DNA of 64,000 bases from Rhizobium sp. FY34 (GTDB lineage Bacteria > Pseudomonadota > Alphaproteobacteria > Rhizobiales > Rhizobiaceae), in NCBI RefSeq assembly GCF_005222845.1, contig NZ_STFZ01000014.1, forward strand, positions 62,001-126,000, written 5' to 3'. The notes under the pieces were generated by a model. The model had not been told where the DNA came from and did no database searches. It saw only the letters and a program-made list of their open reading frames with translations. Positions 1 through 64,000 of the stretch are shown in pieces. Position numbers and translations under genes: made by a program. How positions within the stretch are numbered: position 1 is the stretch's first letter; each line of letters starts with the position of its first letter.

Positions 1-158
1 CGTCCCTTTGCGCGCTCCGAGGACGCGAGGCCGGCGGCAATATCCATCTGCGCCATCACCCAACCGCCGAAGATATCGCCGGCAGGATTGGCATCGGCGG
101 GCATGGCCAGGGTGCGCAGCGTCAGTTCGCCGCGTGGTTCGTCCAGTCTGTCAGTCAT
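1..158 (-). CDS. yciA: Acyl-CoA thioesterase, YciA-like (cut by window edge)
   Basis: Only the first 52 codons lie in the window. The reading frame from the ATG at 156-158 contains the YciA/hotdog signature N-P-A-G-D-I-F-G-G-W-V-M-A-Q-M-D at residues 24-39, including the acidic residue at the end of the motif that is typical of the active site of this family. YciA enzymes hydrolyse a broad range of acyl-CoAs in the cytosol as hexameric hotdog proteins. A purine-rich GAAGGAA lies just upstream of the ATG. The C-terminal part is outside the window, so integrity cannot be judged. Confidence 0.85.
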   Translation of the reverse strand, partial: MTDRLDEPRGELTLRTLAMPADANPAGDIFGGWVMAQMDIAAGLASSERAKG

Positions 159-254
159 GGCAGTTGTTTCCTTCTCACTGTGCACTGCACAATGAGATGT
201 CGCCTGCGATGCCTCCCGGCAAGCGACATTCCTGCATGGCGGTATTGCGTCAGC

Positions 255-734
255 TCATAGCCGCGTCAGGTCCGTCGGGCTGTTCTGCATAATGCCTTCC
301 ATGGAAAAGAAGCCGGTCACGGTGGAGAAATCGAAATCGGTGATGAGCTTCTGGTAAAAGGCATCATAGCCGCGCATGCCGCGCGTCACCACTTTCAACA
401 GATAGTCCCAATCGCCGCCGATGCGGTAGAAATCCACGACTTCCGGCAGTTTCTCGACATGCTTGCGAAAACTCTCCGCCCATTCCTTGGAATGGTGGCG
501 GGTGCGGATCATCACGAACACGGTCAGATCAAGCCCGAGCGCCGGCAGATCGACGGCGGCCTGCGAACCTTTCAGTACGCCCGTCTCCTGCAGTCGTTGC
601 AGGCGGCGCCAGCAGGCGTTCTGCGACAGGCCGACTTTTTCGGCAAGCTCGCGCTGCGACAGCGAACCCTCTCTTTGCAGGAAGGTCAGGATACGCCGAT
701 CAATTGCGTCAATTTTCAGATCTTCTTCGTTCAT
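255..734 (-). CDS. Lrp/AsnC family transcriptional regulator
   Basis: A 159-residue protein of usual Lrp length. The N-terminal helix-turn-helix lies at about residues 22-50 (S-Q-R-E-L-A-E-K-V-G-L-S-Q-N-A-C-W-R-R). It is followed by an RAM ligand-binding domain (about 65-145) with the family pattern around G-G-D-W-D-Y-L-L. I chose the ATG at 732-734 because the upstream in-frame extension has no Lrp character. The gene is divergent from the class V aminotransferase at 836 and is its most likely local regulator, since Lrp proteins often sense the amino acid handled by the adjacent enzyme. The effector is not visible from sequence. Confidence 0.9.
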   Translation of the reverse strand: MNEEDLKIDAIDRRILTFLQREGSLSQRELAEKVGLSQNACWRRLQRLQETGVLKGSQAAVDLPALGLDLTVFVMIRTRHHSKEWAESFRKHVEKLPEVVDFYRIGGDWDYLLKVVTRGMRGYDAFYQKLITDFDFSTVTGFFSMEGIMQNSPTDLTRL

Positions 735-835
735 ATGACCCACATAAGCGCTGTTTAACGCAAAGATAGAGGATGAAGTCACACCGGCGCAATGTCTATG
801 CTTGCCGAAAGCCAAATCACAAGGGATCAGTCAGC
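735..835. promoter_or_regulatory. Divergent promoter region, lrp-type gene / aminotransferase
   Basis: This 101-base spacer separates two divergently read genes and must hold both promoters. A ribosome-binding site AAGGGAT (821-827) sits 8 bases before the aminotransferase ATG at 836. I see no convincing symmetrical Lrp box. Confidence 0.5.
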
Positions 836-2287
836 ATGGCAAGCGCAACAACCGGTGCAACGACAACGCTACTGGCGGATTTTCGCGACAGTCTCGCGGT
901 TAGCGAGATCCTATCTGCCTTAAGCGATGGGCTGGTTGGCAAGCACGCCGTGATCGATGGGCCGTTTGGCGAAAAGCCGCTGGTCTATGCCGATTATGTG
1001 GCTTCTGGCCGGGCGCTGATGCAGGTGGAAAGCTTCATCCTACAGCAGGTGCTGCCCTTCTATGCCAATAGCCACACGGAAGCCTCCTATTGCGGGGGCA
1101 TGATGACGCGGCTGCGGCGCGAAGCGCGGGCGCAGATTGCAAGGTGCTGCGGCGCCAATGACCAGCATGCGGTGATCTTTGCCGGATCGGGCGCCACGGC
1201 CGGTCTCAACCGGCTTGTCTCTCTGTTTGCCGCTGACAATGGCCGCACACGCGTCATCATCGGTCCCTACGAGCATCATTCCAACATTCTGCCCTGGCGG
1301 GAAGCCGGCGCCGATATTGTCGAACTTTGCGAGGCAGCAGGCGGGGGGCCGGATCTGGATGAACTGGAGGCGGTCCTCTCGGCTTCGGCTGGCTTTGCGC
1401 AGGTGATCTGTTCGTTTTCCGCCGCCTCCAATGTCACCGGCATCACAACCGATGTGGCGTCCATCACGGCGCAGGTGAAGCGCGCCGGCGCCAAGATCAT
1501 CTGGGATTATGCCGGCGGTGGGCCTTATCTGCCGATTGCCATGGAGCCGGAAGCGGGCGCCGAAATCGATGCCATCGTTGTTTCGCCGCACAAGTTCATC
1601 GGCGGGCCGGGGGCATCCGGCGTGCTGATCGTGCGCCATGATGCCGTGTCGCGCAGCACGCCCACCTGGAGCGGTGGCGGCACGGTGAAATTCGTTTCCT
1701 CCACCGCTCATGATTATGCCGACAGCCTGGAGGCCCGCGAAGAGGCCGGCACGCCAAACGTGGTGGGTGATATTCGCGCAGCACTGGCTTTCCTCGTCAA
1801 GGATGCGATCGGCGACGCGCTGATGGAGAGCCGCAATGCGGCGCTGACGGCGCAGGCCGTCGCTGCCTGGAAAGACGAGCCCCATATCGAGCTTCTCGGC
1901 TCGCTGGATCTTCAGCGTCTGCCGATCTTTTCCTTCCGCATTCGTGACGGACAGGGCGGTTATCTGCACCAGCAACTGGTCACCCGCATGCTGTCTGATC
2001 GCTTCGGCATTCAGGCGCGCGGCGGCTGTGCCTGCGCCGGTCCTTACGTGCATCGCCTGCTCAATATCAGCGATGAGGAATCCGCCCGCCTGCGCCAGGC
2101 GATCCTGGCCGGTGACGAGATGGAAAAGCCGGGCTTCACGCGGCTCAATTTCTCGGTTCTGCTCTGCCCTGAAAAGGTGGAATTCATCCTGGACAGCGTT
2201 CGCACGCTGGCCCGCGATGCTCTTGCGTTGCAGGCCGCCTATAGCTTTGATCCGGCTCGCGCGATCTTCTTTCCGCAGGCCGCGTGA
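836..2287 (+). CDS. Class V-fold PLP-dependent aminotransferase (cysteine desulfurase-like)
   Basis: A 483-residue fold-type I PLP enzyme. The Schiff-base lysine is K253 in V-S-P-H-K-F-I-G-G-P-G-A-S-G. The phosphate-binding stretch F-A-G-S-G-A-T-A-G-L precedes it, and the Y-E-H-H-S-N motif typical of NifS/CsdA-like proteins is present. Near the C-terminus, G-G-C-A-C-A-G-P-Y occupies the position where desulfurases carry their cysteine loop, so either desulfuration or amino-acid transamination/lyase chemistry is possible. The ATG at 836 is preferred over an in-frame ATG at 773 because it has a Shine-Dalgarno sequence and the family N-terminus. Its divergent Lrp neighbour suggests an amino-acid substrate, which remains unknown. 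Confidence 0.82.
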   Translation: MASATTGATTTLLADFRDSLAVSEILSALSDGLVGKHAVIDGPFGEKPLVYADYVASGRALMQVESFILQQVLPFYANSHTEASYCGGMMTRLRREARAQIARCCGANDQHAVIFAGSGATAGLNRLVSLFAADNGRTRVIIGPYEHHSNILPWREAGADIVELCEAAGGGPDLDELEAVLSASAGFAQVICSFSAASNVTGITTDVASITAQVKRAGAKIIWDYAGGGPYLPIAMEPEAGAEIDAIVVSPHKFIGGPGASGVLIVRHDAVSRSTPTWSGGGTVKFVSSTAHDYADSLEAREEAGTPNVVGDIRAALAFLVKDAIGDALMESRNAALTAQAVAAWKDEPHIELLGSLDLQRLPIFSFRIRDGQGGYLHQQLVTRMLSDRFGIQARGGCACAGPYVHRLLNISDEESARLRQAILAGDEMEKPGFTRLNFSVLLCPEKVEFILDSVRTLARDALALQAAYSFDPARAIFFPQAA

Positions 2288-2296
2288 AACTGATCG

Positions 2297-3295
2297 TTAT
2301 TCACTACCAAGCGTGATGCGGGGCGTAAATGCCACGATGCGTTCCAGCCGTTCGCGCTCTGGCGTCATTGCCTGCAGCGCAAGCCGCGCCGCCGTCTCGC
2401 CCATTTCGCGGCGGGGCGAATGGGAGGTTGCGATGCGAACCGGCAGGGCATCGGCAATCTCCAGCCCGTTGAAGCCGGCAATCAGCAGGCGATCCGGCAC
2501 GGCAATGCCAAGCTCCATACAGGCAAACACGCCGCCGGCGGCCATGTCGTCATTGGAATAGTAAATACAGTCAAGCTCCGGCGCCTTGAGAAGAAGCGCT
2601 CGCGTCAGCCGTTTGCCAAGCGATGGCGAGGAGAAATCAGGTGCCACTTCTTCGGCCTCAAGGCTGAGATCCGCCTGCCGCAGGCTCATCTCGAAACCGC
2701 GTTTGCGTTTTGCAGCGCGCAAGTCGCGGCCAAGCCCGCTGCCGACATAGCCGATACGCCGGCGCCCAGTCGTCAGCAATGCGCGTCCCATCGCCTCGCC
2801 GGCCGCGCCATGCGACAGGCCGACATTGAAATCCACCGGCTCTCCATCGAGATCCATCAGCTGGACGATCGGAATATCCGCCTGTCTCAGAAGCCGTAAC
2901 GTTTCGTCCGGCTGGTCGAGACCGGTGACGATCATCGCAGAGGGCCGCCAGGACAGCATATTGCGGATGACCTCCCGTTCCTTATCCGGATCGTAATCGG
3001 AAAGGCCGAAGACGGCCTGCATGCCTGTGCCTTCCAGCACGGCGCTGATGCCCGATAGAACCTCCGGGAAAACCACATTCGACAGGGACGGCACGACGAC
3101 GCCGATCAGGTTGGTGCGCTGGGCAGACAGCGACAATGCCAGCTGGTTGCCGACATAGCCGATGCGCTCGGCGGCCTCGCGCACCTTCAGGATACTGTCC
3201 TTGGAGACATCGGCTGCACCGCGCAACGCCCGAGAGGCGGTCATCTTGCTGACGCCCGCAGCGGCGGCCACTTCTTCCAGCGTTGGTCTGCGCAT
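2297..3295 (-). CDS. LacI family repressor of the four-carbon acid sugar operon
   Basis: A 332-residue LacI/GalR protein. The N-terminal helix-turn-helix (about residues 4-25, T-L-E-E-V-A-A-A-A-G-V-S-K-M-T-A-S-R-A-L) is followed by a periplasmic-binding-protein-like effector domain to the end. The start at 3293-3295 gives the canonical N-terminus M-R-R-P-T-L-E-E-V; an upstream in-frame extension to 3388 would put 31 unusual residues before it. The gene is divergent from ltnD, with a strong double palindrome between them (3394-3417), so it very likely represses the operon that starts at 3448. Its effector is probably a tetronate or a pathway intermediate (inference). It is convergent with the aminotransferase, with 9 bases between. 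Confidence 0.9.
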   Translation of the reverse strand: MRRPTLEEVAAAAGVSKMTASRALRGAADVSKDSILKVREAAERIGYVGNQLALSLSAQRTNLIGVVVPSLSNVVFPEVLSGISAVLEGTGMQAVFGLSDYDPDKEREVIRNMLSWRPSAMIVTGLDQPDETLRLLRQADIPIVQLMDLDGEPVDFNVGLSHGAAGEAMGRALLTTGRRRIGYVGSGLGRDLRAAKRKRGFEMSLRQADLSLEAEEVAPDFSSPSLGKRLTRALLLKAPELDCIYYSNDDMAAGGVFACMELGIAVPDRLLIAGFNGLEIADALPVRIATSHSPRREMGETAARLALQAMTPERERLERIVAFTPRITLGSE

Positions 3296-3366
3296 GCGCC
3301 GTCCCGGTCCCCTGTTCTGTTGTGCGATCCTAGGCCGGTTCATGGACAAAGCCAAATCGCAGCCTG

Positions 3367-3417
3367 TTGACAATGCCGCGTGTCTCACTCTACGTTATCG
3401 ATACCGGTATCGATACC
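3367..3417 (+). promoter_or_regulatory. Promoter and double LacI-type operator for the ltnD operon
   Basis: TTGACA at 3367-3372 is a good -35 element. About 18 bases downstream lies TACGTT as a weak -10. Immediately after it are two tandem 12-base sites, GTTATCGATACC (3394-3405) and GGTATCGATACC (3406-3417), each centred on CG like LacI-family operators. Together they contain a perfect 20-base palindrome at 3396-3415. The position over and just downstream of the promoter fits repression by the LacI protein at 2297-3295. Confidence 0.7.
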
Positions 3418-3447
3418 AATTTCTGAGCGCGGCGACCAGAGGGAGGA

Positions 3448-4356
3448 ATGGAAGTGGCGAGCAATCGTATAGCAACCGTGATCGGGCTCGGCTCGATGGG
3501 CTGGGGTGCAGCACTATCGCTGCTGCGCGCGGGCTTTTCCGTGAAGGGCGTCGATATCCGCCCCACCGTGCTGGAAGCGTTTCGCGCCGAGGGCGGGCAA
3601 GCCTTTGCAACGCCGGCGGAGGCCGGTTCAAGCGATGTTGTCTTCGTTTTCGTCGTCAATTCTTATCAGGCAAACCAAGTCCTCTTCGGTGAGACCGGCG
3701 CCCTTTCAACGGCAAGCCCCGGCACGGTATTTCTGCTCTGCGTGACGATGGCGCCCAGCGCAACGCTCGATATCGCGCAGAAGCTCGAAGCGGCCGGCAT
3801 GCGCGTCATCGATGCGCCGGTCTCCGGCGGGCATGTGAAGGCGCTGTCCGGCGAGATCACCGTCATGGGTTCTGGCGCAGATGATGCCTTTGAGGCAGCA
3901 CAGGATGCGCTGGATGCCGTGTCTGCCAAGGTTTTCCGGCTGGGAAGCGACATCGGGCTCGGCTCCAAGGTCAAGATGATCAACCAGTTGCTTGCCGGCG
4001 TGCATATTGCAGCGGCCGCTGAAGCGCTGACGCTTGCCGCCAAAGTTGGTCTTGACCTGCAGACGGTCTATGACGTTATCAAGGTTTCGGCGGGCTCCTC
4101 CTGGATGTTCGAAAATCGCGGGCCGCATATCGTCGATGGCGATTACACGCCGCGCTCGGCCGTTGATATTTTCGTCAAGGATCTCGGCATCGTGACGGGC
4201 GAGGCAAAGCAGAACGGTGGCGAGACACCCTTGAGCGCCACGGCTCTTTCCCTTTTCAGCCAGGCATCAGCGGCAGGTCTTGGCCGCGAGGATGATGCGG
4301 CGGTTGCCAAGATCCTGGCAAGGATGAGCGGCGTGACCCTGCCGGGCATGGAGTAG
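3448..4356 (+). CDS. ltnD: L-threonate dehydrogenase-like NAD-dependent oxidoreductase
   Basis: A 302-residue beta-hydroxyacid dehydrogenase. The N-terminal Rossmann motif is G-L-G-S-M-G-W-G. The substrate-binding signature is D-A-P-V-S-G-G-H-V-K-A. The catalytic-lysine helix contains G-S-K-V-K-M-I-N-Q-L-L. Within this family, the placement with otnK, otnC, otnI and denD identifies LtnD, which oxidises L-threonate to 2-oxo-L-threonate. A strong GGGAGGA (3441-3447) abuts the ATG at 3448, so the GTG at 3454, with 7-base spacing, may be the real start. It is the first gene of the operon, 4 bases before otnK. Confidence 0.85.
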   Translation: MEVASNRIATVIGLGSMGWGAALSLLRAGFSVKGVDIRPTVLEAFRAEGGQAFATPAEAGSSDVVFVFVVNSYQANQVLFGETGALSTASPGTVFLLCVTMAPSATLDIAQKLEAAGMRVIDAPVSGGHVKALSGEITVMGSGADDAFEAAQDALDAVSAKVFRLGSDIGLGSKVKMINQLLAGVHIAAAAEALTLAAKVGLDLQTVYDVIKVSAGSSWMFENRGPHIVDGDYTPRSAVDIFVKDLGIVTGEAKQNGGETPLSATALSLFSQASAAGLGREDDAAVAKILARMSGVTLPGME

Positions 4357-4359
4357 GTC

Positions 4360-5634
4360 ATGACTATTCTTCTCGGTGCCATCGCGGATGATTTTACCGG
4401 CGCAACCGATCTTGCCGGGCTCCTGGCGCGTAGCGGCTGCCCGGTATCGCTGCGCATCGGCCTGCCGGAAAAGGATGAGCCGAGAGACGGGCTTGCGCCC
4501 TTCGAGATCATCGCCCTGAAATGCCGGACTGTTGCCGTCGACGATGCCGTCAGCCAGACGCGCGCGGCGCTCGACTGGCTGGCCCGCCACGGAGCACAGA
4601 AATTCTACTGGAAATATTGCTCGACATTCGACAGCACGGACAGAGGCAATATCGGCCCGGTCTCCGAGGCGCTGATGGCAGCGCTTGGCACTGGACAGAC
4701 CCTCTACTGCCCGGCCTTTCCGGAAAATGGCCGCAGCATTTTCATGGGCCATCTGTTCGTCGGGCAGGATCGGCTCGATGAAAGCCCGATGAAGGATCAC
4801 CCGCTGACGCCGATGCGCGATTCCAGTCTTCTGCGGCTGCTTGGGCCCCAGGTGAAGGGAAAAGTCGGGCTTGCCAATCGGCTCAGCGTCGCGCGCGGTG
4901 CCGATGCGCTGAAGGCCCGGTTTGCCGAGCTGAAAGGGCAGGGGATCGCCCATGTCATTGTCGATGCGGTGGCGGATGAGGATCTCGCAACAATTGCCGA
5001 GGCCAGTCTCGATTTTCCTCTCATTACCGGGGGAAGCGCACTTGCCATGCCTTTGCCGGCTCTCTTTGCGCGGGCCGGCCGTCTGTCCTTGACCGGGCAG
5101 AGGTTTTCAGCGCCGCCCGTCACAGGCGGACAGATCGTCCTGTCCGGCAGTTGCTCGGCCATGACCCGCCGACAGGTCGCCCATTATGAAGGTCGCGCTG
5201 CCTGTTTGCGGCTGGACCCGCTTTTGCTGGATGCCGAAGGAACCGGCGCTGCACTTTTCTGGTTGCGGTCGCAGTCCCCGGATCAGCCGAAACTGATCTA
5301 TGCCACAGCAGAGCCAGAGGCGGTGCGGGCAGCGCAGGACAGGCTTGGCGTGGAACGTGCCGGCCATCTGATCGAACAGGCGCTCGCCGAACTGGCGCTC
5401 GAGGCCTTCCGGCTGGGCGTGCGGCGTTTCGTGGTTGCCGGCGGCGAAACCTCCGGTGCGGTTGCGAGCGCCCTGGGTGTGTCCCGGCTGTCGGTTGGCC
5501 GCGAAATTGCGCCGGGCGTGCCGTGGACCTATGCCCGCAAGGATGGCGAACCGGTTGCGCTGGCGCTCAAATCCGGCAATTTCGGCACAGAGGCGTTTTT
5601 CAGCGACGCTTTCGATGTTCTGGAGGCCCGATGA
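4360..5634 (+). CDS. otnK: 3-oxo-tetronate kinase
   Basis: A 424-residue protein of the four-carbon acid sugar kinase family (formerly DUF1537). The N-terminal motif A-I-A-D-D-F-T-G-A-T-D-L-A (about residues 7-19) and the C-terminal nucleotide-binding motif V-A-G-G-E-T-S-G-A-V (about 363-372) are both intact. OtnK phosphorylates 3-oxo-tetronate at O4 using ATP, giving the substrate of OtnC. Its stop overlaps the start of otnC by four bases (ATGA), so the two are translationally coupled. Confidence 0.93.
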   Translation: MTILLGAIADDFTGATDLAGLLARSGCPVSLRIGLPEKDEPRDGLAPFEIIALKCRTVAVDDAVSQTRAALDWLARHGAQKFYWKYCSTFDSTDRGNIGPVSEALMAALGTGQTLYCPAFPENGRSIFMGHLFVGQDRLDESPMKDHPLTPMRDSSLLRLLGPQVKGKVGLANRLSVARGADALKARFAELKGQGIAHVIVDAVADEDLATIAEASLDFPLITGGSALAMPLPALFARAGRLSLTGQRFSAPPVTGGQIVLSGSCSAMTRRQVAHYEGRAACLRLDPLLLDAEGTGAALFWLRSQSPDQPKLIYATAEPEAVRAAQDRLGVERAGHLIEQALAELALEAFRLGVRRFVVAGGETSGAVASALGVSRLSVGREIAPGVPWTYARKDGEPVALALKSGNFGTEAFFSDAFDVLEAR

Positions 5635-6281
5635 GCGAAGAAACACGACTGCGCGACGATATCTGCCGCATGGCAAAATCCCTGTTCGACCGGGGGCTGA
5701 CCGGCGGTTCCTCCGGCAATATTTCGGCGCGGCTTTCCGATGGCCGCTTGCTGGTTACGCCAACCGGCACATCCTTCGGTAGCCTTGATCCCGCCCGGCT
5801 GTCGCTGTTCGATGCAGACGGCCATCTTGCCAGCGGCGACAAGCCGACCAAGGAAATGCCGCTGCATGCCGCATTTTACGAGACGCGACCGGCAAAGACC
5901 GGCGCTGTCGTGCATCTGCATTCCTGCCATTCGGTGGCGCTGTCCATGCTGCCGGATGTCGATCCCGACAATATGTTGCCGCCACTCACCGCCTACTCGA
6001 TTATGAAGCTCGGCAAGGTGAAGCTTCTACCCTATTTCATTCCCGGCGACTCGGCGGTGGGGGATGCCATTCGCGGGCTGGCCGGCCGGCGCTCGGCGGT
6101 GATGCTGGCCAATCATGGGCCGGTGGTAGCGGCCAAGGATCTGGAAGCCGCCGTCTATGCGGTGGAGGAGCTGGAGGAGACGGCAAAGCTTGCGCTTCTG
6201 ACGCGCGGCATGAACCCGCGCCTGCTGAATTTTGCGCAGGTTGCCGAAATCGTCCGAACCTTCGATGTGGAGTGGGACTGA
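5631..6281 (+). CDS. otnC: 3-oxo-tetronate 4-phosphate decarboxylase (class II aldolase family)
   Basis: A 216-residue class II aldolase/adducin-fold protein. E75 and the H95-x-H97 pair, with a later histidine in A-N-H-G-P-V-V, match the metal-binding set of this fold. The N-terminal T-G-G-S-S-G-N-I-S loop binds phosphate in the family. OtnC decarboxylates 3-oxo-tetronate 4-phosphate to dihydroxyacetone phosphate and CO2, linking the pathway to glycolysis. The ATG at 5631 overlaps the otnK stop; a longer in-frame reading from 5523 only runs back through otnK. Confidence 0.9.
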   Translation: MSEETRLRDDICRMAKSLFDRGLTGGSSGNISARLSDGRLLVTPTGTSFGSLDPARLSLFDADGHLASGDKPTKEMPLHAAFYETRPAKTGAVVHLHSCHSVALSMLPDVDPDNMLPPLTAYSIMKLGKVKLLPYFIPGDSAVGDAIRGLAGRRSAVMLANHGPVVAAKDLEAAVYAVEELEETAKLALLTRGMNPRLLNFAQVAEIVRTFDVEWD

Positions 6282-7045
6282 TGACGCTGTTTTCCGCCAA
6301 TCTTGGTTTTCTGTGGCAGGACCTGGCGCTTTCCGATGCCATCCGCGCGGCAAAGGCTGCCGGCTTTGATGCCGTCGAATGCCACTGGCCCTACGCGGTG
6401 CCGGCAAAGGAAGTGCGCGCAGCGCTGATCGAAACCGGCTTCACCATGCTGGGGCTCAACACCACGCGCGGCGATGCAGGCGCTGGCGATAACGGACTTT
6501 GCGCCATTCCCGGCCGAGAACTCGAGGCAAAGGCCGCCATCCGCGAGGCAATCGCCTATGCGGTGGCAATCGAGACACCCAATGTGCATGTCATGGCGGG
6601 CATAGCCGAGGGGCCTGTGGCACAGGCGGTCTTCATCGACAATCTGCGCTATGCCTGCGCGCTGGCTGAAGCGCATGACATCACCATCCTCATCGAACCG
6701 CTCAACGCGCGCGATGCGCCGGGCTATTTTCTCGGCACCTCCGTTCAGGCGGTTAAGATCATCGAGGCGGTCGCTGCGCCAAACCTGAAGCTGATGTTCG
6801 ATTGCTATCATGTGCAGATCATGGAAGGCGATCTCAGCCACAGGCTGGCGCGGTTGATGCCTCTGATCGGCCATGTGCAGATCGCCGCCGTGCCGGATCG
6901 CGGCGAGCCGGATTCCGGTGAAATCGACTACCGCCATATCCTCAAGCATCTGGAAAAACTTGGATATCACCGACCGGTTGGCGCCGAGTACCGTCCGCGT
7001 TCGACCACCGATGCCGGGCTGTCGTGGATGGAGGCGCTGCGATGA
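6281..7045 (+). CDS. otnI: 2-oxo-tetronate isomerase (hydroxypyruvate isomerase-like TIM barrel)
   Basis: A 254-residue xylose-isomerase-like TIM barrel related to hydroxypyruvate isomerase (Hyi). Visible family features are F-D-A-V-E-C-H-W-P near the N-terminus, the metal ligand motif I-L-I-E-P-L-N-A-R-D in the middle, L-M-F-D-C-Y-H-V-Q-I-M, and G-A-E-Y-R-P near the end. OtnI interconverts 2-oxo- and 3-oxo-tetronate and so joins the products of both LtnD and DenD to the OtnK/OtnC branch. The start ATG shares one base with the otnC stop (TGATG). Confidence 0.9.
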   Translation: MTLFSANLGFLWQDLALSDAIRAAKAAGFDAVECHWPYAVPAKEVRAALIETGFTMLGLNTTRGDAGAGDNGLCAIPGRELEAKAAIREAIAYAVAIETPNVHVMAGIAEGPVAQAVFIDNLRYACALAEAHDITILIEPLNARDAPGYFLGTSVQAVKIIEAVAAPNLKLMFDCYHVQIMEGDLSHRLARLMPLIGHVQIAAVPDRGEPDSGEIDYRHILKHLEKLGYHRPVGAEYRPRSTTDAGLSWMEALR

Positions 7046-7197
7046 ACGCAGCTCTCATTCCTGCCGCGCTGCAGCGACGAATCCGCATTGACCATGCCCC
7101 GGCGCACCGCTATCAACATACCCGGTGGTCCGTCCAGCAGACCAGTTGCGATGAAGCAATGCGGGGCTGGGTTGGGACGAAACATGGATGGCGGGGC

Positions 7198-7968
7198 ATG
7201 AAGACCGACGGCATTCTGACACAGGTTCCAAACCTCGGTGGCTCGATCACCCGCCAGACGGCGCGCGATGCCGTGGCCGATAAACTCACGACATTGATTG
7301 CAACCGGCATGCTGCGTCCCGGAGACGAATTGCCGGGCGAGCGCGAGCTTGCCCATGTGCTGCATGTCAGCCGTGAGACAGTGCGCGGCGCCATCCAGAT
7401 CCTCGCCGCCAAAGGTTTCATCGAGGTTTCTCAAGGCAGCCGCAGCCGCGTGGCGGATGTGGATCTCAGCCATCTGCCGATCACGATCGCCTCACCGAGC
7501 GCCATCGATCGTTATGATCTGGAGGCGGTGCACGGTGCACGCCTGCTGGTGGAACTCGATGTGGTCGGCCAGGCCGTCGATCGCATCACGCAAGACACAC
7601 TCGACAAGCTTGATGCGCTTCTGGAGGTGCAGCGGCAGGTGGGCGATGACACGATGCGCTTTTTGATCTGCGACCGTGAATTTCATCTGGCGATCTACCG
7701 CGCCTGCGGCAATCCGCTACTCTGCGATTTCGTCGTGGATCTCTACGGCTATCTGATGGATCACCGGCGTCATGCCATGGCGATGCCGGGGGCGACTGCC
7801 GGAAGCTATGCGGACCATGTGGAGATTGTCGATGCGCTGAAGCGACGCGACAGGGTGGCCGTGGTCGAGGCCTTTCGCCGGCATCTGACGCATATCTATG
7901 AGACGACCCGCGACATGGCGGCAAAGCCGGTGCTGGAGGAGCGCCGCACTGTGAATACGACAGCCTGA
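7198..7968 (+). CDS. GntR family regulator, FadR/FCD type
   Basis: A 256-residue protein with an N-terminal winged helix (about residues 20-80, with G-D-E-L-P-G-E-R-E-L-A-H-V-L-H-V-S-R-E-T-V-R) and a C-terminal all-helical FCD effector domain containing the D-x3-H pattern (D-R-E-F-H-L-A-I-Y). It sits inside the four-carbon acid operon between otnI and denD and probably gives a second layer of control over it or over the transporter genes downstream. An ATG at 7042 overlaps the otnI stop and is in frame, but it would add 52 residues with no family similarity, so I prefer the ATG at 7198. Confidence 0.85.
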   Translation: MKTDGILTQVPNLGGSITRQTARDAVADKLTTLIATGMLRPGDELPGERELAHVLHVSRETVRGAIQILAAKGFIEVSQGSRSRVADVDLSHLPITIASPSAIDRYDLEAVHGARLLVELDVVGQAVDRITQDTLDKLDALLEVQRQVGDDTMRFLICDREFHLAIYRACGNPLLCDFVVDLYGYLMDHRRHAMAMPGATAGSYADHVEIVDALKRRDRVAVVEAFRRHLTHIYETTRDMAAKPVLEERRTVNTTA

Positions 7969-8024
7969 GTTAAGTCCGTGGGAGCGGGCCGGGCAGATGA
8001 GAATGGCAGGGAGGAGCCGAGATT

Positions 8025-9011
8025 ATGCATGTATTGGTGATCGGGGCCGCCGGCATGGTGGGCCGCAAGCTTGTCGAAAAAATCGCCGCCACGCCGGGCA
8101 TTCTCGGTGGTGAAATCATGCGCCTGACGCTGGCCGATGCCTTTGCGCCGCAGGTGCCGGCCTCACTTGCGCCAATTGCCAAAACCCTCACCGTGGATCT
8201 GGCAGCACCGGGCACGGCGGCAATGCTGATCGAAGGCCGGCCGGACATCATCATCCATCTTGCGGCTATCGTGTCTGGCGAGGCTGAGGCCGATTTCGAC
8301 AAGGGTTATGCGGTCAATCTCGATGGCACGCGCATGCTGTTTGAGGCAATCCGCCAGGAAGGGCTGCGCGAGCCCTATCTGCCGCGCCTCGTATTTGCCT
8401 CTTCCATCGCCGTTTTCGGAGCGCCCTTCCATGATGTGATTGAAGAGGAGTTCTTCACCACGCCGCTCACCAGCTATGGCACGCAGAAGGCGATCACCGA
8501 ACTGCTGCTGGCCGACTATTCCCGCCGTGGCATTTTCGATGGTGTCGGTATCCGCCTGCCAACCATCTGCATTCGGCCGGGCACACCGAACAAGGCTGCC
8601 TCCGGCTTCTTTTCCAATATCCTGCGCGAGCCGCTTTCCGGCAAGCAGGCCGTGCTTCCCGTCAGCGAGGATGTGCGCCACTGGTTTGCAAGTCCGCGCT
8701 CGGCCGTCGGCTTCTTCGTCCATGCCGCAACAATGGAGACGGGGCCTATCGGCCCGCGCCGCAACCTGACCATGCCGGGCCTTTCGGCGCTGGTGGGCGA
8801 AGAGATCGAGGCTTTGCGGCGCGTTGCAGGGAATAAGGCGGTGACTTTGATCCGCCGCGAGCCCGATGCGGGTATTGCCAAGATCGTGGCCGGCTGGCCG
8901 ACGAATTTCGATGCCAGCCGCGCGGAAGGCCTTGGTTTCAAGGCCGAGACGACATTCGACGAGATTATCCGGATCCATATTGAAGACGAATTGGGAGGCA
9001 GAATGGCATGA
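8025..9011 (+). CDS. denD: D-erythronate dehydrogenase (NAD-dependent epimerase/dehydratase family)
   Basis: A 328-residue extended SDR. It has an N-terminal G-A-A-G-M-V-G NAD-binding motif, H-L-A-A-I-V-S-G in the middle, and the catalytic Y151-x3-K155 in S-Y-G-T-Q-K. The sequence style and its position with otnI/otnK/otnC fit DenD, which oxidises D-erythronate to 2-oxo-D-erythronate. A strong GGGAGGAG lies a few bases before the ATG. Having both denD and ltnD here means the operon can take both C4 acid epimers. Confidence 0.87.
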
Positions 9012-9784
9012 CCCTGGCAGACGGCAATAAGACCGCAGCAATCGCGCTGGTAACGGGTGGCGGAACCGGCGTTGGCAGGGCCATCGCCACGGCATTGGCT
9101 GAGGCCGGCTACCAGGTGGTAATTTCCGGGCGGCGCAGCGATGTGCTGAAGGCGGCAGCCGAAGACATTGCAGCTAAAACCGGTGGTCGCGTGGAAGCGA
9201 TGACGGCGGATGTTGGCGACCCGGCCTCGGTAAAGGCCCTGTTCGATGGGATTGTCGAAAGCTTCGGGCGGCTTGATCTGCTGGTCAACAATGCCGGTAT
9301 CAGCGCGCCGGGCGTGCCGATGGAAGACATCACGTTCGAACAATGGAGTGCGGTGCTGGGTGCCAATCTCACCGGGGCGTTTCTGTGCACGCAAGCTGCC
9401 TTCCGCATCATGAAGGCGCAAAGCCCGCGCGGTGGCCGCATCATCAACAATGGTTCGATTTCTGCCACCACGCCGCGGCCCAATTCCGCACCCTATACGG
9501 CCACCAAGCACGCCATATCGGGTCTGACCAAATCGACGGCGCTTGACGGGCGCAATTTCGATATCGCCTGCGGCCAGATCGATATCGGCAATGCCGGGAC
9601 CGACATGACGCAGAAGATTGCCGCCGGCGTCATCCAGGCCAACGGCTCGATTGCCGCCGAACCGACGATCGATCCGGCGCATATTGCCAATGCCGTCACC
9701 TATATGGCGAGCCTTCCGCTCGATGCGAATGTGCTGACCATGACGGTGATGGCAACGAAAATGCCCTTTGTCGGTCGCGGATAG
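9008..9784 (+). CDS. SDR family oxidoreductase
   Basis: A 258-residue classical short-chain dehydrogenase. The cofactor motif T-G-G-G-T-G-V-G is near the N-terminus, N-N-A-G-I at about residues 95-99, and the catalytic Y-x3-K lies in P-Y-T-A-T-K-H. The start overlaps the denD stop by four bases. It could oxidise or reduce another polyol or acid feeding the tetronate pathway. The substrate cannot be deduced; the family alone would allow many. Confidence 0.82.
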
Positions 9785-9810
9785 GCGACCGAACGCCTGC
9801 CTTTCGGCGG

Positions 9811-9837
9811 TCCTGCGGCGTTGAGGAGCCCGCAGGA
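9811..9837 (+). repeat. Intercistronic inverted repeat before the ABC genes
   Basis: TCCTGCG (9811-9817) and CGCAGGA (9831-9837) form a perfect 7-bp stem with a 13-base loop in the 106-base gap between the SDR and the ABC ATPase. There is no T-tract, so it is more likely an mRNA processing or stability hairpin than a full terminator. Confidence 0.4.
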
Positions 9838-9890
9838 TCACCGAGATGCAGATCAATAGACATTCAGCATTGCACTCTGGGAGGAGACGC

Positions 9891-10958
<1,068 letters not shown>

Positions 10959-10976
10959 TCAAGACGGCATTGCCGG

Positions 10977-10993
10977 CGGAGGAGGAGCCTCCG
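10977..10993 (+). repeat. Small stem-loop upstream of the solute-binding protein gene
   Basis: CGGAGG-AGGAG-CCTCCG forms a perfect 6-bp stem in the 132-base gap between the ATPase and the solute-binding protein gene. It could act as an mRNA hairpin. Its purine-rich sequence could also be chance. Confidence 0.3.
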
Positions 10994-11090
10994 GCCGTGC
11001 CCAGATCCAGCAGTGCATGAGATCTCGGCATTCGCCGGCGGGACAGCGGGTGCCACGCAAGGAGCGTCCCGATTTGGAGGAGGAGCATTC

Positions 11091-12401
11091 ATGACCATCA
11101 AGAGAAGAACATTCCTGGCCGGTACCGCCGGTCTTGTCGGTGCCTCGGGCCTGACGGGCCTCGGGCTGCGGCCCGTTCAGGCGGCAGAACCGGCCTACAA
11201 GCCGGAAGCTGGCGCTAGCCTGCGCATGCTGCGCTGGTCTCCCTTCGTCAAGGGTGATGAGGAAGCCTGGCTTGCCAATACCAAGAAGTTCACCGAGGCA
11301 ACCGGTGTGGAAGTGCGCATCGACAAGGAAAGCTGGGAGGATATCCGCCCGAAGGCTGCCGTTGCTGCCAATGTCGGTTCCGGTCCAGACCTTGTGATGT
11401 GCTGGTTCGATGATGCGCACCAGTATCCCGACAAGCTGGTGGATCTCACCGAGCTTGGCACCTATCTCGACGGCAAATATGGCGGCTTTTACGAGGGCGT
11501 GAAGGGTTATGCCACGCGCGAGGGCAAGTTCATCGCCATGCCGCTGACGGCGATCGGCAATGCCGTCGTTTACCGCGACAGCCATGTGAAGGCGGCCGGC
11601 TTCAGCGAGTTCCCGAAGGATACCAAGGGCTTCTTGGAGCTTGCCAAGGCGATGAAGGCCAAGGGCACGCCCGCCGGCTTCCCGCATGGCAAGGCTGTCG
11701 GCGATGGCAACAACTATGCCCATTGGCTGCTGTGGAGCCATGGGGGGAAGATGGTGGACGAGAGCGGAAAGGTTGCCATCAACTCGGCTGAAACGCGCGC
11801 AGCCCTTGCCTATGCCAAGGAGCTTTACGCGACCTTCATTCCGGGCACGGAAAGCTGGCTCGACATCAACAACAACCGTGCATTCCTTGCCGGTCAGGTG
11901 TCGCTGACAGCCAATGGCGTGTCGATCTATTACGCCGCCAAGAACGATCCGAAACTGGCCGAAATCACCGCCGATATGCGCAGCACGAACTTCCCCATCG
12001 GTCCGGTCGGCAAGAGCATCGAACTGCACCAGACAAGTTCGATGGTGCTGTTCAAGCATACGAAATATCCGGAAGCGGCCAAGGCCTATATCAAGTTCAT
12101 GATGGAAGCCGACCAGATGAATGCCTGGCTGAAGGGAGCCAGTGCCTATTGCTGCCAGCCGTTGAAGGCCTTTGCCAACAATCCGGTCTGGACGGAAAAC
12201 CCGATCCACGCGCCCTATGCGCGTGCGTCTGAAACGCTGCGGCCGAACGGCTATGCCGGTCCGCTCGGCTATGCCTCGGCGGCCGTCATGGCCGATTATG
12301 TGCTCGTCGACATGTTCGCTTCGGTGGTGACCGGAGCGGCAACGCCCGATGACGCGATTGCCGCCGCCGAAAAGCGTGCCAACCGCTACTACCGCGTCTG
12401 A
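11091..12401 (+). CDS. ABC transporter substrate-binding protein, family 1
   Basis: A 436-residue extracellular solute-binding protein. The N-terminus has K-R-R-T-F-L-A-G followed by a hydrophobic stretch and an A-x-A cleavage site (V-Q-A-A-E), consistent with export, possibly by Tat. The mature part matches the carbohydrate family-1 fold (G-P-D-L-V-M-C-W-F-D-D near residue 100). The start at 11091 has GGAGGAGG nearby. It is followed by a strong hairpin (12415-12442), which probably keeps the amount of this protein above that of the permeases. The ligand is unknown; C4 acid sugars are the contextual guess. Confidence 0.9.
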   Translation: MTIKRRTFLAGTAGLVGASGLTGLGLRPVQAAEPAYKPEAGASLRMLRWSPFVKGDEEAWLANTKKFTEATGVEVRIDKESWEDIRPKAAVAANVGSGPDLVMCWFDDAHQYPDKLVDLTELGTYLDGKYGGFYEGVKGYATREGKFIAMPLTAIGNAVVYRDSHVKAAGFSEFPKDTKGFLELAKAMKAKGTPAGFPHGKAVGDGNNYAHWLLWSHGGKMVDESGKVAINSAETRAALAYAKELYATFIPGTESWLDINNNRAFLAGQVSLTANGVSIYYAAKNDPKLAEITADMRSTNFPIGPVGKSIELHQTSSMVLFKHTKYPEAAKAYIKFMMEADQMNAWLKGASAYCCQPLKAFANNPVWTENPIHAPYARASETLRPNGYAGPLGYASAAVMADYVLVDMFASVVTGAATPDDAIAAAEKRANRYYRV

Positions 12402-12414
12402 CATCGCCACGTCT

Positions 12415-12442
12415 CGGGATACGGGCAAGGCCCCGTATCCCG
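12415..12442 (+). terminator. Strong hairpin after the solute-binding protein gene (attenuator)
   Basis: CGGGATACGGG (12415-12425) and CCCGTATCCCG (12432-12442) make a perfect 11-bp stem with a 6-base loop, followed by TTTCG. It lies inside the operon, 13 bases after the solute-binding protein stop and 32 before the next start. It therefore likely works as a partial terminator or 3'-end stabiliser. Confidence 0.75.
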
Positions 12443-12474
12443 TTTCGAGCCCCTGTTTCTGGAGTCCGATCCCC

Positions 12475-13419
12475 ATGACGATGACACCTATGACGGAACA
12501 TAGCTTGCCGCAGCGATCCCTTTGGTCGCGCATGACCAACAATCGCGACGTGCTGGGCTTTCTCTTCATGTTGCCGGCTGCCGTTTTCCTCCTCTGCTTT
12601 CTAACCTATCCGCTGGGGTTGGGCGTCTGGCTCGGCTTTACCGATACGACCATCGGACGTGACGGCGTGTTTGTCGGCCTGGAGAACTACGGGTTTCTCT
12701 GGGATGACGGCGTATTCTGGCTCTCGGTGTTCAACACTATCCTCTATACGACGGTCGCCTCGCTCTTGAAATTCGCGCTTGGCCTCTGGCTGGCGCTGCT
12801 CTTGAACGAGCACCTGCCGTTCAAATCCTTCTTTCGCGCCATCGTGCTTCTGCCCTGGGTCGTGCCGACGGTGCTGTCGGCACTCGCCTTCTGGTGGATC
12901 TACGACGCGCAGTTCTCCATCATTTCCTGGTCGCTGATGAAAATGGGGCTTATCGATACGCCGATCAATTTCCTCGGCGATCCCAATGCCGCGCGTGCTT
13001 CGGTGATTGCCGCCAATGTCTGGCGTGGCATTCCTTTCGTCGCCATCTCGCTGCTTGCCGGCCTGCAAACCATTCCGGCCTCGTTGCAGGAGGCCGCCTC
13101 TCTCGATGGCGCCACCAGCTGGCAGCGCTTCCGCCATGTGACGCTGCCGATGCTGACGCCGATCATTGCCGTCGTCATGACCTTTTCGGTACTCTTCACC
13201 TTTACCGATTTCCAGCTGATCTACGTGCTGACCAAGGGCGGGCCAGTCAATGCCACGCATCTGATGGCCACATTGTCCTTCCAGCGCGCCATTCCCGGCG
13301 GGCAGCTGGGCGAGGGGGCGGCGATTGCCGTTGCCATGATCCCCTTCCTGCTTGCCGCCATCATGTTTTCCTTCTTCGGGTTGCAGCGCCGCAAGTGGCA
13401 GCAGGGCGGGGGCGACTGA
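12475..13419 (+). CDS. ABC transporter permease 1 (sugar type, MalF-like)
   Basis: A 314-residue inner-membrane protein with about six hydrophobic helices. The first is at L-G-F-L-F-M-L-P-A-A-V-F-L-L-C-F-L. The cytoplasmic EAA loop E-A-A-S-L-D-G-A-T-S-W-Q-R-F contacts the ATPase. Three in-frame ATGs lie at 12475, 12481 and 12490. I give 12475 because GGAG (12462-12465) is about 9 bases upstream; one of the others is possible. It pairs with the permease at 13422. Confidence 0.88.
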   Translation: MTMTPMTEHSLPQRSLWSRMTNNRDVLGFLFMLPAAVFLLCFLTYPLGLGVWLGFTDTTIGRDGVFVGLENYGFLWDDGVFWLSVFNTILYTTVASLLKFALGLWLALLLNEHLPFKSFFRAIVLLPWVVPTVLSALAFWWIYDAQFSIISWSLMKMGLIDTPINFLGDPNAARASVIAANVWRGIPFVAISLLAGLQTIPASLQEAASLDGATSWQRFRHVTLPMLTPIIAVVMTFSVLFTFTDFQLIYVLTKGGPVNATHLMATLSFQRAIPGGQLGEGAAIAVAMIPFLLAAIMFSFFGLQRRKWQQGGGD

Positions 13420-13421
13420 CC

Positions 13422-14333
13422 ATGGAGACTACCATGAACACCAAGGTTCCAGCATCCGATGCGCCGTTGACCGATGACAGCCAGGGCATGTCCTATCTCA
13501 ACCGCCTGCCGCGCCGGGTGGTGACGGTCTATCTGCCCATGGCCGTCTTTGTCTTCGTGCTTCTGTTTCCCTTCTACTGGATGGCGATTACCTCGGTGAA
13601 GCCAAACTCCCAGCTGACGGACTACGAGAATTACAGCCCCTTCTGGGTGGTCGATGCGACGCTCGACCATATCAAATATCTGCTGTTTGAGACCTCCTAT
13701 CCCGGCTGGTTGTGGAACACGATGCTGGTAGCAACCGCCTCCACGGCGCTGTCGCTGTTTGCCTCGGTCTTTGGCGCCTATGCCATCGAGCGCATCCGCT
13801 TTACCGGTTCGCGTTCCGTCGGCCTCTTGATTTTCCTCGCCTATCTGGTGCCGCCGTCGATCCTTTTCATTCCGCTCGCCTTCATCGTCTTCAAGATCGG
13901 CATCTATGACAGCCGCATGGCGCTGATCTTCACCTATCCGACCTTCCTCATTCCCTTCTGCACCTGGCTGCTGATGGGCTATTTCCGCTCAATCCCCTTC
14001 GAGCTGGAAGAAAGCGCTTTGGTGGATGGCGCCAGCCGCTGGCAGATCCTGACTAAGATCATCCTGCCGCTCGCCGTGCCGGGCCTGATTTCGGCGGGCA
14101 TCTTCGCCTTCACGCTGTCGTGGAACGAGTTCATCTATGCGCTCACCTTCATCCAGTCCTCGGAGAACAAGACGGTACCGGTCGGCGTGCTGACCGAACT
14201 GGTGCGCGGCGATATCTTCGAATGGGGATCGCTGATGGCCGGCGCCCTGTTCGGCTCGCTGCCCGTCGTCATCCTCTATTCGTTCTTTGTCGATTACTAC
14301 GTCTCGTCGATGACCGGCGCCGTGAAGGAATAG
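13422..14333 (+). CDS. ABC transporter permease 2 (sugar type, MalG-like)
   Basis: A permease of about 303 residues with an N-terminal cytoplasmic segment, a first helix at L-P-M-A-V-F-V-F-V-L-L-F-P-F-Y-W-M, and an EAA loop E-E-S-A-L-V-D-G-A-S-R-W-Q-I. The ATG at 13422 lies just after the permease 1 stop. A second ATG at 13434 has GGAG at 13424-13427 with 6-base spacing and may be the true start. The longer frame extending back to 12894 only overlaps permease 1 and is not coding. Confidence 0.88.
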   Translation: METTMNTKVPASDAPLTDDSQGMSYLNRLPRRVVTVYLPMAVFVFVLLFPFYWMAITSVKPNSQLTDYENYSPFWVVDATLDHIKYLLFETSYPGWLWNTMLVATASTALSLFASVFGAYAIERIRFTGSRSVGLLIFLAYLVPPSILFIPLAFIVFKIGIYDSRMALIFTYPTFLIPFCTWLLMGYFRSIPFELEESALVDGASRWQILTKIILPLAVPGLISAGIFAFTLSWNEFIYALTFIQSSENKTVPVGVLTELVRGDIFEWGSLMAGALFGSLPVVILYSFFVDYYVSSMTGAVKE

Positions 14334-14340
14334 GCAGGCC

Positions 14341-15087
14341 ATGAACCATTATGATCTTTCCGGCGAGCATGCCGTGGTCACCGGCGGTGCTCAAGGCCTG
14401 GGCTTTGCCATGGCCCGGCGGTTCATCCAATCCGGTGCAAGCGTCACGCTCTGGGACATGCATGCCGAGCTTTTGGCGGAGGCGAGAGCCTCGCTCGGTG
14501 AAAGGACCCGCACGGTAACGGTGGATATCACCGATTATTCAGCCGTCGAGGCGGCCCATGCGGCAAGCGAGGCGGAGATGGGCCCTGTCTCCATCCTGGT
14601 GAATTCCGCCGGCATTGCCGGGCCGGCAGCACCGCTCGATGCCTATGATGTCGCCATGTTCAGAACGATCATCGACATAAACCTGATCGGCACCTTCCAT
14701 GTGAACCGCGTCGTGGTGCCGGGCATGAAGGCCCGCAATTACGGGCGCATCGTCAACATTGCCTCGATTGCCGGCAAGGAGGGCAATCCGAACGCGTCTG
14801 CCTATTCCGCTTCCAAGGCGGGCGTGATCGGGCTGACCAAATCGCTCGGCAAAGAACTGGCGGGCTTCGATATTGCCGTCAATTGCATCACGCCGGCCAC
14901 GGCCCAGACCCGCATCCTTGAACAACTCTCCGAGGAGTTCATCGAGTACATGCGCGGAAAAATCCCGCGTGGCCGGTTCCTGAAGGTGGAAGAGGCGGCA
15001 TCCATGGTCGCCTGGCTGGTGTCGCGGGAAAACAGCTTTACCACGGGCGCCGTGTTTGACCTGTCCGGCGGACGCGCAACCTATTGA
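14341..15087 (+). CDS. SDR family oxidoreductase closing the tetronate/ABC operon
   Basis: A 248-residue classical SDR. It has T-G-G-A-Q-G-L-G-F-A cofactor motif, N-S-A-G-I at about residues 88-92, a catalytic serine in N-I-A-S-I-A-G-K, and Y-S-A-S-K as Y-x3-K. It starts 7 bases after permease 2 and is followed by the operon terminator. Such SDRs next to sugar importers often oxidise the imported polyol or sugar acid. The actual substrate is unknown. Confidence 0.85.
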   Translation: MNHYDLSGEHAVVTGGAQGLGFAMARRFIQSGASVTLWDMHAELLAEARASLGERTRTVTVDITDYSAVEAAHAASEAEMGPVSILVNSAGIAGPAAPLDAYDVAMFRTIIDINLIGTFHVNRVVVPGMKARNYGRIVNIASIAGKEGNPNASAYSASKAGVIGLTKSLGKELAGFDIAVNCITPATAQTRILEQLSEEFIEYMRGKIPRGRFLKVEEAASMVAWLVSRENSFTTGAVFDLSGGRATY

Positions 15088-15103
15088 TCGAACAAGGTTC
15101 TCC

Positions 15104-15145
15104 AAGAGCAGCGGCTGTCCCTCATCTTCGGGCGGCTGCTCTTTT
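15104..15145 (+). terminator. Rho-independent terminator of the tetronate operon
   Basis: AAGAGCAGC (15104-15112) pairs perfectly with GCTGCTCTT (15135-15143), with a 22-base loop region that can fold further, and the stem runs directly into TTTT (15142-15145). It lies 17 bases after the last gene of the operon. Confidence 0.8.
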
Positions 15146-15209
15146 ATGTGCGTGACCTCTGACGCAAACGGGCCATCTTCACACCTTTGATTTTATCGCA
15201 GTGCAACGC

Positions 15210-15238
15210 TTGACGCCTTTGAATGTTATCGATAACAA
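15210..15238 (+). promoter_or_regulatory. Promoter with LacI operator for the TRAP operon
   Basis: TTGACG (15210-15215) and TAACAA (15233-15238) are separated by 17 bases. A perfect 14-base palindrome TGTTATCGATAACA (15224-15237) covers the spacer and the -10. The same core recurs at 21841-21856 and, imperfectly, at 19190-19205, all around the LacI gene at 18160-19176, which is the likely repressor. Confidence 0.75.
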
Positions 15239-15311
15239 TTTACCTCAAGTGAGTGGAGTCACTGCTGTCGTCACTAAATGACACAGCCGGGAGAAATGGG
15301 GGAGGAGTGCC

Positions 15312-15803
15312 ATGGGCCGACTTTTGTCGTTCCTTTGGACCTGGATCGATATCATGATGGCGATCCTGATGGCGGCGATGATCGCCTTGGTCTTTACCAA
15401 TGTCGTGATGCGCTACGGGTTTTCGTCGGGCCTGCGGGTCTCGGTTGAGCTGTCCCGGCTGGCATTTGTCTGGATCGTCATGATCGGTGCCGTGTCTGCA
15501 TTGAAGCGGGGCGAACATCTGGGCATGCCGGAAGTCGCCGAGAAGTATTTTCCCCGCTGGTTGCCTTGGCTGAACAGGTTGAGCTGGCTGGTGGTGCTGG
15601 GAACCTCCATGATGCTCGTCATTGGTTCGTGGCGGGTTACGGTATCCAATTGGGTCAATATATCGCCCCTGACCGGTTTGCCGCTGGGTCTCTTCTATCT
15701 TTCAGGTGTGGTTTCCGGTGTCGCCATGGTGGTGATCGCAATCATGCGTCTCGTCAATCCGGCATCCGGCCAATTGGCTCGCCATGACGGAGACGTGGCA
15801 TGA
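15312..15803 (+). CDS. TRAP transporter small permease (DctQ)
   Basis: A 163-residue protein with four hydrophobic segments (about residues 13-33, 48-65, 88-108, 122-147), the length and layout of DctQ. A strong GGGGGAGGAG precedes the ATG. It overlaps dctM by four bases. With DctM and DctP it forms a sodium-driven TRAP importer, which in this cluster most likely brings in an aldonate or keto-aldonate such as L-idonate or 5-keto-gluconate (inference). Confidence 0.9.
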   Translation: MGRLLSFLWTWIDIMMAILMAAMIALVFTNVVMRYGFSSGLRVSVELSRLAFVWIVMIGAVSALKRGEHLGMPEVAEKYFPRWLPWLNRLSWLVVLGTSMMLVIGSWRVTVSNWVNISPLTGLPLGLFYLSGVVSGVAMVVIAIMRLVNPASGQLARHDGDVA

Positions 15804-17080
15804 CGCTTTTCATTTTCATTACGGTTCTGATCGTCGCCATTCTGCTCGGCATTCCCGTAGCATTTGCACTGCTGCTTTCGGCTGTTGCCATGATGCTTCA
15901 GATGAATCTGTTCAGCGTGGACATCCTGGCGCAGTCGCTCATCAATGGTGTCGACAGTTTCACGCTGCTTGCCATTCCCTTCTTTCTTGTCGCAGGCGAA
16001 GTCATGTCGCGGGGCGGCCTGTCCGCCCGTATTGTCGGCCTCGCCATGACGCTGGTCGGCCATCGCAAGGGCGGGCTTGGCTATGTTGCCATCTTCACCT
16101 CCATCGTGCTGGCTGGCCTGTCGGGCTCAGCGGTGGCAGATGCGGCGGCACTCGTCTCCATCCTTTATCCGATGATGAAGAAGGCTGGCTACCCGCAGGA
16201 AACCAGTTTGGGCCTGCTTGCGTCTGGCGGCCTTATTGCGCCTGTCATTCCACCCTCCCTACCGCTCATCCTCATCGGCGTCGCGGGCAACATTTCCATC
16301 GGCAAGCTGCTGATCGGTGGCATCGTTCCCGGCCTGATGATGGGTCTGACGCTGGTTGTCGTGTGGTGGTTCATCGTGCGCAAGGAAAAGCTCGTGGTGA
16401 TGGAAAAGGCGTCCTGGCCTGCGCGGGGCAAAGCGCTCAAGGAGAGTTTCTGGGCCCTGCTCTTGCCGGTCATCATCATCGGCGGCATTCGCAGCGGTGT
16501 CTTTACTGCCACGGAAGCGGCGGTGGTTGCGGCCGTCTATGCCATCATCGTATCGATGTTCATTTATCGCGAAATGAAGTGGATCGATCTCTACCATACG
16601 CTGGTCGCTGCAGTGGGTACGACGGCGATGGTGATGTTCTTGGTCGGTGCTGCAATGGTCGTCTCCTGGCTGATCACGGTCGCGCAATTGCCTCAACAGC
16701 TCGCCGGGCTGCTGGAACCCTTCCTCGACAGCCCCCGCACATTGATGGCGATCATCATGATCATCGTCTTCATCGTGGGCACAGCCATGGATCTCAGCCC
16801 AACGGTCCTGATCCTCGTGCCGCTGTTCATGCCGGTCATCAAGATTGCCGGTATCGATCCGGTCTATTTTGGCCTGATGTTCGTCATCAACTGCTCTATC
16901 GGGCTCATCACGCCGCCGGTCGGCACTGTCTTGAACGTGATATGCGGGGTTGGCGGCACCACGATGTCAGCTGCCATGCGGGGGCTTATGCCCTTCCTGA
17001 TTGCCTATACCGTGCTTCTGGCCCTGTTCGTGATCTTTCCCGAACTCATAACCTATCCGCTTCAGTTCATGTTGAAGTGA
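15800..17080 (+). CDS. TRAP transporter large permease (DctM)
   Basis: A 426-residue integral membrane protein with about twelve hydrophobic helices and DctM-family motifs: the G-L-S-G-S-A-V-A-D segment at about residues 99-107 and G-L-I-T-P-P-V-G near residues 370-378. It is the ion-coupled channel subunit. It starts within the dctQ stop (ATGA) and is followed by dctP after 32 bases. Confidence 0.93.
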   Translation: MTLFIFITVLIVAILLGIPVAFALLLSAVAMMLQMNLFSVDILAQSLINGVDSFTLLAIPFFLVAGEVMSRGGLSARIVGLAMTLVGHRKGGLGYVAIFTSIVLAGLSGSAVADAAALVSILYPMMKKAGYPQETSLGLLASGGLIAPVIPPSLPLILIGVAGNISIGKLLIGGIVPGLMMGLTLVVVWWFIVRKEKLVVMEKASWPARGKALKESFWALLLPVIIIGGIRSGVFTATEAAVVAAVYAIIVSMFIYREMKWIDLYHTLVAAVGTTAMVMFLVGAAMVVSWLITVAQLPQQLAGLLEPFLDSPRTLMAIIMIIVFIVGTAMDLSPTVLILVPLFMPVIKIAGIDPVYFGLMFVINCSIGLITPPVGTVLNVICGVGGTTMSAAMRGLMPFLIAYTVLLALFVIFPELITYPLQFMLK

Positions 17081-17112
17081 AGCAAGTGACTTCAATCCTG
17101 GGAGGACCCTAC

Positions 17113-18093
17113 ATGCAGACATTCTTCAAATCTGTCGGGCTGTGCGCCGCGCTTCTCGTCAGTACAGCGCTGTCAGCCTCTGCCGAAACGCAGCTGAAGC
17201 TTGCCCATGCCGCACCGGAGGGCGATCTCCAGCAAACTATGTCGATCTATTTCAAGGAGCAGGTGGAGGCCCGCTCCAAGGGCGCGATCAAGGTCACCAT
17301 CTTTCCGCAGGGACAGCTGGGCAATGATGCCCAGATGATCGATGGCGCGCGGTCCGGCATTGTCGACATCACGATTTCCGGCCTCAACAATTTCACCGGA
17401 CTGGTGCCACAGGCCGGCGTGTTCGAACTTCCCTTCATCTTCCCGACGCGACAGGTCGCCTATAAGGTTCTCGATGGCGAGATCGGCCAGGGCATTTCCG
17501 CCCAGTTCACCAAGCATGGCCTGACGGTGCTCGGCTATCCGGAAAACGGCTATCGCAACATCACCAACAACAATGGCCCGATCCGCAAGCCCGACGATCT
17601 GAAGGGCCTGCAGATGCGCGTCAACAATTCACGCGCCCTGAACGACATGTTCTCGCTGCTGGGCGCCAATCCGCAGCAGATCCCGGTTGCCGAGCTCTAT
17701 ACCGCGCTGGAAACCGGGGTTGTCGATGCGCAGGATCATCCAGTCGGCATCGTCGTTTCATTCAAGTTCAACGAGGTGCAGAAATATCTGTCGCTCACCC
17801 AGCACGCCTATTCGCCGCTTGCCATGGTGATGAACAGTGAGAACCTGAAGGGCCTGAGTGCCGACGAGCAGAAGATCATCACCGAAGTGGCGAAGGAAGC
17901 TGTGGCCAAGCAGCGTGAGATGAATATTGCCAAGGAAGAGGGCATGCTCGCGACGCTGGAAAAGGAAGGCATGCAGGTCAATCGGGATGTGGATGCGGCA
18001 GCCTTCCAGGCAGCCGTGCGCCCGGTCTGGGATGGTTTCATCAAGGCGAATGGCGACACGCTGGTCAACCAGATCGTTGCCGCCTCGAAGTAA
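17113..18093 (+). CDS. TRAP transporter substrate-binding protein (DctP)
   Basis: A 326-residue periplasmic binding protein with a Sec signal peptide (hydrophobic core L-C-A-A-L-L-V-S-T-A-L-S, cleavage near A-S-A-E). The DctP-family conserved region Q-M-R-V-N-N-S is present, with the arginine that pairs with the ligand carboxylate in this family. The arginine points to a carboxylated substrate, consistent with aldonic acids. The ATG at 17113 follows GGGAGGA. A longer reading from 15784 that merges frames is not real. It is the last gene of the TRAP operon. Confidence 0.92.
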   Translation: MQTFFKSVGLCAALLVSTALSASAETQLKLAHAAPEGDLQQTMSIYFKEQVEARSKGAIKVTIFPQGQLGNDAQMIDGARSGIVDITISGLNNFTGLVPQAGVFELPFIFPTRQVAYKVLDGEIGQGISAQFTKHGLTVLGYPENGYRNITNNNGPIRKPDDLKGLQMRVNNSRALNDMFSLLGANPQQIPVAELYTALETGVVDAQDHPVGIVVSFKFNEVQKYLSLTQHAYSPLAMVMNSENLKGLSADEQKIITEVAKEAVAKQREMNIAKEEGMLATLEKEGMQVNRDVDAAAFQAAVRPVWDGFIKANGDTLVNQIVAASK

Positions 18094-18117
18094 GCAGGCT
18101 CGTTGACTTATGAAAAT

Positions 18118-18143
18118 GGCGGGGAGGAGACATCCTTCCCGCC
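18118..18143. terminator. Terminator between dctP and the convergent lacI
   Basis: GGCGGGGAGGA (18118-18128) pairs with TCCTTCCCGCC (18133-18143) around a 4-base loop, with one G-T wobble, followed by TTTG. It lies between convergent genes and may serve both directions, although only the + side has a short T run. Confidence 0.7.
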
Positions 18144-18159
18144 TTTGTCGTCTGGAAGA

Positions 18160-19176
18160 TCAGCGGCTGCTTTCGCGGGCAATCAGCACCGGGTTGAAGC
18201 TGATCGTCTGCATGGCGCCCTGGGGAAATTTCCCATCCAGAACGTCGCTGATCAATTCGGCAGTGCGCGCGCCGATATCGCCGGCAAAGGCGTTGATGGT
18301 GGTGAGCGGCGGCACGCAGATCGCGCCGATATCATAATTGCCGAAGCCGCCGAGTGCCATATCCTCCGGCACCCGGACATTACGCCTTTGACATTCGGTG
18401 AGCGCGCCGAATGCGGAAAGATCCGACACGCAGATGGCAGCCTGGGTATCTGGAAAGCGTTCCAGAAGTTCGCTCATGGCCTTGGCGCCCTCGCGCATGC
18501 CGATCGGCGGTGCACCCGACGAGATCAGGCGCGTCGCATCAAGGCCGTGTTCGCGCATGGCGGCCACGAAACCGGCACGACGTTCGGCGCCGCGCGTATC
18601 ATTGGCGGCATCGCCGCCCATGAAGGCAATCCGGCGATAGCCGGTTTCCACGAAGTGATCGACCATTTCGCGGATGGCCTGCGTGTTGGAAAAGCCCACG
18701 ACATGGCCAATCGGCTTTTCCGGTAGTTCCCAGGTTTCCACCACCGGGATGCTGGCATTCGACAGAAGCTTGCGGGCACGCTCCGTATGCTGGCCGCCGG
18801 TAATGACGATGGCCTGCGGCTTGCGGCGCAGAAGCTGCTCGATCAGTCGCTCTTCCTCGTGAATATCGTAGTTTGTATAACCCAGCAGGATCTGCAGTCC
18901 GGCGCGCGACAGCCCGTCGGCCAGCTGGCGCACGGTTTCGGCAAAATTGGCATTGTTGATCGAGGGAATGGTAACGGCCACGAAATCCGTCTTCTGCGAG
19001 CGCAGGTTCGCTGCCGTGCTGTCGAACACATAGCCCAGCTCTTCTGCCGCAAGCAGGATCGCTTCGCGGGTTTCCTGGCTGACCGCGCTGTCGCGCTTGA
19101 AGGCGCGCGACACCGTCATCGGGGAAACGCCAAGCGATTTGGCAATATCGGCCATGGTGGGCGGCTTGCGGTTCAT
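18160..19176 (-). CDS. LacI family repressor of the idonate/TRAP regulon
   Basis: A 338-residue LacI/GalR protein. The helix-turn-helix occupies about residues 7-28 (T-M-A-D-I-A-K-S-L-G-V-S-P-M-T-V-S-R-A-F) and the remainder is the effector-binding domain. It resembles the GntR/IdnR-type gluconate repressors in context. Matching palindromes in front of the TRAP operon, the divergent idnO/hydroxyacid dehydrogenase promoter and, weakly, its own start suggest one regulon of at least nine genes with autoregulation. The effector is probably a gluconate-pathway intermediate (inference). Confidence 0.9.
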   Translation of the reverse strand: MNRKPPTMADIAKSLGVSPMTVSRAFKRDSAVSQETREAILLAAEELGYVFDSTAANLRSQKTDFVAVTIPSINNANFAETVRQLADGLSRAGLQILLGYTNYDIHEEERLIEQLLRRKPQAIVITGGQHTERARKLLSNASIPVVETWELPEKPIGHVVGFSNTQAIREMVDHFVETGYRRIAFMGGDAANDTRGAERRAGFVAAMREHGLDATRLISSGAPPIGMREGAKAMSELLERFPDTQAAICVSDLSAFGALTECQRRNVRVPEDMALGGFGNYDIGAICVPPLTTINAFAGDIGARTAELISDVLDGKFPQGAMQTISFNPVLIARESSR

Positions 19177-19189
19177 GCGCTATGTCTCA

Positions 19190-19205
19190 TGTTATCGTTA
19201 TCACA
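19190..19205 (-). promoter_or_regulatory. Imperfect LacI operator upstream of its own gene
   Basis: TGTTATCGTTATCACA carries one perfect half of the regulon operator (TGTTATCG) and a degenerate second half. It lies 14 bases before the lacI start, a position suited to weak autorepression. Confidence 0.5.
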
Positions 19206-19272
19206 AGCACTACACGCTGAAAGCGAAGCGATGACAAGAGCGTGAACACGGCCAGGCTTTGATACCGACAAC

Positions 19273-19298
19273 AAAAAAGCGGCACCCGCAGGTGCCGC
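19273..19298 (-). terminator. Rho-independent terminator of the idnO-gntK operon
   Basis: GCGGCACC (19279-19286) and GGTGCCGC (19291-19298) form a perfect 8-bp stem with a CGCA loop. On the minus strand the stem is followed by six T residues (A-run 19273-19278). It lies 21 bases past the end of the last gene of the minus-strand operon and separates it from lacI. Confidence 0.9.
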
Positions 19299-19318
19299 AG
19301 TCAGGAGGAGCCCCTCAA

Positions 19319-19651
19319 TCAGAGCACATGCTCATTGGCAAGTGTCACATGGTGATGGATGCGGCCGTCGAAGAACTCGGCCAGCACCGCTTCGGTGGCA
19401 GCCTTGGCTTCGGTGCGGGCCGGGCTTGCAAGTGCCGCTTCGACGCTTGCCAGATCCGGATAGTTGATTGCCAGGATCATCGGCAGTTCCGGCGCGCCAT
19501 CGTCGCGGGCTTCGGCAAACGAAACACGCACGTCGAGCGCATGCGGAAACGCCTTCCATTTCGGCAGGATGCGTTCCATCACGGCCTTGCGGAACGCCTC
19601 GGTCTGGCCTTCCTTGACCTTGCCTTCAAACAGCGCAAAACGGGTAATCAT
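19319..19651 (-). CDS. Small EthD-like / dimeric alpha-beta barrel protein
   Basis: A 110-residue protein with the look of a dimeric ferredoxin-like alpha-beta barrel: an N-terminal strand R-F-A-L-F-E-G-K-V-K-E-G, a helix with many charged residues, a second strand P-M-I-L-A-I-N-Y-P-D and the final H-H-H-V-T-L-A-N. EthD/NIPSNAP/ABM-like proteins of this size sit in many sugar-acid clusters without a proven role. Its start overlaps the stop of the oxidoreductase by four bases, so it is co-translated. A mutarotase- or lactone-like helper role is possible but speculative. Confidence 0.7.
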   Translation of the reverse strand: MITRFALFEGKVKEGQTEAFRKAVMERILPKWKAFPHALDVRVSFAEARDDGAPELPMILAINYPDLASVEAALASPARTEAKAATEAVLAEFFDGRIHHHVTLANEHVL

Positions 19652-20538
19652 TCTTCAAACCTCTCCCTGTTGGGTCCCCGGAAAAATTCCATCAAGGCCG
19701 CCTGATCCTCGCCGCCAAGGCCGGCCGCCGTCAGCATACGGTGCACTTCTGCGCAGGTGGCCGTCAGCGGCATGGCGGTATTGGTGCGGCGCGCCAGATC
19801 CTGCGCCCCGTTCAGATCCTTGACCATATTGTCGATACGGCCTGTGCGGCGGTAATCCTTGGCGACGAAACGCGGCATATATTCCTGCAGGATGGCGCTG
19901 TCGGCGCGCCCGCCCTTCAGCGCCTGCGGGATCTTGGCGGCATCGACGCCGGCATCGAGCGCCAGCTGGGTTGCTTCGGCGACCGCCAGGAAATTGAGGC
20001 CGCAGAGAACCTGGTTGATCAGCTTGGTCGTCTGGCCGGCGCCCACGGGCCCCATATGCGTATAGTTGCTCGCCACATGCTTCAGCACCGCATGGGCATC
20101 CGCCACGTCCTTGTCTGCACCGCCGGCCATCAGCGTCAGCTGTCCGATCAGCGCCTTCGGTGCGCCGCCGGACAAGGGACTATCGACCCAGCGCAGGCCT
20201 TTGTCTGCGGCATCCGCAGCCAGTTGCTTTGTTGCGTCGGGATCGATCGAGGACATGTCGATGATCAGTGTGCCAGGCTTGGCACCAGAGGCGACGCCCG
20301 TTTCGCCAAACACGGCGCGGCGAACGATGAGTGGCGAATTGAGGCTGAGGATCACCACATCGCTTTGCGCTGCGGCGTCAGCCGCCGTCGGGGCCGATGT
20401 GGCGCCGAGATCAACCAGCGCCTTCACCTTGTCGGCATCCAGATCGAAGACGCAAAGCCGGTTGCCGGTTTCCAAGAGGCGTGTGCCGATGGCGCCACCC
20501 ATGGCGCCGGCTCCAATCAGGGCGACCGTGTTCGTCAT
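19648..20538 (-). CDS. NAD(P)-dependent beta-hydroxyacid dehydrogenase
   Basis: A 296-residue member of the 3-hydroxyisobutyrate dehydrogenase family. It has the Rossmann motif G-A-G-A-M-G-G-A-I-G, substrate signature D-S-P-L-S-G-G-A-P-K-A, and the catalytic-lysine helix G-Q-T-T-K-L-I-N-Q-V-L. The ATG at 20536-20538 overlaps the gluconokinase stop; the frame continues upstream to 20808 only as a shadow of that gene. It is a paralogue in type of LtnD at 3448. In this cluster it may oxidise or reduce a hexonate, but the substrate is not determined by sequence. Confidence 0.85.
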   Translation of the reverse strand: MTNTVALIGAGAMGGAIGTRLLETGNRLCVFDLDADKVKALVDLGATSAPTAADAAAQSDVVILSLNSPLIVRRAVFGETGVASGAKPGTLIIDMSSIDPDATKQLAADAADKGLRWVDSPLSGGAPKALIGQLTLMAGGADKDVADAHAVLKHVASNYTHMGPVGAGQTTKLINQVLCGLNFLAVAEATQLALDAGVDAAKIPQALKGGRADSAILQEYMPRFVAKDYRRTGRIDNMVKDLNGAQDLARRTNTAMPLTATCAEVHRMLTAAGLGGEDQAALMEFFRGPNRERFEE

Positions 20539-21032
20539 GGCTTCAACTCCTTCAAGGCGGTGATGATGGATTGAACGACACTGTCCAGGCTCTGGTCGAT
20601 ATCGACGGTGACGGCCGCTTCGTCGGCCGCCGGTGGCTCGAGCGTGGCAAACTGGCTGTCGAGCAGCTTTGTCGGCATGAAATGGCCGGTGCGGGCGCCC
20701 ATGCGCGCCGAGATGACGGCACGCGAGCCGGCCAGATGCACGAAGATGACCGGTGCCCCGGCAGTCTTGCGGATATGATCGCGATAGATGCGCTTCAGCG
20801 CCGAACATCCGATGATCAGTGTGCCATCCGCCTTCGACAGCGCTTCGCCAACCAGCGTCAGCCAGGGCCAGCGATCCTCGTCATTCAAGGCTTCGCCACG
20901 GCTCATCTTGTCGATATTGGCTTGCGGGTGGAGGTCGTCGCCATCGAAATAACGGGCATCGATGGCTTTCGCCAGCGCCTCGCCGACGGAGGACTTGCCG
21001 GAGCCGGCAACCCCCATCAGCACCAGGCGCAT
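20535..21032 (-). CDS. gntK: Gluconokinase
   Basis: A 165-residue P-loop kinase. It has Walker A G-V-A-G-S-G-K-S-S at residues 7-15, D-G-D-D-L-H-P near residues 30-36 (aspartates that bind gluconate and Mg in the family), and the R-x3-R-x-G-H-F lid near the middle. Length matches GntK/IdnK (about 170-180). It phosphorylates D-gluconate to 6-phosphogluconate for the Entner-Doudoroff or pentose phosphate route. I chose the ATG at 21030-21032, seven bases after the idnO stop; upstream in-frame ATGs lie inside idnO. Confidence 0.92.
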   Translation of the reverse strand: MRLVLMGVAGSGKSSVGEALAKAIDARYFDGDDLHPQANIDKMSRGEALNDEDRWPWLTLVGEALSKADGTLIIGCSALKRIYRDHIRKTAGAPVIFVHLAGSRAVISARMGARTGHFMPTKLLDSQFATLEPPAADEAAVTVDIDQSLDSVVQSIITALKELKP

Positions 21033-21039
21033 TGACCCT

Positions 21040-21795
21040 TTAGAGGGATGCTGTGATTCCGCCGTCGACATAGAGCACGTGTCCATTCACAAAGGAGGAG
21101 GCATTCGAGGCGAGGAAAATGCAGGCGCCGACGAGTTCATCGACCTGGCCCCAGCGACCCGCTGGCGTGCGCTTTTCCAGCCAGGCGGAAAAGGCCGGAT
21201 CAGCCACAAGCGCTGCATTGAGCGGGGTATCGAAATAGCCCGGCGCAATGGCATTGCATTGCAGGCCGTATTTCGCCCAGTCGGTGGCCATGCCTTTTGT
21301 CAGGTTGCCGACAGCGCCTTTGGTGGCGGTATAGGGCGCGATGCCGGGGCGGGCAAGCGCGGTCTGGACGCTGGCAATATTGATGATCTTGCCGCGGCCG
21401 CGGGCTATCATGTGGCGCGCCACCGCCTGGCCGACATTGAAGACGGTCGAGACATTGGTGCGCAACAACTGCTCGAAGGCTTCCGCCGGAAAATCCTCCA
21501 GCGGTGTGCGGTGCTGCATGCCGGCATTGTTGACGAGAATGTCGATGGCGCCATGCTCTGCTTCGAAGGCATCGACAGCGGCCCTGACGGCTGCGTGATC
21601 GGTGGCATCAAAGGCCAAAGTATGTTTCACGCCAAGGCTTTCGGCCGCTGCCTGCAGCTTAGCCGCGTCGCGTCCATTGAGGACGACATCGGCGCCGGCC
21701 GCCTTCAGGCCCTTGGCCAGCGCAAAGCCGATGCCCTGCGACGAACCGGTGACAAGGGCACGCTTGCCCGTGAGATCGAACAGCTGAACGCTCAA
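21040..21795 (-). CDS. idnO: 5-keto-D-gluconate reductase (SDR)
   Basis: A 251-residue classical SDR. It has T-G-S-S-Q-G-I-G at residues 16-23, N-N-A-G at about 91-94, a catalytic Y-T-A-T-K and a C-terminal N-G-H-V-L-Y-V-D-G-G. The opening L-F-D-L-T-G-K-R-A-L-V-T-G-S-S-Q-G-I-G is characteristic of gluconate 5-dehydrogenases (IdnO/Gno). It reduces 5-keto-D-gluconate to D-gluconate, handing it to GntK. It is the first gene of the minus-strand operon and divergent from the 2-hydroxyacid dehydrogenase, with the shared operator at 21841-21856. Confidence 0.88.
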   Translation of the reverse strand: MSVQLFDLTGKRALVTGSSQGIGFALAKGLKAAGADVVLNGRDAAKLQAAAESLGVKHTLAFDATDHAAVRAAVDAFEAEHGAIDILVNNAGMQHRTPLEDFPAEAFEQLLRTNVSTVFNVGQAVARHMIARGRGKIINIASVQTALARPGIAPYTATKGAVGNLTKGMATDWAKYGLQCNAIAPGYFDTPLNAALVADPAFSAWLEKRTPAGRWGQVDELVGACIFLASNASSFVNGHVLYVDGGITASL

Positions 21796-21837
21796 TTTTT
21801 CCTCCCGAAACGCATCTCGACAAGTCGAGTTGCTCTG

Positions 21838-21866
21838 TTTATGTTATCGATAACATTCAATGTCAA
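21838..21866 (-). promoter_or_regulatory. Divergent promoter and perfect LacI operator
   Basis: ATGTTATCGATAACAT (21841-21856) is a perfect 16-base palindrome with the same core as the site at 15224. Read on the minus strand, TTGACA (21861-21866) and CATAAA (21838-21843) are spaced by 17 bases, and the operator fills the spacer, so binding would block the idnO promoter. The same site lies 28 bases before the + strand gene at 21884 and can control both. Confidence 0.8.
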
Positions 21867-21883
21867 GGGACGGAGATACCGAA

Positions 21884-22831
21884 ATGACAAAGCCCCATAT
21901 CCTTCAGGTTGGGCCCTATCCGCAGTGGGATGAAGAGCCGTTGAACGCGGCCTTTGACGTGCATCGTTATTTCGATGCCGCAGACAAGGCAGCCTTCCTG
22001 CAGACGGTGGGACCGCAGATTCGCGGCATTGCGACCCGAGGAGAACTTGGGGCAAATCGCGCCATGATCCAGGCCTGCCCGAAGCTGGAAGTGATTTCCG
22101 TCTATGGCGTGGGTTTCGATGCCGTGGATCTGGAAGCCTGCCGCGAGCGTGGCATCCGGGTTACCAATACGCCGGACGTTCTGACCAATGATGTGGCCGA
22201 TCTGGGTCTTGCCATGATGCTGTGCCTGTCGCGCGGCATGATCGGTGCGGAAACCTGGGTGCGCGATGGCAGCTGGGCCGCCAAGGGCCTTTATCCGCTG
22301 AAGCGCCGCGTCTGGGGCCGCAGGGCAGGCGTTCTCGGCCTTGGCCGCATCGGCTTTGAAGTTGCCAAGCGGCTCAAGGGTTTCGACATGCAGATCTCCT
22401 ATTCCGATACCGGACCGAAGGATTATGCCAGCGACATGACCTTCGTTGCCGATCCGGTGGAGCTTGCGAGCGGCTGCGACTTCCTGTTCGTCACGCTTGC
22501 CGCTTCTGCCGCCACCCGCCACATCGTTGGCGAAAAGGTCATCGCGGCACTTGGGGCCGAAGGCATGCTGATCAATATTTCGCGTGCGTCCAATATCGAT
22601 GAGGAAGCGCTGCTTTCGGCGCTGGAAACCGGCAAGCTTGGTTCGGCCGCACTTGATGTCTTTGAAGGCGAACCGAAGCTCAACCCGCGTTTTCTTGCGC
22701 TCGACAATGTGCTTTTGCAGCCGCATCACGCCTCTGGCACGATCGAGACCCGCCAGGCGATGGGCAAGCTCGTGCGCGACAATCTGATGGCGCATTTTGC
22801 CGGCCAGCCGCTTCTGACCCCGGTGCTGTGA
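21884..22831 (+). CDS. D-isomer 2-hydroxyacid dehydrogenase (2-ketoaldonate reductase-like)
   Basis: A 315-residue NAD(P)-dependent enzyme of the GhrB/2-keto-gluconate reductase type. The cofactor motif G-L-G-R-I-G-F-E-V lies in the middle. The catalytic trio is visible as R in N-I-S-R-A-S, E in F-E-G-E-P and H in Q-P-H-H-A-S-G. The ATG at 21884 follows GGAG. Together with idnD it could carry out reduction of 2-keto-L-gulonate to L-idonate followed by oxidation to 5-keto-gluconate (inference from known 2-ketoaldonate metabolism). It could alternatively act on 2-keto-gluconate. Confidence 0.83.
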   Translation: MTKPHILQVGPYPQWDEEPLNAAFDVHRYFDAADKAAFLQTVGPQIRGIATRGELGANRAMIQACPKLEVISVYGVGFDAVDLEACRERGIRVTNTPDVLTNDVADLGLAMMLCLSRGMIGAETWVRDGSWAAKGLYPLKRRVWGRRAGVLGLGRIGFEVAKRLKGFDMQISYSDTGPKDYASDMTFVADPVELASGCDFLFVTLAASAATRHIVGEKVIAALGAEGMLINISRASNIDEEALLSALETGKLGSAALDVFEGEPKLNPRFLALDNVLLQPHHASGTIETRQAMGKLVRDNLMAHFAGQPLLTPVL

Positions 22832-22844
22832 GGAGGATAGACCC

Positions 22845-23876
22845 ATGAAAGCCATCGTAGCACACGGCGCCAAGGATCTGCGCATCGAAGACCGCCCGCT
22901 GGACAAGCCAGGGCCCGGTGAAGTCCGGCTGCGGCTGGCGACCGGCGGCGTCTGCGGCAGCGACCTGCACTATTATAATCACGGCGGTTTCGGCACGGTG
23001 CGGCTGAAGGAACCGATGATCCTCGGTCACGAAGTCTCGGCCTATGTGGAAGAGCTTGGCGCCGGTGTGTCCGGCTTTACGCTCGGCCAGCTGGTGGCGG
23101 TTTCGCCGTCGCGCCCCTGCCGAACCTGCCGCTACTGCCAGCAGGGCCTGCACAACCAGTGCCTCAACATGCGTTTTTATGGCAGCGCCATGCCGTTTCC
23201 GCATATCCAGGGCGCCTTTCGCGAAAGCCTGGTCGCCGATCAGTTGCAATGCGTGGCAGCCGACGGGTTGACGCCGGGTGAAGCGGCCATGGCAGAACCG
23301 CTCGCTGTCGTGCTGCATGCTACGCGTCGCGCCGGTGAAATGCTGGGCAAGCGCGTGCTCGTCACCGGCTGCGGTCCAATCGGCGTGTTGTCGATCCTGG
23401 CTGCCCGCCGGGCAGGAGCCGCGGAAATCGTTGCGACGGATCTTTCCGATTTCACCTTGTCGCTGGCCGCCAAAGTGGGGGCTGATCGGGTGATCAATAC
23501 GGCAAAGGAGCCCGATGCGCTGGTCGCCTATGGAGCGGACAAGGGCACGTTCGACGTGCTTTACGAGTGCTCCGGTGCCCAACCGGCCCTTGTCGCCGGC
23601 ATTGCCGCCCTTCGCCCCCGCGGCGTCATCGTCCAGCTGGGTCTTGGCGGCGATATGAGCCTGCCGATGATGGCGATCACCGCCAAGGAGCTGGAGCTGC
23701 GCGGCTCCTTCCGCTTCCATGAGGAGTTCGCAACCGGTGTCGGCCTGATGCAGAAGGGGTTGATCGACGTCAAGCCGCTGATCACCCACACGGTCGGGCT
23801 CGATGAGGCGCTGTCGGCCTTCGAGATCGCCTCCGACAGAAGCCAGGCGATGAAGGCACAGATCGCCTTCTCGTAA
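22845..23876 (+). CDS. idnD: L-idonate 5-dehydrogenase
   Basis: A 343-residue zinc-dependent medium-chain dehydrogenase. Catalytic zinc ligands are C37 and H62-E63. Structural zinc cysteines are C92, C95, C98 and C106 (C-x2-C-x2-C-x7-C). The NAD-binding motif is G-C-G-P-I-G-V-L-S. IdnD oxidises L-idonate to 5-keto-D-gluconate; together with IdnO and GntK it forms a complete route to 6-phosphogluconate in this window. It follows the 2-hydroxyacid dehydrogenase after 13 bases with GAGGA in between. Confidence 0.88.
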   Translation: MKAIVAHGAKDLRIEDRPLDKPGPGEVRLRLATGGVCGSDLHYYNHGGFGTVRLKEPMILGHEVSAYVEELGAGVSGFTLGQLVAVSPSRPCRTCRYCQQGLHNQCLNMRFYGSAMPFPHIQGAFRESLVADQLQCVAADGLTPGEAAMAEPLAVVLHATRRAGEMLGKRVLVTGCGPIGVLSILAARRAGAAEIVATDLSDFTLSLAAKVGADRVINTAKEPDALVAYGADKGTFDVLYECSGAQPALVAGIAALRPRGVIVQLGLGGDMSLPMMAITAKELELRGSFRFHEEFATGVGLMQKGLIDVKPLITHTVGLDEALSAFEIASDRSQAMKAQIAFS

Positions 23877-23889
23877 ATGCTACAATCTT

Positions 23890-23922
23890 GCGCCTCTTCA
23901 GCGGATCCCGCCGAGGAGGCGC
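23890..23922. terminator. Possible terminator between convergent idnD and aldehyde dehydrogenase
   Basis: GCGCCTC (23890-23896) and GAGGCGC (23916-23922) form a 7-bp stem that overlaps the end of the aldehyde dehydrogenase frame. No clear T-tract is present, so this is a weak call. Confidence 0.35.
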
Positions 23923-25298
23923 AGCGCCAGCCGTGACAGCAGGCCCCAGGGCGGGCCGAACCATTCAAAGCCGTTGACCGGCCCGACCTTGTAGACGGCG
24001 CGTGCATGCGAAAGCCGTTTAAAGCCTTCATGCCCGTGATAGGCGCCCATGCCGCTGGGTCCGATGCCGCCAAAGGGCAGGCCGTGCTGTGCAATATGCA
24101 AAAGCGTGCCGTTCACCGTCACACCGCCGGACGTGGCGCGTGACAGGACTTCCTCCTCAACCTTGCGGTCATGGGTGAAGAGGTAGAGCGCCAGCGGCCG
24201 ATCCCTGGAATTCACGAGGGCGAGCGCCTCGTCCAGCGTGTCATAGCCGATCACCGGCAGGATTGGTCCGAAGATTTCCTCGCGCATCAGCAGGCAGGTT
24301 GGCGGCGGATCGATGACCAGCGTTGGCGCGCATTGCCGGCTGTTTTGTATCCAGCTCTCATGGTTGAGAACCCTGCAGCCGGCATCCTGCACCTCAGCCA
24401 ATGCCGCGTTGAGCCTGTCTTTGTGCCGATCGGTGATGATGGCGGAATAATCCTCATTGCCGATGACGCCCGGATAGGCCTCTTCGGCGCGTGCCAGAAA
24501 GGCTTTTGCGAAGGCGTCGATCTTGTCGCGTGGCACCAGCACGTAGTCGGGTGCGATACAGGTCTGCCCGGCATTGACGAATTTGCCAAAAGCAATGGAT
24601 TGCACCGCCTTTTCCAGCGGATAATCCTCGGCCACGATGGCGGGCGACTTGCCGCCCAGCTCCAGTGTCACAGGCGTGAGATTTTCGGCGGCAGCGCGCA
24701 TGACGGAGCGCCCGACAGTGGCCGAGCCGGTGAAGAACAGGTGATCGAAGGGCAGGGCGGCAAAGGCCTTTGCCACCTCGACATCGCCGGGAATGACTGT
24801 GATGTCTTGCGCATCAAACCGGCTGGCAATCAGGGTCGCAAACAGTTCGGAAAAGGCGGGCGTCAGTTCCGATGGCTTCACCATGACACGGTTGCCGGCT
24901 GCAAGCGCATCGGTGAGCGGCGAGACGGCGAGCAGCAGCGGATAGTTCCACGGCGAGATGATGCCGACAACGCCAAGCGGCTCGTGACGCAGCCAGGCTT
25001 TCGACGGCTGGAAGATGAGCTCGACCGGGCGCCGCTCATCCTTCATCCAGCCGGCGAGCTTGCGGCGCGCATGGGCAATGCCGCGCACGGCGGGCAGCAG
25101 TTCGAGAAGCTTCGTCTCGGACACCGAGCGGCCGCCAAAATCTGCCGAGATTGCCGTGCAAAGGGCGTCCGCATTGTCGATCAGCAGCGTTTGCAGCTGA
25201 AGCAGGCGATCACGCCGCAGGCTGGCATCCGGCGCAGGCATCTGGCGCGAGGCGGAAAACTGCGCATCGAAGCGCCCGCGAAGAATGGTCGTTATCAT
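23898..25298 (-). CDS. Aldehyde dehydrogenase, coniferyl-aldehyde dehydrogenase type
   Basis: A 466-residue NAD(P)-dependent aldehyde dehydrogenase. The catalytic cysteine is C247 in V-N-A-G-Q-T-C-I-A-P, the general base E213 lies in T-L-E-L-G-G-K-S-P-A, and F-T-G-S-A-T-V-G binds the cofactor. The short C-terminus and overall style match the CALDH/class 3 subgroup (membrane-associated fatty or aromatic aldehyde oxidation). The start overlaps the GMC oxidoreductase stop by four bases. The two would oxidise an alcohol to the acid via the aldehyde. Confidence 0.9.
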   Translation of the reverse strand: MITTILRGRFDAQFSASRQMPAPDASLRRDRLLQLQTLLIDNADALCTAISADFGGRSVSETKLLELLPAVRGIAHARRKLAGWMKDERRPVELIFQPSKAWLRHEPLGVVGIISPWNYPLLLAVSPLTDALAAGNRVMVKPSELTPAFSELFATLIASRFDAQDITVIPGDVEVAKAFAALPFDHLFFTGSATVGRSVMRAAAENLTPVTLELGGKSPAIVAEDYPLEKAVQSIAFGKFVNAGQTCIAPDYVLVPRDKIDAFAKAFLARAEEAYPGVIGNEDYSAIITDRHKDRLNAALAEVQDAGCRVLNHESWIQNSRQCAPTLVIDPPPTCLLMREEIFGPILPVIGYDTLDEALALVNSRDRPLALYLFTHDRKVEEEVLSRATSGGVTVNGTLLHIAQHGLPFGGIGPSGMGAYHGHEGFKRLSHARAVYKVGPVNGFEWFGPPWGLLSRLALRLLGGIR

Positions 25299-26890
25299 GT
25301 TGCCCGTCCGAGGATCAGATCCGCCGCCTTTTCGCCAATCATGGCAGACGGGGCCTGGGTGTTGCCGCTCACCAGTCTTGGCATGATGGAGGCATCGACG
25401 ACGCGAAGCCCTTCCACGCCGCGAACCTTCAGCTGAGGATCGACCACGGATGCGTCGTCGCCTCCCATGCGGCAGGTGCCGACCGGGTGATAGATCGAAT
25501 CGGCGCGGGCACGAATGGCGGCCTCCAGTGCTTGTGTATCTCTGTCATCGACCGGGTGAACCATCCGCCCAGCATAGCGTGCCAGCGGCTCGGCGCGAAG
25601 TATCTGATGCGCAAGCCGGGCACCGCGCATTAGCAGTTCAAGATCGCCGGGCGCCGACAGGAAATCCGGATCGATCAGCGGGCGGTGGCGCGGATTGGGC
25701 GAGGCAAGTGCAACGCGGCCCCGGCTTTGCGGCCGCAGCACACAGACATGCAGGGCAGCCCCGGTGGAGATGTGGAAGCGGCGGGCATGGTCATCGACAA
25801 GGCCGATGCAGAAATGCAGCTGCAGGTCCGGTCGATCAAGCTCCGGCCGGCTCCTGATGAAGCCGCCGGCTTCGGCAACATTGCTGGTGAGCAGGCCCTT
25901 GCCGCGCCGGTAGGCGCTAATGGCCGACAATCCTTCAAGGATCGCCGAAGGTGTGTAGCCCAGCAGGCCCTTGGCCTTGATCCTGACATTGACGGTGTAA
26001 TCCAGATGGTCCTGCAGGTTTTCGCCGACCTCGTTTGCGGCATGCAGAACGGGGATGCCGACCCGCTGCAGCGCCGCCCCAGGCCCGATACCGGACAGCA
26101 TCAAAAGCTGGGGCGAGGCAATGGCCCCGGCCGAGAGGATCACTTCGCGGCGTGCCTTGACCAGACGTTCGCCGCCGGGCCCGCGCAGCAGAACGCAGAT
26201 GGCGCGCTTGCCGTCAAAGACGATCTTCAGCGCCTGGCTCTTAGGCAGTACCACGAGATTGGACGGGTAGGGGGCGCTTCCCAGATAGGCGCGGGCGGCA
26301 TCCAGCCTTTCTCCATCCTTCTGGAACACCTGGTAGAGACCGACGCCCTCCTGCGACGGGCCGTTGAAATCATCGTTGCGGGGGATCTGGCAGCTGACCG
26401 ATGCCTCGATGAAGGCCTCAGACAGCGGGCTCGGGCTGGCGAGATCGCTGACAATGAGCGGACCATCCGCGCCATGCCAGTCCGACTGGCCGCGCCGGTT
26501 GCCTTCCGCGCGCAGAAATAGCGGCGCCACATCCTTCCAGCCCCAGCCGGTGCAGCCAAGGCTTGCCCATTCATCATAATCCTCGCGCTGGCCGCGCACA
26601 TAGATCATGGCATTGATGAGGCTTGATCCGCCAAGCCCACGCCCGCGTGGCATATAGCCCATGCGGCCGTTCAGAGCCTTTTGCGGTACCGTCTTCAGCG
26701 CATAGTTTTCCCAGTTCCAATAGGGGACAAGGGCCGCCATGCCGATCGGCACGATGGAGAGCAGGGAGGGTTTGCTCCGCCCGGCCTCGATCAGGATCAC
26801 CCGCGGCTTGTCCGGGGCGGTGATCAGCCTTGCGGCCAGCGCCGCGCCGGCGGGACCTCCACCTATGATGACGTAATCGGCATCCTGCAT
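25295..26890 (-). CDS. GMC family FAD-dependent alcohol oxidoreductase
   Basis: A 531-residue glucose-methanol-choline oxidoreductase. It has an N-terminal FAD-binding motif V-I-I-G-G-G-P-A-G-A, the GMC signature G-R-G-L-G-G-S-S-L-I-N-A-M-I-Y at about residues 83-97, and the C-terminal active-site pair H468 (in Y-H-P-V-G-T-C-R-M-G) and N510 (in G-N-T-Q-A-P). Length and lack of a signal peptide fit the cytoplasmic choline-dehydrogenase-like/alkanol dehydrogenase group. It is downstream of TetR and a perfect operator, and co-transcribed with the aldehyde dehydrogenase. Confidence 0.9.
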   Translation of the reverse strand: MQDADYVIIGGGPAGAALAARLITAPDKPRVILIEAGRSKPSLLSIVPIGMAALVPYWNWENYALKTVPQKALNGRMGYMPRGRGLGGSSLINAMIYVRGQREDYDEWASLGCTGWGWKDVAPLFLRAEGNRRGQSDWHGADGPLIVSDLASPSPLSEAFIEASVSCQIPRNDDFNGPSQEGVGLYQVFQKDGERLDAARAYLGSAPYPSNLVVLPKSQALKIVFDGKRAICVLLRGPGGERLVKARREVILSAGAIASPQLLMLSGIGPGAALQRVGIPVLHAANEVGENLQDHLDYTVNVRIKAKGLLGYTPSAILEGLSAISAYRRGKGLLTSNVAEAGGFIRSRPELDRPDLQLHFCIGLVDDHARRFHISTGAALHVCVLRPQSRGRVALASPNPRHRPLIDPDFLSAPGDLELLMRGARLAHQILRAEPLARYAGRMVHPVDDRDTQALEAAIRARADSIYHPVGTCRMGGDDASVVDPQLKVRGVEGLRVVDASIMPRLVSGNTQAPSAMIGEKAADLILGRAT

Positions 26891-26926
26891 CCCTCATGCC
26901 CTCCCAAGCATGTCGGCAGGCTAGCA

Positions 26927-26948
26927 AATTTGACGGTAGCGTCAAATT
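26927..26948 (-). promoter_or_regulatory. TetR-type operator in front of the GMC-ALDH genes
   Basis: AATTTGACG (26927-26935) and CGTCAAATT (26940-26948) are perfect 9-base arms around GTAG, a 22-base inverted repeat. It sits directly between the tetR stop (26949) and the GMC start (26890), 37 bases before the latter. It is the obvious binding site for the adjacent TetR protein. Confidence 0.75.
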
Positions 26949-27587
26949 CTATTTCGGTGGGGTTGAAGACGTGTCCCAGCTGCCGATGCCGCCGACAATC
27001 AGACGGGTGATGAAGGTGACGGCCGATGCAACGTCGAGGTCTTGCCCCTCCCGCGCCTGGAGAAGAATTTCGAGCGCATTGGCGACAATGAGATTTGCCA
27101 CCTGGGCAAGTTCGTGTGGGGAGAAGGTGGCTCCTGGCATGACGCGCAGGATATCGCTGCGGATATCGCTCAGGAGACCGCTGGTGGCATCCAGTGTGAA
27201 GAGATATGAGCGGATATGGTGCTGGTTCAATGCGCAGAAATCCAGCGCGCCTTCTATGCCCAGAATGAATTGCAGAAAATCGCGGTAGCTTTCCGCCAGC
27301 ATCGGATCAAGCGCGGTCTGGCTTGCGCGAGCGGCCTGGGTGATGGTGCGGATCTGGTCGGCAAGATCGGCCAGAACCTCCTGAAATACTGCCTCGCGCG
27401 TGCCGTAATAATTGTAGAAGGTGCCGATGGAAGCGCCGCTGGTCGTCACGATATCGCGGACAGTTGAGGCATCCAGCCCCTTAGCACAAAATACCTGCCA
27501 GGCGGCAGCCTTGATCGCCTCGCGATTGCGCATGCGTGTCGCCTCCCGTTTGGGGGAGGCGGGTCTGTCGCTGATCGTCATCATCAT
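26949..27587 (-). CDS. TetR family regulator
   Basis: A protein of about 212 residues with an N-terminal TetR helix-turn-helix (A-A-W-Q-V-F-C-A-K-G-L-D-A-S-T-V-R-D-I with G-T-F-Y-N-Y-Y) and a helical ligand-binding domain. Four in-frame ATGs lie at 27605, 27587, 27584 and 27581 and none has a strong Shine-Dalgarno sequence, so the start is uncertain. Upstream codons to 27857 belong to no family. It is read in the same direction as the GMC/ALDH genes, 58 bases ahead of them, and is likely to repress them in response to an alcohol or aldehyde (inference). Confidence 0.85.
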   Translation of the reverse strand: MMMTISDRPASPKREATRMRNREAIKAAAWQVFCAKGLDASTVRDIVTTSGASIGTFYNYYGTREAVFQEVLADLADQIRTITQAARASQTALDPMLAESYRDFLQFILGIEGALDFCALNQHHIRSYLFTLDATSGLLSDIRSDILRVMPGATFSPHELAQVANLIVANALEILLQAREGQDLDVASAVTFITRLIVGGIGSWDTSSTPPK

Positions 27588-27628
27588 TGTCTCGCGGCCA
27601 ATCATGGGCGCGATGCTATACAAGCGGC

Positions 27629-27654
27629 GGGCAGTTTCCAGCAGGAAATCGCCC
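27629..27654 (-). repeat. Hairpin downstream of the SsuD-like monooxygenase gene
   Basis: Read on the minus strand, GGGC...TTTCC, loop TGCT, GGAAA...GCCC folds into a stem with one mismatch just past the end of the gene at 27662. No T-tract follows, so it may be an mRNA 3'-end hairpin or weak terminator. Confidence 0.35.
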
Positions 27655-27661
27655 GTCTCCT

Positions 27662-28720
27662 TCAGAGTTTGCCGTGGTCGAGATTGGGCAGGACATAGCG
27701 GGAAAACAGATCGGCCTCGGCTGCATGCGGATAGCCGGAGAGAATGAAGGCCTCGATGCCCTCGGCGCGATAGGCATTGAGCTTGGCCAGCACCTGGTCC
27801 GGATCGCCGACGATGGCAGCTCCGCAGCCGGATCGGGCGCGCCCGATGCCGGTCCACAGATTGTCCTCGACATAGCCTTCCCGGCCTGACTGTTCGCGAA
27901 GCTCTGCCTGACGGCGCACGCCGACAGACCGGCTATCGAGCGATTTGGCGCGAATGGCAGCACCGGCCGCATCGTCAAGCTTCGACAATAGCCGGTCGGC
28001 GGCCGCACGGGCTTCCTCTTCCGTTTCGCGCACCACGACATGCACGCGGTAGCCGAAACGCAGGCTGCGGCCACGCTGTTGCGCCCGCGCCGTCAGATCC
28101 TTGATGATCTCGCGCACGGCCTCCATCCGGTCGGGCCACATCAGGTAGACATCCGCCCCTTCGGCCGCCGCCTGCCGCGCATCTTCCGACAGGCCGCCGA
28201 AATAAAACAGCGGACACTGGCCAGATAGGGTGGTGATGCGTGGCGGCTCCACCTTCAGCTTGTAGAATGTGCCGTCATGATCGACGGCTTGGCCGTTGAG
28301 AAGGTCGCGCATGATCGCCATGACCTCGATCGTGCGGGCATAGCGGGGCGCGCTCTCGAGGCTCTCGCCCGGCATTTCGCTGGAAATGATGTTGACGGCA
28401 AGCCGGCCTCCGGCAATGCGGTCGATGGTGGCGATCTGGCGTGCCAGTTGCGCCGGCCAGGCTTCGCCCATGCGCACTGCCATCAGCAGGCGGATCTTTT
28501 TCGTCAAAACCGCAATGGCCGAGGCAAAGGCTGTCGTGTCAATGCCGAGCGCATAGCCAGATGGCAGGAGAATATTGTCGAAGCCGCCACTTTCGGCCTG
28601 CAGCACGATATCGCGGCAATGTTCGAAACTCGATTGCAGCTTTGGATCAGGTTGCCCGAGAAATTCATAATCGTCATCGCAGAGCGCGGAAAACCACGCC
28701 ACTTCGCAGGGCTTCGTCAT
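27662..28720 (-). CDS. FMNH2-dependent monooxygenase, SsuD/alkanesulfonate type
   Basis: A 352-residue LLM-class flavin monooxygenase. Segments that match SsuD closely are the central A-A-D-R-L-L-S-K-L-D-D and the C-terminal N-L-W-T-G-I-G and F-I-L-S-G-Y-P-H. SsuD uses FMNH2 and O2 to split a C-S bond, releasing sulfite and an aldehyde. The closest functional analogies are alkanesulfonate and sulfosugar monooxygenases. The start at 28718-28720 follows GGAGGAG; the frame upstream to 28924 is not coding. No flavin reductase gene is visible nearby, so FMNH2 would have to come from elsewhere. Confidence 0.85.
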   Translation of the reverse strand: MTKPCEVAWFSALCDDDYEFLGQPDPKLQSSFEHCRDIVLQAESGGFDNILLPSGYALGIDTTAFASAIAVLTKKIRLLMAVRMGEAWPAQLARQIATIDRIAGGRLAVNIISSEMPGESLESAPRYARTIEVMAIMRDLLNGQAVDHDGTFYKLKVEPPRITTLSGQCPLFYFGGLSEDARQAAAEGADVYLMWPDRMEAVREIIKDLTARAQQRGRSLRFGYRVHVVVRETEEEARAAADRLLSKLDDAAGAAIRAKSLDSRSVGVRRQAELREQSGREGYVEDNLWTGIGRARSGCGAAIVGDPDQVLAKLNAYRAEGIEAFILSGYPHAAEADLFSRYVLPNLDHGKL

Positions 28721-28748
28721 CGGGCATGTCTCCTCCAAACCACTATAC

Positions 28749-28764
28749 GCACTGCTATCAGTGC
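28749..28764. promoter_or_regulatory. Inverted repeat upstream of the SsuD-like gene
   Basis: GCACTG-CTAT-CAGTGC is a perfect 6-bp inverted repeat 29 bases before the start at 28720, in a 124-base intergenic region. It is a candidate operator; no regulator is assigned. Confidence 0.4.
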
Positions 28765-28844
28765 AAAACCAATCGCTAAAGAAAGGAAGTTGCACGCGAT
28801 CCCGAGACTGTAGATTTAATTTCGATAATGGGCCGGTTTCTGCA

Positions 28845-29915
28845 TCAGGCCTGCCAGCCGCCAAACAGCGGATGATCTTGGGCCAAGGGCAGGGTGACGA
28901 TCTGGCGATTGCGCGCCGAGGCATAAAAGGCGGTGATCAGCTCGATCGAGTGATAGGCTTCCTGCAATGTGGGCAGGTAGAGATCCTGTTCGCCCGTCAG
29001 ATGCCGATGAATATCGGCAAAGAAGCCGGGAAAGCGGGGCGGGATTTCAGGCGCCGCCTGAACGATCGCATCCACCTCCGCCTGCCGCTCCGGGTTACTC
29101 GCCTGATAGGTCCAGGGCACCGAGCAGATCTGGTAGGGCTCGTTGCTGGAGGTCACCGTCAGGTGTTCGAAACAGGCGCGCAGACGCGAAATATTGCCGG
29201 CGGAACCGAGCGTGACGGATGAGGTGATCATTGCCCCTTCGGTGGTCAGCATGGAGATCGCCGCGCAATCCTCTGTCTCGATCGGGTTAACGCGCGTATC
29301 GATGAAGGCCGCCACCTGCCGGACATTGCCCACGAGATGGGTGGCGAGATTGTGCAGATGGCAGGCGTGGCTCACCAGAACACCGCCCAGTTCTCCGGCC
29401 CAGGTGCCGCGCCAGGGTTCTGCATAATAGTCGGCGCCGCGCTGCCAGTGGGTCTCCAGCGAGACGACATGCGGACGCCCCAGAAGCCCGCGCAGCTTCA
29501 GTTCATGCAAAGCCCGGTAGCTGGTGCCATAGCGATACTGGAAAACGGGAAACACCTGCTTTCCGCTGGTCTCGGCTGCCTCCATGATGGAGCGCACATC
29601 GGCAAGCGAGCCCGCAAGTGGCTTTTCGCAGATGACATGCTTGCCGGCCTGAAGGGCAGCCAGTGTCACGGGTGCATGCAGTTTCGGCGGCAGGCAGATA
29701 TCGATGATATCGATTGTCGGGTCAGCAAAGACGGCCTGCATGTCGGTGACGGCCTCTGCGGTCTTGACCAGCGCTGCGGCATCCTTGGCGCGATCAAGAT
29801 TAAGGTCGCAGACGGTGGCGACCTCGAACTTGTCCGGCATGGCGGCATAGCCAATGACATGCGCCCGGCCGATGCCAGCGCCAATCACCGCAACGCGGAT
29901 GAGAGTGACCTTCAT
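28845..29915 (-). CDS. Gfo/Idh/MocA family oxidoreductase 1
   Basis: A 356-residue NAD(P)-dependent sugar oxidoreductase. The N-terminal Rossmann motif is V-I-G-A-G-I-G-R-A-H, the family E-K-P signature lies in I-C-E-K-P-L-A-G-S-L, and the C-terminal half is the alpha/beta substrate domain. It is the last of three tandem paralogues and overlaps the second by four bases. Enzymes of this family oxidise sugars or cyclitols, often at C1, C2 or C3. The specific sugar is unknown. Confidence 0.88.
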   Translation of the reverse strand: MKVTLIRVAVIGAGIGRAHVIGYAAMPDKFEVATVCDLNLDRAKDAAALVKTAEAVTDMQAVFADPTIDIIDICLPPKLHAPVTLAALQAGKHVICEKPLAGSLADVRSIMEAAETSGKQVFPVFQYRYGTSYRALHELKLRGLLGRPHVVSLETHWQRGADYYAEPWRGTWAGELGGVLVSHACHLHNLATHLVGNVRQVAAFIDTRVNPIETEDCAAISMLTTEGAMITSSVTLGSAGNISRLRACFEHLTVTSSNEPYQICSVPWTYQASNPERQAEVDAIVQAAPEIPPRFPGFFADIHRHLTGEQDLYLPTLQEAYHSIELITAFYASARNRQIVTLPLAQDHPLFGGWQA

Positions 29916-30931
29916 GCGCGCTCACCCTCCGCCATCTGCTGGGCGCGCAGCGCCAGTTCCGTTGCCAGAAAGCCATGCGCCTGCGCCATCGCCGTGTCGC
30001 TGCCGGTTTCGATGTCGGCCATAAGCTTGGCAAAGAACGGCGTTCCAACGCCGGTCGCCTCCAGATGTGTCACGCCCTTGGCGTCGGCGAGAAACACGTG
30101 ATCCTTGCCGGGACGCCCGGCGATATCGATATATTTGCGCAGCTCGATATAGCCCTCGGTGCCCAGAATGGTCATGCGCCCGTCACCCCAGGTCGGCAGA
30201 CCATCGGGCGTCAGCCAATCGACGCGGGCATAGCCGCGCCCGCCATTGCCTTCCAGCAGCACTTCGCCGAAATCCTGGAACGACGGACGGTCGGCATTTG
30301 CGACATTGCCGATATGGGCGCTGATGACGCGGGCTTGCGTCGAGCCGGTGAAATGCAGGAACTGGTCGAACTGGTGAGCGCAGATATCGGTGAGTATGCC
30401 GCCATATTTCTGCCGGTCCCAGAACCAGTCGGGCCGCAGATGCGCATTGTGCCGGTGCGGTCCAAGACCCACCGTCTGCACCACGCGGCCGATGCGGCCT
30501 TCGGCAATCAGCCGGTCGGCAAGCGTGACGCTTTCCACCAAGAGCCGTTCGGAAAAGCACACCGTCCAGCGCCGACCGGTCTCGGTCACCGCCTGACGGA
30601 TGTTTGCGAGTTGCTCCAGTTTCGTGCAGCCCGGCTTATCGACCAGCACATGCTTGCCGTGCCGCATGGCCTGGATCGCAATGCCGGCGCGCTCACTATT
30701 GACGGCAGACGAGACGATCAACTTTATCGTCTCGTCTGCGAGCAGGTCCTCGATGGAGCGCGCCGGCGCCTGCGGGTAGCTGTCGGTGAAGACCTTGCGC
30801 GTCGCATCGGGCGTGTCTGCCCCGGTTGTCCAGCCGGCAAGGCTTGCGCCGGCCGACAAAAGCCCGTTCACCATGCCGTAGATATGGTTGTGATCGATGC
30901 CGATCACGCCGATGCGAAGCTCAAAGGCCAT
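29912..30931 (-). CDS. Gfo/Idh/MocA family oxidoreductase 2
   Basis: A 339-residue paralogue with an N-terminal Rossmann region (I-G-V-I-G-I-D-H-N-H). It has a variant signature V-D-K-P-G-C-T-K-L where the common form is E-K-P, followed by the C-terminal beta-sheet domain with W-D-R-Q-K-Y-G-G-I-L-T-D-I-C-A-H-Q. That last motif holds the histidine usual for catalysis in the family. It lies between oxidoreductases 1 and 3. The N-terminal G-I-D-H-N-H resembles a subgroup seen with hexuronate or keto-sugar clusters; assignment beyond the family is not possible. Confidence 0.87.
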   Translation of the reverse strand: MAFELRIGVIGIDHNHIYGMVNGLLSAGASLAGWTTGADTPDATRKVFTDSYPQAPARSIEDLLADETIKLIVSSAVNSERAGIAIQAMRHGKHVLVDKPGCTKLEQLANIRQAVTETGRRWTVCFSERLLVESVTLADRLIAEGRIGRVVQTVGLGPHRHNAHLRPDWFWDRQKYGGILTDICAHQFDQFLHFTGSTQARVISAHIGNVANADRPSFQDFGEVLLEGNGGRGYARVDWLTPDGLPTWGDGRMTILGTEGYIELRKYIDIAGRPGKDHVFLADAKGVTHLEATGVGTPFFAKLMADIETGSDTAMAQAHGFLATELALRAQQMAEGERA

Positions 30932-30947
30932 GGGGTTCGTGCCTCAC

Positions 30948-32240
30948 TCAGCTGAGCTTGATGCCGCGCGCGCGCAGCATGGACTGGATGTTGACGAGTG
31001 AGCCGCTTTCGATGGAGGCATTGGCGGCAATGCCGGTGAGGATCGACCAGGCGCCGCCAATATGATCGGACGCGCGGTTGTAGCGGTCGGGCTCCATGTT
31101 CTGCGGTGCGAAGATATAGCCGAGCATGACCGGGTCTGCGCCGCCGTGATGACCCTTGGCCTTCGGCACATCCAGCATGCGGGGCGGCTCGCCGGCCAGA
31201 TGCAGTTCCGTCGTCACGGCATCCTCATCGGCATGGGCGCGTTCGCCACCAAACACGCCATGCACTTCCACGTGGCGGTGGGTGATGTCGCCCTTGGTGC
31301 CCTGGAACTTGATCTCCAGACCCTCCCAGGGGGAATAGGCCGTCAGCGTGTAATTGGCGGTCACGCCCGAGGCATAGCGGATATGCGCCTGCATCGTGTC
31401 CTCAATGCCGATTTCCTCGTCGAAGACGCAGAGATCGCGGAAATAGCCGTCATCGGTCTCGGCATCGAGATAGAGACTTTTGAGTGCAGGATCCTCTGCC
31501 ATGTTCAGCTCGAAGTCGCATTTATGGGCGACGGGACAGTGCGCGCAGCGGCTGCCGCGTCCTTCGAGCCCGAGTTCCACGGCCATTTCCGGGCGATAGA
31601 AAGCGCGCCGTCCCGATGCCAGAACATCGGTCGGTACAGTGCCGAGCCACCAGTTCAACAGATCGAAATGATGCGTTGATTTGTGAACCAGGAGCCCGCC
31701 GGAATTTTCCTTCTGGCGGTGCCAGCGGCGGAAATAATCGGCACCATGCACCCGGTCGAGATGCCAGCGGAAATCCACCGCCGTCACCGTGCCGATCGCG
31801 CCCGAAGAGATCAGCTCCTTGATCTGCGTGCGGGCCGGTGAATAGCGGTAGTTGAAAGTGACCTTCACCTGACGGCCTGTGCGCGCCTGCGCATCGACAA
31901 TCATCTTCAGTCGCGACAGATCGATGGTCAGCGGCTTTTCGCAGATCACATCGCAGCCGGCCTCGAAGGCGCGCACGATATAATCGGCATGCAGGAAATC
32001 AGGTGTCGCCACCACCACCGTATCCGGCTTCTGCTCTGCAATCAGCCGGTCGAAATCGTGTGCGAGATAGGTAGCCACGCCATTGGTGCCCGGCTTGGAC
32101 GCCGCTTGCGCCGCCTGGCTGAGGCGGTGGGCATTGGTATCGCAGAGTGCGACGATATCATGGCTGTCGGCATAGTCCTCGATGACGGAATCGCGGAACA
32201 TCTTGTGCCGCGAGCCACATCCTACAATGGCAATCTTCAC
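30948..32240 (-). CDS. Gfo/Idh/MocA family oxidoreductase 3 with Cys cluster
   Basis: A 430-residue member, longer than the other two. The Rossmann start is V-G-C-G-S-R-H and the signature is C-E-K-P-L-T-I-D-L. A cysteine group C-x2-C-x5-C (C-A-H-C-P-V-A-H-K-C) in the middle of the C-terminal domain, with a further cysteine in R-D-L-C-V-F, recalls the metal- or Fe-S-binding insert of a Gfo/Idh subgroup. It overlaps the ABC ATPase stop by four bases, so transporter and enzymes are co-translated. Confidence 0.87.
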   Translation of the reverse strand: MKIAIVGCGSRHKMFRDSVIEDYADSHDIVALCDTNAHRLSQAAQAASKPGTNGVATYLAHDFDRLIAEQKPDTVVVATPDFLHADYIVRAFEAGCDVICEKPLTIDLSRLKMIVDAQARTGRQVKVTFNYRYSPARTQIKELISSGAIGTVTAVDFRWHLDRVHGADYFRRWHRQKENSGGLLVHKSTHHFDLLNWWLGTVPTDVLASGRRAFYRPEMAVELGLEGRGSRCAHCPVAHKCDFELNMAEDPALKSLYLDAETDDGYFRDLCVFDEEIGIEDTMQAHIRYASGVTANYTLTAYSPWEGLEIKFQGTKGDITHRHVEVHGVFGGERAHADEDAVTTELHLAGEPPRMLDVPKAKGHHGGADPVMLGYIFAPQNMEPDRYNRASDHIGGAWSILTGIAANASIESGSLVNIQSMLRARGIKLS

Positions 32241-33355
32241 TGGATCTGTCTTTCGTACTGGCTGGCATTCATAAGGCTAGTCTGGCTGGGTTCGATCCGC
32301 AGGCCGGCACTATCGAAATAATGGAGGTCGGCAAGGTTGAAGCCAAGGCTGACCGCCTCTCCCATGTGGAAATGTGCCCGGCTGTTGTCGCTGACAAGAA
32401 GTACCTGGCCGGAGGCAAGCGCGATGTGCAGCAGGGTTTCGCTGCCCAGATATTCCACCAGGCGAATGGTGCCCGGCAGGGTAATTTCACCCCAGCCGAT
32501 GTGCACATCGGCAGGCCGCACGCAAATGGTCAAGGTCTTGTCAGAGGTTGGCAAGTCGGGAATGGCAAAGGGGGCAAGACCCGGAAGGCTTGCCATGCTC
32601 TGCCCGTTCTGGTGAACGCAGTCCGCCTTGAACATGTTGATTTTCGGTGAGCCGATGAAGCCCGCGACGAAGAGGTTCTGCGGGCGGGTGTAAAGCTCCT
32701 GCGGTGTTCCGACCTGTTCGATCTTGCCGGCGCGCAGCACGACGATGCGGGTTGCCATCGTCATGGCCTCCACCTGGTCATGCGTCACGTAGATCATGGT
32801 TGTGCCAAGCCTTGTATAAAGCGAGGCCAGTTCGGCGCGCATCTGCACGCGCAGTTCCGCATCAAGGTTAGACAGCGGCTCGTCAAACAGGAAGAGCTGC
32901 GGCTCGCGCACGATGGCGCGACCGATGGCGACGCGCTGCTTCTGGCCGCCCGAGAGCTGGCGCGGCTTGCGGTCCATCAGCTTTTCGATCTGCAGGATGC
33001 GGGCGGCATCCGCCACGCGCCGCTCCACCTCGGCCTTCGGCACCTTGAAATTCTGCAGGCCGAAGGCAAGGTTCTTCGCCACGCTCATATGCGGGTAAAG
33101 CGCATAGGACTGGAACACCATGGAAAGCTCCCGCTTGGAGGCGGGCAGGTCGTTCACCACCTTGGTGCCGATGGCAACCGTGCCCTCGCTGATATCCTCG
33201 AGCCCGGCAATCATGCGCAACAGTGTCGATTTCCCGCAGCCGGACGGGCCGACCAGGACCAGAAACTCGCCGTCATGGATATCGAGGTTCAACCCCTGGA
33301 TCACCGAGAGGGCACCATAGCGCTTGCCGACGTTTCGTAGCGTCAATCCAGCCAT
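32237..33355 (-). CDS. ABC transporter ATP-binding protein, UgpC/MsmK type
   Basis: A 372-residue sugar-importer ATPase. It has Walker [10 protein letters not shown], signature [12 protein letters not shown], Walker [12 protein letters not shown], and a C-terminal TOBE domain containing V-R-P-A-D-V. It pairs with the permeases at 33369-35160 and the binding protein at 35237. In this operon the ATPase is followed by the three oxidoreductases. Confidence 0.92.
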
Positions 33356-33368
33356 TACACCTTGTTCC

Positions 33369-34286
33369 TTACTTCATTCCGGATGTGGCGATGCCACGCA
33401 CGATCAGTTTCTGGAACAGGACGAAGAAGATGACGACCGGGACCAGGGAGAGCACCGACATCGCAAACATCTGGCCATAGGCCGACTGGCCCTCCTGGTC
33501 GAGGAAGAGGCGCAGCGCCAGCGGCACGGTGTAGCTTTTGATATCGTTGAGATAGATGAGCGGGGCGAGGAAATCCTCCCAGACCCAGATCAGCGAGAAG
33601 ATGGCAGCCGTGCCCATGGCCGGCAGGGAAAGCGGCAGGATGATCGACCAGTAGATCTTGAAGGGCGAACAGCCATCGATCATCGCCGCCTCATCCAGTT
33701 CGCGCGGCAATTGCCGAAAGAATTGCACCATCAGGAAGATGAAGAAGGCGTCCGACGCCAGGAAGCGCGGCACCACCAGCGGCAGGTAGGTATCCACCCA
33801 GCCAAGGGCCAGAAACTGCACATATTGCGGGATGAGCACCACGTGATAGGGCACCATCAGCGTCATCATCATCAATGCGAAGAAGAAACTGCGGCCGGTA
33901 AATTGCAGCCGTGCAAAGGCATAGGCTGCAAAGGAGCAGGAGATGAGATTGCCGATCACCGACAGGACGGTGACGATGGCTGAGTTGATGTAGAAAGTGG
34001 TGAAGGAGATCGGCAGGGCATTCCAGCCCTTGGTATAATTGTCCAGCTGGAACTGCGAGGGCCACAGCGTCAGGCTGCCAAAGATCTCGTTTTCCGGCTT
34101 GAACGACGAGGCGAGCAGCCAGAACAGCGGATAGAGCATCACGCAGGATACGGTGATCAGGAAGAGATGCTTCAGGATCCGCCCGTTGCGTTCGCGCCTG
34201 TCGCGCTTCAGCCGCATCTCGTGTGCGACCCGTGCGGCTTCGTCCATCTGAAGGACGAGCTCCAGATCAGTCGCGCTCGTTTTCAT
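33369..34286 (-). CDS. ABC transporter permease (MalG-like)
   Basis: A 305-residue membrane protein with an unusually charged N-terminal cytoplasmic tail (about residues 1-38). The first helix is L-F-L-I-T-V-S-C-V-M-L-Y-P-L-F-W, and the EAA loop D-E-A-A-M-I-D-G-C-S-P-F-K-I lies near residue 200. The start at 34284-34286 overlaps the upstream permease by 20 bases; the frame beyond it is shadow. It forms the heterodimeric channel with the next protein. Confidence 0.9.
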   Translation of the reverse strand: MKTSATDLELVLQMDEAARVAHEMRLKRDRRERNGRILKHLFLITVSCVMLYPLFWLLASSFKPENEIFGSLTLWPSQFQLDNYTKGWNALPISFTTFYINSAIVTVLSVIGNLISCSFAAYAFARLQFTGRSFFFALMMMTLMVPYHVVLIPQYVQFLALGWVDTYLPLVVPRFLASDAFFIFLMVQFFRQLPRELDEAAMIDGCSPFKIYWSIILPLSLPAMGTAAIFSLIWVWEDFLAPLIYLNDIKSYTVPLALRLFLDQEGQSAYGQMFAMSVLSLVPVVIFFVLFQKLIVRGIATSGMK

Positions 34287-35160
34287 AATGCACCCAGTAT
34301 TTGGAAGTGAAGAAGGCAATGGCCGTGAACACTGCAATGATGATCAGGAGAACCCAGGCGAGCGCCGAGGCATAGCCCATGCGGAAGAACTTGAAGGCCT
34401 CGTTGAACAGATAGACCGTGTAGAACAGGAGACTGTCTGCCGGTGCGCCGGTGCCGTTCGAAATGATGAAGGCGCTGGAGAAGGTCTTGAAGGATTCAAT
34501 CGTCTGCAGCACGAGATTGAAGAAGATGACCGGTGCCAGAAGCGGCAGCGTGATGCGGGTGAACTGGCGCCAGCGCGGCGTGCCATCGATCTCGGCTGCC
34601 TCGTAGAGATCCCGCGGAATGCCGCGCAGGCCGGCCAGAAAGATCAGCATCGGCGAGCCGAACTGCCACATGGCAAGGATCACCAGCGTATAGAGCGAGG
34701 TATCCGGATTGGTGATCCAGGAAATGCCCTGAATGCCGAAATAGGCCAGCACCTGGTTGACCACGCCATTGGCTTCAAACAGCTGGCGCCACAGAATGGC
34801 AATGGCGATCGATGCGCCCAAGAGCGAAGGCAGATAGAAGATGGCGCGGTAAAGCCCGATGGTGCGCAGACCCTTGTCGAGCAGCATGGCCACGCCAAGC
34901 GCCATGATGAGGCGGGCCGGAACGGCGAGCGCCACATAGGTAAATGTCACCTCCAACGCCTTCCAGAAACGCCGGTCGCGGGTGAACATATAGCTGTAAT
35001 TGTCAAACCCCACCCAGCGTGGCGCGCTCACCATGTCATAGCGGGTAAACGACAGGTAGAGCGAGGCAAGGATCGGCCCCAGCGCCAGGAGGAAAAACCC
35101 GAGCAGCCACGGCGACAGGAAAATATAGGCCGGCGCGTTGCGGGCAAGAAACCGTCTCAT
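34267..35160 (-). CDS. ABC transporter permease (MalF-like)
   Basis: A 297-residue permease with six hydrophobic helices, the first at Y-I-F-L-S-P-W-L-L-G-F-F-L-L-A-L-G, and EAA loop Y-E-A-A-E-I-D-G-T-P-R-W-R-Q-F. The ATG at 35158-35160 starts the usual M-R-R-F-L-A-R-N-A-P; an in-frame extension to 35406 runs back into the binding-protein gene and is not coding. AAGG lies just upstream. Confidence 0.9.
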   Translation of the reverse strand: MRRFLARNAPAYIFLSPWLLGFFLLALGPILASLYLSFTRYDMVSAPRWVGFDNYSYMFTRDRRFWKALEVTFTYVALAVPARLIMALGVAMLLDKGLRTIGLYRAIFYLPSLLGASIAIAILWRQLFEANGVVNQVLAYFGIQGISWITNPDTSLYTLVILAMWQFGSPMLIFLAGLRGIPRDLYEAAEIDGTPRWRQFTRITLPLLAPVIFFNLVLQTIESFKTFSSAFIISNGTGAPADSLLFYTVYLFNEAFKFFRMGYASALAWVLLIIIAVFTAIAFFTSKYWVHYENERD

Positions 35161-35190
35161 CAGCAGGACCTTAGATTGCACGAATAAGGA

Positions 35191-35220
35191 GTTCCGGACC
35201 AGCCATGGGCGGCCCGGAAC
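35191..35220 (-). terminator. Hairpin after the solute-binding protein gene
   Basis: GTTCCGG (35191-35197) and CCGGAAC (35214-35220) are 7-bp arms with further pairing possible inside. On the minus strand it follows the binding-protein stop (35237) and precedes the permease start. It resembles the 12415-12442 element in position and probably attenuates transcription into the permeases. Confidence 0.55.
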
Positions 35221-35236
35221 CCGTTTGACTGAAGGC

Positions 35237-36520
35237 TCAGAGCGCCCGCTCGACGATGGCTTGCGCATCCCCGACAAAGGTTGCCGCGGCATCCTTGGCG
35301 CTGGCGCGGTCCAGCACCACATCTGTGCCAATGCGCATGAAGGCATCACGCACTTCGCCGGCACCCTTGGGTGCTGGCAGGGGCAGGGGGCCGACCTTGC
35401 TGGCAATCGCGTTGAAATAGGCGACCGACACTTTTTCGACCTCGTTGAGGCCGGGCGCCAGTTGCTCGCGCACCTTGGCGGAAGCCGGGATACCGCGCTC
35501 CAGCCCGAGGATCTTGGTGATTGCCGGATCGGTCACCCAGGCGTTCATATAGGCAATCGCCGCATCGACATCCTTGGCATCGCGCGACAGCGACATGAAC
35601 ATTGACGGCTTGATGAACTGGCCGGGCTGTCCACCCTTCTTGTGCGGCACCATGGCAGCGCCGATCTTGTCCTTGGCAGCCGCCTGGATGCCGACCAGCT
35701 GGTTCGACCAGTAATGTGACATGGCGGTATCGCCAACTGCGACGCCGGATTCGACGATCGGGATATCCAGGATGACGGTCTTGTCCTTGGAGCGCACCAC
35801 GTCCTTCTTGCGAAGATCGGCCCAGAACTGCCAGTAGCTCGCCACATCCTCGACAGTGGCGGCGACCTTGCCGTCCTTGTCATAGAATTCGCGGCCGTTC
35901 TGGCGCACCCAGGATTCAAACACTTCGATCATCAGCGAAAGGTCGTCGGAGCCCTTCACCTTGCCGCCGGTCTTCGACGTGATGGTTTCGCAGGATTTGG
36001 CGAAATCGTCCCAGGTCCAGTTGATCAGGTCGGTATCGATGCCGGCTTCCTTGAACACCCGCGTATTGTGCACGATGACCTGGCTGTTGGAGCCGATGTT
36101 GAGCGCATAGAGCTTGCCATCCACCCGGCCGCCATCGATCGGCCCCTTGTCGAAATCGGCGATCATCAGGGACTTGCCGACATATTCGTCGAGCGGCTTC
36201 AAGGCGCCGCGACGCACATATTCAAACAGGAAGCGGTAATCCATCTGCACCAGATCGGCCATGTTGCGGCCGGCCGTCTGGGTGGCCATCTTCGTCCAGT
36301 AATCACCCCAGCCGATGGTTTCGCCGGACACTTTGATATCGGTCTTGGCCTTCTGGAACGTATCGATCACGGCAAAGGTGCGCTTGTCGCGCTCCGGATT
36401 GCCCCACCAGTAATGCCGGATGCTGCGGGCCTGCGCCAGTGCCGGAACGCCGGCCAACGTCGATGCGGCAAGGCCTGCGCCCATAGTGCTCATAAGCCCG
36501 CGTCGTGTCATTTTCATCAT
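35237..36520 (-). CDS. ABC transporter substrate-binding protein, family 1
   Basis: A 427-residue periplasmic sugar-binding protein. The signal is M-T-R-R-G-L-M-S-T-M-G-A-G-L-A-A with A-L-A-Q-A near the cleavage site. The mature part opens with I-R-H-Y-W-W-G-N-P-E-R. The first ATG (36520) follows GGAGGAGGA. It lies upstream of the two permeases and downstream of the GH105 gene. The imported ligand is likely a pectin- or glycan-derived oligosaccharide, judged from GH105 next door (inference). Confidence 0.9.
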   Translation of the reverse strand: MMKMTRRGLMSTMGAGLAASTLAGVPALAQARSIRHYWWGNPERDKRTFAVIDTFQKAKTDIKVSGETIGWGDYWTKMATQTAGRNMADLVQMDYRFLFEYVRRGALKPLDEYVGKSLMIADFDKGPIDGGRVDGKLYALNIGSNSQVIVHNTRVFKEAGIDTDLINWTWDDFAKSCETITSKTGGKVKGSDDLSLMIEVFESWVRQNGREFYDKDGKVAATVEDVASYWQFWADLRKKDVVRSKDKTVILDIPIVESGVAVGDTAMSHYWSNQLVGIQAAAKDKIGAAMVPHKKGGQPGQFIKPSMFMSLSRDAKDVDAAIAYMNAWVTDPAITKILGLERGIPASAKVREQLAPGLNEVEKVSVAYFNAIASKVGPLPLPAPKGAGEVRDAFMRIGTDVVLDRASAKDAAATFVGDAQAIVERAL

Positions 36521-36634
36521 GATGTTCCTCCTCCATCGAGTGGGCGCGTGGCGCCCTTTTGATTGTCGTCTGTCGTCTCGTCCATCCGGCCACTCCTCCT
36601 GGCCAAGACGTCCGCATGCGTGATTGCCGGGCGC

Positions 36635-37753
36635 TCAGATATAGGCGCGCAGCAATTCCGTGAGGCAAAGCATGGCCATCGCCTGCCCATAGGGCATGGA
36701 GGTGAGCTTGATCTGCCGGTAGAAATCGAGGTCATGGCCCATGGCGGTGCCGAAGGAGACCTCTTTCAGCTCGCCCTCTGGCGAAATCTTCTCCACGACG
36801 CCGCGCATGGCGCGCTCTGCCGTTTCCCGAAATTCAGGGCCGAGATAGCGTTTGCGCACGCCCTTCATCAGGCCATAGGCAAAGCCGGCGGTGGCCGAGG
36901 CTTCCAGATAGCTGTTCGGATCATCGATCAGCGTGTGCCAGAGGCCCGATGCATGCTGGTGCTCTTTGAGAGCGGCGGCCTGGCGGGCAAGCAGCGACAC
37001 GAGATGCCGGCGCAGGAAATCCTCTTCGGGCAGATCGAGAAGCTCGATGAATTCGGGAATGGCAATGGTCAGCCAGCTATTGCCGCGGGCCCAGCGGGCG
37101 CGGGCGAAATTGTGGTTGCCGTCAAAGGTCCAGCCGTGGAACCAGAGACCGGTCTGCGTATCCATGAGATACTGGGCATGCACGATGAACTGGTATTTCG
37201 CCTCCTCGACATATTCCGGTCGATTGAGCACAAGGCCGATCTTGGCGAGCGGCAGCACGCTCATCATCAGCGTATCGTCCCACATCTGCTGGTCGTTGAC
37301 GCTGTTGTAGACGATGTGCTGCAGGCCGCCTTCGCGGGTACGCGGCATTTCGTGCATCACCCATTCCGCCCAGGTTTCCAGATAGGGCAGGAAGCGCGGA
37401 TCGCGGTTCATCTCATAGAGATGCGCGAGCGTCAGGAAAGGCGCGACAGTGTTGATATTCTTGGTCGGTGTGCCTTCCGCCAGGCGCTCATCGAACCAGG
37501 TGGTGATGATCTGCATGGCGGCCGGGTTGCCCGTCTGCTGCCAATACTTGAACAGGCCGTAAAGCCCGATGCCATGCGTCCATTCCCAGCCGGCCCAGCC
37601 CTTCGTATCGATCACCCGGCCATCGTCCAGGCGCAGCAGAAACTCGCCGCTCTCATCCTCAATGTTGACGAGGTTGTTCGTCAGCCGATCAATCAGCTCG
37701 CACACATCCGCACGCTGGATGAAATACTGTTTCTGCCTCAGCAGCGGATGCAT
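36635..37753 (-). CDS. Glycoside hydrolase family 105 (unsaturated rhamnogalacturonyl hydrolase type)
   Basis: A 372-residue (alpha/alpha)6-barrel protein. The active-site stretch Q-M-W-D-D-T-L-M-M places aspartates at 159-160, and the W-A-R-G-N-S-W motif (221-227) is a hallmark of YteR/RhiN-type GH105/GH88 enzymes. They remove unsaturated galacturonyl residues left by lyases from rhamnogalacturonan or related glycans. It has no signal peptide, so it works in the cytosol on the imported oligosaccharide. It is first in the operon, divergent from iclR, with GGGGAGGAG before the ATG. Confidence 0.88.
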   Translation of the reverse strand: MHPLLRQKQYFIQRADVCELIDRLTNNLVNIEDESGEFLLRLDDGRVIDTKGWAGWEWTHGIGLYGLFKYWQQTGNPAAMQIITTWFDERLAEGTPTKNINTVAPFLTLAHLYEMNRDPRFLPYLETWAEWVMHEMPRTREGGLQHIVYNSVNDQQMWDDTLMMSVLPLAKIGLVLNRPEYVEEAKYQFIVHAQYLMDTQTGLWFHGWTFDGNHNFARARWARGNSWLTIAIPEFIELLDLPEEDFLRRHLVSLLARQAAALKEHQHASGLWHTLIDDPNSYLEASATAGFAYGLMKGVRKRYLGPEFRETAERAMRGVVEKISPEGELKEVSFGTAMGHDLDFYRQIKLTSMPYGQAMAMLCLTELLRAYI

Positions 37754-37777
37754 ACGTCAACTCCTCCCCAGTTGAAA

Positions 37778-37805
37778 TATTTTCGGAACATCATTCCGGA
37801 AAATA
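37778..37805. promoter_or_regulatory. Candidate IclR operator, GH105 side
   Basis: TATTTTCGGAA (37778-37788) and TTCCGGAAAATA (37794-37805) are imperfect inverted repeats (one base missing in the left arm) with a 5-base spacer, 25 bases before the GH105 ATG. The half-site ATTCCGGAAAAT recurs as ATTCCGAAAAAT at 37938-37949. Confidence 0.55.
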
Positions 37806-37937
37806 AGAAATCATAGTCCACACCTCTTTTCAATGGCAAAATTTACGCTAGGCTCACGGATGTTGGATTGCATACAGGCGGTGAGGGGGCATCCGGTCGG
37901 TTGCTTGACAACAGCGCTCGTGCACTTCCAGAAAGCC

Positions 37938-37949
37938 ATTCCGAAAAAT
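37938..37949 (+). promoter_or_regulatory. Second half-site close to iclR start
   Basis: ATTCCGAAAAAT differs by one base from the half-site at 37793-37804 and ends 13 bases before the iclR ATG. It fits autoregulation by IclR. Confidence 0.4.
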
Positions 37950-37962
37950 GTAGAACGCGTCC

Positions 37963-38811
37963 ATGTCCGACGGCCAGCTCAAATCAGACATTGCCAAATC
38001 CGATACTGCCAGATCCGAGTCTGCCAAATCTGAGACTGGCAAGACGGAGAATGTCGCAGCAGTCCTCAAGGTGTTTGCGGTCATGGAGGCATTGGTCGAG
38101 GATAAGCGCGTCAGCCTTGCCGACCTTGCGCAAAGGGCCATGACCTCCAAGACCACCGCGCACCGCCTGCTGCAGACAATGATGGAGCTTGGTTATGTGG
38201 AGCAGGATGCAGAGACCGAAAAATATGGACTGACGCTCAAGCTGTTCAGCCTTGGCGCCCGTTCGCTGAACGAGCAGGCGGATCTGCTGCGGGTGGCCGA
38301 TCAGGCCATGGGGCGCCTGTCACGGGCAACGGGAGAATCCGTCAATCTCGGCATTCTCGATGATCGCGACCAGAAGGTCGTCTACATCCACAAATATGAT
38401 TCCATCTTCAGCCTGTCGATGAAATCGACGCTTGGCCTGCGCAATCCGCTGCACAGCACCTCACTCGGCAAGGCGCTGCTGGCCTGGCGGGCGCCAGACG
38501 AGATCCGCGAACGGCTGGCAAAGATGGAGTTTCCAAAGCTTGCGCCGCGCACGATCACCGATCCGGACGTGTTTTTTGCCCAATTGCATGAGATCCAGGC
38601 GCAGGGCTTTGCCGAGGAGGTCGAGGAGAGCGAAGCTGGCGTGCGCTGCATGGCAACGCCGATCTTCAACCATCTGGGCCGGCCGATTGCGGCCATGTCG
38701 ATTTCGTTTCCGCTGTTCCGCTTTGACGAGGCGCGCAAGGGCGAGTATGTGGCGCTTCTGACCGGTGCAGGCCGCTTTGCGTCCGAAACGCTCGGGCATC
38801 GCACCGCCTGA
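37963..38811 (+). CDS. IclR family transcriptional regulator
   Basis: A 282-residue regulator. It has a repetitive charged N-terminal tail (residues 1-30), a winged helix (about 33-90, S-L-A-D-L-A-Q-R-A-M-T-S-K-T-T-A-H-R-L-L), and a C-terminal GAF-like effector domain with L-H-S-T-S-L-G-K-A-L-L-A and E-E-S-E-A-G-V-R-C-M-A-T-P. The motif set matches KdgR-type IclR proteins that sense keto-deoxy or uronate breakdown products. It is divergent from GH105 and the most probable regulator of the importer/oxidoreductase operon. Confidence 0.9.
   Translation: MSDGQLKSDIAKSDTARSESAKSETGKTENVAAVLKVFAVMEALVEDKRVSLADLAQRAMTSKTTAHRLLQTMMELGYVEQDAETEKYGLTLKLFSLGARSLNEQADLLRVADQAMGRLSRATGESVNLGILDDRDQKVVYIHKYDSIFSLSMKSTLGLRNPLHSTSLGKALLAWRAPDEIRERLAKMEFPKLAPRTITDPDVFFAQLHEIQAQGFAEEVEESEAGVRCMATPIFNHLGRPIAAMSISFPLFRFDEARKGEYVALLTGAGRFASETLGHRTA
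37981..38040 (+). repeat. Four tandem 15-base repeats inside iclR
   Basis: Units start at 37981, 37996, 38011 and 38026 and follow the pattern ARATCHGASDYTGSC in approximate form. They encode residues 7-26 as KSDIA, KSDTA, RSESA, KSETG. The repeat keeps the reading frame, so copy-number changes would lengthen or shorten a flexible tail without breaking the gene. Confidence 0.8.
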
Positions 38812-39141
38812 CTGGCAGCGGGACCGGGGGAGATCAAACGCGGGGAATGTGACAATTCAATGTGAATTTACGAGATAATACATATTATGGAACATATAAA
38901 CGGTTTGCTTGCTGTTGCATTTTAGGCCGAAACCGCATTTTCCACGACTGTGGAAAACTGGCGACGCTGCAGTTTGCCGTGTTGCATTGAAGCGAACCGA
39001 TGGCATGGTTGCGTCCACTGAGGAAGGCGAGTCACCATGCCGATCATCAATATAGGAAATGCAGCCCTGCATCGATCTCATCAACGAGATAATCGCAGCA
39101 GCTCCAACGAGCCTTCAGCGGAATACCGCCCTCTGGATCGT
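38812..39141. other. AT-richer intergenic region with a perfect inverted repeat
   Basis: This 330-base stretch has no convincing gene. It is visibly AT-richer around 38860-38940. A perfect inverted repeat TTTTCCAC-GACT-GTGGAAAA lies at 38938-38957 and could be an operator or hairpin. A 28-codon frame at 39059-39145 has no recognisable product. The region ends at the isochorismatase-family gene. Confidence 0.5.
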
Positions 39142-39852
39142 TTAGGCGGACAAGAGGCTAACAACTTCGTCTGTCGGCCGCACGTCGCCAAAGCTCCGAT
39201 AGATGCTGTGGAGCGTTGCGTTGTGGTCCTGATCTCGCCTGGCAGCCGTTCCGTCGGCGACGAAGATCACCCGGAAGCCGCTGGCATAGGCATCGCGTGC
39301 GGAAGACTCACAGCAGATGTTCGTCAAGGTTCCGGTGATGACGACCGTGTCGATTCCATTAGCTCGAAGGGCCGCAGGCAGGTTCGAAGAGCCAGGGAAA
39401 AATGCGCTATAGGCGGACTTCTCGAAATACAGGTCCTGTGTCTGCGGGGATAGGCCAGCCCACACTCTCTCCGAGATCGAACCAGCCCCGCCTGACGTCC
39501 GAAATACTTCTGCTACTTCTTCGCCAAAGAATTCCCGTGTAAGGTCTGGATGAGGTTGATCGGAACCGGGAACCACCCAAGCGACCGCGCCTCCAGCGGT
39601 GCGAAGAGCGTCTGCAAGACGAATGATGTTGGGCAATATCCCTCTGCAGTAGCCGCTTCCCCCGACGAAAAACGGCACCATATCGATCACAACCAGAGCC
39701 GTTCGACGTGGATCGACAACTTCATACGCATGGCGTCGCCCGCGCCTCTGCTCTTGACGGTCGTACTCCCGCTGCTCAATCAGCCAATTGTGAAGCTTTG
39801 GGCGCGGCCCTGTGGCCGTGGTTGCGATTGCGCTGCCCTGATCCGAACCCAT
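39142..39852 (-). CDS. Isochorismatase-family cysteine hydrolase
   Basis: A 236-residue protein with the Asp-Lys-Cys triad of the family: D57 in A-L-V-V-I-D-M-V-P, K145 in Y-F-E-K-S-A-Y and C180 in T-G-T-L-T-N-I-C-C-E-S-S-A-R-D. The C-C-E-S pair after T-N resembles ureidoacrylate/biuret-type amidohydrolases, but the substrate cannot be told. The start at 39850-39852 follows GAGG about ten bases upstream; other in-frame ATGs lie further up. Codon use and lower GC differ from neighbours, hinting at later acquisition. Confidence 0.82.
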   Translation of the reverse strand: MGSDQGSAIATTATGPRPKLHNWLIEQREYDRQEQRRGRRHAYEVVDPRRTALVVIDMVPFFVGGSGYCRGILPNIIRLADALRTAGGAVAWVVPGSDQPHPDLTREFFGEEVAEVFRTSGGAGSISERVWAGLSPQTQDLYFEKSAYSAFFPGSSNLPAALRANGIDTVVITGTLTNICCESSARDAYASGFRVIFVADGTAARRDQDHNATLHSIYRSFGDVRPTDEVVSLLSA

Positions 39853-40064
39853 CCTGTCGAATCCTCGTGTGATGCAACGATGATCATTGGCCATTGGGTC
39901 ATCGTCAATGGCTCGCACCAGGATGTTCCAAAAGCAACAGAGGGGTGTTCTAGGAACCAGCTACAGGGCCTTTCCTGTTGCGCATCTTCTACGTCTATAA
40001 AGCAACAGACGGTTCAAAACGCAATTTAAGTCAGAGGCTTAGGCCTTTCATGACGTCCCGATGT
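39853..40064. promoter_or_regulatory. Intergenic region with repeated GCAACAG elements
   Basis: The 212 bases between the isochorismatase and the histidine kinase include AAAGCAACAGA twice (39931-39941 and 39999-40009) and the reverse form CTGTTGC between them (39975-39981). These three copies are a candidate regulator array upstream of the isochorismatase gene. No terminator for the two-component operon is obvious. Confidence 0.35.
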
Positions 40065-41432
40065 TCAGGTAAGCGGCAGTCTGACCTGCACTTCGACGCC
40101 CTCATGGCTCAGCGGTCTCGGCGACGTGACATTCACCGTCATTCCGGTGCGCTCGGCGATGGTCTTGATGATCGACAGGCCAAGGCCACTGCCACCGATC
40201 TTGGTGCTGCCGCGCTCGAACCTCAGCATCAGCCGGGCCATGGCCTCGGCTGGCAGGATCGGCCCGTCATTGGCGATGCACAGAAGTCCATCCGGCTGGA
40301 GCACCGCGTCCACAAGCCCATCCTGCGCGCCGTGCTTCAGCGCATTTTCGATCAGATTGCGAAACAGAATACCAATGGCATCCGGATCGAGCTTGGAGAG
40401 AACCGGATCCTGCGGCAGGCTGAGCACGATCCTGCCTTCGCCGGCCCGGGTGAAATCCTGGACGATCATCTGGAGTACAGGCCGCACATCGGAAGGCTCG
40501 TCACTTTGCAGGCGTCCGCCTTCGGCGCGGGCGAGCTGCATCAGCTTTTCCGACATGCGCATCAGCCGCTTCAGCGTCGTCTCGATTTCGGTTGCCCGCT
40601 GGCCGGTCAGCGCGTCCGTGGTTTCGGAGCGAATGCGCTGCGCCTGGGCGATGGCGCCGGCGACAGGCGTGCGAAGCTCATGGGCGGCATTGGCGGCAAA
40701 GGCGCGCTCGGCGTTGAAGGCAGCCTTCAACCGGTCCAGCAACTGGTTGATGCCGGCGGAAATCGGTGAAAGCTCGCTCGGCAGGCTGTTTTCGGGCAAA
40801 GGCGAAAGATCCTGGGCACCGCGCCGGGCAAGTTCTTCCCGCAGCCCCCGCACAGGCCGCAAGGATCGGCGCACCACGAAAACGATGGCCAGCAGGCTGA
40901 GCGGGATGACGACGATCAGCGGCAGCAAAAGACCGAGCAGCATCTGGCGCGACAATTTCCGGCGGTGATTGAGCGGTTCAGCCACCGCAATCGTCAGCTT
41001 ACCGTCGGCGGTTGCCCCGTAGTAGAGCTGGTGTGTTTGCGTTCGCACAAAGCCGCGCCGGACAAAGGGCGGAAAGATCGAAGCGTCCGCGCCTTTTGAG
41101 GACAGCAGAACTTTGCCGTCGCGATCGCGCAGGAGGAAGGTTACGTCTTCGCCATAGCGTGCATCGCGGCCGGTGCGTGTTTCGTCCTCACCACCCTCCT
41201 CTTCATCATCGCCGTTCTCGGTTTTGGTGCGATGGCTGTGGCCCTCCCGCAGGTCATGCCGGGCAATGGGGAGGATGCGCTGCGCCGTCGCCTTCAGCCC
41301 GTCATCGAAAACCTCTTCCATTTCGCCGCCAAGCCGATGTGCGGTGACGGCTGCTGCCGCCAGCCAGAGCAGCGTCACCGAAAGCCCAACCGCAAGCGCA
41401 AGGCGCGTCTGGAGCGAAAAACCGCTTATCAT
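40065..41432 (-). CDS. Sensor histidine kinase (QseC/OmpR type)
   Basis: A 455-residue membrane sensor. TM1 lies at about residues 12-31, a periplasmic loop at 32-163, TM2 at about 164-187, then HAMP, the phospho-acceptor H251 in A-A-H-E-L-R-T-P, and a C-terminal ATPase domain ending with G-G-S-G-L-G-L-S-I-I. The loop has a run of acidic residues (72-86) next to H-S-H, which would suit metal sensing. It overlaps the response regulator by four bases. The neighbouring divergent flavin/PepSY genes are its probable target. Confidence 0.9.
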   Translation of the reverse strand: MISGFSLQTRLALAVGLSVTLLWLAAAAVTAHRLGGEMEEVFDDGLKATAQRILPIARHDLREGHSHRTKTENGDDEEEGGEDETRTGRDARYGEDVTFLLRDRDGKVLLSSKGADASIFPPFVRRGFVRTQTHQLYYGATADGKLTIAVAEPLNHRRKLSRQMLLGLLLPLIVVIPLSLLAIVFVVRRSLRPVRGLREELARRGAQDLSPLPENSLPSELSPISAGINQLLDRLKAAFNAERAFAANAAHELRTPVAGAIAQAQRIRSETTDALTGQRATEIETTLKRLMRMSEKLMQLARAEGGRLQSDEPSDVRPVLQMIVQDFTRAGEGRIVLSLPQDPVLSKLDPDAIGILFRNLIENALKHGAQDGLVDAVLQPDGLLCIANDGPILPAEAMARLMLRFERGSTKIGGSGLGLSIIKTIAERTGMTVNVTSPRPLSHEGVEVQVRLPLT

Positions 41433-42091
41433 GCGCGCCCCAATCGATAGCCAAGCCCGCGTTCCGTCTCGATGACAGCGGCGCCGAGCTTCTTGCGCAG
41501 GCGGCTGACATGCACCTCGATCGCATTGCTATCGATGTCGGTATCGAAGGAATAGAGCCTCTCTTCCAGCTGCGCCTTGGAAAGCAGCTGGCCGGGACGC
41601 TGGAGGAAGGCCTCGAACAGCACCCATTCGCGTGCCGTCAGAATAACAGCCTTGCCGTTCAGCATGACGCTGCGTGCGGCCATATCGATGGTGAGGCCGC
41701 CAAGCGTGACCAGCGGGTTGGGATTGCCGGTATAGCGACGGGCAACCGAGCCGATACGGGCCGAAAGCTCGGCCAGATCGAAGGGTTTTATCATGTAATC
41801 GTCTGCGCCGGCATTCAGCCCTGAAATCCGGTCGGAGACCTGATCGAGCGCCGTCAGGATCATCACCGGCGTCACATCGCCGCGTCCGCGCAGGCTTTTC
41901 AGGAATGGAATGCCAAGGCCATCCGGCAGCATCAGATCAAGCAGCACCAGATCGTAGCCGGCAGCACCTAGCGCATCCCCTGCCCGATCCAGCCGCAGCA
42001 CCCAATCGACGGAATGGCCGTCTGCTGCGATCTGGTCGCGAATGGCAGCCCCCAGCGCCGTGTCGTCTTCGATCAGCAGAACCCGCATCAT
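41429..42091 (-). CDS. OmpR-family response regulator
   Basis: A 220-residue regulator. The receiver domain has D9-D10 acidic pocket residues, phospho-acceptor D52 in L-L-D-L-M-L-P-D-G and a K-P-F near residue 103. The C-terminal winged helix has V-S-R-L-R-K-K-L near the end. It is transcribed with the kinase and divergent from the PepSY gene at 42237, so it is expected to act on the intergenic region 42092-42236. Confidence 0.93.
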   Translation of the reverse strand: MMRVLLIEDDTALGAAIRDQIAADGHSVDWVLRLDRAGDALGAAGYDLVLLDLMLPDGLGIPFLKSLRGRGDVTPVMILTALDQVSDRISGLNAGADDYMIKPFDLAELSARIGSVARRYTGNPNPLVTLGGLTIDMAARSVMLNGKAVILTAREWVLFEAFLQRPGQLLSKAQLEERLYSFDTDIDSNAIEVHVSRLRKKLGAAVIETERGLGYRLGRA

Positions 42092-42236
42092 TCTCCCCCG
42101 GCATCACCGCTTGGTGCGCCCGCCAGCTTATATCATCGAGACTTCGCCTTACGGGAACCTGAAGCAATACCGCACCGTTTGTAAGGTGGCTGTCAGCTTG
42201 CGCGACGATTCATGCTCTCAACAAACCGAGGAATAG
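42092..42236. promoter_or_regulatory. Divergent promoter region of the two-component and flavin genes
   Basis: The 145-base spacer contains CCTTAC (42147-42152) and GTAAGG (42181-42186), inverted with a 28-base spacing, as the only clear symmetry. OmpR-type regulators usually bind direct repeats, so this is only a candidate. Confidence 0.4.
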
Positions 42237-42509
42237 ATGATGAAGACCGGCCTCCTGCCACGCGTTGCCCTCGCCCTCATGGCCGCCACATCCGTTCAGG
42301 CACGTGATGATTGCGACATTGCAATCAGCGAGTGGCAACCGCGCGAAGCGGTGCGCGCCATGGCAGAAGATCGCGGTTGGCGGCTGAAGCGCATCAAGAT
42401 CGAGGACGGCTGTTACGAAGTCTATGGCACAGACAAAGAGGGCCGCCGCTTCGAGGCGAAGATCGATCCCGCGACGCTTGAGGTCATCGAGATCGAGCAG
42501 CATCGCTGA
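42237..42509 (+). CDS. Small PepSY-domain exported protein
   Basis: A 90-residue protein with a signal peptide (L-P-R-V-A-L-A-L-M-A-A-T-S-V-Q-A, cut near A-R-D-D) and a single PepSY-like beta-alpha unit (G-C-Y-E-V-Y-G-T-D-K-E-G-R-R-F-E-A-K-I-D-P-A-T-L-E). PepSY proteins occur with two-component systems and membrane reductases. The start may be 42237 or the ATG at 42240. It is the first gene of a five-gene cluster that ends with apbE. Confidence 0.82.
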   Translation: MMKTGLLPRVALALMAATSVQARDDCDIAISEWQPREAVRAMAEDRGWRLKRIKIEDGCYEVYGTDKEGRRFEAKIDPATLEVIEIEQHR

Positions 42510-42571
42510 GCTTCTTTGCTGATCACCCGCAAAACCCATCAACAAGATACCCCGAACAGGAGGGCATGCGC

Positions 42572-42886
42572 ATGCGCTACCGCAAACATCTACTCGCCGC
42601 CACGGCCGGCACCGGTCTTCTCGTCGCCTTTGCCAGTCTCGCCATGCCGCTCGACACGCTGGAACCCAGTGCGGAGCACATCGTGCAACAGGTGCAGTAT
42701 GACCGGCCGGATGGCGAGCATCACCGGAAAGGCGATCACCACAAGGCCTCCCCCGAAGCTGATGACGACGACGATGATGATGATCACGGCGGCAGACATG
42801 GTGGCGCCATGCCGCCGCAGAATGCCAGTCCGCCCGCCAATGGCTTGTTTGCGCCGGGTTCCAGACCAACCGTCCAGACGAATTAA
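42572..42886 (+). CDS. Small secreted Asp/His-rich protein
   Basis: About 104 residues. An N-terminal signal-like segment (L-L-A-A-T-A-G-T-G-L-L-V-A-F-A-S-L-A) is followed by a low-complexity part with H-H-R-K-G-D-H-H, eight consecutive aspartates and a final P-rich tail. Composition suggests metal binding or a disordered linker. The ATG at 42572 is 8 bases after AGGAGG (42558-42563), better than the ATG at 42566. I do not recognise the family. Its place between PepSY and DUF2271 genes suggests a role in the same envelope process. Confidence 0.6.
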   Translation: MRYRKHLLAATAGTGLLVAFASLAMPLDTLEPSAEHIVQQVQYDRPDGEHHRKGDHHKASPEADDDDDDDDHGGRHGGAMPPQNASPPANGLFAPGSRPTVQTN

Positions 42887-42913
42887 GCTTGCCTACCCTT
42901 CAAGGAGAATGAA

Positions 42914-43384
42914 ATGAAATCCCTTCTTGCCATGCTTGCTGTCACCACGGCGCTCACCCTCCCCGGCTTGGCCAATGCAGCCCAGGTTACGTTCACCACC
43001 ACGCTCAGCAGCTATGGCGGCGATGGTGCCTATCTTGCCTATTACGTCACGGATGCGGCGGGTAAATATGCCGGAAGCTTGTGGATGGCGGGCGGCAAGA
43101 GCCGGTATTACCAGCATCTGAGCGGCTGGTACCGGGCGACTGCCGGCAATACCGCCGAGATCAACGGCATTACCGGTGCCAGCGTTGGCGCGGGTCGCTC
43201 GCTGAAGATCTCGCTCGATCTTGCCGATACGCTGTTTGATGCCGGCTATCAGTTGCATATCGATTCCGCCGTCGAAGACATGCGCGACAGCCCGAACGAG
43301 ATCGTCGTACCGCTGACCTCGGCCGGTTCCGGCCATACGGTGAAGGGCACGCGCTATATCGCTGACTTCACCTATGCCCGTTAA
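42914..43384 (+). CDS. DUF2271-domain exported protein, possible flavinylation target
   Basis: A 156-residue protein with a Sec signal peptide (cut near A-N-A-A-Q at residues 20-24) and a DUF2271 domain. Residues 84-90 (N-G-I-T-G-A-S) resemble the D-x-x-(S/T)-G-A-(S/T) motif where ApbE attaches FMN, except that N stands where D is usual. With apbE two genes downstream, it is a likely FMN carrier for extracytosolic electron transfer (inference). Confidence 0.8.
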   Translation: MKSLLAMLAVTTALTLPGLANAAQVTFTTTLSSYGGDGAYLAYYVTDAAGKYAGSLWMAGGKSRYYQHLSGWYRATAGNTAEINGITGASVGAGRSLKISLDLADTLFDAGYQLHIDSAVEDMRDSPNEIVVPLTSAGSGHTVKGTRYIADFTYAR

Positions 43385-43402
43385 GCCGGAAGGATATCTC
43401 TC

Positions 43403-45601
43403 ATGATCCGGTCGCTCCACCGCTGGTTCGGGCTGATTGCCGCTGTGCTTTTGACCATCGTCGCGTTAAGCGGCATGGCTCTGTCGGTCTTTCCGGCCGC
43501 CGAAGCACTGACCCGACCGGCCGGGCAGGCCATCAGCGTTGCGCAACTGGCCGCCCGCGTCCAGGCGGCAGAACCTTCGGTGGAGCAGATCCGGCGGTCT
43601 CCATCAGGGCGCATTACGGCCTATTTTTTTAAAGCCGACCAGCCGGCCTCTGCCGTGATCGATCCTGCAACGGGCAAGCCCGCCGGCAGCGCCGATATCT
43701 CTGCCCTGCAACGCTGGCTCACTATCTTCCACCGGTCGTTGCTGCTGGATGATGCGGGTCGTCTGGTGACCGCAGGCGGTGCGGCGATTATGCTGCTTCT
43801 GTCCCTGTCCGGCCTTTTTCTGCTGGCGCGCCGAGCCGGCGGATGGCGGTTTCTGTTGCAGCCGATGCGCGGCACGGGCAAGGGCCGGCTGCATGCCGTC
43901 GTCTCGCGGCTTGCCCTGCCCGGCCTCCTCCTCTCGTCCTTGACGGCACTCTGGATGACCGCCGGAACCTTCGGCCTTTTGCCGGAAGGGGGTGCGGCAC
44001 CTGCCTTTCCATCGCAGGTGAGCGGCCAGACAGGCGTGGTGCTATCGGCCATTCCCACGCTGCAAGCCATCCCGATGGATGACCTGCGCTCCTTGAGCTT
44101 TCCGGCATCGACCGATGCGACCGATGTCTTCACGCTGAAGACGTCCGCCGGCGAAGGCTATCTCGATCAGGGCACCGGCGCCCTTCTCGCCTGGAGCGAT
44201 GCCGGCTGGATCGACAGTGCCTCCCATCTCGTCACCATGCTGCATACAGGCCAGGGCATTGCCTGGCTTGGCCTGCTGCTGGGCTTGTCTGCCCTTGGCG
44301 TGCCGGTGCTTGGCTGGAGCGGGCTCTCCGTCTGGCTTGCGGGCCGGCGCAGGGTCAAGACGGCGTCCGTGCCCGCCGGTGATGCCGATACGATCCTGCT
44401 CGTTGCCAGCGAAGGCGGCACGACATACGGTTTCGCTGCCACGCTGCAAGCGGCACTGACTGCACAGAACCTTCGCGTGCATGTGGCACCGATGACAGGC
44501 TTTGATGCCGATCGCTGGCCGAAGGCAAAGCGGATCATCCTGTTGGCCGCCACCTATGGCGATGGCGCAGCGCCGACTGTGGCGCATGGCTTTCTCGATG
44601 CGTTCAAGCGATCTCAGGCAAAACCCGGCCTGTCGCTTGCCGTGCTCGGCTTTGGCGATCGCAGTTTCCCGGCCTTTTGCGGGTTTGCCGTAGATATCGC
44701 GCAGGTTGCGGACAAAAATGGCTGGGCACAACTCCTGCCGTTCGACACGGTAGACCGCCAGTCGCCGCAGGATTTCAGCCGCTTCGGCCACAATCTGGCG
44801 CAAGAGCTCGGCCTCGATTTCGAACTGAACCATCAAAGCGCCGCGCCGAAGACGTCGCAATTCACGCTGATCTCGCGCCGTGACTATGGTGCGGACGTGC
44901 AGGCCATGACGGCGATCCTGCGGTTCAGCCTGCCGAAGCGCTCGCTTTGCCAAAGCATTCTGGGCATGGGCATTCCGCGCTTTGAAGCCGGAGACCTGAT
45001 CGGCATCATCCCTGAGGGTTCTGACCTGCCGCGCTTTTACTCCCTGGCATCCGGCAGCTCGGACGGCTTTCTGGAAATCTGCGTGCGCCGGCAGGCCGGA
45101 GGCCTCTGTTCCAGCCAGTTGACGGGCATGGAACCTGGCGAGACGATGACAGGTTTCCTGCGCTCCAACCCAAGCTTTCGCCCGGCACAGAACGCCAACC
45201 CGGTCGTTCTGATCGGCGCTGGCACCGGTATCGGGCCGCTTGCCGGCTTTGCGCGCGCCAATAGCAAGGGGCGGCCCATGCATCTGTACTTCGGCACCCG
45301 CCACCCGGATAGCGACGCGCTCTATGCCGAGGAATTGTCGCGCTGGCAGGCTGACGGTCATCTGTCGTCCGTTTCCACCGCCTATTCGCGCACAGCCACG
45401 CCCGCCTATGTGCAGGATATCCTGCGCAAGGATGGCGCACGTCTCTGCAAGCTGATGGCCGAAGGCGGGCAGATCCTCGTCTGCGGTGGCAGGGAGATGG
45501 CCGCCGGCGTTGCGGCGGCACTCGCCGATTGCCTGGCTCCGCAGGGCTTCAGCCTTGCCACATTGAAGGCGGAGGGCCGTTATGCGGAAGATGTGTACTG
45601 A
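43403..45601 (+). CDS. PepSY-TM / flavodoxin / FNR fusion reductase
   Basis: A 732-residue membrane flavoprotein. It has an N-terminal PepSY-associated TM region with about four helices (near 8-30, 120-142, 170-194, 285-316), then a flavodoxin-like domain (about 328-470, I-L-L-V-A-S-E-G-G-T-T-Y-G-F), then an FAD/NAD(P)H ferredoxin-reductase-like domain (about 490-732) with R-F-Y-S-L-A-S-G and G-A-G-T-G-I-G-P-L. The layout is that of PepSY/sulfite-reductase flavoprotein fusions linked to iron reduction. It can move electrons from NAD(P)H across the membrane, plausibly to the DUF2271 protein. Confidence 0.88.
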   Translation: MIRSLHRWFGLIAAVLLTIVALSGMALSVFPAAEALTRPAGQAISVAQLAARVQAAEPSVEQIRRSPSGRITAYFFKADQPASAVIDPATGKPAGSADISALQRWLTIFHRSLLLDDAGRLVTAGGAAIMLLLSLSGLFLLARRAGGWRFLLQPMRGTGKGRLHAVVSRLALPGLLLSSLTALWMTAGTFGLLPEGGAAPAFPSQVSGQTGVVLSAIPTLQAIPMDDLRSLSFPASTDATDVFTLKTSAGEGYLDQGTGALLAWSDAGWIDSASHLVTMLHTGQGIAWLGLLLGLSALGVPVLGWSGLSVWLAGRRRVKTASVPAGDADTILLVASEGGTTYGFAATLQAALTAQNLRVHVAPMTGFDADRWPKAKRIILLAATYGDGAAPTVAHGFLDAFKRSQAKPGLSLAVLGFGDRSFPAFCGFAVDIAQVADKNGWAQLLPFDTVDRQSPQDFSRFGHNLAQELGLDFELNHQSAAPKTSQFTLISRRDYGADVQAMTAILRFSLPKRSLCQSILGMGIPRFEAGDLIGIIPEGSDLPRFYSLASGSSDGFLEICVRRQAGGLCSSQLTGMEPGETMTGFLRSNPSFRPAQNANPVVLIGAGTGIGPLAGFARANSKGRPMHLYFGTRHPDSDALYAEELSRWQADGHLSSVSTAYSRTATPAYVQDILRKDGARLCKLMAEGGQILVCGGREMAAGVAAALADCLAPQGFSLATLKAEGRYAEDVY

Positions 45602-46523
45602 CAAGACGCGCCATGCGCTGAATGGTCCGACCATGGGCACGCGCTGGTCGGCGCTGTTTCACGCTGACGCGGGCTTCGATGTCATGCCCGTTGAGACGGC
45701 GATGGCGAAGGCGGTGACCGAGGTGGATGCGCAGATGTCCAGCTGGAAACCGGACAGCGATCTCAACCGCCTGAATGACGCAAGGCCGGGCGATTGGATC
45801 GCGCTGCCGGATCGGTTGCTCGGTGTTCTCGCTGCAGGGCTTGCCATTGGAGCGGCGTCAAATGGCGCCTTTGATATCGGCATGGGCGATGCGGTTGCCG
45901 CCTGGGGTTTTGGTCCTGAAACGGCCGATGAGGCACGCATCAGAGCCGCGCGCCTTGCAAGCCGCAGGCCCGCCCATAATGTTTTGGAAATCGATCAGGC
46001 GAGTGGACGGGCTCGAAAACATGCCGATCTGCGCCTTGATCTCAACGGTATCGCCAAGGGCTATGGCGTTGACCGGCTGACGGACGTGGCGCGCGCGCAC
46101 GGCATCACTGCCGGCCTGTTTGCCATCGATGGCGAATTGCGGGCGCTGGGCACCCAACCGGATGGACGGGCCTGGACCGTTGCCGTCGAGGTTCCGGCAT
46201 TCGATGCGCGCGCGCCGCATTCCATGATCGAACTTTGCGATGCAGCTGTTGCCACCTCGGGCGACTACCGCCACTGGATCGATGTTGGCGGCCGTCGGTT
46301 GTCGCATACGATGGACCCGCGCCTTGGAATGCCGCTTGCCCAGTCGCCAGCCTCCGTCACCGTCATTGCCCGCGATTGCATGAGTGCTGACGCATGGGCA
46401 ACGGCAATGATGGTTCTGGGCGAGGCGCGTGGCCTGCCGCTTGCCGAAAAACTCGGCCTATCGGTGCTGTTCCTTTATCATCAGCCGGAAAGGCGGGGCG
46501 GATGTGGTGTATTCGCCGCCTGA
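45582..46523 (+). CDS. apbE: FAD:protein FMN transferase
   Basis: A 313-residue ApbE. It has the opening G-P-T-M-G-T-R-W, D-I-G-M-G-D-A-V-A-A-W-G-F-G, the FAD-binding D-L-N-G-I-A-K-G-Y-G-V-D, and H-T-M-D-P-R-L-G near the C-terminus. ApbE moves FMN from FAD onto a Ser/Thr of target proteins. Unlike most ApbE proteins it shows no lipoprotein or Sec signal peptide. It overlaps the reductase gene by 20 bases. The local target is probably the DUF2271 protein. Confidence 0.9.
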   Translation: MRKMCTDKTRHALNGPTMGTRWSALFHADAGFDVMPVETAMAKAVTEVDAQMSSWKPDSDLNRLNDARPGDWIALPDRLLGVLAAGLAIGAASNGAFDIGMGDAVAAWGFGPETADEARIRAARLASRRPAHNVLEIDQASGRARKHADLRLDLNGIAKGYGVDRLTDVARAHGITAGLFAIDGELRALGTQPDGRAWTVAVEVPAFDARAPHSMIELCDAAVATSGDYRHWIDVGGRRLSHTMDPRLGMPLAQSPASVTVIARDCMSADAWATAMMVLGEARGLPLAEKLGLSVLFLYHQPERRGGCGVFAA

Positions 46524-46544
46524 CGCCTATCTCTTGGCCATGCG

Positions 46545-48110
46545 TCACTGATCTGCCATCGCATTATAGCGATAGCTTCGGTATCCGGCAGCGAACCCCG
46601 TCTGGCGCAGGCTTGCCTCCAGATAGGGCATGAGGCTTTCCACCATCTGGCGCGCCGTGCTTTCGTCTGGCGTATCCGGCCTTGAGAGAGTGCTTGCGAT
46701 CTCCGCCATCACCGCGTCGCGGTCGATTGTCGTGACGCGCCCGCCATCGACCACCAGCCTTCCGCCGACGAAGACCTGCTCGATGGCATGGCGCCCGCCG
46801 CGATGCAGCAGCGCTTCCACCGGCGGCGTGCGCGGATCGATGGCCGGACGCGCCAGCCGGTCCTTGTCCATCAGCACGATATCGGCCTGAAAGCCGGGCT
46901 CCAGCCGCCCGGTAAAGCCGCCGAAGCCGACGGAGGCAGCGCCATGTTCTGTTGCCATTTGTAGCACGGCACCGGCATCCGGCCTTTCGTTGAACAGCCT
47001 GGTTTCCCGGTGCAACGCCCAGACGAGCTTCATTTCCAGCGTCATGTCGCGGTCATCGGCAATGTTTGACTGGTCGATGCCGAGAGCCACGGGAATGCCA
47101 CGCCTTCGCATCTCGTTGACCGGCGCAATGCCGCTGCCGAGCCGCAGGCCCGAGGAGGCATTGTGGCAGATCATGCAGCCGCAGGAGGCGATGATGTCGA
47201 GATCCTCGCGGCTCATCCAGTTGCCATGTCCGAGCGTCACATTGGCATCCAGGCATTGCAGCTTTTGCAAATGCTGTACGGCGCTTCGGCCATAGGTCTG
47301 CCGGGAATAGGCCGCCTGCCGTTCGGTTTCCAGCAGATGCATGTGGACATTGCCGCCTTCGGCCTTGGCTGTTTCAAAGATTGTCTGCAAGGCCTCGTCG
47401 CTGCACCAGTGGAGGTTTGCGGGCGCAAGGTTCATGCGGATATGCTGCGGATTGTCGGGCAGGAATTTTGCGCGCATGTCCCGGTAAAATTCCATCAGCC
47501 GGGGCACCGGCACGGCACCACTTGCCAGTTGCGGCGCAAGCCAGTCGCGAAGCGGCGCGGGCAGACGGCCCAGCATTTCGGCATCCGGCTCATAGGAGAG
47601 GATATTGCGGTCGCGGATCATGAAGCAATAGCCCATGCGCATGCCGATCTCGCCATAGGCGCCGATCGTATCCTCTGCCATCTGCATCCAGCTTTCCGGC
47701 GCGCCGGCAAAGCCGCTATGGATATGCTGTACGGTGGTTGTGCCACTTTCCAGCATTTCGATGGCCGAATAGAGCGTATCCAGCCGCTGGTTGATGCGGC
47801 GCATGGCGCGAAACTGCGGCAGCCACAGTTCCAGCGGCGCAAAGGCAATGCCCTGCATCAGCGGCGTGACGCCGAAATGATGGTGCGCATTGACAAGCCC
47901 CGGCATGGCGATCATCCGGCGCGAGCCAAAGTGCTGCAGATGATCATTGCCGTAGCCAACGGCCTCCATCGGGCCGATCTGCGCAATCATGCCCTTTTCG
48001 ACGCGGATGCCGACATCATGGCGCATGCCCATCACGCCATTCGGGCCGATGCCGGTCAGAACGGTGCCGGCTTCGATGATGCAATCTGCAACGGGAATGG
48101 GTTTTGTCAT
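46545..48110 (-). CDS. Amidohydrolase-superfamily deaminase (COG0402-like)
   Basis: A 521-residue TIM-barrel metal-dependent hydrolase. The metal ligands H76-x-H78 lie in N-A-H-H-H-F-G. Later histidines lie in H-M-H-L-L-E-T-E and G-H-G-N-W-M-S, and the metal-binding aspartate in G-I-D-Q-S-N. The L-R-L-G-S-G-I-A-P-V motif is shared with guanine/8-oxoguanine, S-adenosylhomocysteine, triazine and pterin deaminases. It is the last gene of a nine-gene operon and overlaps its upstream neighbour by four bases. The substrate is probably an amino-substituted N-heterocycle (inference). Confidence 0.86.
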   Translation of the reverse strand: MTKPIPVADCIIEAGTVLTGIGPNGVMGMRHDVGIRVEKGMIAQIGPMEAVGYGNDHLQHFGSRRMIAMPGLVNAHHHFGVTPLMQGIAFAPLELWLPQFRAMRRINQRLDTLYSAIEMLESGTTTVQHIHSGFAGAPESWMQMAEDTIGAYGEIGMRMGYCFMIRDRNILSYEPDAEMLGRLPAPLRDWLAPQLASGAVPVPRLMEFYRDMRAKFLPDNPQHIRMNLAPANLHWCSDEALQTIFETAKAEGGNVHMHLLETERQAAYSRQTYGRSAVQHLQKLQCLDANVTLGHGNWMSREDLDIIASCGCMICHNASSGLRLGSGIAPVNEMRRRGIPVALGIDQSNIADDRDMTLEMKLVWALHRETRLFNERPDAGAVLQMATEHGAASVGFGGFTGRLEPGFQADIVLMDKDRLARPAIDPRTPPVEALLHRGGRHAIEQVFVGGRLVVDGGRVTTIDRDAVMAEIASTLSRPDTPDESTARQMVESLMPYLEASLRQTGFAAGYRSYRYNAMADQ

Positions 48111-49153
48111 GTCCGGTAGTCTCCGACGAGGCCAAGGCGCCGTGCCGCCGCCACGCGATAGAGCGGATCGGCATAGACCTTCATCTCTTCGCTGGCCGAA
48201 TAGGCTAGGCTGATATCGTGTTCGTCATAGCTTGCCGCGGCAGCCGCATGAATGCTCTGCCAGTCCGGCGCTTCAAGCGCGCGCCAGCGGGATATGTCCT
48301 CTTCCGGCGGCAGGGTCGGAAAATCGAGTTCGCGCATCAGGCTGGCAATCGCCTGCCAGAAGACACGCAACAGCGTGTCATAGGTCTGCCGGTCGCAGAA
48401 GGGTTCCAGCAGGCGGATCCAGTGCAGGCCCGTGACTACATGCAGGGCGGCAAAATGCTGGGTTGCGGTAAACAGGCGGATGGCAACGCCGGCCATCTTC
48501 TCCATCGTGTCTGGCCCAATCGCCAACCAGTCCACCACCGGTTCAAATTCGGGCAGCGCGCAGGCATCGCGCATGTTCTGCCACAAAAGATCGTGCAGCG
48601 TCAGATCATGCATGGGGGCAATCAGCGTCACGCGAGAAAGCACCTCGGCGGGATCGTCTGTGACCGGGTCAGCACCGGTTGCCGGCGGCAGCGCCAGAAA
48701 AGTTGCCGCCCAATAGGCAAGAGCGATGGCGGTATCGCTTTCACTCTGTCGCAGCACGCCATAGGCGGTGCGCATCAGCGCATGGAAGGCGCTGGCCGCA
48801 ACGCCGGGTGCCAGTTCCGGCAGATAGAGCCGAAGCGCATCGTCCATGCCAAGCCGCGCCACTTCGCCGGTAAAGAAGATCCGAAGATCCGGTTCACGCG
48901 CCCTCTCGCCCAGTACGGTGCGCCAGGTCTCAGCGTCAAGCGCCATGGCTGTCTCGGCAAAGGGCAGAAGCTTCTTGGAACTGCGGTAATGATCGAAAAA
49001 CCGACGCATCTGGATCGGCGTGCCGCCGATTTCGGCAAGCGCACAGAGCACCATCGGCGCGTGATTGGCAAAGGTGCGGGTAAATTCCGATCCCCAGGCC
49101 GGCATTTCGGCAAGGATGGCCTCCACCTCGGCGGCTTTTGCGTGCGCCATCAT
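48107..49153 (-). CDS. Questin oxidase-like protein (DUF4243 family)
   Basis: A 348-residue, mostly helical protein. It has scattered histidine motifs characteristic of the questin oxidase family: F-F-D-H-Y-R-S-S-K near residue 50, A-F-H-A-L-M-R-T-A-Y-G, T-Q-H-F-A-A-L-H-V-V-T-G-L-H, and a final Y-D-E-H-D-I. Fungal members perform Baeyer-Villiger-type ring opening of anthraquinones without a classical flavin fold. Bacterial members are largely uncharacterised. Four-base overlaps on both sides show tight coupling with the deaminases. Confidence 0.72.
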   Translation of the reverse strand: MMAHAKAAEVEAILAEMPAWGSEFTRTFANHAPMVLCALAEIGGTPIQMRRFFDHYRSSKKLLPFAETAMALDAETWRTVLGERAREPDLRIFFTGEVARLGMDDALRLYLPELAPGVAASAFHALMRTAYGVLRQSESDTAIALAYWAATFLALPPATGADPVTDDPAEVLSRVTLIAPMHDLTLHDLLWQNMRDACALPEFEPVVDWLAIGPDTMEKMAGVAIRLFTATQHFAALHVVTGLHWIRLLEPFCDRQTYDTLLRVFWQAIASLMRELDFPTLPPEEDISRWRALEAPDWQSIHAAAAASYDEHDISLAYSASEEMKVYADPLYRVAAARRLGLVGDYRT

Positions 49154-49635
49154 GGCTGGTCCTCCCGTGCCCAGGCTTCAACATGGACGGCGGCTGCCTC
49201 GTCTTCCAGAAGCGGGCCTTCGACGGCAATTGCCTTCTGGCCTGCGGCAAACACGGCGCGACAGGGCATGTCCATGGTCGGGTTGTCCGGATGGTCGCCG
49301 GTCATGGCCTTCAGCCGCTTTTCAGACAGGCCATAGACAAGGCGACCGATGCCGGTCCAGTACAGGGCGCCGGCGCACATGGCGCAGGGCTCGGCGGAAC
49401 TCACCATGGTGCATTGGGCGAGAAATGGTTCGCGGAATCGGCGGGAAGCCTCCGTCGCCAGCAGTCTTTCGGCATGGCCGGTGGCATCGAGATCCGGATA
49501 ATAGCCGTTTTCCATCTCCAGCAGGATTTCACCATCCGGCCCGGCCAGCAGCGCACCAAAGGGCATATTGCCATGTGTGCGGGCATTGCGGGCAATTTCG
49601 AAGGTCCGGCGCAAAAGGGTCTCGGTGCTGCTCAT
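49150..49635 (-). CDS. CDA-fold nucleobase deaminase (GuaD/TadA-like)
   Basis: A 161-residue cytidine-deaminase-fold protein. H54-A55-E56 and the P-C84-x2-C87 motif supply the zinc site and general base. Its N-terminal half (M-P-F-G-A-L-L-A-G-P-D-G) and length match guanine-deaminase-type CDA enzymes rather than tRNA deaminases. A second deaminase of a different fold lies in the same operon at 46545, so two amino groups may be removed in turn. Confidence 0.85.
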   Translation of the reverse strand: MSSTETLLRRTFEIARNARTHGNMPFGALLAGPDGEILLEMENGYYPDLDATGHAERLLATEASRRFREPFLAQCTMVSSAEPCAMCAGALYWTGIGRLVYGLSEKRLKAMTGDHPDNPTMDMPCRAVFAAGQKAIAVEGPLLEDEAAAVHVEAWAREDQP

Positions 49636-49684
49636 CCTGCATATCCTCCTTCAGACAGAGTGGTCTTGCGCATGGTCCCTCCCC

Positions 49685-50503
49685 TCACGCCGTGCTTGAA
49701 AAACGCGTATGCGGCACCAGTTGCGCAAGGTCGAAGGCCTGCGTTGCCGTGATCAGCCGGTTGAGGCCTTCGGCAGCGCGTGTGAGCACGATATCGCCCT
49801 TGTCCGCCGTGGCGTTCGCGGCATTGCCGCACACGCCTGCGGGATGCAGGTCCTGCGCCTGCCAGCCAAAGCCGACAGCCCCTTCTGCCGTCAGCATGCT
49901 GCCGGCCTTGGCGATCGAAACCGTCAGCGGCACGAAATCCTCGGCTTTGTGCATGGCGACGCGCTCCGGCGAAAACGCCAGCATCATGCTCGTTTCGATA
50001 TCACCGCCATGGATGCCGTGCTCGATTTCTTCGGCTGAAAAGAGATCATCCACCGGGGCAATGCGGAACCAGGAGCAGGAGACCGCCAGCATGCCAAGCT
50101 CGATGCGGATATCCCGGCAGGTGATGTCCATCAGGGCCATCTGCCCGCCATGCGAATTGAACAGGATGAGCTTGCGCACGCCAGCGCGATGAACGCTGCG
50201 GGCAAGATCCAGCCAGACCTGCCGCAATGTTTCGCCAGACAGCGCCAGCGTGCCGGGAAAAGCGATATGCTCATCGGATTTTCCAACCACCATCGGCGGC
50301 AGGAACAGCACATCGGCATCCGGGGTCAGACGGTCAACCGTGCGCCTGATGATTTCGGCATTGATGGCGGCATCGACGCTCACCGGCAGATGCGGGCCAT
50401 GCTGCTCTATTGCAGCCACCGGCAGCACCGCCACTGTCTGCGACAGGTCACGCGTGGCAAAGGCTTCCGTTGAATGGTCTGCCCAATAAAGGGATGCCGT
50501 CAT
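49685..50503 (-). CDS. Creatininase-family amidohydrolase
   Basis: A 272-residue protein with the metal-binding pattern of the creatininase fold: E33 and H35 in A-A-I-E-Q-H-G-P-H-L-P, D44 in S-V-D-A-A-I, and later N-S-H-G-G-Q and G-D-I-E-T-S. Creatininases open cyclic amides; relatives act on FAPy-type pyrimidines and inosose-type substrates. It overlaps the flavin monooxygenase stop by four bases and is separated by 49 bases from the CDA-fold deaminase. Confidence 0.86.
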   Translation of the reverse strand: MTASLYWADHSTEAFATRDLSQTVAVLPVAAIEQHGPHLPVSVDAAINAEIIRRTVDRLTPDADVLFLPPMVVGKSDEHIAFPGTLALSGETLRQVWLDLARSVHRAGVRKLILFNSHGGQMALMDITCRDIRIELGMLAVSCSWFRIAPVDDLFSAEEIEHGIHGGDIETSMMLAFSPERVAMHKAEDFVPLTVSIAKAGSMLTAEGAVGFGWQAQDLHPAGVCGNAANATADKGDIVLTRAAEGLNRLITATQAFDLAQLVPHTRFSSTA

Positions 50504-51993
50504 GATGCTTTTTCCATCAGTCCGGGGATGGTCTCTGCTCCGTGAAGAGCGCGCATGGTCTGCTCGAAATCATCGCTGACCGGCAGATCCTGCGAGGAGA
50601 AGCCTTGAAGGCCGGCCAGGACACCCTGTTCCTGATCGAGCAGAAGACGCCGCTCGATGCCGCGCACCACTTTTGGCAGCGCATAACGATGGCCGCTGAT
50701 CGAGGTGGAATGCGGACCGTGGCTGACAAAGCTTGCACTGTTGAAGGCAAAGACTCGGCTGACCCAGGCATCTGACGGATCTTTCGGCAGGAAGGCATAA
50801 TGGGCATCGAGATAGGGCAGTTGCGCAAGCCGCGTATCGGCCTCGTCAACTGGCGGCGTGAAGCGCTCGCTCCAGAGCGCCACTTTCGGCGCAAGCGTCA
50901 AGAGTTCGGGGCGTGCCGAGAGATCGACATCCATGCCGGTGGCGAGCAGCAGGTGATCGAAGGTGAGCGTGCCATCCGGTGTTGTGACCGAAATCGCGCC
51001 CTGTTCCTGGCGGACGTCCAGCCACGGTGTGGCCGGCCGCAGGCGAAAGCCGGCAAGCGAAAGCGCCGTCTCAAAGGCGCGCACCGGTGGCGGCTGGTCT
51101 GCCTTTCGGAAGAACCGTGCCACCTGCCAGCGCGTCGCATCGGACAATTCGGCAAACTGGCTGAGCAGCGGCGGCGCTTCCAGCGCCCGGTGCGGATTGG
51201 TGCGCGGCAGTTTTTCCCGACGGAAGCAAAGATCGACTGAGGCCGCACCGTGGTTCAGTGCGACAATGGCATTGTCGAAGGCGGAAGCGCCATGGCCAAG
51301 AATGCCGATGCGTTTGCCTTTCAGCCGATTGAAATCCACCGCGCCATTGGTGTGGTCATAGCGGTCCGGCGGCAGATTGTCGGAGATGAAGCGCGGCACG
51401 CGCCAGCCACCGGCGCCATCAAAACCGGTTGCCAGAACCACGGCGCGGGCCAACTGGCGCTCGATGATGCCATGCCGCACGGTGGTCACCGCTATCAGCG
51501 CGCCTTCGTGCGAGACATCCGTGACCGTCGTGTCATTGGTGATCGCAAGCTCGAACACCTCGGCATACCAGTCGAGATAGGCTTTCCAGTCCGTGCGTGG
51601 AATGCGCCCCAGCGCCTCCCAGGCATCAAGCCCGTAACGGGTTTCGAACCAGCGGCGCACCGAGAGATTGGCGACATTGAACTCGTTGCCGACCGCCGTC
51701 TTTGGCGTACGCAATTCCTCCATGCGGGCAAATGTCGTCCAGGGGCCTTCGCGACCGGCCGGCGCGCTGTCGAAAAGGCGCACATCCTTCAGACCATCCC
51801 ATTGCAGCGCAGCCGCAATGGTGATGGCGGACTGGCCACCCCCGACGATTGCCACGTCGCAGACGGGAGTGCCGGTGTCTGCCAGCGGCGAAAGCCATGG
51901 TGTTGCGGGATAGGCCAGTGCTGCCATATCGGCGCGGGCGGCATGTTTCAGCCGCAACAGGGCTTCGTGCGCATCGGGAAGAGGGTCAAGCAT
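50500..51993 (-). CDS. FAD/NADPH-dependent monooxygenase-like oxidoreductase
   Basis: A 497-residue flavoprotein. The FAD-binding V-A-I-V-G-G-G-Q-S-A lies at about residues 50-59, and the second Rossmann motif G-I-L-G-H-G-A-S-A-F is near residue 235. This resembles flavin-containing or Baeyer-Villiger monooxygenases and ornithine/lysine N-monooxygenases. The ATG at 51991-51993 overlaps the permease end by eight bases; an extension to 52065 lies inside the permease gene. It may add oxygen to the imported amine or heterocycle as the first step. Confidence 0.82.
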   Translation of the reverse strand: MLDPLPDAHEALLRLKHAARADMAALAYPATPWLSPLADTGTPVCDVAIVGGGQSAITIAAALQWDGLKDVRLFDSAPAGREGPWTTFARMEELRTPKTAVGNEFNVANLSVRRWFETRYGLDAWEALGRIPRTDWKAYLDWYAEVFELAITNDTTVTDVSHEGALIAVTTVRHGIIERQLARAVVLATGFDGAGGWRVPRFISDNLPPDRYDHTNGAVDFNRLKGKRIGILGHGASAFDNAIVALNHGAASVDLCFRREKLPRTNPHRALEAPPLLSQFAELSDATRWQVARFFRKADQPPPVRAFETALSLAGFRLRPATPWLDVRQEQGAISVTTPDGTLTFDHLLLATGMDVDLSARPELLTLAPKVALWSERFTPPVDEADTRLAQLPYLDAHYAFLPKDPSDAWVSRVFAFNSASFVSHGPHSTSISGHRYALPKVVRGIERRLLLDQEQGVLAGLQGFSSQDLPVSDDFEQTMRALHGAETIPGLMEKAS

Positions 51994-52789
51994 GGTCTTC
52001 TGGTCCTGCAAAAGTGTTGCGGTGCCGGGCGCGGCTTCGCCGATAGACCTCGCTTGCCACCACAATCAGGGCCGTCAGCAGAAGCACCACCACCTGCATG
52101 GCATTGAGATCCGGCTTCAGCTCGCGGCGAAATTGCGAGGCAACGATGAGGGAGAGCGGCTGCGTGCGGCCGGCGAGAAACATGGAAATGGTGAGATCGG
52201 CCAGCGACAGGATGACGCCGATGGAATAGGCCGCACCGATGGCGCCCTTCAGCTGCGGCAGCACGACCCGGCGAAATGTTTGCCAGGGCGTAGCGCCAAG
52301 ATCACGCGCCGCATCCTCCAGCCGCTTGTCGAGGCGGATGACGGTGGCGGCAATGATGGTGGTGGCAAAGGGGATGGCAATCAGCGTCTGCGCGGCAATC
52401 AGCGCGCCGGGCCCACGGCCAAGCCCAACCCAGTTCATCAACATGGCCTGCGCAATCGACAGCACCGTCTTTGGCACCAGAAACGGCAGGACGATGAGAA
52501 AGATGAAAACGCCCCGGTAGGCAAGGCGTGGCGATGAGAGCGCCAGCGCAGCCAGCAGGCCGATCAGGGCGGCCAGAATGCCGACCGGCTGCGAAATCAG
52601 GAAGCTTGTCAGGAAGCCGTGGAGAAAGGCCGCATTGCCAAACAGATCCGCGTACCAGGACAGCGTGAAGCCGCTCAAAGGAAAGGCCATCAGGCTGGAT
52701 GCATTGAAGGAAAACAGCGCCAGAACCAGGATCGGCAGGTAGAAGAAGCCGATGGCAAGCGTGAATGTCAGCGTCATGCCGCGCGTCAT
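51986..52789 (-). CDS. ABC transporter permease, PotC type
   Basis: A 267-residue permease of the spermidine/putrescine group with six hydrophobic helices and an EAA motif E-D-A-A-R-D-L-G-A-T-P-W-Q-T-F. Overlaps of four bases upstream and eight bases downstream tie it to the PotB-like permease and the monooxygenase, so uptake and catabolism are one unit. Confidence 0.9.
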   Translation of the reverse strand: MTRGMTLTFTLAIGFFYLPILVLALFSFNASSLMAFPLSGFTLSWYADLFGNAAFLHGFLTSFLISQPVGILAALIGLLAALALSSPRLAYRGVFIFLIVLPFLVPKTVLSIAQAMLMNWVGLGRGPGALIAAQTLIAIPFATTIIAATVIRLDKRLEDAARDLGATPWQTFRRVVLPQLKGAIGAAYSIGVILSLADLTISMFLAGRTQPLSLIVASQFRRELKPDLNAMQVVVLLLTALIVVASEVYRRSRARHRNTFAGPEDHA

Positions 52790-53664
52790 TTGAGACCTCC
52801 CTGCAGCACAGCCCGCGCACCTTTGAAGCGAAGCAGCAGAAAGCCGATGCTGCTTGCCGTGGCAAACAGCGTGATCAGCAGGCTGAGCGCCAGAACAGAG
52901 GCGAGCGGCCAGTCAAAGGCGGTGCCGAACAGGTTGTCGATCATCGCCATGGGCGTTGCACCGGATGTGCCGCCCAGCATGCTGGGCGTCAGCATGTCAC
53001 CGGCAGACAGGGCAAAGACGGCGAGAAGCCCGACACCGAGCCCCGGTATGGTGAGCGGAAAGACGACCCTGGTGAAGGCCTCGAACGGGCGGGCGCCGAG
53101 ATCGCGCGCCGCCTCGATCAGCCGCCGGTCGATCAGTTCCGCCGAGATCCAGATGGGTAAAACCATGAAGGGCAGCGTGTTGTAAAGCAGCACGAGATGG
53201 GTGGTAAACGGCGAAAACAGCAGGAGTTTCACCGGTTCATCGACAAGGCCTAAGCCCTCCAGCACCGCATTGATCAGGCCTTCCGAGCCCAGCACGACAC
53301 GCCAGGCATAGATGCGCACGATTTCACCGGTATAAAGCGGCGTCAGCAGGAGGATCTGGGCAATACCCTTCCAGGCAATCGGCAGATTGGCAATCGACAG
53401 CGCCAGCGGATAGCCAAGAACAGCGGCGATGAGAGCGGTGATAAGGCCGGACAGAACCGCCTTGCCGATCAAAAAGGCAAAGACCGGGTTGGTCAGCATC
53501 TGCGCCCAGTTGGCGAGGGAAAAATCGGGCACCATTTCGAAGGCATCCATGTCCACCGTAAAGACGCTGAAGGCAATCAGCAGCAACAGCGGCAAGAGGC
53601 AGCCGAGGATCAGCACCAGCGCGACGGGCAGCGCCAGATGCGCGCGGTGGAGGGTGAGCCTCAT
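52786..53664 (-). CDS. ABC transporter permease, PotB type
   Basis: A 292-residue permease with a first helix at L-A-L-P-V-A-L-V-L-I-L-G-C-L-L-P-L-L-L-L and the EAA loop I-E-A-A-R-D-L-G-A-R-P-F-E-A-F. It starts inside the ATPase stop. The Pot-type importers carry amines, opines, amino acids or small N-compounds. Confidence 0.9.
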   Translation of the reverse strand: MRLTLHRAHLALPVALVLILGCLLPLLLLIAFSVFTVDMDAFEMVPDFSLANWAQMLTNPVFAFLIGKAVLSGLITALIAAVLGYPLALSIANLPIAWKGIAQILLLTPLYTGEIVRIYAWRVVLGSEGLINAVLEGLGLVDEPVKLLLFSPFTTHLVLLYNTLPFMVLPIWISAELIDRRLIEAARDLGARPFEAFTRVVFPLTIPGLGVGLLAVFALSAGDMLTPSMLGGTSGATPMAMIDNLFGTAFDWPLASVLALSLLITLFATASSIGFLLLRFKGARAVLQGGLK

Positions 53665-54746
53665 GTGGCAATCCTCGTGATGAAGCTTGCAACCGGATCA
53701 AAGCCTATGGAGATCAGAGTGCCAGGCTCCGGTGGCCGGTTGCTCATCAGCCGCAGGGTGACACCGGCAATACCGGCTTCGATCATATAGCGGTCGCCCT
53801 TGAAGACGACATGCTCTACCTGCGCCGTCAGGATCATGCCGGAGCACCCATCGAGCTGCAGATGTTCCGGGCGCAGCACAAGGGCTGCGCGCCCGCCGGT
53901 CTGAAGACCCTCGATAGCCGGGGCCGTAATGGTGCCAAGCGGTGTGGCGATTGTGGCGTTACCCGGCGTGCAGGCCAGTACTTCGCCTTCCACCAGCGTT
54001 GCCGAACCGATGAAATCGGCCACGAACGAATCTGCCGGTCGCGCATAAAGGGTCACCGGATCGGCCTTCTGGGCGATCTTGCCCTTGTTCATCACCACGA
54101 CGACATCCGACAGCGCGAAAGCCTCTTCCTGATCGTGAGTGACATAGACAAAGGCGATGCCAAGCCGGCGTTGCAGGTCTTTCAGCTCGATTTGCAGATG
54201 GCCGCGCATCTTGCGGTCAAGCGCCGACAGAGGCTCGTCAAGCAGCAGCAGATGCGGCTCGGCAATGATGGCGCGGGCAACGGCCACGCGCTGCTGCTGG
54301 CCGCCGGATAGCTGATGCGGATAGCGCGCGCCGAATTCGCCCATGTGGACCGCTTCCAGCGCCCGCTTGACGCGCGGGGCGGGATCTTGCGCGCCACGGC
54401 GAAGGGTGAGCGAAAAGGCGACATTTTCAAACACGGTCAGATGCGGAAACAGTGCATAGTTCTGGAAGACGGTGTTGACCGGTCGCCGCTCCGGCGGAAC
54501 GCCGACAAGCGAGCGCCCGTCCAGGATCAGCGAACCGGCATCCGGCGTCTCGAACCCGCCGATCATGCGCAGGATCGTCGTCTTGCCGCAGCCGGAAGGG
54601 CCGAGAAAGGTGGTGAACGCGCGTTCGGGAATATCGAGATCGACACCATCGACGGCGCGGTTTCGACCATAGGATTTGACGAGACCGCGCGCCGATAAAA
54701 GCAGCGGCGAGGTTGCCGGGTTGCGGGAAACGGATTGATCGCTCAT
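53661..54746 (-). CDS. ABC transporter ATP-binding protein, PotA type
   Basis: A 361-residue ATPase. It has Walker A G-P-S-G-C-G-K-T-T, signature L-S-G-G-Q-Q-Q-R-V-A-V-A, Walker B L-L-L-D-E-P-L-S-A-L-D and a C-terminal TOBE domain with L-R-P-E-H-L. The ATG at 54744-54746 is preferred; the upstream frame to 54842 lies in a hairpin-containing spacer. It serves the two permeases and the binding protein at 54851. Confidence 0.92.
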   Translation of the reverse strand: MSDQSVSRNPATSPLLLSARGLVKSYGRNRAVDGVDLDIPERAFTTFLGPSGCGKTTILRMIGGFETPDAGSLILDGRSLVGVPPERRPVNTVFQNYALFPHLTVFENVAFSLTLRRGAQDPAPRVKRALEAVHMGEFGARYPHQLSGGQQQRVAVARAIIAEPHLLLLDEPLSALDRKMRGHLQIELKDLQRRLGIAFVYVTHDQEEAFALSDVVVVMNKGKIAQKADPVTLYARPADSFVADFIGSATLVEGEVLACTPGNATIATPLGTITAPAIEGLQTGGRAALVLRPEHLQLDGCSGMILTAQVEHVVFKGDRYMIEAGIAGVTLRLMSNRPPEPGTLISIGFDPVASFITRIAT

Positions 54747-54810
54747 CGGCAGATCCGGGAGCGGACCGGCTCTTGCCGGTTGCCGCGCCCGTCCACAGAT
54801 GGCGCCATGG

Positions 54811-54828
54811 CCGGGCATGAGTGCCCGG
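54811..54828 (-). terminator. Hairpin after the Pot-type binding protein gene
   Basis: CCGGGCA-TGAG-TGCCCGG is a perfect 7-bp stem with a 4-base loop, 22 bases past the binding-protein stop on the minus strand. Like the elements at 12415 and 35191 it separates a solute-binding protein gene from the rest of its operon. Confidence 0.6.
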
Positions 54829-54850
54829 TCTGACCTTTGCATGTCATGCT

Positions 54851-55933
54851 TCAGCTCGCCTTGACTTCATTCCAGATCTTCAGCCAGTCGGAATAGTTCG
54901 GCGGTGCGACCGGCCACATGAAGGATTTCATCACGTCCATGTCGTCGATGAAGATGGTCGATTGTTCCTCGACGGAAAGCTTGTCACGGATGACCGACGA
55001 GGTCGTGGCATAGTGGCCGATCTTTGCCACGTCGGTGGAATAGGTCGGACCGAGCAGGTAATTGATGAATTTGTAGCCGACCTCTGCCTTTTCCGCGCTC
55101 AGTGTGGCCGGCATCGCAAAGCAGTCGCACCAGCCCATCACACCGGCCTTGGGTTTTGCCATGCCCATCGGCATCTTGCCCTGCAGCTCGTCAAACGGCA
55201 CGCGCCAGGAGAAGGCGCAGGAGACTTCGCCGGTGGCAAACAGGTTGGTCAGGTCGCCGATGGTCTGCCAATAGGTGCGCAGCAGCGGCTTCTGGGTGAT
55301 CAGCAGCTTCTTGGCTTCTGCCAGTTCCTTGGCGTCCATCACGAAGACCTTGTCGCGCGGTACGCCGAGAACCAGGCCGGCAATCGCGATGGATTCCAGC
55401 GCATAGTCGCGCATGGCAAGCTGGCCGGAATATTTCGCGTCAAACAGCGTTGTGTAATCCGGCTCCTTGTCGAACTTGTCCTTGCGGTAGACGATGGGGT
55501 TGAGGCCCCAGAGGTAAGGGATGGCAAAGGTCTTGCCGGCATCGTCCATCACCTTCGGCGTGGTCTTGAACACATCATACATCAGGCTGGCATTGGGGAT
55601 CTTGGAAAGGTCGAGTTCTTTTAAGAGCCCCGCCTTGATATAGCGCCAGCTGCCGTTCAGCGACGGGTTGACCATGTCCCAATCGGCGGCGGCCCCGGTC
55701 TTCAGGGCGGCAAACTGCGCGTCTTCGCTGGAGAGGTAGGAAAGCTTGACCTTGACGCCGGCCTCCTTCTCGAAGCCTGTCACATATTCCGGATGGCCGT
55801 TGGAATCCCAGGTTGCCCAGACCATTTCAGAAACTGCGGCACGGGCTGCACCCGCATTCGAAAATACACCTGCAGCAGCACCCGCCGCCATTGTCGCCAG
55901 CACTTCGCGCCGTGTGATACCTGTCCGTTTCAT
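54851..55933 (-). CDS. ABC transporter substrate-binding protein, spermidine/putrescine type
   Basis: A 360-residue periplasmic protein. The signal sequence has T-R-R-E-V-L-A-T-M-A-A-G (twin-arginine-like) and cleavage near A-R-A-A-V. The mature part starts with M-V-W-A-T-W-D-S-N-G. Family-1-like PotD/PotF fold. It is the first gene of the nine-gene operon, and its ligand is the probable substrate of the enzymes behind it. Confidence 0.9.
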   Translation of the reverse strand: MKRTGITRREVLATMAAGAAAGVFSNAGAARAAVSEMVWATWDSNGHPEYVTGFEKEAGVKVKLSYLSSEDAQFAALKTGAAADWDMVNPSLNGSWRYIKAGLLKELDLSKIPNASLMYDVFKTTPKVMDDAGKTFAIPYLWGLNPIVYRKDKFDKEPDYTTLFDAKYSGQLAMRDYALESIAIAGLVLGVPRDKVFVMDAKELAEAKKLLITQKPLLRTYWQTIGDLTNLFATGEVSCAFSWRVPFDELQGKMPMGMAKPKAGVMGWCDCFAMPATLSAEKAEVGYKFINYLLGPTYSTDVAKIGHYATTSSVIRDKLSVEEQSTIFIDDMDVMKSFMWPVAPPNYSDWLKIWNEVKAS

Positions 55934-56006
55934 GGAGCCCCATCCGGTTCTTTGTTGCGATGCCGCTACTGTGGGCAGTTCAGGGCGAAACGACCATTAG
56001 GCTGAG

Positions 56007-56033
56007 GCAATAGACTATATTGCAGCACAGCAA
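56007..56033 (-). promoter_or_regulatory. Overlapping inverted repeats, likely LysR binding site
   Basis: GCAATA-GACTA-TATTGC (56007-56023) and TTGC-AGCACA-GCAA (56020-56033) are both perfect and share the central TTGC. They lie 74-100 bases upstream of the binding-protein start and just after the LysR gene, the usual position of LysR recognition sites. Confidence 0.65.
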
Positions 56034-56056
56034 ACTGCGGCAGGCGTGGTGCTGTA

Positions 56057-57043
56057 TCAACCTGGCTGAAGCTGGAGTGACGGCGGAAGCGGCGGGGCCG
56101 GCATGCGCTCCAGTGCGCGCATGTCGGCAGCGGCGCCCTTGATCATCCGCCGTAACCAGGCCTGTTCCGGTGAATGGTGCTTGCGGTCATGCCAGAGCAT
56201 GTAAAAATGCATTTGCCCCAGTTCCACCGGTGCATCGAGAACGGCAAAGGGGAAGGTCTGCGCCACCTGCTCGGCAAAGTGCCGGCCCGTGGTGAAGACG
56301 AGATCGGAGCGCGCCAGCACATAAGGGGCGATCGAATATTCCGGCACGGTTGCCCGGATATTGCGCTTCAGCCCCAGATCGATCAGCCGCCCGTCGATTG
56401 GGCTGAACTGGGCATGGCGCTCGGAGGTCGGCGACAGATGGCTTTCCTCCAGATATTCCTCAAGCCGAATGCGGTCCGTACGGCGCGCAAAGCGATGGCT
56501 GGAGCGCACCATGCAGACGATATCGGTGGTCAGCATCGGCGCGATGCGCAGGTGCTCGGGTGGATGCGGCCAATTGCCGATCACCGCATCGATGCGACCC
56601 TCCGAAAGGCCCGAGAGCAATTCCTCCTGCGAGGGAATGGGCGAGGCATCCAGTGAGATGCCGGGTGCGACATCGGTGATGGCAGCGATCAGCTGCGGCA
56701 TGAACACGGTGCCGAGGCAATTGCTGGCCACGATACGAAACTGCCGCGAGGAGGTTGCCGGTTCAAAGGCACTGGGTGAGGCAAAGGTCGCATCGATCTG
56801 GCCGAGGATGCCGCTCATGGCCGAGCGCAGGGCAAGCCCTCGCTCGGTCGGCACCAGAACGCTGCCGGAGCGCACCAGGAGCGGATCCTGGAAAATGTCG
56901 CGCAGCTTCTTCAACGTGAGGCTGACGGTGGGTTGCGCCTGGCCCAGAAGATCGGCCGTACGTGACACGCTGCATTCCGTCAGAAGCAGGAGAAGCGTGC
57001 GCATCAGACGGATATCGAGACTGGCATAGGCCTGTTCTGTCAT
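56057..57043 (-). CDS. LysR family regulator of the Pot-type operon
   Basis: A 328-residue LysR protein. The N-terminal helix-turn-helix (about residues 10-60, C-S-V-S-R-T-A-D-L-L-G-Q-A-Q-P-T-V-S-L-T-L-K-K-L) resembles NodD/LeuO-type members, followed by the two-lobe co-inducer domain. It is read in the same direction as the operon that begins 123 bases downstream, with a symmetrical site between, so activation of that operon is likely. The inducer is unknown. Confidence 0.88.
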   Translation of the reverse strand: MTEQAYASLDIRLMRTLLLLLTECSVSRTADLLGQAQPTVSLTLKKLRDIFQDPLLVRSGSVLVPTERGLALRSAMSGILGQIDATFASPSAFEPATSSRQFRIVASNCLGTVFMPQLIAAITDVAPGISLDASPIPSQEELLSGLSEGRIDAVIGNWPHPPEHLRIAPMLTTDIVCMVRSSHRFARRTDRIRLEEYLEESHLSPTSERHAQFSPIDGRLIDLGLKRNIRATVPEYSIAPYVLARSDLVFTTGRHFAEQVAQTFPFAVLDAPVELGQMHFYMLWHDRKHHSPEQAWLRRMIKGAAADMRALERMPAPPLPPSLQLQPG

Positions 57044-57136
57044 GCGGGGGCACTCCGTGGCCGGATGAATATTTGATGAAACGCATTTTCCGTGCCAGAT
57101 GCCGCTTATTGGTCGCGTCTTTCGCCTATGCCCTGC

Positions 57137-58042
57137 TCACCCCCCGCCGCCCATGGTGACCGACATGAAGGCGCGAAAGGTTTCCGCAGCCGAGGTGATG
57201 GGGCGGGCCTTTGCCCAGGCAAGGCCGACATCCATGCTGGGCACCGGCTGGGTCAACCGGCGAAGTTCGATGCGCTGGCCCTCCAGCGACCATGGCCGGT
57301 AGACCATGTCGGAGAGGATCGTGACGCCGACACCGGCGGCCACCAGCGAGCGTACCGCCTCGACAGAACTGGTGGTCAGTACCGCGCGGGGTGCAAGACC
57401 CGCCGCATCCCAGTAGCGCCCTGCCGTGGTGCTTGCCTCATCGACGGTCAACATGACGTAATCTTCCTGCGCGACATCGGCGAGGCTGATCTCGTTTTGC
57501 ACCAGAAGGTGATGATCGGCGGAAAGCCACAGGCGGCGGCTGGACCGCAGCAGCACTTCCTGCTCCAGTTCCTCGGTATTTTCGAGATTGGAGACGAGCA
57601 TTAGGGCGATATCCACATCGCCGCGCACCAGTTCCTCCTCCAGCGCGCCGCGCGGCAGTTCCTTGATCTCCGCCCGGATCTGCGGATAGGTCTTGCGAAA
57701 GCGGGCATAATATTTGGACATGAAATAGCCGGTCACGGTATAGGTCATGCCGATGCGTAGCCGACCGGACAGGCCGGCATGTTCGCGTAGCGGACTGCGC
57801 ACGGCAGCCGCCACCGCGCCGGTAATGACGCGCGCATGTTCGAGGAAACGTGCGCCTTCCAGCGTCAGGCGCACGCCGGCATGGGTGCGCTCGAAAAGAC
57901 GCACGCCAAGCTCGAGTTCGAGAGATTTGATCGCCGCCGTAATCGCCGATTGGGAGATGCTGAGATCGACTGCGGCATGGCTGACCTGTCCGCTTTCGGC
58001 GGTTGCTATGAAATAATCGAGCTGTTTCAATGTGATGCTCAT
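57137..58042 (-). CDS. LysR family regulator of the pxp operon
   Basis: A 301-residue LysR protein. The helix-turn-helix is Q-V-S-H-A-A-V-D-L-S-I-S-Q-S-A-I-T-A-A-I-K-S-L-E. The effector domain shows G-M-T-Y-T-V-T-G-Y-F and D-V-D-I-A-L-M-L-V. It is divergent from pxpA with a candidate ATC-N9-GAT box between. It is the likely activator of the lactam operon. Confidence 0.88.
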   Translation of the reverse strand: MSITLKQLDYFIATAESGQVSHAAVDLSISQSAITAAIKSLELELGVRLFERTHAGVRLTLEGARFLEHARVITGAVAAAVRSPLREHAGLSGRLRIGMTYTVTGYFMSKYYARFRKTYPQIRAEIKELPRGALEEELVRGDVDIALMLVSNLENTEELEQEVLLRSSRRLWLSADHHLLVQNEISLADVAQEDYVMLTVDEASTTAGRYWDAAGLAPRAVLTTSSVEAVRSLVAAGVGVTILSDMVYRPWSLEGQRIELRRLTQPVPSMDVGLAWAKARPITSAAETFRAFMSVTMGGGG

Positions 58043-58064
58043 CGCGGCAGGCCCTTCACAGATC

Positions 58065-58081
58065 TATCTGTTTTTCAGATA
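58065..58081. promoter_or_regulatory. LysR-type box between regulator and pxpA
   Basis: TATCTG-TTTTT-CAGATA is a perfect inverted repeat that contains ATC-N9-GAT, a common LysR box. It lies 23 bases before the LysR start and about 98 before pxpA. Downstream bases to 58110 are AT-rich as expected for the promoters. Confidence 0.6.
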
Positions 58082-58178
58082 ATACTTTCAAAAAATTACT
58101 ATTTCACAAAACGCCTTGGCTGCGACAAGATTTGTGCAGTGCCGCAAAGACGGCAAATGAATGAGGGGTACGCAGACA

Positions 58179-58901
58179 ATGACTGTCACGATCAATTGTG
58201 ACATGGGGGAAAGCTTTGGCCTTTACAGGCTGGGCGATGACGCAGGAATGATGCCGCTGATCGATACGGCCAATGTTGCCTGCGGCTTTCATGCTTCCGA
58301 TCCAGACCACATGCGCCAGACCGTTCGCCGCGCCAAGGAAAACGGCGTCAAGGTTGGTGCCCATCCCTCGCTGCCTGATCTTCAGGGATTTGGCCGTCGC
58401 GAGATGAAGATGCGGCGCGATGAGATTGCCAATTCCGTGATCTACCAGGTGGGCGCTCTTGTCGGCTTTCTGAAGGCCGAGGGAATGTCGCTCAACCACA
58501 TCAAGCCGCATGGCAGCCTGTATGGCATGGCGGGGCGATCCGAAGACGTGGCGCATGGCATCTGCGATGCGGCCGAAGTGTTCGGCGTGCCGCTGTTCGG
58601 CATGACCGGCACGCTGCACGAAACGATCTACCAGCAGCGCGGCATTGCCTTCGTGCCGGAATTCTATGCCGATCTTGAATATGCTCCGGGTGGCGTGCTG
58701 ATCGTTACCCGCGAACATCCGGCCATGGACCCGGACCTGATGGCGGAGCGCTGCGTGCGGGCCCTGTCGGAAAAACATGGCACGGCCACAGACGGCAGCC
58801 TGTTTCCGCTCGCCTGCGAAACGATCTGCGTGCATTCCGATACGCCGAACGCCATTGCGATTGCCACAGCCGTGCGCAACGCTATCGCGCCCTGGAATTG
58901 A
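58179..58901 (+). CDS. pxpA: 5-oxoprolinase subunit A (LamB/YcsF family)
   Basis: A 240-residue TIM-barrel-like protein. It has the family opening I-N-C-D-M-G-E-S-F-G, the V-A-C-G-F-H-A-S-D motif at about residues 37-45, and G-A-H-P-S-L-P-D with G-F-G-R-R. PxpA works with PxpB and PxpC to hydrolyse 5-oxoproline (or another lactam) with ATP. The start at 58179 follows GAGGGG; an in-frame ATG at 58161 is less likely. It is the first gene of the operon. Confidence 0.92.
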   Translation: MTVTINCDMGESFGLYRLGDDAGMMPLIDTANVACGFHASDPDHMRQTVRRAKENGVKVGAHPSLPDLQGFGRREMKMRRDEIANSVIYQVGALVGFLKAEGMSLNHIKPHGSLYGMAGRSEDVAHGICDAAEVFGVPLFGMTGTLHETIYQQRGIAFVPEFYADLEYAPGGVLIVTREHPAMDPDLMAERCVRALSEKHGTATDGSLFPLACETICVHSDTPNAIAIATAVRNAIAPWN

Positions 58902-58907
58902 CAGGAC

Positions 58908-58925
58908 GGGCCGCGCGCGCGGCCC
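58908..58925 (+). repeat. GC-only perfect palindrome after pxpA
   Basis: An 18-base perfect palindrome (GGGCCGCGCGCGCGGCCC) lies 7 bases after the pxpA stop in the 111-base gap to the biotin carrier gene. It can form a hairpin and contains alternating CG. There is no T-tract. Confidence 0.5.
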
Positions 58926-59012
58926 CGCAGCATGAAGCATACGCATAGCGTTCATTGAGGCCCGTTGATTTCTGGCCCTTCCCTATCTGAATTCTCGCAT
59001 TCGGAGATTGTC

Positions 59013-59246
59013 ATGACCCCTATCCATTCCCCCCTGCCCGGTACCTTTTACCGCAGCGCCGCCCCCGGCCAGCCGCCGCTGAAGGCCGACGGCGATGCCG
59101 TTGCCATTGGCGATGTCATCGGCCTCATCGAAGTGATGAAATCCTTCCATGAAGTGAAGTCGGAAGTGGCTGGCGAAAACATCCGCTTCCTCGTCGACAA
59201 TGAAGATCCGGTCATGGCCGGCGCAGCGCTGGCGGAACTGGGTTGA
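59013..59246 (+). CDS. Minimal biotin carboxyl carrier protein
   Basis: A 77-residue biotinyl domain with the E-V-M-K biotinylation motif, K43. It consists of the biotinyl domain alone, without the long Ala/Pro-rich N-terminal part of fatty-acid AccB. The start at 59013 follows GGAG; an extension to 58965 is atypical. It shares one base with the biotin carboxylase gene. It probably carries CO2 between the carboxylase and PxpB/PxpC. Confidence 0.85.
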   Translation: MTPIHSPLPGTFYRSAAPGQPPLKADGDAVAIGDVIGLIEVMKSFHEVKSEVAGENIRFLVDNEDPVMAGAALAELG

Positions 59247-60610
59247 TGCTGAAGAAGCTTCTGATTGCCAATCGCGGCGAGATTGCCGTTCGCGTCATTC
59301 GCGCGGCACAGGATCTCGGCATTGCAACCGTTGCCGTCTATTCCGCCGCAGATGCCGATGCGCTGCATGTGCAACTGGCCGATGAGGCGGTGCTGATTGG
59401 CCCGCCGGCTGCCAAGAAATCCTATCTCAATATTGAGGCCCTTCTTGCGGCAGCGCTTTCGACCGGTTGCGACAGCATTCATCCCGGCTATGGCTTTCTG
59501 GCAGAAAACGCTGCCTTTTCGGATGCGGTGACGGCGGCGGGCCTGGTATTCGTCGGGCCATCCGGTGATGCAATCCGGTTGATGGGCGACAAGGTTTCGG
59601 CCCGCACGGCTGCAGCAGACGCCGGTGTGCCCGTGGTTCCGGGCTCCAAAGGCCGTGTCGAAAGCATCGAGGCTGCCCGCGCGGTGCTTGAGGAAACCGG
59701 TTTTCCGGTGATGATCAAGGCTGCAGCCGGTGGCGGTGGTCGCGGCATCCGTATTGCCCATTCGCTTATCGAGTTCGAGCAGGGCTTTGCGCAGGCGCAG
59801 GCCGAAGCGCTGGCAGCCTTTGGCGATGGCGGCCTCTACATGGAAAAGGTCATCGCCCGCGCCCGCCATATCGAGGTTCAGGTTCTGGCCGACGGGCAAA
59901 ACGCCATCCATTGCTATGAACGCGAATGTTCGCTTCAGCGACGGCGCCAGAAAGTGTGGGAAGAGGCGCCATCACGGGCGCTGTCACCAGCCCTTCGCGA
60001 GGAGCTTTGCGCCTCGGCCGTGGCGCTTGCGCGTGCTGTGTCCTATTCGGGGGCCGGAACGGTCGAATATCTCTATGATGACGCGGCTGACCGCTTCTAC
60101 TTCATTGAAATGAACACCCGTATCCAGGTGGAGCATCCGGTAACGGAAGCCATCACCGGCATCGATCTCGTGGCCGAAATGCTGCGTATTGCCGGCGGTG
60201 AACCGCTGTGGCTTGTGCAGGGCGATGTGACGGTGAAGGGCCATGCCATTGAGGTGCGCATCAATGCCGAAGATCCGGCCCGTGATTTCGCCCCCTTCCC
60301 CGGCACGGTTGGCGCCTTGCGCATTCCGGGCGGTCCGGGCGTGCGTTTCGATTCCATGCTCTATAACGGCTATCAGGTTCCCCCCTTCTACGATTCCCTG
60401 CTGGCCAAGCTCATCGTGCATGCCGAGACGCGCGAGGCAGCGCTTGCACGCCTGACGCGGGCGCTGAAGGAACTGGAGATCGGTGATCTGGTGACCACCC
60501 GCGCCCTGTTTCTTGCCCTTGCTGCCGATCCGGATGTCCGGGCCGGAGATGTCCACACCCGCTGGCTGGAAGGCTGGCTTGTCGAAAACGCAGCGGCGCT
60601 GGCCAGCTGA
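59246..60610 (+). CDS. Biotin carboxylase subunit (AccC-like)
   Basis: A 454-residue ATP-grasp biotin carboxylase. The opening K-K-L-L-I-A-N-R-G-E-I-A-V-R-V-I is canonical. The glycine-rich loop G-G-G-G-R-G-I-R-I, the E-C-S-L-Q-R-R segment and the catalytic E-M-N-T-R-I-Q-V-E-H-P-V-T-E are all intact. It carboxylates the biotin on the carrier encoded just upstream. No acetyl-CoA carboxyltransferase gene is present, which points to a different acceptor. Confidence 0.92.
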   Translation: MLKKLLIANRGEIAVRVIRAAQDLGIATVAVYSAADADALHVQLADEAVLIGPPAAKKSYLNIEALLAAALSTGCDSIHPGYGFLAENAAFSDAVTAAGLVFVGPSGDAIRLMGDKVSARTAAADAGVPVVPGSKGRVESIEAARAVLEETGFPVMIKAAAGGGGRGIRIAHSLIEFEQGFAQAQAEALAAFGDGGLYMEKVIARARHIEVQVLADGQNAIHCYERECSLQRRRQKVWEEAPSRALSPALREELCASAVALARAVSYSGAGTVEYLYDDAADRFYFIEMNTRIQVEHPVTEAITGIDLVAEMLRIAGGEPLWLVQGDVTVKGHAIEVRINAEDPARDFAPFPGTVGALRIPGGPGVRFDSMLYNGYQVPPFYDSLLAKLIVHAETREAALARLTRALKELEIGDLVTTRALFLALAADPDVRAGDVHTRWLEGWLVENAAALAS

Positions 60611-60622
60611 CAAGGAGAACCG

Positions 60623-61498
60623 ATGTCGATACGCTTCAACTTCGGCGGTGACGAACACATCTTCGGGGAAGTCTCCGAGGAGATGTCGCTTGCCTCCTTC
60701 TTCACCGGCCTTTCGATGATCAATGCCGTGCGGGCCGCCGGTATTCGCGGCGTCACCGAAACCTGCCCGGCCAATGCAAGCTTCCAGATCCGCTTCGACC
60801 CGGATGTGATTGCGCCGCCGGACCTGCTGAAGGAACTGCAATCCATGGAGGATGCGGCGGCAACGTCCGATGCGTCGCTGAAGACCCGCATCATCGAACT
60901 GCCGGTCTTCTTCGAGGACCCCTGGACGCATGAGACTGGCCAGCGTTTTCGCGAACGCCACCAGGACCCCTCCTCCACCGATCTGCAATATTCCGCCCGC
61001 ATCAACGGCTATGCGACGGTGGAAGACTTCATCGCCGCCTATTCCGGCCAGCCCTGGTTTGTGTCCATGGTCGGCTTCGTCGCCGGCCTGCCCTGGCTCT
61101 ACCAGATGGTGGAACGCAGCAAGCAGATCGAGGCGCCGAAATATCTGCGCCCGCGCACCGATACGCCCAAGCTGACCATTGGCCATGGCGGCTGCTTTGC
61201 CGCCATCTATTCGGTACGCGGCGCCGGCGGTTACCAGATGTACGGCGTGACGCCCGCGCCCATCTACGATCCGACGCGCACGGTGCGCTATCTGACCGAT
61301 GAGATGTGCCTGTTCAAGCCGGGCGATATCGTCAAGTTCAAGGCAATCGGCCGCGACGATTATGATGCGACGCTGGAAGAGATTGCCGCCAATCGCTGGC
61401 AGCCCTTGGTGCGCGACTGCACCTTCAGCCTGACCGATTTCAATCGCGACATTTACGGCACCAACGCCAACCTGATGGAGCTTCTCAATGGCCGTTAA
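60623..61498 (+). CDS. pxpB: 5-oxoprolinase subunit B (AHS1/KipI family), long form
   Basis: A 291-residue AHS1 protein, about 70 residues longer than the E. coli subunit. The extra part (about residues 90-170) resembles the corresponding region of urea carboxylase. Conserved G-H-G-G-C-F-A-A-I-Y and R-G-A-G-G-Y-Q-M-Y-G-V-T-P lie near residues 190-212. AAGGAGA precedes the ATG. It overlaps pxpC by 11 bases. Together they would form the carboxyltransferase-like or hydrolase part. Confidence 0.87.
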   Translation: MSIRFNFGGDEHIFGEVSEEMSLASFFTGLSMINAVRAAGIRGVTETCPANASFQIRFDPDVIAPPDLLKELQSMEDAAATSDASLKTRIIELPVFFEDPWTHETGQRFRERHQDPSSTDLQYSARINGYATVEDFIAAYSGQPWFVSMVGFVAGLPWLYQMVERSKQIEAPKYLRPRTDTPKLTIGHGGCFAAIYSVRGAGGYQMYGVTPAPIYDPTRTVRYLTDEMCLFKPGDIVKFKAIGRDDYDATLEEIAANRWQPLVRDCTFSLTDFNRDIYGTNANLMELLNGR

Positions 61499-62459
61499 GG
61501 TAATTTCGCCCGGCCTTTCCACCTCGGTTCAGGACCTTGGCCGTCCCGGTTTCTATCATCTGGGTATTCCAGAGGGCGGTGGCATGGACCGGTTTGCCAC
61601 CCGCATTGCCAACCTGCTTGTGGGCAATGCGCCGGGTGCCGCCGTGCTGGAGGCGACCTTTCTCGGGCCGGAACTGGAATTCACACAGGCGACCATCGTG
61701 GCCGTGACCGGTGGCGAACTGCCGCCAAAGGTGAATGGCGAGGAGCGCCCGACCTGGGAGAGCTTTGCAGTCAAGGCCGGCGACCGGCTGTCCTTTGGCT
61801 ACCTGAAATCCGGCGCCCGCGCCTATATCGCCATGTCCGGCGGCATCGATGTGCCCGTCGTGCTCGGGTCGCGCTCCACCTATGTTCTGGGCGCACTCGG
61901 CGGTTTTGAAGGTCGGGTGCTGAAAGCCGGAGATGAGATCCCCTTAGGTGAAAGCACGGGCAGACCGGGGCTTTCACTGCCGGCAGCCCTTCGAGGCACG
62001 GTGACTTCGCCGGCCGAACTGCGCATGCTGCCGGGCATCTACTGGCATCGCATCACCGAGGCTTCCGGTGAACGCTTTTTCGAGGATACCTGGAAGGTTG
62101 CGCCTGAAGCAGACCGCATCGGCTATCGCTTCCGGGGCGGCACGCCGCTCGACTTCATGCCGCGCCAGCAGCCCTTCGGTGCCGGCTCCGATCCCTCCAA
62201 TATCGTGGACGCCTGCTATCCTTACGGATCGGTCCAGGTACCAAGCGGCACGGAACCGATCGTCCTGCACCGCGATGCCGTCTCCGGCGGCGGCTACATG
62301 ATGCTGGGCGTGGTGATTTCCGCCGACATGGATGCCATCGCGCAATTGCAGCCGCACACACCGGCCCGCTTCGTGCCCGTCACCCTGGAACAGGCGCTTC
62401 AGGCGAGAGCCGACCGCAAGGCAGCTTTGATGAGGGCCGAAAACAGCCTCATCGCCTGA
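61488..62459 (+). CDS. pxpC: 5-oxoprolinase subunit C (AHS2/KipA family)
   Basis: A 323-residue AHS2 protein. It has S-V-Q-D-L-G-R-P-G-F-Y near residues 12-22, A-Y-I-A-M-S-G-G-I-D-V-P-V-V-L-G-S-R-S-T-Y at about 112-130, and the later L-H-R-D-A-V-S-G-G-G-Y. It is the partner of PxpB and homologous to the other half of the carboxyltransferase region of urea carboxylase. It ends the enzyme part of the operon; 263 bases separate it from the livG-like gene. Confidence 0.9.
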   Translation: MAVKVISPGLSTSVQDLGRPGFYHLGIPEGGGMDRFATRIANLLVGNAPGAAVLEATFLGPELEFTQATIVAVTGGELPPKVNGEERPTWESFAVKAGDRLSFGYLKSGARAYIAMSGGIDVPVVLGSRSTYVLGALGGFEGRVLKAGDEIPLGESTGRPGLSLPAALRGTVTSPAELRMLPGIYWHRITEASGERFFEDTWKVAPEADRIGYRFRGGTPLDFMPRQQPFGAGSDPSNIVDACYPYGSVQVPSGTEPIVLHRDAVSGGGYMMLGVVISADMDAIAQLQPHTPARFVPVTLEQALQARADRKAALMRAENSLIA

Positions 62460-62660
62460 CGGCGGTGAGCGGCGACCTGCGGAAGAGGAACCGCGGATAA
62501 AGGGAGGGGTTCGGTCGGCCAAAGCCGGCCCTCCGGTGTGCCAGGCATGATTGCCCGGCGCACGCAGTAACGAAACAGAACAGTCAGACAGCGTGAATTT
62601 GGCAACCGAGGGGTCCGCAGAGATCGCCGGGAACCGAGAGGGGACCATCGCCAGTGTGTT

Positions 62661-62680
62661 TGGCCGCATCATTGCGGCCA
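62661..62680 (+). repeat. Inverted repeat in the livG leader
   Basis: TGGCCGC-ATCATT-GCGGCCA is a perfect 7-bp inverted repeat 42 bases before the livG start. The surrounding 263-base spacer has no gene. It may be a regulator site or hairpin that separates the enzyme genes from the transporter genes. Confidence 0.45.
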
Positions 62681-62722
62681 GATGGCGCATGCCCCTTCCA
62701 TCGGCAACATAGGAATGGGGAT

Positions 62723-63475
62723 ATGGGTCAACTGAGTGCGGAAAACATATCCGTCGCGTTTGCGGGGCTGAAGGCCCTGTCATCCGTCTCGCTCGATATC
62801 AGGCCGGGGCAGATCAGCGGATTGATCGGCCCGAACGGCGCCGGAAAGACGACGCTTGTCAATGTGTTGACCGGTTTCCAGGCGCCGACGGAAGGCTCTG
62901 TCACGCTTGACGGCGCATCGCTTGGCCGTTTGAAGCCGCATCAGCTGCGTCGTCGCGGCATTGCCCGCACGTTCCAGGGTGGCCGTCTGTTTCGCGACCT
63001 GCCGGTCATCGACAATCTCGAGGTGACGGGCGTTGGCCTTGGCATGAGCCGGCGGGCTGCCGTTGCTGAAGCTGAAGGCATGCTTGACTGGATGGGCATA
63101 GCACCGCTTGCCGAGCGCCTTGCCGGAACCCTTCCCTATACCGACGAGCGCCGGGTGGCGATCGGTCGGGCGCTGATGGGACGCCCCGCCTATATCCTGC
63201 TGGATGAACCGGCTGCCGGCATGAGCGCGCCGGAAGCAGCAGACCTTTCGGCTCTCGTTCACCGCATCGCCAAAACTCTTGGCACCGGTGTGCTGATCAT
63301 CGAACACAATGTCGGCCTGGTGCTGGGCCTCTGCGATCATATCGTCGTGCTCGATTCCGGCGCCGTCATCGAAGAGGGTGCGCCGGCTGCGATCCGCCAG
63401 AGCGAAAAAGTACGCCACGCCTATATGGGCACTGCCGCCGATATGGCGCCCACCGGCGGGGAGGTGAGAGCATGA
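62723..63475 (+). CDS. livG: Branched-chain-type ABC transporter ATPase LivG
   Basis: A 250-residue ATPase. It has Walker A G-P-N-G-A-G-K-T-T, Q-loop in T-F-Q-G-G-R, Walker B Y-I-L-L-D-E-P-A-A-G-M and a C-terminal H-N-V-G. The signature segment reads L-P-Y-T-D-E-R-R instead of a standard LSGGQ-like motif. The ATG at 62723 starts the canonical protein; the in-frame ATG at 62654 adds residues spanning the inverted repeat. It overlaps livF by four bases. It is likely to import the lactam or amide handled by the pxp genes. Confidence 0.9.
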   Translation: MGQLSAENISVAFAGLKALSSVSLDIRPGQISGLIGPNGAGKTTLVNVLTGFQAPTEGSVTLDGASLGRLKPHQLRRRGIARTFQGGRLFRDLPVIDNLEVTGVGLGMSRRAAVAEAEGMLDWMGIAPLAERLAGTLPYTDERRVAIGRALMGRPAYILLDEPAAGMSAPEAADLSALVHRIAKTLGTGVLIIEHNVGLVLGLCDHIVVLDSGAVIEEGAPAAIRQSEKVRHAYMGTAADMAPTGGEVRA

Positions 63476-64000
63476 CATTGCTGAACCTCGTCAATGTCTC
63501 TGTTCGCTATGGTCGCCTCACAGCGGTTCGCGACGTTTCGATCGACCTCAAGGAAGGCCAGATCCTCTTCATCACCGGGCCGAATGGCGCCGGAAAATCC
63601 TCGCTTCTGCGTGCCATTGCCGGTGTGACGCCCACCGCTGGCGGCCATATCGAGTTCGACGGCGCTGAAATCACCGGTCGGGCTCCCGAAGATATCGCCC
63701 GGCTCGGTTTCTCCATGGTGCCGGAAGGCCGCGAAGTTTTCGGCTCCCTGACCATCGAGGAAAACCTGCTGGTGGGTGCCGGCATGCATTCCCGCACGGC
63801 CGGTGCAAAGGGCCGCACCGCCTCGGATCTGGCTTCTGTCTATGACACGTTCCCGATCCTGAAGGAGCGGCGGCACCAGCAGGCCGGCCTGCTATCGGGC
63901 GGCCAGCAGCAGATGCTCGTCATCGGTCGCGCCCTGATGACCCGGCCGCGCCTCATCGCCATCGATGAACCGTCGCTTGGCCTTGCTCCCAACATTACCG
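63472..64000 (+). CDS. livF: Branched-chain-type ABC transporter ATPase LivF (cut by window edge)
   Basis: The first 176 residues are in the window. Walker A G-P-N-G-A-G-K-S-S, signature L-L-S-G-G-Q-Q-Q-M and Walker B L-I-A-I-D-E-P-S-L-G-L are intact. LivF proteins work with LivG. The permeases and binding protein expected for such a transporter must lie beyond the window, to the right. Confidence 0.92.
   Translation, partial: MTLLNLVNVSVRYGRLTAVRDVSIDLKEGQILFITGPNGAGKSSLLRAIAGVTPTAGGHIEFDGAEITGRAPEDIARLGFSMVPEGREVFGSLTIEENLLVGAGMHSRTAGAKGRTASDLASVYDTFPILKERRHQQAGLLSGGQQQMLVIGRALMTRPRLIAIDEPSLGLAPNIT

Follow-up and report, generated by a model that had tools for sequence, protein, structure and literature searches.

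What does a sensor kinase control when it stands back to back with genes for a membrane reductase and for a secreted protein predicted to carry flavin? The question is raised by a seven-gene block of Rhizobium sp. FY34, found in a window of 64,000 nucleotides (the whole stretch of DNA analysed here). The core of the block, namely ApbE, a DUF2271 protein, and a PepSY-type membrane reductase, is the already known "PepSY-like" flavinylation system (eLife 2021). For the variant around this core, a form linked to a two-component system (TCS), we found no description in the literature searched. Genes were called as open reading frames and domains assigned with Pfam, with NCBIfam supplying additional under-threshold matches for the window genes. 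Both methods confirm the seven genes and the gene order that an earlier note on this DNA had put forward. The features are as follows.

40065-41432, minus strand: histidine kinase, QseC/PmrB-like (Pfam HAMP, HisKA, HATPase_c)
41429-42091, minus strand: OmpR-type response regulator, PmrA/QseB-like (Pfam Response_reg, Trans_reg_C)
42148..42163, no strand: left half of the double operator, CTTAC-N6-CTGAA
42181..42196, no strand: right half of the double operator, GTAAG-N6-GTCAG, mirroring the left half
42237-42509, plus strand: small secreted PepSY_2 protein (PF13670, 93.3 bits)
42566-42886, plus strand: secreted Asp/His-rich protein, without a Pfam match
42914-43384, plus strand: secreted DUF2271 protein, predicted FMN carrier (PF10029, 113.6 bits; TGAS motif; signal-like N-terminus)
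43172..43174, plus strand: codon of Thr87, predicted FMN attachment site (T87-G88-A89-S90 invariant in 13 sequences)
43403-45601, plus strand: PepSY_TM/flavodoxin/NAD-binding membrane reductase (Pfam)
45582-46523, plus strand: ApbE FMN transferase (PF02424, 253.4 bits)

We regard the block as a conserved unit because the genes on its flanks mostly differ between loci, and its synteny is seen across genome loci and plasmid loci. In a set of 13 loci (16 less the truncated L012, L017, and L021), homologs of the kinase and regulator are divergent from the operon in 12, the exception being L020. All seven parts are present in 10 of the 13, L009 and L022 included despite a fused frame of PepSY_2 and tail protein. 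Across 12 syntenic loci, regulator identity amounts to 64-95%. The window DUF2271 falls in a fully supported clade of the DUF2271 tree, and a kinase and regulator of the window type adjoin DUF2271 in 24 of 26 clade rows versus 0 of 54 rows outside. QseC and a heavy-metal histidine kinase are the best NCBIfam matches of the kinase, both below the cut-off, as is the match of the response regulator. The periplasmic domain of the kinase carries an acidic insertion of variable length; as a core metal sensor this stretch was ruled out as a general feature, being missing in many relatives.

The two gene sets are separated by a double operator whose halves lie 17 bp apart, each half comprising two 5-bp half-sites with an 11-bp period. 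The mirror-image site pair occurs in 26 of 29 loci (the same loci on which the pattern was defined) versus 0 of 20 shuffled sets. Of 19 plasmid loci examined afterwards, 12 have it as well; it was not found in the other seven, from Cupriavidus (two), Paraburkholderia, Shinella, Klebsiella, Citrobacter, and Marinobacter. In several loci an operator copy stands immediately upstream of the reductase genes, where the next gene is DUF2271 or the one just ahead of DUF2271. The single-site pattern has three matches in the window's genome, two of which are this promoter, and a reversed control pattern has two. Since a kinase paralog elsewhere in the genome (L164) likewise carries a double site, though one whose halves are farther apart, the operator is not proven private to the reductase operon. 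Control by the kinase and regulator is supported by the conserved double operator, to which the regulator presumably binds.

A likely path for electrons across the membrane leads through the reductase. Its residues 319-732 match diflavin reductases of the CPR/CysJ type (Z 27.6-33.1 among the matches listed), so that the flavodoxin and FAD/NADPH domains come with a matching fold. Four histidines (His6, His110, His164, and His281) are invariant in 15 reductase sequences. The comparison with the heme reductase FoxB (PDB 7abw) is sequence-based, as VIA-align barely covered the membrane half of the model: the match has an E value of 8.3e-07 and aligns H6, H110, and H281 to histidines there, the stretch holding the third FoxB-matched histidine being weak taken alone. 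The invariant histidines are candidate heme ligands, as in a FoxB-like membrane reductase. Together, the diflavin domains, these histidines, and the FoxB match support the transmembrane electron transfer that the earlier note had envisaged.

Beyond the membrane, the electrons would be received by DUF2271. The [ST]GA[ST] flavinylation motif is present in the window protein and in 32 of 32 relatives, which at the level of the motif supports the predicted flavinylation. Covalent FMN attachment with ApbE was demonstrated experimentally for the Amantichitinum ursilacus homolog, where the Thr homologous to Thr87 is needed (available part of PMC8238504). The DUF2271 N-terminus is signal-like, as judged by hydropathy only. 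ApbE, the only ApbE match in its genome, has no visible export signal or signal peptide upon inspection of its N-terminus, and most ApbEs of 11 other DUF2271 loci likewise have no visible signal peptide. An ApbE without a visible export signal next to a DUF2271 protein with one suggests that the flavin is attached before export. Tentatively, and at somewhat less than even chances, the sole, leaderless ApbE would thus flavinylate the DUF2271 preprotein in the cytosol, ahead of Sec export with the cofactor already covalently on. As a whole, the unit would then be a cassette for the response to metal, carried on plasmids, with the kinase, PepSY_2, and the acidic tail protein signaling the very metal reduced by the flavin. 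We claim no fold for DUF2271, because its model is weak (mean pLDDT 70, with the flavinylation loop 67-89 below 50) and good matches were absent from both the PDB (best sequence match E 0.88) and Foldseek (none with E <= 0.001).

The small PepSY_2 protein, likely a partner of the kinase, has two cysteines (positions 26 and 59), and all 28 relatives that match PepSY_2 contain the DGCY motif. Its neighbor is rich in Asp/His in the middle and most strongly conserved in the C-terminal tail, PPxNGLFxxGxxPxVQxN; in some relatives the two proteins are fused. A CopL-like metal protein was considered for the Asp/His-rich protein and rejected (NCBIfam 15 bits versus a cut-off of 40).

The genes neighboring its relatives bear on which substrate the system handles. 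We found the reductase in 97 plasmid records, of which 70 are predicted to be conjugative, and the window's own contig carries a RepC match. Among 18 annotated plasmid loci, hand-picked and including several close kin, a VIT-family transporter lies nearby in 12 and a metal/cation P-type ATPase in 9, annotated heavy-metal or cadmium types among them. With one and the same query, the VIT cluster was found in 9 of 33 loci of the window class, whereas neither the 54 other DUF2271 loci nor the 17 loci of related kinases lacking a window-type reductase gave a match. Next to the window copy itself, neither a VIT transporter nor a metal ATPase was seen, and the sole VIT1 match in the window's genome covers only 84 of 214 positions. 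As for recurrent flank clusters at large, the informative-looking ones were VIT-family, P-type ATPase, Ferric_reduct, and cytochrome b561, the rest resembling antisense frames or scattered genes. The VIT and P-type ATPase neighbors point to a role of the cassette in handling metals such as iron; they do not single out iron, because both transporter types move several metals. Of the metal- or redox-responsive reductase, possibly for iron, proposed from the sequence alone, the link to metals has thus gained ground, and iron as its substrate or signal has not. A metal-responsive envelope reductase is our best reading, with iron as the likely metal.

On balance, we favor a variant of the PepSY-like flavinylation system that moves horizontally, is under two-component control, and would handle a redox-active metal at the cell envelope, iron being the most likely one. 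The kinase would sense a periplasmic condition with PepSY_2 and the acidic tail protein, the latter possibly binding metal. The regulator would then bind the mirror-image sites observed between the gene sets and switch on both the regulatory genes and the reductase genes. Electrons would pass from NAD(P)H over FAD and FMN in the cytosolic domains to two membrane b hemes, as the domains, the conserved histidines, and the FoxB match suggest. The hemes would reduce the FMN placed by ApbE on Thr87 of DUF2271, for which the motif is present here and the chemistry comes from the work of others on a homolog. Finally, DUF2271 would reduce a periplasmic metal ion, probably Fe(III). In many relatives, judging from gene neighborhood, VIT-family or P-type ATPase transporters would then move the metal; the window copy is without such neighbors.

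Heavy-metal and cadmium P-type ATPases, such as those annotated near plasmid copies, are usually efflux pumps, and their presence argues against a rather unlikely alternative, namely a ferric reductase for iron uptake (assimilation) supplying Fe(II) importers, akin to the Caulobacter PepSY/DUF2271/DUF4198 locus, which Fur controls, but under another regulator. Moreover, no DUF4198 gene was found in the window operon with Pfam, and the window system has its own regulator pair. In favor of assimilation, Caulobacter CCNA_03155-03159 (left out of our DUF2271 tree) is Fur-regulated, with mutants less fit in EDTA (available part of PMC12004947). Likewise, the eLife 2021 paper (available part of PMC8238504) takes PepSY-like clusters with VIT1 or under Fur control to serve the reduction and assimilation of iron.

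The loci of related kinases without the reductase offer another, unlikely view, in which the system is an envelope redox or oxidative-stress valve that is not metal-specific, as for kindred TCS-PepSY_2-cytochrome b561 modules. A cytochrome b561 gene lies beside the regulators in 11 of these 17 loci (confirmed by Pfam in 7), 10 of the 11 also having a called PepSY_2 gene, and L164 and L167 have PepSY_2 alone; none of the 17 has a VIT match. SHP/DHC/cytochrome b operons, too, carry similar sensors (available part of PMC2909971). Against such a valve stand the VIT and P-type ATPase neighbors, frequent in the window clade. Quite improbable is a DbfQRS-kind sensor of membrane integrity with the reductase as a secondary target: the PepSY protein DbfQ does act on the DbfS sensor domain, DbfQRS is sensitive to membrane integrity, and a Vibrio DbfQRS reporter was unchanged by Fe(II)/Fe(III) supplements (available part of PMC12714742), but within the window DUF2271 clade the TCS linkage to the reductase is nearly exclusive, and operator copies immediately precede reductase genes in several loci.

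Our literature searches, covering part of the matching papers and few subscription journals, returned no two-component-controlled DUF2271 cluster. In the literature searched we also found no work joining PepSY, cytochrome b561, and two-component systems, and no experiments on any member of the window DUF2271 clade. The terms "histidine kinase" and "response regulator" are absent from the eLife 2021 main text (PMC8238504), and "two-component" appears there a single time, in a reference. The block provides one flavinylation system with a switch of its own and with an operator defined in sequence, which opens its signal to reporter assays. Extracytosolic flavin electron transfer is tied to metal transporters on conjugative plasmids, and the hosts of the plasmid-linked cassette include rhizobia and roseobacters at one end and Klebsiella and Citrobacter at the other. 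A question of topology is raised as well: by which route does FMN reach an exported protein from an ApbE without an export signal?

How does the block compare with known systems? The mmf cassette of IncP-1beta plasmids, likened here by description only, also unites a PepSY gene on a plasmid with the genes of a two-component pair, and an mmf-bearing plasmid affects growth with Fe and V; it has other membrane proteins (DUF347), and no flavinylation genes are named in the available part of the source (PMC4914505). The SHP/DHC/cytochrome b operons with SK1/Orf1 or QseC-like SK2 sensors (available part of PMC2909971) share a kinase/regulator, a membrane b cytochrome, a periplasmic carrier, and sometimes a small periplasmic accessory protein. 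The window carrier, however, is predicted to be flavin-based, and the seven proteins of the block contain no c-type heme motif CxxCH and no cysteines with CxxC spacing. FoxB, a siderophore reductase (7abw), has the PepSY_TM domain in common, and three of the four invariant window histidines align to its histidines, whereas the window reductase also contains flavodoxin and FAD/NAD(P)H domains and is paired with a separate FMN carrier. DbfQRS and BqsRS-PA2658 (available part of PMC12714742) likewise pair a kinase and regulator with a small secreted PepSY protein, whose gene here lies at most four genes from theirs, but the linked output in the window is a transmembrane reductase cassette. With the PepSY-like flavinylation system (Meheust et al. 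2021, available part of PMC8238504), the block shares ApbE, the DUF2271 [ST]GA[ST] motif, and a PepSY_TM (PF03929) membrane protein with an NAD-binding domain. The PepSY_TM protein is clustered with ApbE/DUF2271, and one product, DUF2271, has a signal-like N-terminus by hydropathy; VIT1, occasional there, is also met in window relatives. The window variant stands apart in that its DUF2271 belongs to a clade of its own, DUF4198 is missing, carriage on plasmids is frequent, and ApbE has no visible signal peptide; it adds a dedicated TCS with a conserved operator, a secreted PepSY_2, an acidic tail protein, and a flavodoxin domain.

The seven genes reported in the earlier note are all present at window 40065-46523, as open frames and Pfam matches bear out. 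The kinase and regulator lie on the minus strand, and the plus strand carries, in this order, PepSY_2, a small Asp/His-rich protein (hereafter tail protein), DUF2271, the PepSY_TM-flavodoxin-NAD(P)H reductase, and ApbE. An amidohydrolase gene (46545-48110) adjoins ApbE on its 3' side on the opposite strand; it belongs to a minus-strand gene run and looks unrelated to the cassette. The closest named relatives belong to the Rhizobiaceae (over the reductase, 81% for R. daejeonense and 79% for Rhizobium sp. CG5), and DUF2271 is rare in the genus (2 of 35 other same-genus genomes). A divergent kinase/regulator pair is present in 12 of the 13 untruncated named loci and all seven parts in 10, counting L009 and L022 (L-numbers denote loci fetched from genomes or plasmids), where PepSY_2 and the tail protein form a single open frame. 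Across a broader sample of 32 class members, picked by DUF2271 or reductase similarity and excluding L079 (which duplicates L008) and L077 (contig end), we find DUF2271 with its [ST]GA[ST] motif in all 32, the membrane reductase in 31, ApbE in 30, kinase and regulator in 29, PepSY_2 in 28, and the tail protein, by its own model, in 21. One member, L069, combines the kinase/regulator, PepSY_2, and motif-bearing DUF2271 with a ferric-reductase-like flavocytochrome; both the PepSY_TM reductase and ApbE are absent within the 13.5 kb examined.

The proposed electron path runs through the reductase. Its His6, His110, His164, and His281 are invariant in 15 sequences. Over its membrane half it is similar to FoxB (7abw) at a whole-sequence E of 8.3e-07; three of the four, His6, His110, and His281, align to FoxB histidines, the stretch around His281 being weak by itself. 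FoxB has two haem sites with two conserved histidines each, according to excerpts of PMC11334425. Diflavin reductases, nitric-oxide synthase reductase and cytochrome P450 reductase among them, match residues 319-732, and such reductases are found by sequence too. The DUF2271 motif, NGITGAS, includes Thr87; excerpts of PMC8238504 describe a homologue flavinylated at the corresponding Thr by its ApbE.

The ApbE leader bears on where FMN is attached. The window ApbE, its genome's sole ApbE match, has 17 residues between its start and the conserved MGT core, and its peak 11-residue hydropathy over the first 35 residues is 0.76, versus 2.15-2.3 for the three secreted proteins. In the ApbEs of 31 loci of the class, values upstream of the core stay at or below 0.7 for every candidate start, seven of the loci offering few residues to score; when the first 35 residues of the 30 relatives were rescored, the maximum, 1.67, fell inside the conserved core. 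The leaderless trait extends beyond this class, since the ApbEs of 11 other DUF2271 loci include one at 2.8, the remainder scoring at most 1.7 or lacking a start. DUF2271 itself has a leader, without a twin arginine. The excerpted part of an ApbE review (PMC12052999) has secreted ApbEs serving secreted targets and cytosolic ones a cytosolic fumarate reductase. The simplest reading, hydropathy being a crude test, is that FMN would be attached to DUF2271 before export.

Both small secreted proteins may belong together. The DGCY motif of PepSY_2 is present in 28 of 28, and the tail protein, which has no Pfam match in the window, is variable in its middle and terminates in PPxNGLFxxGxxPxVQxN or a variant. 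A single protein carries a PepSY_2 domain followed by the acidic part and the tail in L022, L065, L074, and others, and in L066 both small genes are PepSY_2-like; we take the tail protein for a relative or a partner of PepSY_2. Fusions in which PepSY_2 continues through an acidic linker into a C-terminal tail of PPxNGLF type, or one varying from it, were recorded in L022, L065, L074, L023, and L189. For P. aeruginosa, excerpts of PMC12714742 give a predicted binding of the PepSY protein PA2658 to BqsS, itself cited as iron-responsive.

Between the regulator and PepSY_2 genes lies a putative operator, a mirror-image pair of 11-bp direct repeats with the consensus CTKAC-N6-CTGAA, 17 bp, TTCAG-N6-GTCAG (hereafter double site). 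Its halves in the window are as follows:

42148-42163, between the divergent genes: one half of the double site
42181-42196, between the divergent genes: the other half

With a 16-18 bp gap it recurs in 26 of 29 loci (all but L023, L068, and L069), and 20 shuffled sets yield no instance; the pattern was defined on these same loci. Among 19 plasmid loci examined after its definition, 12 carry it. Of these 12, one plasmid backbone is common to L191, L197, and L198, whose cassette also recurs in L184, and L182, L183, and L193 resemble defining loci; it was not found in L185, L186, L187, L189, L190, L199, or L200. Second copies end 51 bp (L073), 49 bp (L074), and 15 bp (L076) ahead of the DUF2271 frame, and one is also present in L070, with no frame listed for it; copies end 53 bp (L072) and 46 bp (L192) ahead of the frame that precedes DUF2271. 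The sole copy in L188 and in L192 stands in front of the reductase genes rather than between divergent promoters. Because copies stand before the reductase genes, their placement ties the regulator, which we infer to bind them, to these genes. The single-site pattern has three matches in the window's genome, two of them the cassette promoter, and a reversed control pattern has two.

The sensor pair marks one DUF2271 lineage. The DUF2271 cut-off was passed at 67 places besides the window's own in 398 Pseudomonadota genomes; these 67, all fetched, the window, and 12 named loci gave a tree of 80 rows, whose inner forks are weak as the alignment is short in columns. One clade of 26 rows (support 100/100) contains all 24 rows with an adjoining kinase and regulator, counted at >200 bits to profiles built from the class; its other two rows, of one genus, lack them, as do all 54 rows outside. 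Weaker matches (61 to 132 bits) within the examined stretch of five of these 54, with both partners in L134 only, are taken as unrelated systems. Since the [ST]GA[ST] motif occurs in just 26 of 56 places without regulators (L063, L067, L082-L135), some of these proteins may not be flavin carriers or may use a different motif.

Further kinase matches led to 17 loci. In 11 (L165, L166, L168, L169, L170, L171, L173, L174, L175, L176, L177) a cytochrome b561 gene stands beside the kinase/regulator, Pfam-confirmed in all seven examined (L165, L166, L168, L169, L171, L174, L175) and called by N-terminal similarity in L170, L173, L176, and L177. PepSY_2 is also called in 10 of the 11 (exception L171), and the double site is present in L165, L166, L168, L171, and L175. 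L164 and L167 have PepSY_2 without b561, and the module was not seen in L172, L178, L179, or L180. L164 is the own-genome paralogue (contig C9 203000-217000; 36% identity in the kinase); it has a divergent PepSY_2, a double site with a wider gap, no reductase, and neighbours resembling a kdp operon. Within the reductase class, a Ferric_reduct protein occurs in L062, L068, and L069 and cytochrome b561 in L065 and L073. The sensor module is thus wired to differing membrane electron carriers, the flavin carrier being the window's variant. The recurrent small module is a QseBC-like kinase/regulator with cytochrome b561, mostly with PepSY_2; our literature search found no paper combining "PepSY", "cytochrome b561", and "two-component".

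Neighbouring genes bear on metals. A VIT-family gene lies beside 9 of 33 loci of the class (Pfam VIT1 on three), and the same query, which a distant VIT could escape, found none in 54 other DUF2271 loci or 17 kinase-kin loci. A heavy-metal P-type ATPase adjoins VIT in L008, L021, L062, and L078 (NCBIfam support for two); that of L008 has a TPC motif, and plasmid copies have TPC, or SPC in L199. We take the TPC type to be linked to Ni/Fe pumps. The reductase occurs in 97 plasmid records, 70 of them predicted conjugative and 38 from Pseudosulfitobacter. All 19 plasmid loci examined, picked for spread, have kinase, regulator, and flavinylation motif; three of them, close kin to one another, yielded no ApbE in the stretches examined. 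VIT is carried by 12 of the 18 annotated plasmid loci (one lacks annotation) and a heavy-metal or cation P-type ATPase by nine (the type of one unsure), counts that include a close-kin group of four (each with both) and another of three (each with VIT). L186, L187, and L190, from Klebsiella pneumoniae, Citrobacter freundii, and Marinobacter plasmids, hold a related cassette that includes an AraC regulator together with DUF6448 and a VIT1/CCC1 transporter, ApbE being absent from the examined stretch. A RepC match on its contig makes it probable that the window copy sits on a repABC replicon. Its surroundings yielded neither a VIT nor a metal ATPase, and the sole VIT1 match in its genome is partial.

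In short, the metal- or redox-responsive role proposed in the earlier note is the best of the readings weighed, and its suggestion of iron is plausible, yet unproven. Compared with known systems, the cassette is a new variant of a kind of system already known.
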